Positions 1 to 41,364 of a stretch of 41,364 nt of DNA are shown piece after piece. Each line of letters opens with the position of its first letter. Position 1 is the first letter of the stretch. The notes beneath the pieces are model-generated. The model worked only from the letters and a program-made list of their open reading frames with translations, did not search any database and had not been told where the DNA came from. The stretch is from contig CACZUX010000018.1 in NCBI GenBank assembly GCA_902784475.1, positions 1 through 41,364 of the forward strand. The letters are read 5' to 3'. Source of the DNA: an uncultured Bacteroidales bacterium. GTDB lineage: Bacteria > Bacteroidota > Bacteroidia > Bacteroidales > Bacteroidaceae. The translations under genes and the position numbers were made by a program.

Positions 1-87
1 GCCGTAATCGCTGAGTGCGGGCATCTCCCAAAACTCGCGGATGCTGTCGGCCAAACACTGGTTGAAATGAGGGGATATGGATCTCAT
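1..87 (-). CDS. Acyl-CoA synthetase paralogue, N-terminal fragment (cut by window edge)
   Basis: This is the first 29 codons of a leftward gene whose remainder lies beyond the left edge. The ATG is at 87, 24 nt after the stop of the acyl-CoA synthetase at 112-1779. The translated end (FNQCLADSIREFWEMPALSDYG minus its first residues) aligns with the start of that neighbour: FN, then a helix with IR and W, then an identical LSDYG. I infer a tandemly duplicated AMP-dependent synthetase in the same operon. The fragment is too short to judge activity or substrate. Confidence 0.7.
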   Translation of the reverse strand, partial: MRSISPHFNQCLADSIREFWEMPALSDYG

Positions 88-111
88 TGTCGTATGGTAT
101 TTAGATTATAA

Positions 112-1779
112 TCAGACAGTTTCATTAATATAGAGGAAGCGCTTGATGGACTTCTTTGGGGTCTTCTCAAACTCACGGTCCATCACCTTGATGCCGGCGA
201 GCTGTTCGTAGGCCGGAATCTGCGTGTTGAGCAGTTTGCGATTCTCGTCCATTACCGCCTTTACGTCCTCCTCCGAGAGGCCCAACTCCTTGATTTTGTC
301 AGGGTCGGGATAGACAAGGCCGTAGATCTTCTCGCCCTTCTGGATGACGACGCACTCGGCCACAAGGGGCAGGGCAGTGAGCTTGTCTTCAATCTCTTCG
401 GGATAGATGTTCTGGCCGTTGGCGCCCAGGAGCATGTTCTTCGAACGCCCCTTGATGAAGATGTTGCCCGAAGCATCCATCACGGCCAGATCGCCCGTGT
501 GATACCAGCCGTCGCGTAAAGTCTTCGAGGTCTCTTCCTCGTTCTTGAAATAGCCCTGCATCACGTTCATGCCGCGCGCCAGAATCTCGCCGGGCACATT
601 TTCGGGATCGGGCGAATCGATTTTGAGCTCCATGCGCGGAGCAGTTTTGCCGCACGAGCGGGGCACGTAGGTCTTCCAGTCGCAGTAGGCCAGAATGGGC
701 GCACACTCGGTGGCGCCGTAGCCCACGGTGTAGTTGAAACCGATGTCGTGAAGCACCTCCTCAACCTCCTGAGAGAGCGCCGCACCGCCGATGATGAGCT
801 CGTAGAAACGACCGCCCAAAGCCTCACTGAGGCCCTTGCGCACCTTCTCTCTGATGCGGTCGCCAAGCACCGGAACTTTCAGAAGAAGAGCCACTTTGGG
901 GTCTTTCACCTTAGGCAGAATGGCCTTGCGTACAATCTTCTCAATAATGAGCGGAACGGCCACAATCAGGCCGGGCTTGATGTCCTTGAAGGCCGACATA
1001 AGTACCTGTGGAGTAGGGGCTTTCGTCAGGAAATTGATGTGAACGCCCTGACAGAATTCGAAGATGAATTCGAAGGCCATACCGTACATGTGGGCCATCG
1101 GTAACATGGCGAGAATCTGATCTCCGGAATGAAGATCTTTGCCCAATGCCTCTACGGCAAATTCGCGGTTGCTCCAGACAGCGCGATAAGGAATCATCAC
1201 GCCCTTGGAGTTGGACGTCGTGCCGGAGGTGTAGTTGATCACCGCCAGCTCTTCAGGTTCGTCATTATAATAATGTATATCCTCGGGCGCAAAGCGTTCG
1301 GGGAACTTATGACCGAAGAGTTCGTTGAGATGCTCGCGGGCATGACTCAATTCCTTGCTGCGCGAAAGCAGTATGCTGAAGTCCTTCAGATTGATCACAC
1401 CCAGGAGTGCGTTCATCTCCTTAGAATCGAGTGTAGCGTAGATTTTCTCGTCGACGAAGAGAATACGCGATTCTGAGTGATTGACAATCTGGTGTACCTG
1501 CTCGGGATGAAACTCGTGCAGAATGGGTACAGCCACAGCGCCGTAAGTAAGACATGCAAAAAATGTGATGCCCCAACGGGAAGAATTCTTTCCGCAGAGC
1601 GCAATCTTGTCTCCGGGTTTGATGCCGCATTCCTTGAAGACAATGTGAATCTTCTCAATGATGCGTGCCACATCCTTGTATTGGAAGTGGTTCTCACCGT
1701 AATCGGAGAGAGAATAACGGTTCCAGTTGTCCCGTATCGTCTGTTGCAGTATAGCGTTGAAACTTGTAGCCTTTTCCAT
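112..1779 (-). CDS. Long-chain fatty acid--CoA ligase (AMP-binding family)
   Basis: A 555-aa ANL-superfamily adenylating enzyme, expected to activate a fatty acid with ATP and load it onto CoA, probably at the inner face of the membrane. Visible motifs are the phosphate-binding loop INYTSGTTSNSKG (about residues 181-193), the YGATE motif, TGDLA with its conserved Asp, and the hinge region GRSKNMLLGANGQNIYPEEIE. A C-terminal TPKKSIKRF holds the lysine that closes the adenylation site. Length matches the bacterial FadD-like group. It follows trpB2 by 38 nt and precedes a truncated paralogue by 24 nt, so all are probably cotranscribed. Substrate chain length cannot be read from the sequence. Confidence 0.92.
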   Translation of the reverse strand: MEKATSFNAILQQTIRDNWNRYSLSDYGENHFQYKDVARIIEKIHIVFKECGIKPGDKIALCGKNSSRWGITFFACLTYGAVAVPILHEFHPEQVHQIVNHSESRILFVDEKIYATLDSKEMNALLGVINLKDFSILLSRSKELSHAREHLNELFGHKFPERFAPEDIHYYNDEPEELAVINYTSGTTSNSKGVMIPYRAVWSNREFAVEALGKDLHSGDQILAMLPMAHMYGMAFEFIFEFCQGVHINFLTKAPTPQVLMSAFKDIKPGLIVAVPLIIEKIVRKAILPKVKDPKVALLLKVPVLGDRIREKVRKGLSEALGGRFYELIIGGAALSQEVEEVLHDIGFNYTVGYGATECAPILAYCDWKTYVPRSCGKTAPRMELKIDSPDPENVPGEILARGMNVMQGYFKNEEETSKTLRDGWYHTGDLAVMDASGNIFIKGRSKNMLLGANGQNIYPEEIEDKLTALPLVAECVVIQKGEKIYGLVYPDPDKIKELGLSEEDVKAVMDENRKLLNTQIPAYEQLAGIKVMDREFEKTPKKSIKRFLYINETV

Positions 1780-1817
1780 TTCAGCAAATCTTACTAAACA
1801 TAACTGGCATTCTTAAT

Positions 1818-3185
1818 TTAATTCACTTTAGGCAGTTTGGACAGTGCTTCCTTGATGACATCGTCGCTGGGAATCACGTCGGACATCGTGCCGTCGTTGA
1901 ACTGCTTGTAAGCGTAGAGGTCGAAGTAGCCCGTGCCTGAGAGATTGAAAACGATGACTTTCTCTTCGCCGGTCTTCTTGCAAGCCAAAGCCTCGTCGAT
2001 GGCGGCACGTATGGCGTGGCTGGATTCCGGCGCCGGCAGAATGCCTTCGGCTTTGGCGAAAATCTCAGCGGCTTCAAATACCTGAGTCTGCTCGTATGCA
2101 CGTGCCTCAAAGAGTCCCTGATCGTAGAGCTCGCTGAGAATCGGACTCATGCCGTGGAAACGCAGACCGCCGGCGTGGTTGCTGCTGGGAATGAACTGAC
2201 TGCCTACGGTGTACATCTTGGCCAGCGGACAAATCATGCCCGTGTCGCAGAAGTCGTAAGCATAGATGCCGCGTGTGAAGCTGGGACACGATGCGGGCTC
2301 TGCGCCAATCACCTTATACTGAGCCTCTCCGCGCAGCATTTCGCCGAGGAACGGACTGGCGAAACCGCCCAGGTTCGAACCGCCGCCCGTGCAGCCGATC
2401 AAGACGTCGGGCTTGATGCCGTATTTCTTCAGCGCAGCCTGTGCCTCAAGACCTATAATTGTCTGATGCAGAAGCACTTGATTGAGTACTGAACCCAATA
2501 CGTAACGATAGCCCTCGCTGCTGACGGCCACTTCGACGGCTTCGCTGATGGCGCAGCCCAGAGAGCCCGTCGTGTCGGGATGTTCGGCCAGAATCTTGCG
2601 GCCGACGTTGGTGGTGTCGCTGGGCGAAGGCACGATGCTGCCGCCATAGGTGCGAATCACCTCGCGGCGGAAGGGCTTCTGCTCGTAGGAGCACTTCACC
2701 ATAAACACCTTGCAGTCGAGGCCGAAATACTGGCAGGCCATCGAGAGAGCTGTGCCCCACTGCCCTGCCCCGGTCTCTGTGGTGACACCATTAAGGCCCT
2801 GTGCTTTAGCGTAGTAAGCCTGTGCAATGGCGCTGTTAAGCTTGTGGGAGCCGGAGGTGTTGTTGCCTTCGAACTTGTAGAATATCTTGGCCGGAGTGCC
2901 GAGGGCTTTCTCCAGAAACTCTGCGTGCACCAGAGGACTCGGACGGAACATGCGGTAGAAGTTCATCACGGGCTCGGGAATCTCCACCCACTTGGTGTCG
3001 TTGTCGAGCTCCTGCTTGATGAGTTCGGTGCAGAAGATGGGCTGCATCTCTTCCAGCGTGAGAGGCTTGCCCGTGCCGGGATTCAGGAGCGGCGCAGGTT
3101 TCTGCTTCATATCGGCACGCACGTTGTACCACTTGGTCGGCATCTCATCTTCCGTGAGATAAATCTTGTAAGGAATCTTGCTCAT
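1818..3185 (-). CDS. trpB: Tryptophan synthase beta-like protein, TrpB2 type
   Basis: A 455-aa fold-type II PLP enzyme of the long TrpB2 class, which joins indole and serine to make tryptophan. The PLP-binding lysine is K115 in NNTSGSHKLNSA, and the phosphate-binding loop GGGSN lies at 267-271. The N-terminal extension before the core and the length over 430 aa separate TrpB2 from the shorter TrpB1. No trpA or other trp gene is beside it; it sits between guaA (71-nt gap) and an acyl-CoA synthetase. TrpB2 proteins are known to act without a TrpA partner, perhaps salvaging indole, which would suit this position. Function in this organism is inferred. Confidence 0.92.
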   Translation of the reverse strand: MSKIPYKIYLTEDEMPTKWYNVRADMKQKPAPLLNPGTGKPLTLEEMQPIFCTELIKQELDNDTKWVEIPEPVMNFYRMFRPSPLVHAEFLEKALGTPAKIFYKFEGNNTSGSHKLNSAIAQAYYAKAQGLNGVTTETGAGQWGTALSMACQYFGLDCKVFMVKCSYEQKPFRREVIRTYGGSIVPSPSDTTNVGRKILAEHPDTTGSLGCAISEAVEVAVSSEGYRYVLGSVLNQVLLHQTIIGLEAQAALKKYGIKPDVLIGCTGGGSNLGGFASPFLGEMLRGEAQYKVIGAEPASCPSFTRGIYAYDFCDTGMICPLAKMYTVGSQFIPSSNHAGGLRFHGMSPILSELYDQGLFEARAYEQTQVFEAAEIFAKAEGILPAPESSHAIRAAIDEALACKKTGEEKVIVFNLSGTGYFDLYAYKQFNDGTMSDVIPSDDVIKEALSKLPKVN

Positions 3186-3256
3186 TTTGTGTTTATGGTT
3201 TTAAGACGTTGTTGTGATTCAATGTATTTTGTTATTATTCAGTCTCTATAATGCGT

Positions 3257-4795
3257 TTATTCCCACTCGATGGTCGAAGGCGGCTTGGACGAGATGTCGT
3301 AGCAGACGCGGTTGACGCCCTTTACCTTATTTATAATATCTGTGGACACCTGTGCCATCAGTTCGTAGGGTAAATGAGCCCAGTCGGCCGTCATGGCGTC
3401 GGTGGAAGTGACGGCACGCAGCGCCACGGGATTCTCGTAGGTGCGCTCGTCGCCCATCACGCCCACGCTTCTCACGTCGGAGAGCAGTATGGCGCCCGCC
3501 TGCCATATCTTGTTGTAGAGGATGTCGCCGTCGTCGGTCTTCCAGTCGCGCAGAGCCTGGATGAAAATGTCGTCGGCCTCCTGCAGCACGCGCACCTTCT
3601 CGGGTGTGATGGCGCCCAGGATGCGTACGGCCAGTCCGGGACCGGGGAAAGGATGACGTCCGATGAGATGTTCGGGAATGCCGAGCTGGCGCCCTACCCT
3701 GCGCACTTCGTCCTTGAAGAGCCACTTGAGGGGCTCACAGAGCGAGAGGTGCATCTCCTCGGGCAGACCGCCCACATTGTGGTGGCTCTTGATGACTTTA
3801 CCCGTGATGTTGAGCGACTCGATGCGGTCGGGATAGATGGTGCCCTGAGCGAGCCATTTGGCGTCGGTGATCTTCTTGGCTTCGGCGTTGAACACCTCCA
3901 CGAAGTCGCGGCCGATGATCTTGCGCTTCTTCTCCGGCTCGGTGACGCCCTCGAGATCCTTGAAGAACTTCTCAGAAGCGTCCACGCCGATGACGTTGAG
4001 ACCGAGACACTCATAGTCCTTCATCACGTTGGTGAATTCGTTCTTGCGCAACATGCCGTGATCCACGAAGATGCAGGTGAGGCGGTTGCCGATGGCCTTG
4101 TTGAGCAGCACGGCGGCAACGGAAGAATCCACACCGCCCGAGAGACCGAGAATCACGCGGTCGTCACCGATCTGCTGTTTGAGCTCCTGCACAGTGGTCT
4201 CCACGAAGTTGGCGGCGCTCCATTCCTGACGCGATCCGCAGATGTCAACCACAAAGTTGCGCAAGAGCTGCGTGCCGCAGAGCGAGTGGAACACCTCCGG
4301 ATGGAACTGCACGCCCCACACGCGGTCGCCGAGCTCCCAGGCGGCATTCTCCACCGTCGCGGTGGAAGCCACCACGCGGGCGCCTTCTGGGATACGGGTG
4401 ATGGTGTCGCCGTGCGACATCCACACCTGTGCGTCCTTCTCTATATTTTTGAAGAGCGGACAGCCGGCCTCCGCGCGCGTCAGATTCTGACGGCCGTACT
4501 CGCGGCTGCCTGCGGGTTCTACTTTGCCGCCCCAGATGTGCGACATATACTGTGCGCCGTAGCAGATGCCCAGGATGGGCAGACGGCCGCGTATGTCGCT
4601 GAGGTCACACTGGAAGGCCTCCGGGTCGTAGACGCTGTAGGGAGAGCCCGAGAGGATGACGCCGATGACGTCGGGATCGTCCTTGGGGAATTTGTTGTAA
4701 GGCAGAATCTCGCAGAACGTGTCGAGTTCGCGCAGGCGTCTGCCGATGAGTTGAGTGGTCTGAGAACCGAAGTCAAGAATGATGATTTTTTGCAT
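3257..4795 (-). CDS. guaA: GMP synthase (glutamine-hydrolysing)
   Basis: A 512-aa enzyme that aminates XMP to GMP, the last step of guanine nucleotide synthesis. Residues 1-190 form a class I glutamine amidotransferase with nucleophile C78 (GICYG) and H165/E167 (QFHPEV). The ATP-pyrophosphatase P-loop LSGGVDSS is at 218-225, and the C-terminal dimerisation domain carries the usual ending (KPPSTIEWE). Its start overlaps the end of nth by 23 nt, which suggests coupled translation. Length and motifs are canonical. Confidence 0.98.
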
Positions 4796-5417
4796 AGTTA
4801 CATATTGTGTTTAGGCCACAGCTTTCACATTTGGGATTGCGCGCGGTGCAGGTGTAGCGCCCGTGCAGGATGAGCCAGTGATGGGCTTTGGGGATGAGTT
4901 CTTCTGGGAAATGCTTCGTAAGACATTTCTCCACCGCCAGCGGCGTGGAGGCCGACTCGGGCACGAGGCCGATGCGGTGCGACACGCGAAAGACGTGTGT
5001 ATCGACCGCCATACGCGCTTTGCCGAAGATGACGGCCTGAATGACGTTGGCCGTCTTGCGCCCCACACCGGGCAGACGCTCGAGGTCTTTGCCCTCTGAG
5101 GGCACTTCGCCGCCGAAGTCGCGAACGAGCATCCTGGCCATCTCCGAGAGATGATGGGCTTTGCTGTTGGGATAAGAGACGGACTTCACATAGTCCAGCA
5201 GCACTTCCTCCGAAGCCTCCGCCATACATTCTGCGGTGGGATAGTCTTCGAAGAGACGCGGCGTGACCATGTTGACGCGCCGGTCGGTGCACTGGGCAGA
5301 CAGAATCACGGCGACGAGCAGCTGGAAGGCATTGCCGTAGTGCAGCTCCGGCTCCGCCACAGGCATCGCTTCGGAGAACCACTCCACTACCCTTTCGTAT
5401 CGTTGCGCTCTGGTCAT
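4773..5417 (-). CDS. nth: Endonuclease III (DNA glycosylase/AP lyase)
   Basis: A 214-aa base-excision repair enzyme that removes oxidised pyrimidines and nicks the abasic site. The helix-hairpin-helix [10 protein letters not shown] (about 115-124) contains catalytic K121, and the catalytic Asp is D139 in VDTHVFR. A [4Fe-4S] cluster is formed by C190, C197, C200 and C206 in the standard C-x6-C-x2-C-x5-C spacing. The gene lies 21 nt after mannose-1-phosphate guanylyltransferase and overlaps guaA, so it is an internal member of the leftward operon. Complete and canonical. Confidence 0.97.
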
Positions 5418-5438
5418 ACGGTCCGTCTTCTCCTTATT

Positions 5439-6491
5439 TTATTCTGCGCTGAATTCTTTGATGCGTTGCTCTTCAAAGAGCTTACAGATGAGCAGCGTGT
5501 TGTCTTTCTCGGCCACGATGTAGCCGTCGAGTCCCTGCACCACCACTCGACGTTCCTGGGCCACGTGGACGACGCAGTTTTTCGTCTCGTAGAGCTTCAC
5601 GTTGCTGCCGATGACGGCATTGCCGCCGGCGTCCTGCACGGTGTTCTCACGCAAGCTGCCCCATGTGCCCAGGTCGCTCCAGCCGAAGGAGGCGGGGAAA
5701 CAGTAGATCTCGTCGGCCTTCTCCAGAATGGCGTAGTCGATGCTGATGTTCTCGCACTGGGGGAAACGCTCGCGGATGGCGGCCTGTTCGTCCTTAGTAC
5801 CCAACACGTTCTGCATGCCCTCGAAGATGCCGTTGATCTGGGGCGCATACACGCGCAGGGCATTGATGATGGTGTTGATGTTCCAGATGAAGATGCCGGC
5901 GTTCCAGAGCATGTTGTTCTTCTTCACATACTCCTGTGCCGTCTTCAGGTCGGGCTTCTCCTTGAAGGCGTCCACGCGGAAGATCTCCTTGTTGCGCTCG
6001 CAGGCGGCCGAGAGGTCGGTCTGGATATAGCCGTAGCCCGTCTCGGGGCGCGTGGGCTTCATGCCGAGCGTCACGATGGCGTCGGTCTCGGAGGCGTATT
6101 GCAGCGCCGAAGAGATGACCCTCTGGAATTCGGGCACGTTGAGCACCAGATGATCCGAGGGACTCACGACGATGTTGGCCTTCGGGTCCTTGAGCTTGAT
6201 GCGCCAAGAGACATAGGCGATACAGGGTGCGGTGTTGCGGCGACAGGGCTCCAGAAGAATGTTTCCCTCGGGCATGTCGGGCAACTGTTCGGCCACGATG
6301 TCGCGATAGGCTTCACTGGTGACGACCCACACATTTTCTGCGGGCACGACGCCTTTGAAGCGGTCCACCGTCAGCTGAATGAAGGTGCGTCCGCAACCGA
6401 GAACGTCCACAAACTGTTTGGGACACTGCGGGGTGCTCATCGGCCAGAATCTGCTGCCGATGCCGCCGGCCATGATGACGAGATGGTTCAT
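5439..6491 (-). CDS. manC: Mannose-1-phosphate guanylyltransferase
   Basis: A 350-aa nucleotidyltransferase making GDP-mannose from mannose-1-phosphate and GTP. The nucleotide-binding signature GGIGSRFWP is at 9-17, followed by PKQF (24-27), EPCRRNTAP (81-89) and PSDH (111-114), and a FKEKP signature further on. The length indicates a monofunctional enzyme without the C-terminal phosphomannose isomerase domain of long ManC/AlgA proteins. That fits the presence of a separate manA-like gene at 15247. GDP-mannose feeds GDP-fucose synthesis, whose last enzyme (Fcl) is at 16146-17090. It starts 8 nt after the GH13 gene stops. Confidence 0.95.
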   Translation of the reverse strand: MNHLVIMAGGIGSRFWPMSTPQCPKQFVDVLGCGRTFIQLTVDRFKGVVPAENVWVVTSEAYRDIVAEQLPDMPEGNILLEPCRRNTAPCIAYVSWRIKLKDPKANIVVSPSDHLVLNVPEFQRVISSALQYASETDAIVTLGMKPTRPETGYGYIQTDLSAACERNKEIFRVDAFKEKPDLKTAQEYVKKNNMLWNAGIFIWNINTIINALRVYAPQINGIFEGMQNVLGTKDEQAAIRERFPQCENISIDYAILEKADEIYCFPASFGWSDLGTWGSLRENTVQDAGGNAVIGSNVKLYETKNCVVHVAQERRVVVQGLDGYIVAEKDNTLLICKLFEEQRIKEFSAE

Positions 6492-6499
6492 ATATTCAA

Positions 6500-8149
6500 T
6501 TAAATTAGTTTCAGTATCAGTCCGTTATACCCGTTCACATCCAGCTCTGCAGCTTCCTCGGGCTGCCAGCGCACGTTGAATTCGTCGCCCGTGAGCAGAT
6601 CCTTCACCTTGCGGCTCTCGAAGGCGGGCATGCCGTAGAAGCCGAACACGTGCTCGGGCAGAACGACGGAGACGTGCTCCTTGTTCTCCGAGAAGTTGGC
6701 CACAATGAGATACACCGACTCGCCCTTGCGGCGGAGGAAGGCGTACTGGCGCTGCAGATGCGGGTTGACATACATGAGGTCGTAGAACTCGCCCTCGTGG
6801 AGCACGGGATCCAGATTGCGCATGTTGAGCACCCTTTGGGTGAAGAAGCGCAGGGAACGCTCCTCAAGCGTGAGCTGCGTGCCGTTGAAGCGGCCCTCGT
6901 TGCGCCAGCGCGAGATGGTGTCCACGCGCCAGTAGTCGAAGATGGTGGTGCGGCCGTCGCGTCCGGAGAAGCCTTCGGCGTCCATGCCGCGTTCGCCCAG
7001 CTCCTGACCGAAATACTGCATATAGGTGTTCTTGCGCATCAGCGCACTTACCAGCAAAGCGGGCTTGCCCTTGCGGGCGTCGCCGGCGAAGAAGTCGGAG
7101 GCGATGCGCTGCTCGTCGTGATTCTCGAGGAAGTTGAGCATGTGGCCGCCGATGTCGTCCACAGCCTGCCAGGCACGGGTGATGTCGTGCGTCGAAGCGC
7201 CGGCCATCACACCCTTCAGCGTGTCGTAGAGCCCCACCTTGTCGTAGAGGTAGTCGAAGCCACCGTAGTGGATGTAGTTGCGATACTCGTCGGGATTGTA
7301 GACCTCGGCGATGAACATGATGGCGGGATGCTGCTCCTTGACGCGGGCGATGGCGTAGTGCCAGAAGTCCACGGGAACCATCTCGGCCATGTCGCAGCGA
7401 AAGCCGTCGACACCTTTGGCGGCCCAGAAGAGCAGGATGTCCGTCATCTTGAGCCAGGTGGAGGGAATCGGGTCGAAATGATTCGTGCGTCCGCCCTGAA
7501 TGTCCACGCCGTAGTTCAGCTTGACGGTCTCATACCAGTCGTTGACTGTGGGCCATTCGGAGAACTGGTCGTTGCCGGTGGCTTTGGCCGGAATCTCCAC
7601 GTAAGTGCCGTCCTGATCGGGCAGGTTCTCCGTGTGCAGGCGTCCGTTGAGATAGTAGAAGTTGTTCTGGGGGCTGAAGTGCATGTTGCTGTCGTCGTCT
7701 TCGCCCAGATCGCGCACGCCTTTGGGTTTGGCGTCGCTGTGATACTCTCTGGCCACATGGTTGGGCACAAAGTCCATGATGACGCCCAGGCCGGCCTTGT
7801 GGGTGCGCACGACAAGCTGTTCGAACTCCTTCATCCTCTTGTCCACCTTCACTGCCAGATCGGGATCCACGTCGTAGTAGTCTTTAATGGCATAAGGGCT
7901 TCCGGCCTGTCCTTTCACCACCATGGGGTTGTCACGACGGATGCCGAAGGCCGTGTAGTCGGTCTTCGTGGCATGCTCGATGATGCCGGTGTACCACACG
8001 TGGGTGATGCCGAGATCCTTGATTTCGCGAAGGGCTTTCGGCGTGAAGTCGGCCATCGTGCCGCATCCGTTCTGAGCCTTGGTGCCGCCGGGCGTCAAGA
8101 CTGCGTTCTGCGCTCCGAAGAGGCGGGTGAAAACCTGATAGATCGTCAT
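6500..8149 (-). CDS. GH13 alpha-amylase family protein
   Basis: A 549-aa (beta/alpha)8 enzyme of glycoside hydrolase family 13. The four conserved regions are visible: DFVPNH (126-131), GFRCDMAE with nucleophile D253, FIAEVYNP with acid/base E282, and FLENHDEQ with H344 and D345. There is no signal peptide, so it should act in the cytoplasm on imported or stored alpha-glucans. A beta-sandwich C-terminal domain follows the barrel. It lies between fabD (47 nt) and manC (8 nt). Hydrolase and transglycosylase activities cannot be told apart from the motifs. Confidence 0.92.
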   Translation of the reverse strand: MTIYQVFTRLFGAQNAVLTPGGTKAQNGCGTMADFTPKALREIKDLGITHVWYTGIIEHATKTDYTAFGIRRDNPMVVKGQAGSPYAIKDYYDVDPDLAVKVDKRMKEFEQLVVRTHKAGLGVIMDFVPNHVAREYHSDAKPKGVRDLGEDDDSNMHFSPQNNFYYLNGRLHTENLPDQDGTYVEIPAKATGNDQFSEWPTVNDWYETVKLNYGVDIQGGRTNHFDPIPSTWLKMTDILLFWAAKGVDGFRCDMAEMVPVDFWHYAIARVKEQHPAIMFIAEVYNPDEYRNYIHYGGFDYLYDKVGLYDTLKGVMAGASTHDITRAWQAVDDIGGHMLNFLENHDEQRIASDFFAGDARKGKPALLVSALMRKNTYMQYFGQELGERGMDAEGFSGRDGRTTIFDYWRVDTISRWRNEGRFNGTQLTLEERSLRFFTQRVLNMRNLDPVLHEGEFYDLMYVNPHLQRQYAFLRRKGESVYLIVANFSENKEHVSVVLPEHVFGFYGMPAFESRKVKDLLTGDEFNVRWQPEEAAELDVNGYNGLILKLI

Positions 8150-8196
8150 ACTTTCTGCTGGAGTGAATTGTGGATGAGAGAATTAGGGGATTTGTC

Positions 8197-9087
8197 TTAT
8201 TCGATGCCGCTGACGGTGACGTCCTTGGCGATCTTCACGATCATGCCCTGAAGGGCACGGCCGGGACCGCATTCGGTGAACTCCGTAGCGCCTGCAGCCA
8301 CCATAGCCTGCACCTCCTTGGTCCAGAGCACGGGAGAAGTGAGCTGTGCGACGAGGTTCTGCTTGATGTCCTCGGGCTCGGTGTGGGCCTGACCGTCGAC
8401 GTTCTGATAGACGGGGCAGACGGGCTTGTGGAACTCGGTGGCCTTGATGGCGGCTTCGAGCTCGTCCTTGGCGTTCTGCATCAGGGGCGAATGGAAGGCA
8501 CCGCCCACGGGCAGCATGATGGCCCTCTTGGCGCCGGCTTCCTTAATCACCTCGCAGGCGCGCTCCACAGCCTCGCGGTTGCCGGAGATGACCAGCTGGC
8601 CGGGATTGTTGTAGTTGGCGGCAATCACGACGCCCTTGCCTTCGGCCGTAACGGCGGCGCAATGCTTCTCCACCTCCTCGTCGGCCATGCCGATGATGGC
8701 GGCCATCGCACCGGGATTGGCCTCGCAGCACTTCTGCATGGCCATAGCACGGGCGCTGACGAGCTTCAGACCGTCGGCAAACGTGAGGGCGCCGGCAGCC
8801 GTCAGAGCGGAGAATTCACCCAGAGAGTGACCGCCCACCATGTCGGGCTTGAACTCGTCGCCCAGACACACGGCCTTGATGACGCTGTCGAGGAAGACGG
8901 CGGGCTGCGTCACCTTCGTCTGGCGCAGATCCTCGGCCGTGCCTTCGAACATCAGATCGGTGATGCGGAAGCCGAGAATCTCGTTGGCCTGCTCGAAAAG
9001 CTCCTTGGCCTTGGGGTTGTTTTCATAAAGTGCTTTACCCATACCGGGGGTCTGTGCACCCTGTCCGGGAAATACAAATGCTTTCAT
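8197..9087 (-). CDS. fabD: Malonyl-CoA:ACP transacylase
   Basis: A 296-aa enzyme that moves malonyl from CoA to acyl carrier protein for fatty acid synthesis. The N-terminal FPGQGAQ (6-12), the nucleophile elbow GHSLG with S88, and catalytic H199 in GGAFHSP are all present. It is the first gene of the long leftward unit, with a Bacteroidetes -7 box (TACCTTTG) at 9172-9179. The start ATG at 9087 directly begins the conserved MKAFVFPGQG. Complete and canonical. Confidence 0.97.
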   Translation of the reverse strand: MKAFVFPGQGAQTPGMGKALYENNPKAKELFEQANEILGFRITDLMFEGTAEDLRQTKVTQPAVFLDSVIKAVCLGDEFKPDMVGGHSLGEFSALTAAGALTFADGLKLVSARAMAMQKCCEANPGAMAAIIGMADEEVEKHCAAVTAEGKGVVIAANYNNPGQLVISGNREAVERACEVIKEAGAKRAIMLPVGGAFHSPLMQNAKDELEAAIKATEFHKPVCPVYQNVDGQAHTEPEDIKQNLVAQLTSPVLWTKEVQAMVAAGATEFTECGPGRALQGMIVKIAKDVTVSGIE

Positions 9088-9171
9088 TGTCAGTTATCTT
9101 TTAGAGGTTTATGCGGGAATCCCGAAGAATTTTCCCCGCAACATTTATGTTGAATATGCAAATAACGCGTA

Positions 9172-9179
9172 CAAAGGTA
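9172..9179 (-). promoter_or_regulatory. fabD operon promoter, -7 box TACCTTTG
   Basis: TACCTTTG on the minus strand matches the Bacteroidetes -7 consensus TAnnTTTG and lies 84 nt upstream of the fabD ATG. No clear TTTG -33 element is seen at the expected distance. Confidence 0.7.
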
Positions 9180-9324
9180 CGAAAAAAAAATGAGATTTCC
9201 GCCTTTTCTTCCCACTTTTTCCAAAAATATTTTTTTCGGCCCTCCCCTCTCCCGTTTTTCAGACATCCGTCAGACGCTTCCCCAACCTCTCTTTTCTTTT
9301 GACAAAAAATACCCAAAACAGCGC

Positions 9325-9390
9325 CTCTGCTCGGTCTCTGCTCGGTCTCTGAGAAGCCTCTGAGAACAGTCTGAGAAGGGTCTTTGAAGA
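9325..9390 (+). repeat. 11-bp period direct-repeat array A (6 units)
   Basis: Six consecutive 11-bp units start at 9325, 9336, 9347, 9358, 9369 and 9380. Units 1-4 begin CTCTG and units 5-6 begin GTCT; the best-kept units read CTCTGAGAAnn or GTCTGAGAAnn. The array is preceded by AAAACAGCG, which is also found before array B. It lies 146 bp from the fabD -7 box and about 140 bp from the RSH -33 element. No known repeat family is recognised. Confidence 0.85.
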
Positions 9391-9531
9391 GGAGAAAAAT
9401 GTACTTTGTGCCCCCAATGCTATGTTTTACTCTTTTCCAAAAAGGGTTATTTCCAGCCAATCAGAAATCCGATTTTTTGACAAAAACAGGAGTAATTGGG
9501 CACAAGAATTAAAAAAAATCTGCAAAACATC

Positions 9532-9562
9532 TTTGATGTTTGCAAAAAAATCCGTATATTTG
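9532..9562 (+). promoter_or_regulatory. RSH gene promoter (TTTG / TATATTTG)
   Basis: TTTG at 9532-9535 and TATATTTG at 9555-9562 are separated by 19 bp, fitting Bacteroidetes -33/-7 elements. The start codon at 9585 follows the -7 box by only 22 nt, so the mRNA leader should be very short. Confidence 0.8.
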
Positions 9563-9584
9563 CCGCGAAAAACTGTATTTGTAA

Positions 9585-11447
9585 ATGTACGACTACAATC
9601 TGATCATCCGCCAATCGTCCGAACGCGTGTTCGAAGTGATGGCCCCAAGAGTGAGCCCCGAGGACCTTGAGCGCATCAAGGACGCCTTCGCTCTGGCTCA
9701 GGAGAAGCATGCCGCGCAGAAGCGCAAGAGCGGCGAGCCCTACATCATTCACCCCATCGCGGTGGCGCTCATCGCGGCCGAGGAACTCAAGCTCGACGCC
9801 AACTCCGTCATCACGGCCTTTCTGCACGATGTGGTGGAGGACACCGATTTCACCATCGAGCAGGTGCGCGAGCGCTTCGGCGACGACGTGGCTTCGCTCG
9901 TGGACATCGTGACGAAGAAGAAGAAGGACCAGTACAACATCACCAAGCAGGGCGACAACTACAAGCAGCTGCTCGACTCGCTCCACTACGACATCCGGGC
10001 CCTGATGATCAAGCTCTCCGACCGTCTGCACAACATGCGCACCCTCTCGTCGATGAAGCCCGAGAAGCAGATGAAGATCGCCGGAGAAACAGACTACTTC
10101 TACGCCCCTTTGGCCAATCGTCTGGGCCTGTTCGACGTGAAGACGGAGCTGGAGAATCTCTCCTTCCAATACCGCTGCGAACTGGAATACGCCGATCTGG
10201 AAGAAGCGCTCTATCAGGACAAACTGGCCAACTTCCGCCGCCTGGAGGAGTTCACCCACAAGTGCGAGCGTCTGCTCAAGGACAAAGGCATCGTGGCCAA
10301 GGTGGAAGTGTTCTACCGCAAGCCCTACTCCATCTACCGCCGCATGAAGCAGCAGGGCGTGGATTTCAAGCACTTGGACAACCGCTACTACGTGCGCGTC
10401 ACATTCGACGACGGTGTGGACGACATGATGACCGACAAGGCGCAGGCCCTGCGCATCTACAACATCCTCACGGACTACTTCAAGGAGAAGCCCGGCTCGT
10501 TCATGAACCTCATTGATCAGGCCAAGGAAAACTCCTACCAGTGTCTGCGCGTGATGCTGCTCTCGAAGGAGGGCGTCTGGGAAGACGTGCAGATCTGCAG
10601 CGACGACATGGTGGCAGCCTCGAAGATCGGCTGTATGGCCGAACTGGGCAACAACATCGGCGACTGGATCAAGCGCTTCCGCCGCGTGCTTCAGGATATC
10701 GCCGAACAAGGCACCGGCGCACAGTTGCTGGAGCAGATTTCGGCCGCACTCTACTACGACGACATCATGGTGTTCTCCACCGACGGCAAGAGCTTCATCC
10801 TGCCCCTGGGGAGCACGGCCATCGACTTCGCCTTCAAGCAGGACGAAGAGACCGGCCTGCACGCCCATTACGCCCGCATCAACGGCAAACTCAAGAGCGT
10901 GAAGACGCCGCTGCAGCGCGGCGACTGCGTCGAGATCGGCACCGCCGGAAAATACACCGCCGCCAAAGACTGGCTCGACCACTGCAGCACCTATTTTGCC
11001 AAGAGCCGCATCCGCAAGTATCTCTCCACGGTGGAGGATCCGATGGTGATGCGCTGTCCCCTGTGCCGTCCGCTTCCGGGCGGAGAGAGCATCGGCGTCA
11101 AGGACGACGACGGCCGTGTCACGATTCACCGCCGCAGTTGTGCGGAAGCCATTCGTTTGGCCTCCAAATACGGCGACAGCATCGTGGCGGTGGACTTCAA
11201 GGAGTCCAAGAAGATTTATCCCGTCACGGTGGTGATTCACGCCATCGACCGCGATCATCTGCTGGCGGATCTCATCGACCACATCACCAACGTGCTCCAT
11301 CTGGGCATCGACGCCCTCACAACGACGACGACCGATGCGCTGGTCGACTGCCACATCACCTTCTTCGTCCACTCCGTGAGCGAACTCGTGCGTGTGATGC
11401 GCCATCTCTACCAGATAGAGGGTGTGGACGAAGTCTATCACATCTGA
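9585..11447 (+). CDS. RelA/SpoT homologue: (p)ppGpp hydrolase with degenerate synthetase
   Basis: A 620-aa long RSH protein, shorter than typical Rel (about 730 aa). The HD hydrolase domain looks intact: H56 (HPIAVA), H81-D82 and E85-D86 (HDVVEDT), and D146 in KLSDRLHNMR. The synthetase domain (about 230-370) is eroded. The usual YDxxAVR appears as DNRYYVR, placing N266 where the catalytic Asp belongs; YQSLHT reads YQCLRV; VEVQIRT reads EDVQICS. TGS (about 390-455), a Cys/His segment with CPLC (491-494) and a C-terminal ACT domain (about 545-620) follow. I infer a hydrolase-dominant alarmone enzyme, with a second RSH elsewhere supplying synthesis. GH127 follows after 45 nt. Confidence 0.93.
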   Translation: MYDYNLIIRQSSERVFEVMAPRVSPEDLERIKDAFALAQEKHAAQKRKSGEPYIIHPIAVALIAAEELKLDANSVITAFLHDVVEDTDFTIEQVRERFGDDVASLVDIVTKKKKDQYNITKQGDNYKQLLDSLHYDIRALMIKLSDRLHNMRTLSSMKPEKQMKIAGETDYFYAPLANRLGLFDVKTELENLSFQYRCELEYADLEEALYQDKLANFRRLEEFTHKCERLLKDKGIVAKVEVFYRKPYSIYRRMKQQGVDFKHLDNRYYVRVTFDDGVDDMMTDKAQALRIYNILTDYFKEKPGSFMNLIDQAKENSYQCLRVMLLSKEGVWEDVQICSDDMVAASKIGCMAELGNNIGDWIKRFRRVLQDIAEQGTGAQLLEQISAALYYDDIMVFSTDGKSFILPLGSTAIDFAFKQDEETGLHAHYARINGKLKSVKTPLQRGDCVEIGTAGKYTAAKDWLDHCSTYFAKSRIRKYLSTVEDPMVMRCPLCRPLPGGESIGVKDDDGRVTIHRRSCAEAIRLASKYGDSIVAVDFKESKKIYPVTVVIHAIDRDHLLADLIDHITNVLHLGIDALTTTTTDALVDCHITFFVHSVSELVRVMRHLYQIEGVDEVYHI

Positions 11448-11492
11448 CACAGAATCAACTGAATAAATATTAACATAAACAACATCAATACC

Positions 11493-14400
11493 ATGAAGAA
11501 GAAATTCTTTGCGCTTTTGGCTCTGGTCTTCTCGCTGACGACACAGGCCGAAAACAAGCTCTACCCCGAGCACTTCGAGCTCTCGGAGGTGACGCTCTCG
11601 GAAGGGCCTCTCAAGGAGGCTATGTACCGCAACTTCGACATGTTGCTCTCCTACGACGTGGACCGTCTGCTCACGCCCTTCGTGCGTCAGGCCGGACTCA
11701 ACACGGGGGATTATGCCAACTGGACAACAAAACACCCCAACTTCGATAACTGGGGCAGCGGCAACTTCCGTCTGGACGGACATGTGGGCGGACACTATCT
11801 CTCGGCCCTCGCGCTGGCTTATGCCGCCTGCGACGATGCCGCCACGAAGGCGCAGCTCAAGGAGCGCATGGACCACATGCTCTCCGTCATGAAGGATTGT
11901 CAGGACAAGTTCGACAGCAACACGCAGGGCCTCAAGGGCTACATCGGCGGCTATCCCGACAATGCGCTTTGGACGGATATGTACAGCGGCAGCACCGCCA
12001 AGTTCAACAGCGCACGCGGCAATGTGCCCCTCTATGTGCAGCACAAAGTGATGGCCGGCTTGCGCGACGCATATATATATGGTAAGAGCGACGAGGCCTA
12101 TACGATGTTCATCAAGATGTGCGACTGGGCCGTCAACCTCGTGGCCAAATACGACACCAACACGATGCAGGGCGTGCTCGACACGGAGCACGGCGGCGTG
12201 AACGAGGTCCTGGCAGACGCCTATTACTTCACCAACAACTCCAAATATCTCAGCGGCGCCAAGAAATACAGCCACGCCACGATGGTGAGCGGCATGCAGA
12301 CGGTTTCGACCTCGTTCCTCGACAACCGTCACGCCAACACGCAGGTGCCCAAGTACATCGGCTTTGAGCGTATCGCGCAACTTGACGCCTCGATGACCTC
12401 TTACGCCACCGCCGCACGCAACTTCTGGACCGACGTCACCGCCAACCGCACCGTATGCATCGGCGGCAACTCAATGAACGAATGGTTCATGGCCGCTTCG
12501 GCCGCAAACCGTTACGTCAACGAGTGCAACGGCCCCGAATCGTGCAACACCAACAACATGCTCAAACTCTCGGAGTCGCTCTTCGACGCCACCCATAGCG
12601 GCAAGTATGCCGACTTCTACGAGGCTGCGATGTACAACCACATCCTCTCCACGCAGGATCCCGTGACCGGCGGCTATGTCTATTTCACCCCGCTGCGTCC
12701 TCAGGCCTATCGCATCTACAGCAAGACGAATCAGGACATGTGGTGCTGCGTGGGCACGGGCATGGAGAACCACTCGAAATACGGTCACTTCATCTACACC
12801 CATTCGGCCGACAACCAGACGCTCTACGTCAACCTCTTCGTCAACTCTGAACTCACGAGTGACGATTTTATCCTCAAGCAGGAGACGGAATTCCCCTACT
12901 CCGCCGCTTCGAAGATTACGGTTGGCAAGTCCGGCAACTACACTCTGGCCGTACGCAAACCCTCGTGGGCGGGCGAAGGCTTCAGCGTAAGCGTCGGCGG
13001 TTCGTCCTACACGGCTGCCACAGACGGCTATGTAAAGATCACGCGTTCGTGGAGTGCCGGCGATGTGGTGAATGTCGCTCTGCCCATGACGCTGCGCTGG
13101 GAGCAATGCCCCAACCTCAAGGACTACATCTGCTTCAAGTACGGCCCCATCCTTCTGGGCGCACGCACCACTTCTTCGGATCCTTCCAGCCCCGCTTACG
13201 AGGCGCTGACGCACGAATACGCCGAGGGTGAACGCATGGGTCACGCCGAAGACACTTACACCACGAAGAAAACGCTCTCCACGGCACCTCTGCTCATCGG
13301 CAACCGTGCGGACGTACTCTCGCGCATCACACCAATTGAGGGACAGCCCCTCAAGTTCACCATCGACTGCAGCCGCGAAGGCAGCGATGCCTGGACGACG
13401 CTGACGCTCGAGCCCTACTACAGCCTCCATCACACGCGCGTGATGAATTATTGGTATCAGGCCACGCAGGAGGACTACGACAACTCCTCCTGGGCACAAG
13501 ACGAGCGCGAGGCTGCAGCTCTGGATGCACGAACGATAGACTTCATCCGCACGGGCGAACAACAGTCCGAAGCCGGCGTGACGGAATACAGCGCAGGCTC
13601 CACCGTCGGCACTTTCAACGACGAAGTCTATCGCGACGCTCCGGCCGGAGGCTGGATTCAGTACATCCTCACCAACAGCGAAGGCGTCACAAAGGATGTG
13701 GGTCTCATGTGCCGCTTCAACGTAGCCGACAAGGGGCGTAAAGCCGCCATCTATGTGGACGGCACTTTGATTCAGAACTACACCGTGCTCTCTTCGGTCG
13801 CTACGGCCAACGAGAACGGCTTCTACAACAAGGAATGGATCTTGGACGAAGCGCTCCTCAAGGACGAACAAGGACAGCCCAAACAGACGATCACCTTCCG
13901 CATTCAGGCCGATTTCGGCACACTGTGTCCCGGACTTTATTATCTCAGGCTGACCAAGGAGGCGCCCGACCCTTTCGCTGATTACGAGCACTACGACTTC
14001 AAGTGTACGGATTTCCGATACAACCCCGACCAGTGCTCGTCCGTCAGCTACGACGAAACAGCCAACACCTTCACCCTGCATGGTAAGACCACCGGACAGC
14101 GCAATGTGTCTTACGGTATGAAGCTGGATGCCACCGACAAGTATTATGTGCTCGGCTCGGAATACTGGTACGTTGTTGAGGGACAGGGCTTCTCCACAGA
14201 AAAAACCGACGACACCTATGCCTGGTGGATGAACGGCTTCAATAACGGTGGTCAGGTTCCCCCAAACATGACGCTCAACATTGAGCGCGGCGGACAGAGT
14301 TATCAGGTCTTCGCCTGGAATCTCTCCAAACAGCCGCAGCTCAACGGCAACTTTCCTGTTGACGAACCCAAAATTGCCATCTCGTCCAACGGCAAGAACT

Positions 14401-15158
14401 GGATTGACTGCATCGGACTGACAACGTCCGACCAGACTTCCAAGCGCGCCACCGTCACCTATGTGGCTTATCTCAGCGACGAGGCCTTTAAGGATCGCTA
14501 CGACATCAAAGAGCCCGAAGAGCTCGGTGAAGACGTCACCGCCACCTATCTCAAGAACCCCTCCTTCGAGGCCAATGTCGGCACGAAGGTCATTCCCACC
14601 AACTGGTCGTTGTCCAACACGAATCTCGCCTGGTACGGCATCAACAACCGCAACGGCAACGACGACAATCCCACCGACGGCAACAGACTCTTCGGTGTGT
14701 GGAACGGCTCGTCCGTCGCCGTCGAGCTTTCGCAGAGCGTCACGCTTCCCGCCGGACGTTATGTGCTGACAGCCGACATGCTGGCCTCCAATCGCACCAA
14801 CACCGTGCGTCTGGGCAATCAGAGAATCTTCGCCGGCAGCAACATCGCTTACTTCAAGGATCAGTGCGCTCCCGGCACGGGTGACAATGTGCCTCTGCAG
14901 ACGGTGCGTCTCGACTTCACCATTCCCGCAAATGCAACAATCAGTATCGGCGTCGCCACTTCCGACGCTCCCAATGAAACCTGGTTCAAGGTGGACAACT
15001 TCCGTCTCTATCTGCAGGAAGATCTCACGGGCATTCGCAACCTTCCCGAGAACAACGGCAAGAGCGCTACGCCCGACGGTAAATATTGGGAGAAAGGCCG
15101 TCTCGTCATCATCAAGAACGGACGCAAATACTCCTCCTCGGGCTCACGTATCAAATAA
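11493..15158 (+). CDS. Secreted GH127/GH146-type beta-L-arabinofuranosidase with accessory modules
   Basis: A 1221-aa protein with a signal peptide (about 1-19, ending TTQA). The catalytic (alpha/alpha)6 region (about 25-620) has HANTQVPK (280-287), E349-S-C351 and the C418-C419 pair, matching the glutamate and zinc-bound cysteines of GH127/GH146 beta-L-arabinofuranosidases. A DUF4986/DUF6805-like beta region follows (about 620-830), then a further beta-rich module and a galactose-binding-like domain (about 1020-1175). The last 35 residues (DGKYWEKGRLVIIKNG onward) resemble a recurring Prevotella C-terminal tail. Likely role: removing arabinose from plant arabinan or glycoprotein glycans. No SusC/SusD genes are adjacent. 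It ends before a strong terminator. Confidence 0.9.
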   Translation: MKKKFFALLALVFSLTTQAENKLYPEHFELSEVTLSEGPLKEAMYRNFDMLLSYDVDRLLTPFVRQAGLNTGDYANWTTKHPNFDNWGSGNFRLDGHVGGHYLSALALAYAACDDAATKAQLKERMDHMLSVMKDCQDKFDSNTQGLKGYIGGYPDNALWTDMYSGSTAKFNSARGNVPLYVQHKVMAGLRDAYIYGKSDEAYTMFIKMCDWAVNLVAKYDTNTMQGVLDTEHGGVNEVLADAYYFTNNSKYLSGAKKYSHATMVSGMQTVSTSFLDNRHANTQVPKYIGFERIAQLDASMTSYATAARNFWTDVTANRTVCIGGNSMNEWFMAASAANRYVNECNGPESCNTNNMLKLSESLFDATHSGKYADFYEAAMYNHILSTQDPVTGGYVYFTPLRPQAYRIYSKTNQDMWCCVGTGMENHSKYGHFIYTHSADNQTLYVNLFVNSELTSDDFILKQETEFPYSAASKITVGKSGNYTLAVRKPSWAGEGFSVSVGGSSYTAATDGYVKITRSWSAGDVVNVALPMTLRWEQCPNLKDYICFKYGPILLGARTTSSDPSSPAYEALTHEYAEGERMGHAEDTYTTKKTLSTAPLLIGNRADVLSRITPIEGQPLKFTIDCSREGSDAWTTLTLEPYYSLHHTRVMNYWYQATQEDYDNSSWAQDEREAAALDARTIDFIRTGEQQSEAGVTEYSAGSTVGTFNDEVYRDAPAGGWIQYILTNSEGVTKDVGLMCRFNVADKGRKAAIYVDGTLIQNYTVLSSVATANENGFYNKEWILDEALLKDEQGQPKQTITFRIQADFGTLCPGLYYLRLTKEAPDPFADYEHYDFKCTDFRYNPDQCSSVSYDETANTFTLHGKTTGQRNVSYGMKLDATDKYYVLGSEYWYVVEGQGFSTEKTDDTYAWWMNGFNNGGQVPPNMTLNIERGGQSYQVFAWNLSKQPQLNGNFPVDEPKIAISSNGKNWIDCIGLTTSDQTSKRATVTYVAYLSDEAFKDRYDIKEPEELGEDVTATYLKNPSFEANVGTKVIPTNWSLSNTNLAWYGINNRNGNDDNPTDGNRLFGVWNGSSVAVELSQSVTLPAGRYVLTADMLASNRTNTVRLGNQRIFAGSNIAYFKDQCAPGTGDNVPLQTVRLDFTIPANATISIGVATSDAPNETWFKVDNFRLYLQEDLTGIRNLPENNGKSATPDGKYWEKGRLVIIKNGRKYSSSGSRIK

Positions 15159-15183
15159 TAAATACGAACTGATTCAGAATAAA

Positions 15184-15215
15184 GTAAAGGGCGCCAAACC
15201 GGCGCCCTTTATTAT
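15184..15215. terminator. Bidirectional terminator between GH127 and manA-like gene
   Basis: A perfect 10-bp inverted repeat (AAAGGGCGCC at 15186-15195 and GGCGCCCTTT at 15201-15210) encloses a 5-nt loop and is flanked by A/T-rich sequence. It lies 28 nt after the GH127 stop and 32 nt beyond the manA-like stop, so it can serve both converging genes. Confidence 0.9.
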
Positions 15216-15246
15216 TGGTTCGGACAAACTCTCTGCATGAGACCGT

Positions 15247-16146
15247 TTACTTCCTCGTGATATGCAGGAAGCGCGTCATCTTGCTCGAGAGCGAGCGGTC
15301 CATGTTGTCGATAAAGCTGTCGAGCAGCTTCACACCACCCTCTTCGGGCAAAACGTCATAGTCGGCAATGACGGCGGGAATAAAACAGCTTTGCTCTTTC
15401 TTCAAACGCACTTCCTCACGGGTGTCTCTGATTCGAACGGTGCAGGCGCCTTCCAGACAGGTGGTGATGACGAAGCTGTCGTATTTGACAAGATTGCGGT
15501 GAATGGGCGCATTGGCTTCGACGACACGCGTGGTGAAATACGGGCTGTCGACCACGATGTTGGCAGAATTGTCGGCCCCGTTGTAGAGCGTGCGGTATTC
15601 GTCCACAACTTCATAGTCGATGGCTTCCGCCGCCAGTTCCGTATGCAACTCACGGGGCTTGCCGTCAAGGCCGGGACGGTTATAGTCGAAGATGCGGTAA
15701 GTGACGTCGCTCGACTGCTGCACTTCTGCCAGACGAATGCCGCCGCAAATGGCGTGCACTCTTCCCGCAGGCAGATAGAACACATGGCCGGCGCTGACTT
15801 CATGACGCGCCAGCACTTCGGTGATGGTGCCGTCGGCCACACGCCCGCTCTTGCCCATCTTGCCGTGAACCCTTTGGGCCATCTCGTCGTTGGGATGCAC
15901 CTGAATGGAGAGATCCTTGCGGGCGTCGATGATTTTCACAAGAAGCGGCAGTTTTTTGCCGTAGTTGGCGGCAACGGCGCGACCGAGAATATGTTCCGGA
16001 TCGGAGTCGATGAAGTCCGTCAGCAGACGACCGCTCCAAGGACCTGTAGCAATCTCGCTCTCGGAGCCCGGAACGGCGGAAACACTCCACTCCTCCGTGC
16101 CCCAAACGAGATGCTTGGTGTTGGGCTGAAACAGCAGCGGACTCAT
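15247..16146 (-). CDS. manA: Mannose-6-phosphate isomerase, class I, with internal deletion
   Basis: A 299-aa cupin-type phosphomannose isomerase homologue. I place the start at 16146, where ATG overlaps the fcl stop (TGATG); the longer frame upstream lies inside fcl. Recognisable are QVHPND (H84), FYLPAGRVHAICGG (H131), and QQSSDVTYRIFDYNR. The region between is odd: the reading runs GKMGKS directly into GRVADGTITEVL. The family normally has a GKTEMWY segment and about 30 further residues here, and that Glu is a metal ligand. The DNA shows no frameshift. It is either a naturally shortened enzyme or one with changed or lost activity. Pathway context (manC, fcl) supports mannose metabolism. 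Confidence 0.88.
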   Translation of the reverse strand: MSPLLFQPNTKHLVWGTEEWSVSAVPGSESEIATGPWSGRLLTDFIDSDPEHILGRAVAANYGKKLPLLVKIIDARKDLSIQVHPNDEMAQRVHGKMGKSGRVADGTITEVLARHEVSAGHVFYLPAGRVHAICGGIRLAEVQQSSDVTYRIFDYNRPGLDGKPRELHTELAAEAIDYEVVDEYRTLYNGADNSANIVVDSPYFTTRVVEANAPIHRNLVKYDSFVITTCLEGACTVRIRDTREEVRLKKEQSCFIPAVIADYDVLPEEGGVKLLDSFIDNMDRSLSSKMTRFLHITRK

Positions 16147-17090
16147 CAGCGTTCGGCTCTCATGGGGTTTTCGAGGAAGTCCTTGTAAGAGAGGCGAATG
16201 CCGTCTTCGAGCTCCGTCTTGTAGGTCCAACCGAGCTTGGTGGCTTTGGAGACGTCGAGCAGCTTGCGGGGCGTGCCGTTGGGACGGGTGGTATCCCACT
16301 TGATTTCACCTTCGTAGCCAACCACCTTGGCCACCATTTCCGTGAGGGCCTTGATGGTGAGTTCTTTGCCGGTGCCGGCATTGACGGTCTCGTTGCCCGA
16401 ATAGTTGTTCATCAGGAAGACGCAGAGATTGGCCAGATCGTCCACATAGAGGAACTCGCGCAGAGGACTGCCGTCGCCCCAGCAGGTGACTTCCTTGAGG
16501 CCGCTGATTTTGGCCTCGTGGAAACGGCGGATCAGCGCGGGCAACACGTGAGAGTGCTCGGGATGATAGTTGTCGTTGGGACCGTAGAGGTTGGTCGGCA
16601 TCACGCTGATGTAGTCGGTGCCGTACTGACGGTTAAGGAACTCGCAGTATTTCAGGCCGCTGATCTTGGCCAGAGCGTATGCCTCGTTGGTCTTCTCGAG
16701 CTCTGAAGTCAGCAGACAACTCTCGGGCATCGGCTGCGGCGCCATACGGGGATAGATGCAGCTGGAGCCGAGAAACTCGAGCTTCTTGCAGCCGTTCTTC
16801 CAGGCGGCGTGGATGACGTTCATCTCCAGTATCATGTTGTCGTACATGAAGTCGGCCAAAGCACTCTGATTGGCCACGATGCCGCCTACTTTGGCTGCGG
16901 CCAGAAAGACGTATTCGGGCTTCTCGGCGGCGAAGAAGTCGTTCACGGCCTGCTGGTTGCACAAATCGAGCTCCTTGTGCGTACGGGTCACGATGTTGAA
17001 GTAACCCTGACGGTGAAGTTCGCGCACAATGGCGCTGCCGACCATGCCGCGATGACCGGCCACATATATTTTTGCATCTCTGTTCATCAT
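16146..17090 (-). CDS. fcl: GDP-L-fucose synthase
   Basis: A 314-aa short-chain dehydrogenase/reductase that epimerises and reduces GDP-4-keto-6-deoxymannose to GDP-L-fucose. The NADP-binding GHRGMVG is at 12-18. The active site has GSSCIYP (108-114), with the conserved Ser and Cys, and Y138-x3-K142 (YALAK). It is translationally coupled to the manA-like gene (TGATG). A -7 box lies at 17133-17140. The gmd gene that usually accompanies it is not in the window. Start could be M1 or M2. Confidence 0.96.
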
Positions 17091-17132
17091 AGTCGTTCCT
17101 GTTTTTATCGGTTTAATATTCTATTCTGCGTA

Positions 17133-17140
17133 CAAAGGTA
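17133..17140 (-). promoter_or_regulatory. fcl-manA promoter, -7 box TACCTTTG
   Basis: TACCTTTG on the minus strand, identical to the fabD -7 box, lies 42 nt upstream of the fcl ATG. Confidence 0.7.
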
Positions 17141-17157
17141 TGAAAAAACTTCGACAT

Positions 17158-17174
17158 AGCAGTATTTTACTGCT
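17158..17174 (-). promoter_or_regulatory. Palindrome over the fcl -33 region, possible operator
   Basis: AGCAGTA-TTT-TACTGCT is a perfect 7-bp inverted repeat with a 3-nt centre. It begins 17 bp upstream of the fcl -7 box and so covers the -33 position. Its placement suggests a repressor or activator site; the protein is unknown. Confidence 0.4.
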
Positions 17175-17283
17175 AATATTTTCACGAATTCGACATCATT
17201 ATTATGCAATCCGCGCTGAATAATCCCCGCTGAATTTATGCAGAAATCCCTCTTCGTCCGAGAGAAATATGCGAAAACAGCGC

Positions 17284-17338
17284 CTCTGCGTGGTCTCTGA
17301 GGGGAGTCTGAGGGGAGTCAAAAAAGGGTCTTTTGGAC
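17284..17338 (+). repeat. 11-bp period direct-repeat array B (5 units)
   Basis: Units start at 17284, 17295, 17306, 17317 and 17328. Units 1-2 begin CTCTG and units 3-5 begin GTC; units 2 and 3 read CTCTGAGGGGA and GTCTGAGGGGA. The preceding bases AAAACAGCG and the first unit match array A, with 24 of 26 positions identical from 17275. The array lies 144 bp upstream of the fcl -7 box. Confidence 0.82.
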
Positions 17339-17464
17339 CGCTGATTTTCGCTATTTCTTTGATAATCTGCGTGTTGATCTTTTCCTGTTTCTACGCAAAA
17401 TATGCAGTGACGTTTTTCTGCAGAATGTCAATATTTTTCAGAGTACGGAACAGGTTTGTCCATC

Positions 17465-18079
17465 TCAGGGTTGAGGCATCACGAATCTGGCTTCAAGCAC
17501 CAGACGCAGGGCGTAACGCTTCTTTGTGCCGGCCTTGGAGACCGTCTTGCTGTCGCGGGCAAAAGTGAACGCGCCGCCGTCGCAGAGATAGCGCTCGCTC
17601 GCGATGAGTTCGTCGCTGCAGAGCTGGCGTATCAGCTGCGCCTGGGCTCTGGTGGGAATGTGCCAACCCACTTCACCGGCTTCCGCACATTCTTCGGAGA
17701 GCTGTTGAGCCATATCGCTGTTTTCCTGCGCGTTGGCCGAAGGCACTCCGACCCATTCGCTTCCGGAGAGCAGCGTGAGGGTGGTGACAGCATATTGATT
17801 GACTGAAGGTTCATGCGCTATTTGCAATACCTTCATGCCACCGATGCTGCCGCCGACGGAGAGGTCTTCCGGTAAATCCTTGTCGTAGAACAACGCGGAG
17901 GAAGTGCCCGTCTTGGTCTGGCGCAACACATCTTCGGCGGCACTCTTTTGGGTCTTTTTCTTTTGAACTGATGTTTCAGTCTCTTCTTCAACCAAATCGT
18001 CCAAAGAGACGGAAGAACAGCACGTTAACGTCAACGCTGCAGCTCCGGCCGCACAGAGACCGGCGAGCGTGCGGCGCAC
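17465..18079 (-). CDS. Putative lipoprotein of unknown function (GTG start)
   Basis: A 204-aa protein of no family I recognise. I place the start at GTG 18079, one nt after the ugd stop (TGA-T-GTG). This gives a clean signal sequence: MRR, a hydrophobic segment ending LTLTCC, then a polar mature part, with lipidation at C20 or C21 (imperfect lipobox). ATG starts further upstream would put an unrelated basic stretch inside ugd. A low-complexity EEETETSVQKKKTQK linker follows. The C-terminal half contains GWHIPTRAQ and a YLCDGGAF motif, reminiscent of WRxPT-type surface domains of Bacteroidetes, but this is only a resemblance. Likely envelope-attached and cotranscribed with ugd. Confidence 0.72.
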   Translation of the reverse strand: MRRTLAGLCAAGAAALTLTCCSSVSLDDLVEEETETSVQKKKTQKSAAEDVLRQTKTGTSSALFYDKDLPEDLSVGGSIGGMKVLQIAHEPSVNQYAVTTLTLLSGSEWVGVPSANAQENSDMAQQLSEECAEAGEVGWHIPTRAQAQLIRQLCSDELIASERYLCDGGAFTFARDSKTVSKAGTKKRYALRLVLEARFVMPQP

Positions 18080-18080
18080 A

Positions 18081-19421
18081 TCAGTCGCGGCGGAAAATAT
18101 CGCGCGTGTAAACCTTATCCTGAACATCGCTGAGGCAGTCGTCGAAACGATTGGCAATGATGGCGCGCGAGAGGCGCTTGAATTCGCAGAGATCGTTCAC
18201 CACGCGACTGCCGAAGAAGAGCGTGCCGTCGGCCAGAGTGGGCTCGTAGATGACGATGTTAGCACCCTTGGCCTTGATGCGCTTCATGATGCCCTGAATG
18301 GCGCTCTGACGGAAGTTGTCGGAGTTGGATTTCATCGTGAGGCGATAGACGCCGATGGTGGGAGGCTCGACACTTGCGGCGTTGTGTCCGTAGGTGTTGT
18401 TCTCGCTGTAGGCAAACCATCCGGCCTTGCGCAACACGGCGTCGGCGATGTAGTCTTTGCGCGTGCGGTTGGACTGCACGATGGCCGTCATCATGTCCTG
18501 CGGCACATCCTGATAGTTGGCCAGAAGCTGCTTCGTGTCTTTGGGTAGACAATAGCCGCCATAGCCGAAGGAGGGATTGTTGTAGTGCGTGCCGATGCGG
18601 GGATCCAGACCGATGCCCTGAATGATGGCGGCGGTGTCGAGACCCTTGACTTCGGCGTAGGTGTCGAGCTCGTTGAAGTAGGAAACGCGCAGCGCCAGAT
18701 AGGTGTTGGCGAAAAGCTTCACGGCTTCAGCCTCTGTAGAACCCATAAAGAGCACGCGCTCAGTGGCTTGCGTGAGCGGCAGCGTGCCTCCCGGATTCAG
18801 TTCGCCAGCAATCTTCGAGCCCTCCACCAACAGGCTGGCAAAGAGTCTTGCGGCCTCCTTCAACTCCTCCAGATTGTCCACCTCGAAGAGCTTGGGCACG
18901 CCGACGATGATGCGGCTGGGATAGAGATTGTCGTAGAGCGCCTTGGATTCGCGCAGGAATTCGGGCGAGAAAATGAGACGAAGACCCTTGCCGTAGCGCT
19001 TGTAAAGCTGGCGGCAATAACCCACGGGAATGGTGGACTTGATGACCATCACGGCCCCGGGATTCACCTCACGGACGAGGTCGATCACCTCTTCGACGTG
19101 AGAAGTGTCGAAGAAGTTTTTCTCGCTGTCGTAGTTGGTGGGAGCGGCAATCACCACAAAGTCGGCATCGGCATAAGCCTCGCGCCCGTCGAGTGTGGCA
19201 CGAAGGCCCTTTTCGCCGTCGGGATTCACCACTTTGGGGAGATACTGCTCCAGGTAATCGTCCTGAATGGGCGAAACGCCGCGATTGATCTTCTCCACCT
19301 TTTCGGGAACAACGTCCACCGCCGTCACGCGACGGTGTTGCGCCAGAAGTGTGGCGATGGAGAGTCCCACATATCCCGTGCCGGCAACGGCTATCTTCAA
19401 GTTTTTGAAATCCCTCATCAT
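18081..19421 (-). CDS. ugd: UDP-glucose 6-dehydrogenase
   Basis: A 446-aa NAD-dependent enzyme that oxidises UDP-glucose to UDP-glucuronate for polysaccharide synthesis. The Rossmann motif GTGYVGLS is at 14-21, SPEFLRES at 152-159, and the catalytic C291 in GGYCLPKDT. Compared with my memory of close homologues, residues about 203-222 (within [18 protein letters not shown]) form an extra loop of roughly 15 residues between EGS and LFMG. It follows tRNA-Arg by 34 nt with no promoter of its own visible. Start could be M1 or M2. Confidence 0.95.
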
Positions 19422-19455
19422 TCGACTTTAAGGTTATGCTTTCAACGAAAAGGAG

Positions 19456-19529
19456 TGATTCCGTTGGGATTCGAACCCAAGACCCACAGCTTAGAAGGCT
19501 GTTGCTCTATCCAACTGAGCTACGGAACC
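19456..19529 (-). tRNA. tRNA-Arg (anticodon TCT)
   Basis: A complete 74-nt cloverleaf can be folded: a 7-bp acceptor stem (GGTTCCG/CGGAATC, one G-U), a D arm with AGTTGGATAGA, an anticodon arm ACAGC-CTTCTAA-GCTGT giving anticodon TCT, a variable loop, and a T arm with TTCGAAT. The discriminator is A and CCA is not encoded. A -7 box lies 14 nt upstream. It reads AGA codons. Confidence 0.97.
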
Positions 19530-19543
19530 ATCCAAAATCGCGG

Positions 19544-19551
19544 CAAAGGTA
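19544..19551 (-). promoter_or_regulatory. tRNA-Arg/ugd promoter, -7 box TACCTTTG
   Basis: TACCTTTG on the minus strand ends 14 nt before the tRNA 5' end. As ugd follows the tRNA by 34 nt without another box, this promoter probably serves both. Confidence 0.7.
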
Positions 19552-19625
19552 TGAAAAATTTTGGAGTTAGACGGATACAGGCACTATTTTTTTTGGAAAA
19601 GCGGCCGGATATGTCATCTTTTTCG

Positions 19626-19633
19626 TATCTTTG
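19626..19633 (+). promoter_or_regulatory. ribE promoter, -7 box TATCTTTG
   Basis: TATCTTTG, the commonest form of the Bacteroidetes -7 element, sits 36 nt before the riboflavin synthase ATG. No FMN riboswitch fits in the short leader. Confidence 0.75.
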
Positions 19634-19669
19634 CGGGGCAAATACAAATATAAAGAGGAATAAACGACT

Positions 19670-20284
19670 ATGTTTTCAGGAATTGTGGAGGCCACAGCGC
19701 GCGTGGTGGCCATTGAACACGATGGGGGCAACGTGCATCTGACTCTCACCTGCCCTTTCGCCCGTGAACTCGGCATCGACCAGTCGGTGGCGCACAACGG
19801 CGTCTGCCTCACCGTAGTCCGCTTGTTGGAGACGGCCGAAGGTCCGGCTTATACGGTGACGGCGATGCGCGAAACGCTCGAGCGCTCCAATCTGGGCCAG
19901 CTCAAAGAAGGCGACGAAGTCAACGTGGAACGCTCGATGGTGATGAACGGCCGCCTGGACGGCCACATCGTGCAGGGACACGTGGACCAGACGGCCCTCT
20001 GCACCGACGTCGAGGAGCAGGACGGCAGCTTCCAGTTCACATTTAAATACGATACGTCAAAATACTTAGTCAGAAGAGGTTACTTCTGTGTGGACAAAGG
20101 CAGCGTGACGGTCAACGGCGTCTCGCTCACCGTCTGCCGTCCGACGGAAGACACATTCCAGGTGTGCATCATTCCCTACACCTACGAGCACACCAATTTT
20201 CACAACATCAAGGCGGGCAGTCGGGTGAACCTGGAGTTTGACATCCTGGGGAAATACATCGCCCGCATGCAGAGTCTGCTCTAA
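19670..20284 (+). CDS. ribE: Riboflavin synthase, alpha subunit
   Basis: A 204-aa enzyme that dismutates two 6,7-dimethyl-8-ribityllumazine molecules into riboflavin. It begins with the family's MFSGIVE and consists of two lumazine-binding repeats (about 1-95 and 96-190), each with a conserved VNGVSLTV/HNGVCLTV-type motif. The GHIVQGHVDQT segment opens the second repeat. It has its own promoter and is followed by a weak hairpin and another promoter, so it looks monocistronic. Other rib genes are absent from the window. Confidence 0.95.
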   Translation: MFSGIVEATARVVAIEHDGGNVHLTLTCPFARELGIDQSVAHNGVCLTVVRLLETAEGPAYTVTAMRETLERSNLGQLKEGDEVNVERSMVMNGRLDGHIVQGHVDQTALCTDVEEQDGSFQFTFKYDTSKYLVRRGYFCVDKGSVTVNGVSLTVCRPTEDTFQVCIIPYTYEHTNFHNIKAGSRVNLEFDILGKYIARMQSLL

Positions 20285-20291
20285 AGTCTCC

Positions 20292-20309
20292 GGCGCCTAA
20301 AAAAGCGCC
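20292..20309 (+). terminator. Possible weak terminator after ribE
   Basis: GGCGC and GCGCC (5 bp) enclose an A-rich 8-nt loop 7 nt after the ribE stop, followed by TTAACTTTGTT. The stem is short, so this is tentative. Confidence 0.35.
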
Positions 20310-20360
20310 TTAACTTTGTTAAAAATACAAAACAAAGGGGGCAAAGTTCGATTTTTTTCG

Positions 20361-20368
20361 TATCTTTG
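20361..20368 (+). promoter_or_regulatory. Promoter of the efflux operon, -7 box TATCTTTG
   Basis: TATCTTTG lies 67 nt upstream of the tolC-like ATG. It is the only clear promoter box seen before the ten-gene run that ends at the terminator at 32057-32095. Confidence 0.75.
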
Positions 20369-20435
20369 TCCCCGAATTGCGCAAACAGAGCTTGTGCAAA
20401 GGCATAAACACCGCTGATAAGAAAGAAAAAACAAT

Positions 20436-21770
20436 ATGAAAAAACTGATGACGTTGGCAGCATTTCTCGCGGGCGCGCTCGGCGCGAATGCAGAAATGTG
20501 GACGCTCCGCGAGTGCATCGACTACGCTCTGGAGCACAACATCACGATCAACAAAAACCGTGTGCTTCAGGAGACGGGCGAAAGCAATCTGGCACAGTAC
20601 AAGAGCCAGCTCTGGCCTTCACTCACCTTCTCCACGATGCAAAACGTCACCTATCGCCCGCTTCAGGACGACATCACAACGCGTACGGTAGACGGTCAGG
20701 TGACGATCAGCAGCAACAAAGTCACCGGCAACAGTAACTACAATCTCGCCATGAACTGGACCGTGTGGAACGGCGGCGTGAACTATCTCAACGTGCGCAA
20801 CCAGCGCATCACCAACAAAATCGCCGAACAGACCACCGAGACTTCGGAGAAGACCATTCAGGAGCAGATCACGCAGTTCTACGTGCAGATTCTCTTCTCG
20901 AAGGAGGCCGAAGCGGTGAACGAGCGTTTGGCCGAAACGGCCCGCCGTCAGTGGGAGCGCGGACAGGAGATGATGAATCAGGGACAGATGTCGAGAGCCG
21001 ACGTCGTGCAGCTGGAAGCCCAGAAGGCTGCCGCCGAATACAACATCGTCGCCGCCAAGACGCAGACGGCCAACTACCGCCGTCAGCTCAAGAGGCTGCT
21101 TCAGCTGGACCTGAACGAAGAGTTCGACGTGGAGAGCCCCGTGCCTGCCGACGATGCCGCAATGGCGGACATTCCTTCGGCGCAGGAGGTTTATGCCGAA
21201 GCTCTGGCCTCAAGGCCCGAGATACGTGGTGCGGAACTCGGTGTGGAGCAGGCTGAACTGGCCTACAACATCGCCAAAAGAGGCTTCTACCCCACTATCT
21301 CCGTGAGCGCCAACGTAGGCGATTCGCACAACACGGCCAACGACAACAGCGTGGGCGACCAGCTGAGAACGAATCTCGCCGGAAGCGCCGGCGTCAACAT
21401 CAGCGTGCCCCTCTGGGATCAGCGCAAAACCAAAACGGCCAAAGAGAAAGCGCGCCAGCAGATGACGACCGCCCGTCTGGATCTGGCCGACAAGCGGCAG
21501 ACGCTCTCCAGCTCCATCGAGCAGTTTTGGCTCAACGCCACCAGCAACCAACAGCGTTTTGTGAGCGCGCAGGCCAAACTCAAGAGTCAGGAAGAAAGTT
21601 ACCGTCTGGTGGACGAGCAGTTTCACAACGGACTGAAGAACGTGGTGGATGTGCTCGAAGCCCGCGACAACATGCTCTCTGCCGAGCAGACCAAGCTGGA
21701 GAGCAAGTACAACACCATTCTCAACAGCGCGCTGCTCCGCTTCTACATGGGCGAAGACATTGATTTGTAA
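20436..21770 (+). CDS. TolC-family outer-membrane efflux protein
   Basis: A 444-aa protein with a signal peptide (about 1-19, ending GANA). The two-fold repeated helical organisation of TolC proteins is visible as long coiled-coil stretches rich in Q, E, K and A (about 150-225 and 350-430), including QFHNGLKNVVDVLEARDNML. It should form the outer-membrane exit duct for the adaptor and ABC pump encoded just downstream (35-nt gap). Substrate unknown. Confidence 0.93.
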   Translation: MKKLMTLAAFLAGALGANAEMWTLRECIDYALEHNITINKNRVLQETGESNLAQYKSQLWPSLTFSTMQNVTYRPLQDDITTRTVDGQVTISSNKVTGNSNYNLAMNWTVWNGGVNYLNVRNQRITNKIAEQTTETSEKTIQEQITQFYVQILFSKEAEAVNERLAETARRQWERGQEMMNQGQMSRADVVQLEAQKAAAEYNIVAAKTQTANYRRQLKRLLQLDLNEEFDVESPVPADDAAMADIPSAQEVYAEALASRPEIRGAELGVEQAELAYNIAKRGFYPTISVSANVGDSHNTANDNSVGDQLRTNLAGSAGVNISVPLWDQRKTKTAKEKARQQMTTARLDLADKRQTLSSSIEQFWLNATSNQQRFVSAQAKLKSQEESYRLVDEQFHNGLKNVVDVLEARDNMLSAEQTKLESKYNTILNSALLRFYMGEDIDL

Positions 21771-21805
21771 AACACAACAACGCAAACGAAAAGCATTACA
21801 ATAAT

Positions 21806-22960
21806 ATGAAGAAAATCGTATTACTGCTTGCGGCCGCAGCAACTCTTACATTTGACAGTTGCAAGAAAGGCCCCGAGTTCATCTACTCCACCGAAACGGT
21901 GGCGCGCCGCGACATCACCACCAGCGTGACGGCCACAGGCACCATCGAGCCTGTGACAAAAGTGGAAGTCGGCACTCAGGTGAGCGGCATCGTGAGCCAT
22001 CTCTATGTGGACTACAATAGCCAGGTGAAAGCCGGACAGGTGATTGCCGAGCTCGACCGCACCAATCTGATATCCGAGGTGGAGAACACCCGTGCCATGC
22101 TCAAGAGCGCCGAGAGCGATTTCGCCTATCAGACGCTCAACTTCGAGCGTTATCAGGCGCTTTACGATAAAGGGCTTGTGAGCGCCAACGATTTCGACAA
22201 GGCCCGTTTGGCCTACAACCAGTCCAAAGAGACTGTGGTGCAGCGCCGCGAAGGCGTGAAGAAGGCCGAGACGAATCTCGGCTACGCCACCATCACGAGC
22301 CCCATCGACGGCATCGTCATCTCCAAGGAGGTGGAGCAGGGCCAGACGGTGGCTTCGAGCTTCAACACCCCCACCCTGTTCACCATCGCCCAGGACCTCA
22401 CGCAGATGAGGGTCATCGCCAATGTGGACGAGGCCGATATCGGCGAGGTGAACGAGGGGCAGAGAGTGAGCTTCACGGTGGACGCTTTTCCCAACGACAC
22501 GTTTGAAGGCGTCGTGAGCCAGGTGCGCCTGGAGGCTACGACAACGAGCAATGTGGTGACCTACGAAGTGGTCATCTCGGCCTCCAACGACGACCTGAAA
22601 CTGAAGCCCGGTCTGACGGCCAACGTCACCATCTACACCCTCGAATTAAGAGACGCCGTTGCCGTTCCCAGCAAGGCCTTCAGATTTACACCCTCGGAGG
22701 CAATGCTTAACGAAGGCGAAAGCATAGAAGACACGCCGCAGAAGGGCTCCAAGGTGTGGGTGAAGGAAGGACCGGTGCTGAAGGCTTACATCGTTGAGCC
22801 CGGCACCACCAACGGCATGCTCACCGAGGTGAAGAGCGGACTCAATGAGGGCCAGGAGGTCATCGTTGACGTCACGTCCACCGAGATAGAGGTTGAAGAG
22901 GAGAAGGCTCAGAACCCCTTCATGCCCCACCCCAGAAAGAGAGAAGAAAAGAAGAAGTGA
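21806..22960 (+). CDS. MacA-like periplasmic adaptor (membrane fusion protein)
   Basis: A 384-aa HlyD/MacA-type adaptor linking a MacB-like pump to TolC. The N-terminus is hydrophobic and has a possible lipidation site at C19 (TFDSC, an unusual lipobox). Biotinyl-lipoyl-like halves (VEVGTQVSGIV and TITSPIDGIVISKEVEQGQTV) flank a coiled-coil hairpin (about 85-160), followed by beta-barrel and membrane-proximal domains. The tail is strongly charged (EEEKAQ ... KREEKKK). Its stop overlaps the start of the ATPase gene (TGATG). Confidence 0.93.
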   Translation: MKKIVLLLAAAATLTFDSCKKGPEFIYSTETVARRDITTSVTATGTIEPVTKVEVGTQVSGIVSHLYVDYNSQVKAGQVIAELDRTNLISEVENTRAMLKSAESDFAYQTLNFERYQALYDKGLVSANDFDKARLAYNQSKETVVQRREGVKKAETNLGYATITSPIDGIVISKEVEQGQTVASSFNTPTLFTIAQDLTQMRVIANVDEADIGEVNEGQRVSFTVDAFPNDTFEGVVSQVRLEATTTSNVVTYEVVISASNDDLKLKPGLTANVTIYTLELRDAVAVPSKAFRFTPSEAMLNEGESIEDTPQKGSKVWVKEGPVLKAYIVEPGTTNGMLTEVKSGLNEGQEVIVDVTSTEIEVEEEKAQNPFMPHPRKREEKKK

Positions 22961-23718
22961 TGAGCGCAATGGAAAGAAAGGTTGTCATCGAACTGGATAA
23001 CGTGAAGCGCGACTTCCGCGTGGGCAGCGAGACGGTGCATGCTCTGCGCGGCGTCAGTTTCAAGATCTACGAGGGTGAGTTTGTCACCATCATGGGCACT
23101 TCGGGCTCCGGCAAGAGTACGCTGCTCAACCAGCTCGGATGTCTGGATACACCCACTTCCGGCGAATACTATCTGGACGGCATTCCCGTGAGAAACATGA
23201 AGCGCTCGCAGAGAGCCGTGCTGAGAAACCGCAAGATCGGCTTCGTCTTTCAGAACTACAATCTGCTGGCCAAAACCACTGCGGTGGAGAACGTGGAGCT
23301 GCCCCTGATGTACAACACCACCTACAGCGCCAAACAGCGTCGCGAGGCCGCCGTGAAAGCCCTCAACGCCGTCGGTCTGGGCGACCGTCTGGAGCACAAG
23401 TCCAACCAGATGTCCGGCGGTCAGATGCAGCGTGTGGCCATTGCGCGTGCGCTGGTCAACAATCCCGCCGTGATTCTGGCCGACGAGGCAACGGGTAATC
23501 TGGACACCCGCACGAGTTTCGAGATGCTGGTACTCTTCCAGAAGCTCCATCGCGAGGGCCGCACCATCATCTTCGTGACCCACAACCCCGAGATTGCGCA
23601 ATACTCCTCACGCAACATCATGCTGCGCGACGGCAAAATACGTGAAGACGTCGAGAACAACAATATCCTGAGCGCGGAAGAGGCGCTGGCCGCATTGCCC
23701 AAGCCTCAGGACGACTGA
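22960..23718 (+). CDS. MacB-like ABC transporter ATP-binding protein
   Basis: A 252-aa ATPase of the LolD/MacB class. Walker A GTSGSGKS is at 46-53, the signature is MSGGQMQR, Walker B is VILADEATGNLD, and the H-loop is in FVTHNPE. I choose ATG 22960 over GTG 22957 because it overlaps the adaptor stop as TGATG. The ATPase and permease are separate polypeptides here, unlike fused E. coli MacB. It should power efflux with the adjacent permease, adaptor and TolC. Confidence 0.95.
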   Translation: MSAMERKVVIELDNVKRDFRVGSETVHALRGVSFKIYEGEFVTIMGTSGSGKSTLLNQLGCLDTPTSGEYYLDGIPVRNMKRSQRAVLRNRKIGFVFQNYNLLAKTTAVENVELPLMYNTTYSAKQRREAAVKALNAVGLGDRLEHKSNQMSGGQMQRVAIARALVNNPAVILADEATGNLDTRTSFEMLVLFQKLHREGRTIIFVTHNPEIAQYSSRNIMLRDGKIREDVENNNILSAEEALAALPKPQDD

Positions 23719-23741
23719 ATACAGATATAAGGAAAGAGACT

Positions 23742-24959
23742 ATGAGCTTTACCAATTTGATACGCGTGGCCATCAGGGCTATTCTGAGCAACAAGAGCAG
23801 AACGCTGCTCTCGACGCTCGGCATCATCATCGGTGTGGCCGCCGTCATCATCATGATGTCCATCGGACAGGGATCGAAGGAGAGCATCCGGCAGGAGATT
23901 TCCAAGATGGGCTCCAACGTGATCACCATCCGTCCCGGTGCCGACATGAGAGGCGGCGTGCGCCAGGACCCCAGCGCGATGCAGACGCTCAAGATGTCGG
24001 ATTACGAGAGTATGCTCTCCGGCCTGAAATACGTGCAGCACGTTTCGCCGGAAGTGACTCAGGCCGGACAGGTGGTCAATGGCAACAACAATACGACAAC
24101 CACCATCTACGGCGAAGCGCCCGAGTATATGACCATCAAGCTCTGGACCGTGCAGGAAGGCGACTGTTTCACGGATGAAGACGTCTGTAAGAACGCCAAA
24201 GTCTGTGTCATCGGCAAGACGGTGGCCGACGAACTCTTTCCCGGCGGACAGAATCCCATCGGCCGCTCCATTCGCTTCAAGAACATTCCTTTCAGAGTGG
24301 TCGGTGTGCTCAAGAGCAAGGGCTACAACAACTGGGGTATGGACCAGGACAATCTGATCATCGCCCCCTACACCACCGTGATGAAGCGTATCGCCGCTCA
24401 AACTTATTTCTCCAGCATCAGCGTGAGTGCGCTCTCTGAAGAAGTCAGCGAGAAGGCCATCGAAGAACTCACCGCCCTCTTGCGGGCCAACCATAAAATA
24501 AAGGAGGGGATGGACGATGACTTCACCATCCGATCGCAGCAGGAAATCATGGAGACGATGTCGTCGACGATGGACACCGTGACGCTCATCCTCGTGGTGG
24601 CAGCGGCATTCTCCCTGCTGGTGGCCGGCATCGGCATCATGAACATCATGCTGGTGAGTGTGACGGAACGCACGAAGGAGATTGGCTTGCGCATGAGCGT
24701 CGGCGCCCGCGGACGCGATATCTCACGCCAGTTCCTCTTCGAGAGCATCATCATCTCGCTGTCGGGCGGACTGATCGGCATCGGTGTCGGTTATCTGGGC
24801 AGCTGGGCGGCACAGTTGATGATGTTGCCCGCCAGCGTGCCTCTGTGGAGCGTCCTGCTCTCGTTCGGTGTGTGTGCCTGCATCGGTCTCATCTTCGGCT
24901 ATGTGCCTGCCAGAAAGGCGGCGCTCATGGACCCCATAGAAGCGCTCAGGTATGAATAA
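23742..24959 (+). CDS. MacB-like ABC transporter permease
   Basis: A 405-aa FtsX-fold permease. One N-terminal transmembrane helix (about 18-44, STLGIIIGVAAVIIMMSIG) is followed by a MacB periplasmic core domain (about 45-250) and three C-terminal helices (about 280-395), with the conserved GIMNIMLVSVTERTKEIG coupling segment. The topology is that of MacB-type mechanotransmission pumps, which expel substrates from the periplasm. It lies 23 nt after the ATPase gene. Confidence 0.94.
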   Translation: MSFTNLIRVAIRAILSNKSRTLLSTLGIIIGVAAVIIMMSIGQGSKESIRQEISKMGSNVITIRPGADMRGGVRQDPSAMQTLKMSDYESMLSGLKYVQHVSPEVTQAGQVVNGNNNTTTTIYGEAPEYMTIKLWTVQEGDCFTDEDVCKNAKVCVIGKTVADELFPGGQNPIGRSIRFKNIPFRVVGVLKSKGYNNWGMDQDNLIIAPYTTVMKRIAAQTYFSSISVSALSEEVSEKAIEELTALLRANHKIKEGMDDDFTIRSQQEIMETMSSTMDTVTLILVVAAAFSLLVAGIGIMNIMLVSVTERTKEIGLRMSVGARGRDISRQFLFESIIISLSGGLIGIGVGYLGSWAAQLMMLPASVPLWSVLLSFGVCACIGLIFGYVPARKAALMDPIEALRYE

Positions 24960-24987
24960 TTATATAGGAACAAACAAAAACAATAAT

Positions 24988-25668
24988 ATGAAAAAGATTG
25001 CTTTGATGCTGTTGGCCGTATGCCTCACAATGGGCGTTTGCGCCAAGGAAAAGAAAGACGACAGTAAGTATCTGGTTGGTGCCGTGAAGACCGAGAACGG
25101 TCTCATCACCTTCTCCAAGACTTTTACGATTAAGGGTATGACCGAAGAACAGCTCAAGCCTTTGGTTTTGGGCTACATCAAGACGACGCTCGTGGGCGGC
25201 GGCATTGAAGGTCCCCGCACGCGTCTTGTGAGCGACGGCAAAGAAGACGGTCTGATGGTGGCCAGAGTGGAAGAATGGATGGTGTTCAAGAAGAAGTTTG
25301 CCTATCTCGATGCCACCCGTTTCCGCTACACTGTCACCGCATCTGTCAAAGGCAGTACCGTGTCGATGAAGATCAACCAGATCAGCTATCTCTACGACGA
25401 GAAGATTGACGACGAGAACAAGCCTACGGGCGAAGAAGGCATCACCTATGTGGCCGAAGAGTGGATCGACGACGAGAACGGACTCAACAAGACCAAAACG
25501 AAGTTGCATGTCGGCAGCGGCAAGTTCCGTCGCAAGACCTGCGACCGTGCGGAGCAAATCTTCGACAAAATGATGGATTTCTTCGAGCAGGAGGCCGAAG
25601 AGAAAGAGGCCAAGGAGCAGCCGAAGCCCCAGCCCGTTAAGAAGAGAAAATATATCACTGAGGAATAA
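24988..25668 (+). CDS. DUF4468-type secreted protein
   Basis: A 226-aa protein with a signal peptide ending near VCA-KE. The core (about 35-190) resembles the DUF4468 (TBP-like fold) family common in Bacteroidetes, with FSKTFTIKGMTEEQL near its start. The C-terminus is a charged tail (EQEAEEKEAKEQ then KKRKY). I choose ATG 24988 since it gives an immediate signal peptide; the ATG at 24952 overlaps the permease end. The function of the family is unknown. Its place between the pump and a porin suggests an envelope role. Confidence 0.85.
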   Translation: MKKIALMLLAVCLTMGVCAKEKKDDSKYLVGAVKTENGLITFSKTFTIKGMTEEQLKPLVLGYIKTTLVGGGIEGPRTRLVSDGKEDGLMVARVEEWMVFKKKFAYLDATRFRYTVTASVKGSTVSMKINQISYLYDEKIDDENKPTGEEGITYVAEEWIDDENGLNKTKTKLHVGSGKFRRKTCDRAEQIFDKMMDFFEQEAEEKEAKEQPKPQPVKKRKYITEE

Positions 25669-25695
25669 ACGGTGAGTTCACTTAAGAACCATAAT

Positions 25696-27906
25696 ATGCT
25701 GCGCCTGACGCTCCTGCTGCTTGCTCTGCTACCGACGACACTCTTCGCACAGATGAGCGAACAGATGAGGCAGGAGAAATTGGCCAATGCACTCCAAACG
25801 GAGAACGGCGGCACTATGTGGGGGCGCGACAGCACCGGCCATATGCCAAACAGAAAAGTGCCCTGGGGCCAGTTCATGTGGACCATCGACGAGCGTCTGG
25901 GCGAAGTGGTTCCTGCAGAGAACAAGGACACGGTGGTGAACAATTTCCAGAACTGGAGGTTCACCGACGGCATGACGGGCGACTACAGCTTCCTCGGCAA
26001 CACGGGCAGCCCGCGCCTCAACCGCATCTTCTTCGACCGTAATGAGGAATTGGACTTCGAACCCTTGGCGCCCTACGACTTTTTCCTGGGCACTTTGGCC
26101 GATTTCCGTTTCACCAACACCAAGTCGCCGATGACCAATCTGGCCTATCACTCCTGCGGCAACAAGCAGACGGGCGAAGACCGCATCCGTGCTTATTTCG
26201 CCTCCAACATCAACAAGATTGCGGGCATCGGCTTCAAGATTGACTACGACTACGGCAGAGGTTACTACGTGCAGTCGCAAAACAGTTCCTTCGGCGGCAG
26301 CGTCTTCGGCTACTATCGCGGCGACAAATACAACATGCACGCCTACATCCAGGCCGATCGCATCAAGCATGCCGTGAACGGCGGTATTGAGGACGACAAA
26401 TACATCACGAATCCACAGTCGTTCCCCCAATCGTACGACAGTGACGACATTCCCGTCAATCTCAATGCACACTACTACTCCGACTACGACCAGCGCTACT
26501 ATCTCTCCCACCGCTACAATACGGGGTTCTACCGGAGAATAGAAATGCCGGATTCCGTCAAGCCCAAGATGCCGGAAGACTCGCTACTGCTGGTGCAGCT
26601 TGAGGACTCCGTGCGGCAGGTCGTTATGGCCGATTCGCTCAAACTCTCCATGGCGCTCGACAGCTTAAGACTGGCTTGGGAGAAGGGCATCGAATACAAG
26701 CAGGAATTCATCCCCGTGATGAGTTTCATCCACACCTTCGATGTGCGCAACATGACGCATGACTACTACTCCAACTCACGGGCCACTTATAAATACTACA
26801 CTCACAACTACTACGGTAATCCCGCAAGCCATGATGACCGTATGTTGATGCGATCCTTCAGAAACACTCTTGGCGTGAGCATGAGGGAAGGCTTCAACAA
26901 ATGGGCACCATTCGGTCTTACTGCTTTTGCCACACACGAATTGCTTCTGCAAAAACAAATGTACGAAGTAGCTCCTGAAGACACTTCCTATACGGGAAAG
27001 ACGCGCAACCAACTCTCTGTGGGTGGAGAAATCAGCAAGCGTATGGGCGACATCTTCCACTACGGCGCTACGGGTGAGGTTTGGGTGGCCGGTTATGGCG
27101 TGGGCGACTTCAAGATTAACGCCGATCTGGATTTGAACATTCCCGTCAGCCACAAAGACACATTGAACTTCGTGGCTACCGCGCTTATAGAAAACCGTCT
27201 GCCCAGCCTGTGGATGCAGGAGACCCATACGCAGTTTGCCTGGTGGGACAACGACCTCGACAAAGTGTTCCGCACGCAACTGATGGCCGAATTGGAGTTC
27301 AAGCGCACGAGGACCAAAGTGCGCTTCGGATGGACCAATCTCACCAACTACGCCTACTACGCCATGCAGAATACGCTATATCCCAACAAGCAACAGGGCA
27401 GCGTTATTCCCGGCGACTACAAGCACGACGTGTGCGTGAAGCAGATGGACGGCAGCGTGCAGGTGTTCATGCTGCAACTGTGCCAGAATTTCGTAGTCGG
27501 ACCGCTTCATTGGGATAACGAAATCACTTGGCAGAAAACCACCGATGAGGATGCGCTCCCCCTGCCGCAACTCAACTGTTACAGCAATCTCTATCTGCTC
27601 TTCAGGATTGCTAAAGTCCTGAGGGTGCAATTGGGCGGTGACGTGCGTTTCTTCACAAAATACTATGCGCCAGACTACGCTACTGCTATTGGCCAGTTTG
27701 CCGTGCAGGACTACGACAACGGACCTGTCAAGATCGGCAACTATCCCGTTGTCAACGCCTATGTGAATCTGCACATCAAACGCTGTCGTCTTTACGTTGA
27801 CGTCGCTCATTTGAATGCCGGACACGGCAACATGTTCCTGGCGCCCCACTATCCCATCAACCCGATGACCATCAACTTTGGCATCTCATGGAATTTCTTT
27901 GACTGA
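25696..27906 (+). CDS. Putative outer-membrane porin (Porin_10-like)
   Basis: A 736-aa protein with a signal peptide (about 1-18, ending LFA-QM) and a long series of alternating, aromatic-rich beta strands typical of an outer-membrane barrel. It ends ISWNFFD, an aromatic C-terminal strand suited to BAM recognition. It resembles the Bacteroidetes 'putative porin' family. A helical charged insert (about 285-330, EDSLLLVQLEDSV) interrupts the barrel and probably faces the periplasm. The ATG at 25696 is preferred over GTG 25672 because it starts the signal peptide directly. Gap to the next gene is 2 nt. Confidence 0.85.
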   Translation: MLRLTLLLLALLPTTLFAQMSEQMRQEKLANALQTENGGTMWGRDSTGHMPNRKVPWGQFMWTIDERLGEVVPAENKDTVVNNFQNWRFTDGMTGDYSFLGNTGSPRLNRIFFDRNEELDFEPLAPYDFFLGTLADFRFTNTKSPMTNLAYHSCGNKQTGEDRIRAYFASNINKIAGIGFKIDYDYGRGYYVQSQNSSFGGSVFGYYRGDKYNMHAYIQADRIKHAVNGGIEDDKYITNPQSFPQSYDSDDIPVNLNAHYYSDYDQRYYLSHRYNTGFYRRIEMPDSVKPKMPEDSLLLVQLEDSVRQVVMADSLKLSMALDSLRLAWEKGIEYKQEFIPVMSFIHTFDVRNMTHDYYSNSRATYKYYTHNYYGNPASHDDRMLMRSFRNTLGVSMREGFNKWAPFGLTAFATHELLLQKQMYEVAPEDTSYTGKTRNQLSVGGEISKRMGDIFHYGATGEVWVAGYGVGDFKINADLDLNIPVSHKDTLNFVATALIENRLPSLWMQETHTQFAWWDNDLDKVFRTQLMAELEFKRTRTKVRFGWTNLTNYAYYAMQNTLYPNKQQGSVIPGDYKHDVCVKQMDGSVQVFMLQLCQNFVVGPLHWDNEITWQKTTDEDALPLPQLNCYSNLYLLFRIAKVLRVQLGGDVRFFTKYYAPDYATAIGQFAVQDYDNGPVKIGNYPVVNAYVNLHIKRCRLYVDVAHLNAGHGNMFLAPHYPINPMTINFGISWNFFD

Positions 27907-27908
27907 TT

Positions 27909-28898
27909 ATGCATAAATTGGATGAAATAAAATGGGGCTTTGTCGGTTGCGGAGAAGTGACCGAGAGGAAGAGCGGTCCGGCTTTTTCTCTGGTGGATCA
28001 TTCGCAGGTAGTGGCCGTCATGTCGCGCAATCACGAGAAGGCCAAAGATTATGCCGAGCGTCATCATATCGACAAGTGGTATGCAGACGCGCAGATGCTG
28101 ATCAACGATCCCGAAGTGAATGCCGTATATATCGCAACGCCGCCTTCTTCCCACGCCACTTATGCCATTATGGCTATGAAAGCCGGCAAGCCCGTCTATG
28201 TGGAAAAGCCTCTGGCCGCCTCGTATGTGGACTGTCAGCGCATCAACCGCGTCAGTCAGGAGACAGGTGTGCCCTGTTATGTGGCTTACTACCGTCGGGA
28301 GCTGGCTTATTTTAAAAAGGTGAAGGAGATCATCGAAAGCGGCACCATCGGCAAGATACTGACTTGCCAGATCCGTTTTGCCTGTCCGCCGAGAGATTTG
28401 GACTATAATCGGACGAATCTCCCCTGGCGCGTACAGAGAGACATCGCCGGTGGCGGCTACTTTTACGATCTGGCGCCGCATCAGATTGACCTCCTGCAGA
28501 TGTGTTTCGGACCGATAGTCCGGGCGCATGGTGTCACTGCGAATATGGGTGGCCTGTATGCGACGGAAGACACCGTTGCTGCCACATTCCAATTTCAGAG
28601 CGGCCTTGTAGGCAGCGGCAGCTGGTGTTTCGTCGCCGATGACTCTGCGAAAGTAGACAGAATCGCCCTGTCCGGAGAACTGGGCAGAATCAGTTTCTCT
28701 GTGTTCACCTACACGCCGATATCGCTCTACACCAAAAACGGGAAAGAAGAAATCACTGTCAACAATCCGCCGCACGTGCAGCTGCCTTTGATCGAGAAGG
28801 TGGTTAAAGCTCTTCGGGGCGAAGAGGACTGTAAGGAAGACTGTATTATGGCAACATCAGTCAATTGGGTACTGGATAAAATATTAGGAAAACTATGA
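27909..28898 (+). CDS. Gfo/Idh/MocA-family oxidoreductase
   Basis: A 329-aa NAD(P)-dependent sugar or sugar-derivative dehydrogenase. The N-terminal Rossmann fold begins with GFVGCGEVTERK, and the family's EKPLA motif supplies the catalytic Lys. A C-terminal alpha/beta domain contains GGGYFYDLAPHQIDLL with the active-site His. No signal peptide, so cytoplasmic. It overlaps the DUF1573 gene by 4 nt (ATGA). Substrate not deducible; the nearby DUF2264 gene hints at sugar or uronate metabolism. Confidence 0.93.
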   Translation: MHKLDEIKWGFVGCGEVTERKSGPAFSLVDHSQVVAVMSRNHEKAKDYAERHHIDKWYADAQMLINDPEVNAVYIATPPSSHATYAIMAMKAGKPVYVEKPLAASYVDCQRINRVSQETGVPCYVAYYRRELAYFKKVKEIIESGTIGKILTCQIRFACPPRDLDYNRTNLPWRVQRDIAGGGYFYDLAPHQIDLLQMCFGPIVRAHGVTANMGGLYATEDTVAATFQFQSGLVGSGSWCFVADDSAKVDRIALSGELGRISFSVFTYTPISLYTKNGKEEITVNNPPHVQLPLIEKVVKALRGEEDCKEDCIMATSVNWVLDKILGKL

Positions 28899-29281
28899 AA
28901 AAAATTGCAATTTTACTGTTAACGCTTACGCTTGGCTTTTTCAACGCACAAGGTGAAGAGAAGTTTTCAGAGATTCAGTTTGAGACGCTGAAGATTGACC
29001 TCGGCAAGTTCTCGGAGAAGGATGCCGTAAGAAAGTGTGCCTTCACCTTCAAAAATGTCGGCACCGCCCCACTCATCATCAATCAGGCATTTGCCTCATG
29101 CGGCTGCACCACACCGGAATTCCCCAAAGAACCGCTCAAACCCGGAGAACAGGGTAAGATTTCCGTAACGTACAACGGACAGGGGCGTTCCAAAGGACAT
29201 TTTGCCAAGACCATCACCGTTCGATGCAACGGCACTACAGAGCTGGTGCGCCTGACCATTGAAGGCGAGATGACCGAATAA
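28895..29281 (+). CDS. DUF1573 domain secreted protein
   Basis: A 128-aa protein with a signal peptide (about 1-20) and one Ig-like DUF1573 domain. Conserved features are FTFKNVGTAPLII, the cysteine motif FASCGCTTPEFP and the PGEQGKISVTYN turn. Such small proteins are abundant in Bacteroidetes and presumed to be periplasmic or surface-located, role unknown. It is translationally coupled to the oxidoreductase. Confidence 0.93.
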   Translation: MKKIAILLLTLTLGFFNAQGEEKFSEIQFETLKIDLGKFSEKDAVRKCAFTFKNVGTAPLIINQAFASCGCTTPEFPKEPLKPGEQGKISVTYNGQGRSKGHFAKTITVRCNGTTELVRLTIEGEMTE

Positions 29282-29305
29282 ATGATAAACAAACGAGATC
29301 TTACC

Positions 29306-30616
29306 ATGAAAAGAATACTGATTGCAGTTCTCGCACTACTTTGTGTTTGCCTCGGCGCAGAAGCGGGAAAGAAGAAGGCGGCCAAGATACAGACCGACCG
29401 CGAGTATTGGACCGAGTTGGCTTACCGCATGGCGGCGCCCGTGCTGGAGAATATGGCCAAAGGTGAGCTCCAGATGAACATGAAGCTGGAGCTCTCTCCC
29501 ACTTGGGACAACAGAGACAAGAAAGTGGCCTACATGGAGTGTTTCGGACGCCTAATGGCCGGCATTGCACCCTGGCTCAATCTGCCCGACGATGACAGTG
29601 CCGAGGGTAAGATGAGGGCACAACTGCGCGAGTGGGCGCTCAAGGCCTATGCCAACGCCGTTGATCCCGAGAGCCCCGACTATCTCGGCTGGCAGAGCGG
29701 TGGTCAGACGCTGGTCGACGGCGCCTATTTGGCCGAGTCGCTTTATAGAGGTTGGGACGGCATCTGGCTACGTCTCGATTCAATAACCCAGGCGCGCTAC
29801 ATCAAAGAGTTTCAGGGCTTGCGCCGCTACGATCCCTGCTACACCAACTGGCTGCTCTTCTCGGCTATGGAGGAATGTTTCATCGCCAAAGCCGGCGGCG
29901 ATGCCGACTGGTTCAGAATCCATCGTGCGATGGAGAAAGTCGAAGAGTGGTATGTGGGTGACGGATGGTATTCCGACGGCCCCTCCTTTGCTTTCGACTA
30001 CTACAATTCCTACGTCATCCAGCCCATGTACGTAGAATGTCTGGAGATGATACGTCAGGTGCGCGGCAACGACTCCTGGACCGTAAGGACTTACGTGCCT
30101 GAAACGGATCGCAACGAGGGTGCCAACTACCGCTACAACCAGGCGCTCAAGCGCATGCAGAAGTTCGGCGTCATCCTCGAGCGCTTCATTTCTCCCGAAG
30201 GCACCTTCCCCGTCTTCGGCCGCAGCATCCCCTACCGTCTGGCCACGATGCAGCCTCTGGCCCAGCTGGCTTGGCGCAAACAGTTGCCCAAGGAGTTGCA
30301 TAACGGCCAGGTGCGCGCTGCGCTTACAGCGGTGATGCACCGTATGTTCGACGGCATCGGCGCTTCAAACTTTACGGAAGACGGCTACCTGACCATCGGC
30401 TTTGTGGGCAATCATCCCAATGTAGCCGACTGGTACACCAACAACGGCAGCCTCTACATGACCTCTCTGGCCTTTATGCCTCTGGGACTTCCCGAGAGCG
30501 ATCCCTTCTGGAGCGACGCGCCCGAGAAATGGACCAGCAAGAAAGCTTGGGAGGGTGACGACTTCCCGAAGGACCATAAATGGAAAATCAACAAGCAGAT
30601 ACTGTATTGGGAGTAG
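29306..30616 (+). CDS. DUF2264 domain secreted protein
   Basis: A 436-aa protein with a signal peptide (about 1-20, ending AEA). The mature part matches the DUF2264 family: RxYW near the start, GRLMAGIAPWL, DYLGW, YDPCYTNWLLF and the WYVGDGWYSDGPSFAFDYYN segment. DUF2264 proteins have an alpha/alpha toroid-like look and are often found beside polysaccharide-degradation genes, but no activity is established that I can cite. ATG 29306 is chosen over 29282 because it begins the signal peptide. Its end overlaps the next gene by 37 nt. Confidence 0.88.
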   Translation: MKRILIAVLALLCVCLGAEAGKKKAAKIQTDREYWTELAYRMAAPVLENMAKGELQMNMKLELSPTWDNRDKKVAYMECFGRLMAGIAPWLNLPDDDSAEGKMRAQLREWALKAYANAVDPESPDYLGWQSGGQTLVDGAYLAESLYRGWDGIWLRLDSITQARYIKEFQGLRRYDPCYTNWLLFSAMEECFIAKAGGDADWFRIHRAMEKVEEWYVGDGWYSDGPSFAFDYYNSYVIQPMYVECLEMIRQVRGNDSWTVRTYVPETDRNEGANYRYNQALKRMQKFGVILERFISPEGTFPVFGRSIPYRLATMQPLAQLAWRKQLPKELHNGQVRAALTAVMHRMFDGIGASNFTEDGYLTIGFVGNHPNVADWYTNNGSLYMTSLAFMPLGLPESDPFWSDAPEKWTSKKAWEGDDFPKDHKWKINKQILYWE

Positions 30617-32043
30617 TTATTGACATCAAAGACGGCGTGGTGAGAAATCCGGTGTGGCGTATGGCCGCTCCGGTCAATCTCACTGTGGAGGACGGCATGC
30701 AGCTCGCTGTGGTCGGTGACAATGCTGCCGGCAAGACCCGACTGGTGGAGATTCTCACGCAGCACTACCCGCTCCTGCTCAACGAGGTCCGCTACGACTT
30801 CTCTCCGTCGGAACGCACGCTGGTTTCGGACAATCTCAAGTATATCACCTTTCGCGACAGCTACGGAGAGAACGACGGCACCTACTATTTGCAGCAACGC
30901 TGGAACCAGCACGACATCGACGAGAACACCCCTACTGTGGGCCAGCTCCTGGAGAAGATTCCCGAAGCCGTTCCCGGCCTGAGGAAGAGACTCTACAAGA
31001 TGTTTCATCTGGAGCATTTGCTCGACGAGTACATCATCAGCATCTCCAGCGGCGAACTGCGCAAGTTCCAGCTCACGCGCGTCCTGATGACGGCGCCCCG
31101 TGTGCTCATCATGGACAATCCCTACATCGGTCTTGACGCCGAGGCCAGAGCTTTGCTCACGGATTTGTTCACCACGATGGTGCGTGAGTTTCATCTGCTC
31201 TGCATCCTGATTCTTTCGCGTGACGACATGATTCCCTCTTTCGTCACCCACGTGCTTCCCGTCGAGGGTCTGGAGGTGAAGCCGCTCATGCCCCGCGAGG
31301 AGTATGAGCCCCGCAAGCATTGGCGCGAGTCTCACGGTGAGCTCTTCAAGCCCTCCTCAACGATAACCGATGACGGACGTCCGGAGATTCTCCGCTTCAA
31401 CAATGTCACCATCCGATACGGGCAGCGCACGATTCTGAAGAACTTGAACTGGGTGGTGCACAAGGGCGACCGTTGGGCACTTCGCGGCGAGAACGGCGCC
31501 GGCAAGAGCACGCTGCTCTCTCTCGTCTGCGCCGACAACCCTCAGGGCTATGCCTGCGACATCGAACTCTTCGGACGCAAACGCGGCACCGGAGAGAGCA
31601 TCTGGGAGATTAAGAAGCATATCGGCTACGTTTCACCCGAGCTCCACCGCGCTTATCAGAAGGACATTCCCGCCATCGACATTGTGGCCTCGGGCCTCTC
31701 GGACTCCGTCGGTCTGTATCATCGTCCCCGTCCCGAAGAGCGCGCTCAGTGTCAGGAGTGGATGCAGCGTTTCGGCATTGAATCGATTTCCGACCGCACC
31801 TTCCTCAAGCTCTCCAGCGGCGAACAGCGTCTATGCCTTCTGGCGCGTGCCTTTGTCAAGAATCCCGATCTGCTCATTCTCGACGAACCGCTTCACGGAC
31901 TGGACATCGGCCGTTGCCTCATGGTACAGCGCATCATCGACGACTACTGCAAGGATCCGGAGAAGACGCTCATCATGGTGTCGCACTATCAGGAGGAACT
32001 GCCTCCGTGCATCACCCACGAGATTTTCCTCCGCCGTAATTGA
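30580..32043 (+). CDS. ModF-like protein with two ABC ATPase domains, first domain degenerate
   Basis: A 487-aa soluble protein with two ABC ATPase domains and no transmembrane part. Domain 1 has Walker A GDNAAGKT (46-53) and signature SSGEL (157-161). Its Walker B reads VLIMDN, with N180 replacing the catalytic Glu, and the switch His is replaced by Arg (LSRD, about 213). Domain 2 is canonical: GENGAGKS (303-310), LSSGEQR, LLILDEP with E436, and SH at 468-469. It resembles E. coli ModF/PhrA, whose exact role is unsettled. It is the last gene of the ten-gene run. Confidence 0.88.
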   Translation: MENQQADTVLGVVIDIKDGVVRNPVWRMAAPVNLTVEDGMQLAVVGDNAAGKTRLVEILTQHYPLLLNEVRYDFSPSERTLVSDNLKYITFRDSYGENDGTYYLQQRWNQHDIDENTPTVGQLLEKIPEAVPGLRKRLYKMFHLEHLLDEYIISISSGELRKFQLTRVLMTAPRVLIMDNPYIGLDAEARALLTDLFTTMVREFHLLCILILSRDDMIPSFVTHVLPVEGLEVKPLMPREEYEPRKHWRESHGELFKPSSTITDDGRPEILRFNNVTIRYGQRTILKNLNWVVHKGDRWALRGENGAGKSTLLSLVCADNPQGYACDIELFGRKRGTGESIWEIKKHIGYVSPELHRAYQKDIPAIDIVASGLSDSVGLYHRPRPEERAQCQEWMQRFGIESISDRTFLKLSSGEQRLCLLARAFVKNPDLLILDEPLHGLDIGRCLMVQRIIDDYCKDPEKTLIMVSHYQEELPPCITHEIFLRRN

Positions 32044-32056
32044 ATCGGTATGACAC

Positions 32057-32095
32057 AAAAAGAATCCCGGACAATTGCTGTCCGGGATTTCTTTT
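32057..32095. terminator. Strong terminator after the efflux/envelope operon
   Basis: An 11-bp perfect stem (AATCCCGGACA at 32063-32073 and TGTCCGGGATT at 32079-32089) with a 5-nt loop is flanked by AAAAA and TCTTTT. It follows the ModF-like stop by 20 nt. Symmetry allows it also to end leftward transcripts from the acidic-protein gene at 32120. Confidence 0.92.
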
Positions 32096-32119
32096 ATCCG
32101 TTAAGTATAATATAAGATT

Positions 32120-33016
32120 TTATCCTTCGATGGTGAATCCGTCAAGCGACTCCTCTTCGTCCGACAGGTCGGCTTCTTCTGTATACTGACTGTAGTATGT
32201 GCCGTCCAGATCCTCCTTCGTGGGATCGCCGTCCACCAGATCGAATTCGTCGTCATCATCATCGTCGTCACGATTCCGATCCATCATCGCCAACTCCTCG
32301 TCGGTCAAATCCTCATCGTCGAGCTCTTCGATGTCGTCCAAAATATCATCATCCTCATCACCTTTGTGCTTGGGCTTGTTGTTGCCGGTGTGACGACGAA
32401 TCTTATTGCCGTCCTCGTCGTAGTCGTCCTCGTTGATCATACGCAGCTTGACGGCGGGATCCTTCTTTTTGCAGAAGATGGCTTCTGTCCAGGTGCCTTT
32501 CTCGATCTCGAGCACTTCGAAGCCCTGAGCCACTTTCTTCTCCAGCGTGCCGCCCTCCTTATGCAGATGCGAGGTGGGCAGCTGCGTGTTGGAGACGTCG
32601 AAAGCTGAGGCAATAATGTCTTTGATGTGCAGAGGGACTGCCTCCCATCCGCCGCCGAAGTTGCGGTCGATCAGCTCCAACACACCCGAGGCCGTCATGT
32701 GGCGGATGTTCTCGTAGGTGAGCTCCGTCAGCCGCTGAATGGTCTTCTTGCGGATGGCCACAGCGCCCTTCGAGGCTTTGGTGTGGGTGAACACGGCCCA
32801 TTCGCCGTTCTCATACTTCTTGACTTCGCGATCGTCCTGAGGGTTGTAGTGCACCACATCGAAGGCGATGCGCATCGTGTTGAGCAGCTTGTCCTCGGCC
32901 TGCGGGAAGATGGGGTTGTCCTTCTCCTCGTTCCAAAGTTTGGGGATTTCGTTCTGATCCACGTTCCACACATTGGTGGAATCCAGATCCATTATGCTTT
33001 CAAGAATCTTACTCAT
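32120..33016 (-). CDS. Conserved-looking protein with a long Asp/Glu-rich tail, function unknown
   Basis: A 298-aa protein of no family I recognise. Residues 1-195 look globular, with WEAVPLHIKDIIASAFD and IEKGTWTEAIFCKKKD as distinctive segments. From about 196 to the end it is dominated by Asp and Glu, including a run of seven Asp, broken once by a basic patch (KIRRHTGNNKPKHKG). There is no signal peptide or membrane segment. The architecture recalls RNA polymerase delta or nucleic-acid mimics, but this is only a shape comparison. It follows ppdK by 68 nt with a terminator-like hairpin between them, so its expression may depend on read-through. Confidence 0.85.
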   Translation of the reverse strand: MSKILESIMDLDSTNVWNVDQNEIPKLWNEEKDNPIFPQAEDKLLNTMRIAFDVVHYNPQDDREVKKYENGEWAVFTHTKASKGAVAIRKKTIQRLTELTYENIRHMTASGVLELIDRNFGGGWEAVPLHIKDIIASAFDVSNTQLPTSHLHKEGGTLEKKVAQGFEVLEIEKGTWTEAIFCKKKDPAVKLRMINEDDYDEDGNKIRRHTGNNKPKHKGDEDDDILDDIEELDDEDLTDEELAMMDRNRDDDDDDDEFDLVDGDPTKEDLDGTYYSQYTEEADLSDEEESLDGFTIEG

Positions 33017-33030
33017 ACTTGGGTTTAAAG

Positions 33031-33061
33031 ACCCCTCCGAAGCGTTGTTCTCCGGAGGGGC
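33031..33061 (-). terminator. Terminator-like hairpin between ppdK and the acidic-protein gene
   Basis: CCCCTCCG (33032-33039) pairs with CGGAGGGG (33053-33060) around a 13-nt loop. On the minus strand it is followed by TCTTTAAAC. It lies 24 nt after the ppdK stop. Confidence 0.7.
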
Positions 33062-33084
33062 CTGATTGAATGAATGTCAAGGAT

Positions 33085-35811
33085 TTACTTCTCGTCCTCC
33101 ACAGCGGCCTGTGCGGCAGCCAGACGTGCGATGGGCACGCGGAAGGGAGAGCAGCTGGCGTAGTTCATGCCGACGCGGGCGCAGAACTTCACGGAGCTGG
33201 GCTCACCGCCGTGCTCGCCGCAGATACCGGTGCGCATGCCGGGACGAACCTTGCGACCGTTCTCGACGGCCATCTTGATGAGCTGACCTACGCCGTTCTG
33301 GTCGAGCACCTGGAAAGGATCCACCTTCAGGATCTTCTTCTCCAGATATGCGGGCAGGAAGCTGGCGATGTCGTCGCGGCTGTAGCCGAAGGTCATCTGC
33401 GTCAGGTCGTTCGTGCCGAAGCTGAAGTATTCGGCCTCGGTGGCGATGCGGTCGGCGGTCAGAGCGGCGCGAGGAATCTCGATCATCGTGCCGACTTCGA
33501 AGGGCACTTCCACACCCTCCTGAGCGAATACCTCCTTAGAGGTGTTCACGATGATTTCCTTCTGCTGCTTGAACTCATAGAGGATACCGATGAGGGGCAC
33601 CATGATTTCGGGATGGGGATCGAAGCCTTCCTTCTTCAGCTGGCAGGCAGCACCGAGGATGGCGCGCGTCTGCATGGCGGTGATTTCGGGGAAGGTGATA
33701 CCCAAACGGCAACCGCGGTGACCGAGCATGGGGTTGTTCTCTGCCAGAGAGTTCACACGGCGCTGGATTTCCTCCACGGTGACGCCCATCTCCTTGGCCA
33801 TCGTCTGCTGACCGGCCAGATCGTGGGGCACGAACTCGTGCAAGGGAGGATCGAGCAGACGGATGTTCACGGGCAGACCGTCCATAGCCTTGAGGATGCC
33901 GTAGAAGTCAGCCTTCTGATAAGGCAGCAACTTGGCCAGAGCCTTCTCGCGGCCTTCTACGCTGTCGGCCAGAATCATCTCACGCATGGCCACGATCTTC
34001 TGATCCTCGAAGAACATGTGCTCCGTACGGGTCAGACCGATACCCTTGGCACCGAAGGCGCGGGCCACCTCAGCGTCGTGAGGCGTGTCGGCGTTGGTGC
34101 GGATCTCCATCTTGGTGTACTTGTCGCAGAGGTCCATCAGTGCCTTGAAGTCGCCGGAGAGCTCGGCAGCCTTGGTCTTGATTTCGCCGGCATATACCTG
34201 ACCGGTGGTACCGTTCAGCGAGATGTAGTCGCCCTCCTTGTAGGTGACGCCTTCGATCTCCACGGTCTTGTTCTTGTAGTTCACGTTGATGGCACCGGCG
34301 CCGCTGACGCAGCACTTACCCATACCGCGAGCCACAACGGCTGCGTGAGAGGTCATACCGCCGCGTGCGGTGAGGATACCTTCTGCGCTGGCCATACCGG
34401 CGAGGTCTTCGGGAGAGGTCTCGATGCGGACCATAACCACCTTGTGACCGTTGGCGTTCCATTCCTGAGCGTCGTCAGCGTGGAACACGATCTGACCGCA
34501 GGCTGCACCGGGCGAAGCGGGCAGACCCTGAGTGATGACCTTGGCCTTCTTCAGAGCGTCCTTGTCGAATACGGGGTGCAACAGCTCGTCGAGCTTCTGG
34601 GGCTCGCAGCGCATGATGGCGGTCTTCTCGTCGATCATGCCTTCGCGCACGAGATCCATAGCAATCTTCACCATAGCCGTACCGGTACGCTTGCCGTTAC
34701 GGGTCTGCAGGAACCACAGCTTGCCTTCCTGCACGGTGAACTCCATATCCTGCATGTCGCGATAGTGCTTCTCCAGCTTGTCCTGCAGGGCATCCAGCTC
34801 CTTGTAGAGCTCGGGCATGGCTTCCTCCATAGAGGGATACTTGGCCACACGGTCTGCTTCGCTGATACCGGCACGCTCGGCCCAACGCTGAGAGCCGATC
34901 TTGGTGATCTGCTGCGGTGTGCGGATACCGGCCACCACGTCTTCACCCTGTGCGTTGATCAGATACTCGCCGTTGAAGAGGTTCTCGCCGTTACCGGCAT
35001 CGCGGCTGAAGCATACGCCGGTAGCTGAGGTGTCGCCCATGTTGCCGAACACCATAGCCATCACGCTGACAGCCGTACCCCACTCATCGGGAATGCCTTC
35101 CATCTTACGGTAGAGGATGGCGCGCTCGTTCATCCAGCTGCGGAACACGGCGCAGATGGCACCCCAAAGCTGCTCCATGGGATCGTTGGGGAAGTCGCTG
35201 CCGGTCTGAGCCTTGATGGCCTCCTTGAACAGCTTCACGAGCTTCTTGAGGCTCTCTACGGAGAGGTCCTTGTCGAGCACGACACCCTGCTCCTCCTTCA
35301 CCTTCTCGATGATGGCCTCGAAGGGATCGATGTCTTCCTTGTTGACGGGCTTCATGCCGAGCACCACGTCGCCGTACATCTGCACGAAGCGGCGGTAGGA
35401 GTCGTACACGAAGTGAGGATTCTGAGTCTTGGCCACCATACCTTCAGCCACCTCGTCGTTCAGACCGAGGTTGAGGATGGTGTCCATCATGCCGGGCATG
35501 GAAGCGCGTGCACCGGAGCGTACGCTCACGAGCAGAGGATTCTTCACGTCGCCGAACTTCGAGTTCATCAGCTTCTCGATGTGGGCCACAGCGGCGTTCA
35601 CATCGTCCTTCAGCAGCTCGACAATCTTGTCCTGACCTACCTTGTAATACTCGTTACAGGTGTCGGTGGTGATGGTGAACCCGGGAGGCACGGGCACTCC
35701 GATGAGGTTCATCTCAGCCAAATTCGCACCCTTACCGCCCAATGCCTCTCGCATCTGGGCGTTACCCTCGGCTTGTCCGTTGCCGAAAGTGTAAACTCTT
35801 TTTTGACTCAT
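33085..35811 (-). CDS. ppdK: Pyruvate, phosphate dikinase
   Basis: A 908-aa enzyme interconverting pyruvate, ATP and phosphate with PEP, AMP and PPi. The N-terminal nucleotide-binding domain starts with GGKGANLAEM (25-34). The swivelling phosphohistidine domain has GGMTSHAAV (484-492), with H489 as carrier and T487 as the usual regulatory Thr. The C-terminal PEP/pyruvate barrel ends with CGEHGGEPSSV and GMNYASCSPFRVP, containing the catalytic Cys. Together with the PPi-dependent phosphofructokinase at 38742 it suggests PPi-linked glycolysis. Promoter at 35861-35868. Confidence 0.98.
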   Translation of the reverse strand: MSQKRVYTFGNGQAEGNAQMREALGGKGANLAEMNLIGVPVPPGFTITTDTCNEYYKVGQDKIVELLKDDVNAAVAHIEKLMNSKFGDVKNPLLVSVRSGARASMPGMMDTILNLGLNDEVAEGMVAKTQNPHFVYDSYRRFVQMYGDVVLGMKPVNKEDIDPFEAIIEKVKEEQGVVLDKDLSVESLKKLVKLFKEAIKAQTGSDFPNDPMEQLWGAICAVFRSWMNERAILYRKMEGIPDEWGTAVSVMAMVFGNMGDTSATGVCFSRDAGNGENLFNGEYLINAQGEDVVAGIRTPQQITKIGSQRWAERAGISEADRVAKYPSMEEAMPELYKELDALQDKLEKHYRDMQDMEFTVQEGKLWFLQTRNGKRTGTAMVKIAMDLVREGMIDEKTAIMRCEPQKLDELLHPVFDKDALKKAKVITQGLPASPGAACGQIVFHADDAQEWNANGHKVVMVRIETSPEDLAGMASAEGILTARGGMTSHAAVVARGMGKCCVSGAGAINVNYKNKTVEIEGVTYKEGDYISLNGTTGQVYAGEIKTKAAELSGDFKALMDLCDKYTKMEIRTNADTPHDAEVARAFGAKGIGLTRTEHMFFEDQKIVAMREMILADSVEGREKALAKLLPYQKADFYGILKAMDGLPVNIRLLDPPLHEFVPHDLAGQQTMAKEMGVTVEEIQRRVNSLAENNPMLGHRGCRLGITFPEITAMQTRAILGAACQLKKEGFDPHPEIMVPLIGILYEFKQQKEIIVNTSKEVFAQEGVEVPFEVGTMIEIPRAALTADRIATEAEYFSFGTNDLTQMTFGYSRDDIASFLPAYLEKKILKVDPFQVLDQNGVGQLIKMAVENGRKVRPGMRTGICGEHGGEPSSVKFCARVGMNYASCSPFRVPIARLAAAQAAVEDEK

Positions 35812-35860
35812 TGTTTAACTTGTTATTATTAAATTATTGGTATATGGTATGTCTTTTGTG

Positions 35861-35868
35861 CAAAGATA
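35861..35868 (-). promoter_or_regulatory. ppdK promoter, -7 box TATCTTTG
   Basis: TATCTTTG on the minus strand lies 49 nt upstream of the ppdK ATG. It is divergent from the rlmD promoter at 35922. Confidence 0.75.
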
Positions 35869-35921
35869 GAGATTTATTCTTCAAATTCCAAACGTTTCTC
35901 TCATTTTTTCAAAAAAAATCG

Positions 35922-35929
35922 TAATTTTG
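35922..35929 (+). promoter_or_regulatory. rlmD promoter, -7 box TAATTTTG
   Basis: TAATTTTG fits TAnnTTTG and lies 18 nt before the ATG at 35948. This rules out the frame's earlier ATG at 35927, which overlaps the box itself. Confidence 0.7.
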
Positions 35930-35947
35930 TACGAAAAGAAGATTTAT

Positions 35948-37378
35948 ATGTCGAGAAAGAAGAAAGAAAACCAGATACTGGAGGCCGTAGAGATCACCGA
36001 TGTGGCCTCCGAAGGCAAGGCTTTGGCGCGTGTCAACGACAAAGTGCTCTTCGTGCCCTACGCCGTTCCGGGCGATGTGGCCGATGTGGAGGTGCTGCGC
36101 AAGAAGCATTCTTATATGGAAGGTCGCGTCGTGCGCTTCGTGCGCGAGAGTCCGCAGCGCGTCGCTCCGCTCTGTCCGCACTTCGGCGTGTGCGGCGGCT
36201 GCAAGTGGCAGATGCTCCCCTACAGCGAACAGATTCGCTGGAAGCAGAAGCAGGTGATGGACGCCCTCACGCGTCTGGCCCACATCGAGTTGCCCGAGTG
36301 CCGCCCCATTCTGGGCAGCGTCGAGACCGAGGGCTATCGCAACAAGCTCGACTTCGGCTGCGCCAACAAGCAGTGGCTCACTTCGGAGCAGATGCAGGCC
36401 GGCGTACCTTTCTCTCCCGCCGTCGGCTTCCACATCACGGGTGCTTTTGACAAGATTCTCCCCATCGAGGACTGCCACCTGATGGATCCGCTCCACAACG
36501 AGATCCGCAACGCCGTGCGCGACTACGCCCTCTCCCACTCTCTTTCCTTCTTCGACCTCAGGGCCCAGACGGGCCTCATGCGCGGCATCATCATCCGCTG
36601 CAGCAATTCGGGCGAATGGATGGTGATCCTCCATTTCCATTTCGACCACACGTCCGAAGAGACGCTCTCGCACAGCCGCAAGGAGGCTGAAGGCCTGCTC
36701 GCTTTTGTGGCCGAACGCTTCCCCCAGATCACCAGTCTTCTGTGGCTCGACAACCAGAAGTGCAACGACACCATCGGCGATCAGGACATCCGTCTCTACA
36801 AGGGCCTCGACCACATCATGCTCCACATGGAGGACCTCCGCTTCAAGGTGGGCCCCAAGAGCTTCTACCAGACCAACACGCACCAGGCCTATAATCTATA
36901 TAAGGTAGCGCGCGAGTTTGCGGGCCTCACGGGCGACGAGCTCGTCTACGACCTCTACACCGGCACGGGCACCATCGCCAACTTCGTGGCGCGCTCCTGC
37001 CGCCGCGTCATCGGCATCGAATACGTGCCCGAAGCCATCGAAGACGCCAAGGTCAACAGCCGTCTCAACGGCATTGACAACACGCTCTTCTTCGCCGGCG
37101 ACATGAAGGACATCCTCACGGAAGACTTCATCCGCGAGCACGGACGTCCCGACGTCATCATCACCGATCCTCCCCGTGCCGGCATGCACGGCGACGTCAT
37201 TCAGACCATCCTCTCGGCCGATCCGCGCCGTATCGTCTATGTTTCGTGCAATCCCGCCACTCAGGCCCGCGACCTCCAGCTGCTCGACAGCGCCTATCGC
37301 GTGGAGGCCATTCAGCCTGTGGATATGTTTCCTCACACCCATCACGTAGAAAATGTCGTACTGCTCACTCATCGATAA
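35948..37378 (+). CDS. rlmD: 23S rRNA (uracil-5-)-methyltransferase RlmD-like
   Basis: A 476-aa SAM-dependent RNA m5U methyltransferase. A TRAM domain (about 8-65, with PGDVADVEV) is followed by an Fe-S motif: C76, C82, C85 (CPHFGVCGGC) and C176 (EDCHLM). The SAM site is YDLYTGTGTI, the catalytic TDPPRAG is clear, and VSCNPATQARDL carries the nucleophilic Cys. Related enzymes also modify tRNA, so the exact target base is uncertain. The start is set by the promoter at 35922. Its 3' end overlaps the HD gene by 26 nt. Confidence 0.92.
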   Translation: MSRKKKENQILEAVEITDVASEGKALARVNDKVLFVPYAVPGDVADVEVLRKKHSYMEGRVVRFVRESPQRVAPLCPHFGVCGGCKWQMLPYSEQIRWKQKQVMDALTRLAHIELPECRPILGSVETEGYRNKLDFGCANKQWLTSEQMQAGVPFSPAVGFHITGAFDKILPIEDCHLMDPLHNEIRNAVRDYALSHSLSFFDLRAQTGLMRGIIIRCSNSGEWMVILHFHFDHTSEETLSHSRKEAEGLLAFVAERFPQITSLLWLDNQKCNDTIGDQDIRLYKGLDHIMLHMEDLRFKVGPKSFYQTNTHQAYNLYKVAREFAGLTGDELVYDLYTGTGTIANFVARSCRRVIGIEYVPEAIEDAKVNSRLNGIDNTLFFAGDMKDILTEDFIREHGRPDVIITDPPRAGMHGDVIQTILSADPRRIVYVSCNPATQARDLQLLDSAYRVEAIQPVDMFPHTHHVENVVLLTHR

Positions 37379-37895
37379 GTATTGCGGGGACAACGCCGCC
37401 CTGCGTCACATCCTGCTGACGCATTCCTGCCTCGTCTGCCACAAGGCCCTCACGGCAGCCGACCGTCATCCCGAGCTCGGGATCGACCGCGCTTTCGTCG
37501 AAGAGGCGGCGATGCTCCACGACATCGGCGTCTTCCGCTGCGACGCTCCGGGCATTTCGTGCTTCGGCAAAGAGCCTTACATCCGTCACGGCCTTCTGGG
37601 CGCGGAAATTCTCCGCAGCGAGGGCCTCGAGCGTCACGCACGCGTGGCCGAGCGCCATACGGGCACCGGCCTCACCGTTGAATCCATCCGACTGCAGGAG
37701 CTGCCTCTGCCCCTGCGCGACTTCTCGCCCGAAACGATTGAAGAGAAACTCATTTGCTGGGCCGACAAATTCTTCTCGAAGACGCCCTCGAAGCTTACCA
37801 TCGAGAAGACCAACGAGCAGGTTGTCACCATGCTCTCACGCTTTCCCGACGGCAATGTCGACCGCTTCCTCGAGTGGTCAGAGCTCTTTGATTAA
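37353..37895 (+). CDS. HD-domain phosphohydrolase-like protein
   Basis: A 180-aa HD-superfamily protein. Metal-binding positions are visible as H24 and H30 (LTHSCLVCH), H56-D57 (AAMLHDIG) and a later Asp in CWADKFFSK. The pattern fits small nucleotide or phosphate-ester hydrolases; the substrate is unknown. It starts inside rlmD (26-nt overlap) and its stop overlaps the tail of the convergent GH25 gene by 18 bp, leaving no room for a terminator between them. Confidence 0.88.
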   Translation: MSYCSLIDKYCGDNAALRHILLTHSCLVCHKALTAADRHPELGIDRAFVEEAAMLHDIGVFRCDAPGISCFGKEPYIRHGLLGAEILRSEGLERHARVAERHTGTGLTVESIRLQELPLPLRDFSPETIEEKLICWADKFFSKTPSKLTIEKTNEQVVTMLSRFPDGNVDRFLEWSELFD

Positions 37896-38726
37896 CAGAC
37901 TTTGGAATTCCTCCGGCGTGCCGTTGAACACGTCGCAGTCCACCAGCCCTCTCACGCCGTCCACCCTGCCGCAGTCCGTGTGCTGCCAGAAGGCCCACGA
38001 GCCCTGATAGGTGGGCTGCTCCACATAGTAGTGCGCCATCCAGAAGGGATAGTCTTCGAAGGCCTTGTCCGTGAGGATGTCGCGCCTGAAACTCACGCTG
38101 CTGTAGAGGATGGGCTTCACGCCGTAGCGCTCTTCCACGATGCGCAGCCACTCCAGCGCCCGTCGCTGTATCTCCCCCTCGGGCACATTCTTCCATTTGG
38201 CTTTGTCTTCGATGTCGAGCACCGGCGGCAGATCGCCCGGCTCCAGATGCACCTGATGCAGGAAAAACTCCGCCTGCTTGCGGGCCGGCACATCGGGGGT
38301 CATGAAGTGGTAAGCGCCGCGCGTAAATCCGTGAACGCGTGCCTGATAGAAGTTTTCGTTGAAGTTGTCGTCCATCAGCGTCTCGCCCTCCGTAGCCTTG
38401 ATGATGATGAAGGTCACGGGGTCGTTGTTCATCGAGGCGTTGCGCAGCTTCTCCCACTTGATGTTTTCCTGATAGTGCGAGATGTCGATGCCTCTGATTT
38501 TGTAGCCTTCGGGGTAAGTGGGCTCGCCGTAGATGGCCTTCCATTGGAAGCTGTAGGGATCCACGAAGAAGTGGAACAGCAGGAAACAGTAGAGTCCGGC
38601 CACAGCCACGCCGCCCGCGATGAAGGCCCACATGGGTGTGGTGCGGAGAAAATGAAGAAAGCCCCGGCGCTGTTTCTTCTTCTGCCGGGGCCTTCTCGTT
38701 GTTTTTGTGTTACTTGTCTTAGTCAA
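37878..38726 (-). CDS. Membrane-anchored GH25 lysozyme-like protein
   Basis: A 282-aa protein with a very basic N-terminus (RRPRQKKKQRRG), one transmembrane helix (about 33-54) and a GH25 domain outside. Catalytic acids are visible as D81 (GIDISHYQ) and the DIED motif at 171-174 (PPVLDIED). It should cleave the MurNAc-GlcNAc bond of peptidoglycan from the periplasmic face. It starts 15 nt after the pfp stop. A GC-rich hairpin with a following T-rich tract lies within codons 12-22 and may limit read-through from pfp. Confidence 0.92.
   Translation of the reverse strand: MTKTSNTKTTRRPRQKKKQRRGFLHFLRTTPMWAFIAGGVAVAGLYCFLLFHFFVDPYSFQWKAIYGEPTYPEGYKIRGIDISHYQENIKWEKLRNASMNNDPVTFIIIKATEGETLMDDNFNENFYQARVHGFTRGAYHFMTPDVPARKQAEFFLHQVHLEPGDLPPVLDIEDKAKWKNVPEGEIQRRALEWLRIVEERYGVKPILYSSVSFRRDILTDKAFEDYPFWMAHYYVEQPTYQGSWAFWQHTDCGRVDGVRGLVDCDVFNGTPEEFQSLLIKEL
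38657..38692 (-). terminator. Terminator-like hairpin inside the GH25 coding start
   Basis: GCCCCGGC (38661-38668) and GCCGGGGC (38684-38691) form a perfect 8-bp GC stem with a 15-nt loop. Read leftward it is followed by TTTCTTCATTTTC. It lies about 50 nt after the pfp stop and within codons 12-22 of the GH25 gene. Confidence 0.55.
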
Positions 38727-38741
38727 GTTGCCTCAGCGACC

Positions 38742-40391
38742 TTATTTCTTTTGCTCTAAAGCGAGCGTCTTGGTGCACTGGTCGCAGACCTCCGTGGGAC
38801 CCCAGTACTGGATGGGACCGGGATAGACATAAGCGGTCTCGCGGGCCCACTGCTCACGGTGTGCGGCGAAGTACTTGAAGGGGGCGCCGTCCAGCTCGAC
38901 GAGAGCTTTGCGGATCACGGGCTTGTTGGCACCGTTGCGGCGCTCGATGTTCATCATCATGGTGATGGGCACACCGCCGGCGATCCATTCTGCTGCGGGA
39001 GCGGTGGTGTTGCGGATCACGCTCATGTAGCCGGTCTTGCCGTTGCTGATCAGACGGCTGGCGTTGTAGCCCAGGCTGTAGCAGTAGTCGGCGTCGTAGT
39101 TGGAGGGAGCGGCGCAGCGGCCTTCGTAGCCGAAGAAGTGGTGCTGCGTGCCGAACTTGCCGACATACTTGCCTTCCTTCTTCCACTGCTCGAGCTTCTT
39201 CTCCACCATAGCGGAGAGCAGCTTCTCGGTCTCGATGAGGCTCACCTGCACGTTGCCGTGAGGATCGCGGTCGAGGCAGAGCTGACGCTTCACGTCGGCG
39301 GGCAGAGACTCCAGCACGGCCTTGTTCTCGGCGGTGATGCTGTTCATCACGAAGTCGATCTGCTCCTCGGCGCTGCCGAAGGCACGGGGCTCGCCCGTTG
39401 CGGGATCGGTGAGCACTTCGTTGAGCTGTGCGATGAGCTTCTTGATGGCGGGGATAAACTCAATGAGACCCTCGGGGATGACTACGGTGCCGAAGTTGTG
39501 GCCGTCGGCGGCACGCTGTGCTACGGCCTTGGCGATGTATTCCACCACGTCGTCCAGCGACATCTGCTTGGCCTCCACCTCCTCGCTGATGAGGCAGATG
39601 TTGGGCTGACACTGCAGGGCGCACTCCAGAGCGATGTGAGAGGCCGAGCGACCCATCACCTTGATGAAGTGCCAGTATTTGCGTGCGCTGTTGCAGTCGC
39701 GCTGGATGTTGCCGATGAGCTCCGAGTAGGTCTTGCAGGCGGTGTCGAAGCCGAAGCTGGTCTCGATCTGCTCGTTCTTGAGGTCGCCGTCGATGGTCTT
39801 GGGGCAACCGATCACCTGCACGCCGTATTTCTGTGCGGCATAGTATTCGGCCAGCACGCAGGCGTTGGTGTTGGAGTCGTCGCCGCCGATGATGACGATG
39901 GCGTTGATGCCCAGCTTGCGGATAATCTGCAGGCCGCTCTCAAACTGCTCCACCTTCTCCAGCTTCGTACGGCCGGAGCCGATGATGTCGAAGCCGCCGG
40001 TGTTGCGGTACTCGTCGATGTATTCGTCCGTGAACTCCAGGTATTTGTGGTCCACCAGACCGCCGGGACCCATCAGGAAGCCGTAGAGCTTGCTGCTCTT
40101 GTTGAGGCTCTTGACGCCGTCGTAGAGGCCGCACACGACGTTGTGTCCGCCGGGAGCCTGTCCGCCGCTGAGGATGATGCCCACGTTGATGGGCTGAGTG
40201 TTCTCGCTCTCTGCGGGCTGGAACTCGACTACGGGCATGCCGTAGGTGTTGGGGAAGAGTTTCTTGATTTCCTCCTGGTTGCCCACGCTCTGGGTGGGTT
40301 TACCTTCAACGGCCTTCACCGGTCCCTGCAGGGCCTTGGGCAGCTTGGGCTGATAGGCGGCACGCGCCTTCTGCAATGCACTTTTTTCCAT
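38742..40391 (-). CDS. pfp: Diphosphate--fructose-6-phosphate 1-phosphotransferase
   Basis: A 549-aa PPi-dependent phosphofructokinase of the long (plant beta/Borrelia-like) type. Motifs are GGQAPGGHN (76-84), GGDDSNTN (169-176) with Asp where ATP enzymes have Gly, and PKTIDGDL (197-204) carrying the catalytic Asp; MGRSASHIAL follows. It works reversibly in glycolysis and gluconeogenesis using PPi, which ppdK can produce. A -7 box is at 40424-40431, and a second box at 40604-40611 faces the same way. Confidence 0.97.
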   Translation of the reverse strand: MEKSALQKARAAYQPKLPKALQGPVKAVEGKPTQSVGNQEEIKKLFPNTYGMPVVEFQPAESENTQPINVGIILSGGQAPGGHNVVCGLYDGVKSLNKSSKLYGFLMGPGGLVDHKYLEFTDEYIDEYRNTGGFDIIGSGRTKLEKVEQFESGLQIIRKLGINAIVIIGGDDSNTNACVLAEYYAAQKYGVQVIGCPKTIDGDLKNEQIETSFGFDTACKTYSELIGNIQRDCNSARKYWHFIKVMGRSASHIALECALQCQPNICLISEEVEAKQMSLDDVVEYIAKAVAQRAADGHNFGTVVIPEGLIEFIPAIKKLIAQLNEVLTDPATGEPRAFGSAEEQIDFVMNSITAENKAVLESLPADVKRQLCLDRDPHGNVQVSLIETEKLLSAMVEKKLEQWKKEGKYVGKFGTQHHFFGYEGRCAAPSNYDADYCYSLGYNASRLISNGKTGYMSVIRNTTAPAAEWIAGGVPITMMMNIERRNGANKPVIRKALVELDGAPFKYFAAHREQWARETAYVYPGPIQYWGPTEVCDQCTKTLALEQKK

Positions 40392-40423
40392 AATATATGT
40401 TTTTAGAAATTAGAAATCCGTTG

Positions 40424-40431
40424 CAAAGATA
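40424..40431 (-). promoter_or_regulatory. pfp promoter, -7 box TATCTTTG
   Basis: TATCTTTG on the minus strand lies 32 nt upstream of the pfp ATG. Confidence 0.75.
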
Positions 40432-40514
40432 CGAAATAAAGTTGAAAGATGAAAATTGAGAGTTGAAAAATTCCTGTTATCCGTCCATTTTCACCCGTAG
40501 CGTCACCATTTGCC

Positions 40515-40562
40515 TCTTATTTAATCTTGCCTCCTGCGTGCTGCATCAGGGCGCAGCAGAGC
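40515..40562 (-). CDS. Possible 15-codon leader ORF
   Basis: ATG at 40562 opens a 15-codon frame (MLCCALMQHAGGKIK) ending with TAA, about 42 nt downstream of the orphan -7 box and 124 nt before pfp. The frame overlaps an imperfect stem (TGCTGC/GCAGCA). Nothing proves translation; it is listed only because promoter and frame coincide. Confidence 0.2.
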
Positions 40563-40603
40563 ATTGTGAAGTCAAAGATCGCTTGTCGTTTTGAACGACG
40601 GTG

Positions 40604-40611
40604 CAAAGATA
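40604..40611 (-). promoter_or_regulatory. Orphan leftward promoter, -7 box TATCTTTG
   Basis: TATCTTTG on the minus strand with no annotated gene for 210 nt downstream. A 6-bp hairpin (GTCGTT-CAA-AACGAC, 40585-40599) would lie at the start of the transcript. It may be a second pfp promoter with a long leader or drive a small RNA. Confidence 0.5.
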
Positions 40612-40676
40612 CGACATTGAAAGTGCGCTCTACGAATTTTTGACCAACTTTTTTCAAATTATTTTTTTGAGGACAC

Positions 40677-40832
40677 TTCGAGAACTGCCAATGCGTTGCA
40701 GTGTTGCAGTGTTGCAGTTCTCGAAAGGCTATTTTCTACCCAAGAGAAACTTCTATATTTATACAAATATAGAGTATATTTTTGACCTTATGATGTGGAT
40801 TTTGGAACTGCAACACTGCAACATTGCAACAC
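40677..40832. repeat. Inverted-repeat element built from TTGCAGTG units
   Basis: Left arm 40693-40720 contains three 8-bp units (TTGCAGTG twice, then TTGCAGTT). It is inversely repeated at 40805-40832 with 26 of 28 positions matching. Separately, TTCGAGAACTGC (40677-40688) is a perfect 12-bp inverse of 40714-40725. Thus the central arm can pair with either side. The 84-nt interior holds a palindrome (CTATATTT-ATAC-AAATATAG, 40753-40772) overlapping a leftward TATATTTG box. Confidence 0.8.
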
Positions 40833-41066
40833 TTTTACCCACAATCCACTGGTTATCAACAGAAAAGATTCATTGTATATGGTCATAACGTTACAGCCAA
40901 CTATACCTTTTTGTCCCCAAGCAGACATAATCCGGGCAAAATCGCCCCAAAATCTCCACCGTTTTGCCCTCTATCTTGGCTCAAAAAGCCTCTTTTCTCC
41001 CCCACTTTCACTTCAAAACTCACCAAAACCGCCCTAAAACACGGCGAAAAACACCAAAATCTAAGC

Positions 41067-41110
41067 CTCTGAGAACCCTCTGGGAACAGTCTGAGGATAG
41101 TCTGACGACC
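41067..41110 (+). repeat. 11-bp period direct-repeat array C (4 units)
   Basis: Units start at 41067, 41078, 41089 and 41100. Units 1-2 begin CTCTG and units 3-4 begin GTCTG, the same order as in arrays A and B. Units read CTCTGAGAACC, CTCTGGGAACA, GTCTGAGGATA and GTCTGACGACC. It lies 56 nt past the stop of the cysteine-rich gene. Confidence 0.8.
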
Positions 41111-41113
41111 TTC

Positions 41114-41158
41114 AACGGCCATAACGGACATAACGGACAAACGTTAATTGTGTCCGTT
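41114..41158. repeat. 9-bp direct repeats and hairpin next to array C
   Basis: AACGGCCAT, AACGGACAT and AACGGACAA stand in tandem (41114-41140). The last copy's AACGGACA (41132-41139) is inversely repeated as TGTCCGTT (41151-41158) around an 11-nt loop, giving an 8-bp stem. It lies 7 nt past the stop of the cysteine-rich gene and may act as its terminator, though the leftward T tract is missing. Confidence 0.6.
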
Positions 41159-41165
41159 TGATTAT

Positions 41166-41364
41166 TTATTGTCTTGTTATCCTGAAAGTACAGCAATCGC
41201 CACCTCTGAGTATCGTGTTGACGATTTGAACATCAAATATGCTGTTCGGCTCAAGTTGTGACAGAATATATAAAATGCTCTGGCGCGAACACTCGCATTG
41301 CTGCGGACAACTTCTCATTCCACATTTCACTTTAGGGCACGAACACTCCAAATAACTCAGTTCA
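41166..41364 (-). CDS. Cysteine-rich protein, C-terminal fragment (cut by window edge)
   Basis: The frame is open from the right edge to a TAA at 41166-41168, giving the last 65 residues of a leftward gene. A TTG at 41351 could be taken as a start, but coding continues upstream of it (ELSY), so truncation by the window is more likely. Eight cysteines are visible: CSC, C, C, CEC and a CC pair. The ending ILRGGDCCTFRI resembles C-termini of L-2-amino-thiazoline-4-carboxylate hydrolase-like proteins, where a GDDCCDF-type motif follows an earlier Cys. That assignment is tentative. Confidence 0.6.
   Translation of the reverse strand, partial: ELSYLECSCPKVKCGMRSCPQQCECSRQSILYILSQLEPNSIFDVQIVNTILRGGDCCTFRITRQ

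What the first reader, a model, noticed from the sequence alone, without database searches (positions are those of the whole stretch)
9315..9390. Array A: six head-to-tail 11-bp units between fabD and the RSH gene
Seen directly: an exact 11-bp period over 66 bp, with units drifting from CTCTGCTCGGT through CTCTGAGAAnn to GTCTGAGAAGG and ending GTCTTTGAAGA. Two more arrays with the same unit and polarity occur at 17284 and 41067. Eleven bp is about one helical turn, so each TCTGAG faces the same side of DNA. Known parallels: PhoB/OmpR-family and SARP regulators bind direct repeats with 11-bp spacing. Inference: these are multi-site binding arrays for an oligomerising protein, or an undescribed nucleoid or RNA-level element. 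I recognise no named family.
Basis: partly seen in the sequence, partly recalled or inferred. Interest (0 to 1): 0.75.

Follow-up and report, generated by a model that had tools for sequence, protein, structure and literature searches.

The report
Helix-locked mobile repeat with 11-bp array
The six 11-bp repeats are real and form the core of a small, scattered, non-coding DNA element of rumen bacteria whose two ends mostly sit a near-whole number of DNA helix turns apart, which suggests that the ends have to meet on the same face of the helix.

Summary
In detail: six 11-bp units at 9325-9390, beyond chance, with two more arrays in the window and about 27 in the parts of this 2.1-Mb draft genome that I fetched. 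The reading as a stand-alone binding array is only partly supported. Array A is the inside of a dispersed ~189-bp non-coding element (9297-9485) with a TTTTGACAAAA box at each end. The box-to-box distance is 156, 167 or 178 bp, all 2 mod 11, in 26 of the 30 copies with both boxes. The four exceptions are off by 1 to 3 bp; five further copies have no right box in range. Interiors without detectable similarity follow the same rule. One copy stands at a gene boundary that lacks it in two relatives. I read it as a MITE-like element whose ends must be synapsed on one helix face, the array being a phase-preserving spacer and perhaps a binding site. The closest precedents are BrickBuilt of Porphyromonas gingivalis and the helically quantised lengths of Paramecium IESs. 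In sampled non-coding DNA of the genus, 20 of 60 tandem-repeat families have period 11 or 22 and 12 have period 7. No mobiliser or binding protein was found; function is untested.

The parts
9297..9485 (+). Whole type-1 element of array A (~189 bp): left box, array, interior, right box
   Evidence: Anatomy shared by 12 of the 13 copies found by their right end in this genome and by further copies in relatives; limits taken from the boxes, not from an empty site at this locus
9297..9310 (+). Left end TTTTGACAAAAAAT; palindromic box TTTTGWCAAAA; equals the reverse complement of the right end in 13 of 14 bases
   Evidence: Sequence; left TTGACA at 9299 is 26 bp before the first unit, as in all 12 array-bearing copies
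9325..9390 (+). Array A: six 11-bp units
9391..9471 (+). Interior of the element: no clear similarity to interiors of the 156-bp class, length on the 11-bp register
   Evidence: ungapped identity to 156-class copies 0.23-0.38, best shifted alignment 0.28-0.38
9472..9485 (+). Right end ATTTTTTGACAAAA; TTGACA at 9477, 178 bp from the left TTGACA (178 = 2 mod 11)
   Evidence: 13 copies of this end (up to 1 mismatch) in the genome against 0 for the reversed control
17284..17316 (+). Array B: three units (CTCTGCGTGGT, CTCTGAGGGGA, GTCTGAGGGGA), preceded by AAAACAGCGC as in array A but without a left box
   Evidence: in the sister species (L206) 0 of 33 bases changed
41067..41110 (+). Array C: four units of the second flavour (type 2), followed by an AACGGACA...TGTCCGTT inverted repeat
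   Evidence: about 150 bp of left flank shared with L076 and L066 by eye
8197..9087 (-). fabD (ACP S-malonyltransferase), leftward neighbour
   Evidence: TIGR00128 319 bits, above its cut-off of 261
9585..11447 (+). RelA/SpoT-family (RSH) gene, rightward neighbour
   Evidence: TIGR00691 389 bits, below its cut-off of 499

Best explanation
Array A is the internal 11-bp minisatellite of a dispersed, non-coding, MITE-like element of about 167, 178 or 189 bp. Shown: a box (TTTTGACAAAA or a variant) at each end, an array starting 26 bp after the left box, and lengths that differ between copies mostly in whole 11-bp steps. Shown: one copy is present in this genome and absent from the same gene boundary in two relatives. 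Inferred: the element moves or moved with the help of a protein supplied from elsewhere that binds the two boxes and must bring them together. DNA of this length is stiff in bending and twist, so only lengths near 15, 16 or 17 helical turns (156, 167, 178 bp at about 10.4-10.5 bp per turn) work. Slippage that adds or removes one 11-bp unit nearly keeps that phase and survives; most other indels break it. Inferred too, more weakly: the conserved part of the unit is read by a protein on one face of the helix.
For: Spacing rule: of 13 copies found by their right end in this genome, 12 lie at 156, 167 or 178 and the 13th (L129, 97 bp) has lost the array. Over all fetched loci, 30 of 35 copies have a right box within 90-260 bp and 26 of these 30 are 2 mod 11: 14 at 156, 4 at 167, 8 at 178. 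Interiors of the 156 and 178 classes show no clear similarity, yet their lengths are congruent. The ortholog of array A in G100 (L320) keeps 178 bp with interior identity 0.43. In L125 and L127 part of the array is overwritten by other bases with its 22-bp length kept. Presence/absence: at L072 homology to G100 stops at 2945 and resumes at 3129, the 183 bp between being the element; G084 and G100 have about 3.6 kb of other genes there and no array. Near-perfect 14-bp terminal inverted repeat in the window copy (sequence). Precedent for length quantised by end synapsis: Paramecium IESs (passages of PMC3408717).
Against: Off register: L204 157, L238 159, L310 and L311 166. Among the five copies without a right box in range, L307 is a shortened copy whose right end lies too near, and L071 (same copy as L021) has a right-end-like TTTTTTGACAG at 201, which is 3 mod 11. 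Copies are related and orthologous pairs are counted, so the 26 are not independent. The script demanded a left box at 26, 37 or 48 bp before a unit, so the offset is not an independent result there. The type-1a left end (AAAACTTGACATCC) is not a clear inverted copy of the right end. I saw no target-site duplication by eye and found no autonomous partner; no transposase search was run. In G001 four right-end-like matches (one mismatch each) carry no such array. At fabD-RSH the element is old and stably inherited. The L072 site changed with a rearrangement, not by a clean insertion. Eleven is not 10.5, so phase drifts by half a base per unit. No binding, transcription or movement was measured.
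Confidence: 0.5

Rival explanations
1. Regulatory looping element: one protein binds the two palindromic TTTTGACAAAA boxes as dimers and loops the DNA between fabD and the RSH gene, the array holding a partner or nucleoid protein. Dispersal is old and the element is kept for regulation.
For: The boxes are palindromic and helically phased. The element is kept between fabD and RSH in G084 and G100 in the same orientation, and an array with the same 26-bp offset from a left box sits there on the other strand in L310 and L311, whose RSH is 86% identical. Array positions change less than non-coding flanks between sister species: 26 of 492 against 343 of 3630 over 12 pairs.
Against: Copies lie in convergent gaps too (6 of 31 places). 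Without two poor alignments and one coding case the contrast is 19 of 385 against 218 of 2999, which is weak. No shared regulon was shown.
Confidence: 0.22
2. Neutral minisatellite: tandem slippage in non-coding DNA happens to favour 11-bp units, recombination spreads them, and the spacing rule reflects common descent with few indels.
For: Unit number differs between copies in whole units. Many unrelated 11- and 22-bp arrays exist in the genus.
Against: Indels between sister species show no peak at 11: of 52 indels in 49,967 aligned columns, lengths 7, 11 and 22 have 2, 1 and 1, and the 11-bp one looks like part of a 13-bp duplication (small numbers). Dissimilar interiors still share the register. 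Unit number is unchanged in 10 of 12 sister pairs.
Confidence: 0.18
3. Array bound by an oligomerising ribbon-helix-helix or OmpR-type protein, with the surrounding element incidental.
For: 11-bp spacing; between sister species unit positions 6-8 take 17 changes and positions 9-11 take 4, in 45 units. ParR of plasmid R1 needs at least two 11-bp repeats (passage of PMC9426499).
Against: Arrays of other sequence with the same period occur in the same genome, and array A comes with fixed ends. The TCTG core was part of the search pattern, so its constancy proves little.
Confidence: 0.1

Closest known systems
BrickBuilt MITE of Porphyromonas gingivalis (PMC4596501; abstract and section 5 read)
   Same: Dispersed non-coding element of Bacteroidales with an internal tandem array between leader and tail, small inverted-repeat ends, 19 copies in one strain, intergenic
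   Different: Unit of 23 nt and 1 to 22.8 copies there; 11 bp and mostly 3 to 6 here. Different sequence. No length rule in the parts I read
Paramecium internal eliminated sequences (PMC3408717, passages read)
   Same: Short elements whose length distribution is periodic at one helical turn, explained by interaction of proteins bound at the two ends of short DNA
   Different: Eukaryotic, excised with a domesticated PiggyBac transposase; no 11-bp array mentioned in the passages
ParR-parC centromere of plasmid R1 (PMC9426499, passages read)
   Same: Tandem 11-bp repeats bound by a repeat-reading protein
   Different: Plasmid locus; here dispersed copies inside an element
PhoB/OmpR and SARP operators (recalled, not looked up)
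   Same: Direct repeats at 11-bp spacing
   Different: Sites at promoters; here not tied to promoters
TAACTGA heptamer arrays of Beggiatoaceae (PMC4679880, only the start of the abstract in a search listing)
   Same: Abundant intergenic short direct repeats
   Different: One 7-bp word; here many unrelated words share the periods 7, 11 and 22

Membership tests
MITE | Short, no coding capacity | tested here: met
   167-189 bp in all; lengths differ by 11, not a multiple of 3; interiors dissimilar between classes
MITE | Multiple dispersed copies | tested here: met
   13 right ends in G000; BLAST with one copy matched 4 of 139 genus genomes, five scored places at most each; further copies
MITE | Terminal inverted repeats | tested here: inconclusive
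   13 of 14 bases in the window copy; the type-1a left end does not match well. Outer inverted repeats align clearly only in L125 and L238, of 19 loci aligned out of 21 given
MITE | Target-site duplication | tested here: inconclusive
   None seen by eye in printed flanks; no systematic test
MITE | Autonomous partner with the same ends | tested here: inconclusive
   Right-end pattern matched in 10 of 139 genomes; 14 of those loci printed showed no partner by eye; no transposase search was run
MITE | Presence/absence at orthologous sites | tested here: met
   L072 site lacks it in G084 and G100, with a rearrangement at the same place. One site; a second (L117) was ambiguous
BrickBuilt | 23-nt repeat unit | tested here: not met
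   Unit is 11 bp
PhoB/OmpR or SARP operator | Fixed position at promoters | tested here: not met
   6 convergent, 7 divergent, 13 tandem, 2 inside genes, 3 at edges, of 31
ParR-parC centromere | Adjacent parM and parR | not tested
   Neighbours of array A are fabD and RSH; neighbours of most other arrays were not annotated

The most novel reading that the evidence does not exclude
In a whole genus of Bacteroidales, non-coding DNA is built on the pitch of the double helix: many sequence-unrelated intergenic repeats and small mobile elements keep their units and end-to-end lengths at one or two helical turns (11 or 22 bp), because these DNA segments must loop or synapse on one helix face. Array A is one instance. 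This would be a bacterial counterpart of the helically quantised Paramecium IESs.
Probability: 0.3. Interest if true: 0.85.

Novelty: new variant of a known kind. Interest (0 to 1): 0.62.

Why it matters
If right, the length of a natural bacterial element reports the twist of DNA inside cells and the geometry of an unseen protein complex, and it would explain why unrelated repeats in one genus share periods of 11 and 22 bp. It gives a direct, cheap test: box-to-box length against activity. It also warns that 11-bp repeats in Bacteroidales genomes need not be transcription-factor operators.

Tried and rejected
RNA element: Rfam at gathering thresholds gave only a tRNA in the window, and folds of five copies on both strands showed no common structure by eye (no covariation test). 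Put aside as the leading idea, not excluded.

Coding repeat: length steps of 11 and dissimilar interiors speak against a shared frame.

Promoter operator: the position table does not fit.

Active slippage hot spot: no unit gain or loss in 10 of 12 sister pairs; the other two (L073, L076) are poor alignments with 2 and 13 gap columns. Only 52 indels were available, so this is weak. An earlier count said unit number is identical in all pairs; one search corrects that.

Empty-site mapping: the L117 site was ambiguous, since G100 has a longer gap with a type-2 array there and in G084 and G105 only the right gene matched. Two further G084 copies led nowhere: their flanks are mosaics of other repeats. 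For L072, G105 has the two genes on different contigs.

Literature: none of the titles listed (0 papers; 5; 2; 0; 12 listed of 167) is about 11-bp arrays in Prevotella or Bacteroidetes; most of these papers were not opened. Searches gave the parallels. Passages of PMC4060949 say that repeats of 4-11-bp units are normally or weakly over-represented in prokaryotes, extremely so in a few archaea. I recall, but did not find or read, a 1994 study of DNA-length and twist effects on IS50 transposition; one search did not list it, and the passages seen in two Tn5 papers said nothing on it. The library holds open-licence papers only.

Limits of my own scripts: gene calls are home-made, and for G084 they failed (48,487 of 67,348 bp called non-coding), so the lag counts that include G084 are weak. 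The 'unbiased' genus sample includes the window itself; at lag 11 it counts the CTCTG family and a variant of it (L145) as two of the nine families. Families were defined within one lag, so a sequence can count at both 11 and 22.

Full report
What was checked. The six units at 9325-9390 are there as described. Within the gap between fabD and the RSH gene (9088-9584) the lag-11 match is far outside 1000 dinucleotide shuffles (42 of 55 against a maximum of 35 over lags 5-30). The window holds 11 matches of TCTGN7TCTG against 1.92 expected. The draft genome (G000, 2.10 Mb, 84 contigs, 81% complete) has 38 matches of the three-unit pattern against 5 for the reversed pattern. Chaining in the window and in stretches fetched around these places gave 28 arrays, of which one looks like chance. 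A tally over 25 arrays and 86 units (TCT demanded by the script, arrays found by TCTG) shows G at position 5 in 83, purine at 9 in 84, G or C at 10 in 84, and little information at 6-8 and 11.

Where the arrays occur. In the genus, 16 of 139 genomes have the strict pattern; 8 have nine or more matches, the other 8 have one; in all 168 matches against 23 for the reversed pattern (my sums). Outside the genus, 3 of 59 other genomes of the order have one match each, while the reversed control has 30 in one of them (G190) and 3 in another. In some genus-mates the unit differs but the period stays: CTCTGCTATTT in G070, CTCTGTTCCCG in G076, CTCTGTAAGTA in G012. In G070 the array is followed by the same unit inverted (L091). 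The genus name was not given to me. Contigs of G084, G012 and G100 have the lengths of named records (ONSH01000097.1, uncultured Prevotellaceae bacterium RUG598; JAEEZX010000070.1; CADAVI010000048.1), so I take them as those genomes; RUG stands for rumen by recall.

The element. Comparing flanks shows that array A lies in a dispersed repeat. Its right end is CCGAWWTTTTGACAAAA, 13 copies in G000 with up to one mismatch and none for the reversed control. Measured from the left TT[GT]ACA to the right TTGACA, 12 of the 13 copies are 156, 167 or 178 bp, all 2 mod 11; in these 12 the first unit starts 26 bp after the left box and the units share the register; the 13th, L129, has lost the array. A wider scan of all fetched loci, which demanded a left box at 26, 37 or 48 bp before a unit and collapsed identical copies, found 35 copies, orthologs included. 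Thirty have a right box 90-260 bp away: 14 at 156, 4 at 167, 8 at 178, and four off register, L204 (157), L238 (159), L310 and L311 (166). Five have none in range; of these L307 is shortened, and the copy of L071/L021 has a poor right end at 201. Lengths 156, 167 and 178 are 14.9, 15.9 and 17.0 turns at 10.5 bp.

Why this may be more than descent. Part of the rule is trivial: copies differ by array units of 11 bp. But the interior of array A and the interiors of the 156 class match no better in register (0.23-0.38) than shifted (0.28-0.38), and still obey the same residue. Over all 325 pairs of 26 copies mean identity in register is 0.44 against 0.26 shifted, because many copies are near relatives; of the 208 pairs under 0.5, 52 match better in register than at any shift. 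L320, the ortholog of array A in G100, differs from it at more than half of the compared interior (identity 0.43) and is again 178. In L125 and L127 part of the array is overwritten with the 22-bp length kept. The number of truly independent interiors is small, perhaps three or four, so this is suggestive and not proof.

History. Between sister species G000 and G084 ten of twelve array pairs align without gaps. Changes in arrays are 26 of 492 against 343 of 3630 in non-coding flanks; without the two poor alignments and one coding case, 19 of 385 against 218 of 2999 (my sums). Positions 6-8 take 17 changes and 9-11 take 4, in 45 units; positions 1-5 take 5 but were part of the search pattern. 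At the fabD-RSH gap the element is present in G084 and G100, and an array lies on the opposite strand in three species with RSH 86% identical (L310, L311, L312). In two of these three the 26-bp offset holds. The other ten upstream regions printed (L313-L319, L321, L322, L350) show no three-unit array (15 of 43 loci were examined), but by eye several have other genes there, so their lack says little. At L072 the element sits at a boundary where G084 and G100 have about 3.6 kb of other genes and no array.

The wider pattern. In non-coding DNA of five genus genomes (85,763 bp by my own gene calls, the window included), 60 families of tandem self-similarity were found over lags 4-60: 12 at lag 7, 9 at 11, 11 at 22, 5 at 24, 4 at 8, at most 3 elsewhere. 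On contigs chosen for their CTCTG arrays in four more genomes, with CTCTG hits removed, it was 41 families: 9 at 7, 5 at 8, 5 at 14, 4 at 11, 4 at 22, so the excess is weaker there. A Markov null on G000 gave 2 hits in 439,590 bp. In four genomes of other genera of the order (45,769 bp) there were 14 families, 1 at 11, 2 at 22, none at 7; two of these three are in G191, of the same family. The pattern is uneven: G015 shows 22 but not 11, and G064 shows mostly 23 and 24. Coding DNA shows mainly lags that are multiples of 3. Units are unrelated: GGCATACCCTT, CTCCCGTGTTT, CCTGCACAGCG. Several 22-bp families carry a species-specific palindrome, such as TTCATTAATGAA, TCACTCGAGTGA and CAGCGGCCGCTG; this was seen by eye, without a test for palindrome excess.

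Interpretation. I commit to a MITE-like element whose ends are synapsed on short DNA, so that length is locked to the helix, with the array as phase-preserving spacer and possible contact. The parallel is the 10-bp length periodicity of Paramecium IESs (passages of PMC3408717); the nearest bacterial relative in kind is BrickBuilt (PMC4596501, abstract and one section). The regulatory-loop rival explains the boxes and the fabD-RSH conservation as well, and a mixture is possible. Membership in MITEs is not claimed outright: target duplication and an autonomous partner are missing.

What stays open. No protein, transcript or movement was shown. The Bacteroides promoter consensus TAnnTTTG, by which I would place the RSH promoter at 9555-9562, is recalled.

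Noticed in passing
L139:93-171, L145:748-802; left flanks of L119, L122, L127 and L226: 22-bp tandem array of the palindrome TTCATTAATGAA, to the left of type-1a elements in three G000 copies and one G100 copy.
   Followed up: partly
G015 L170-L174, G099 L175-L176, G064 L184, G076 L168: Species-specific 22-bp arrays of short palindromes or inverted repeats in genus-mates.
   Followed up: partly
G000 stretches L130-L149: Second preferred period of 7 bp in non-coding DNA, with many unrelated heptamers.
   Followed up: partly
41132-41158: AACGGACA...TGTCCGTT inverted repeat soon after array C; similar AACGGACA stretches follow other type-2 arrays (L068, L074, L076).
   Followed up: no
L073 and L076 around 3000: Hairpin-like insert GCATTACGA...GTAATG after a type-2 array; in L073 it is followed by a GACTTTCAAATCCGGTGCAAAG stretch, seen also in L070 and L083, that resembles a leftward promoter.
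   Followed up: no
L310, L311, L312 upstream of RSH: Array at the same fabD-RSH place but on the opposite strand in more distant species: inversion or independent arrival.
   Followed up: partly
G190: The reversed control pattern has 15+15 matches in one genome of another family, possibly another repeat family.
   Followed up: no
L075:2981-3024: Array of the same unit inside a predicted gene, present in the sister species with 5 of 44 bases changed.
   Followed up: no
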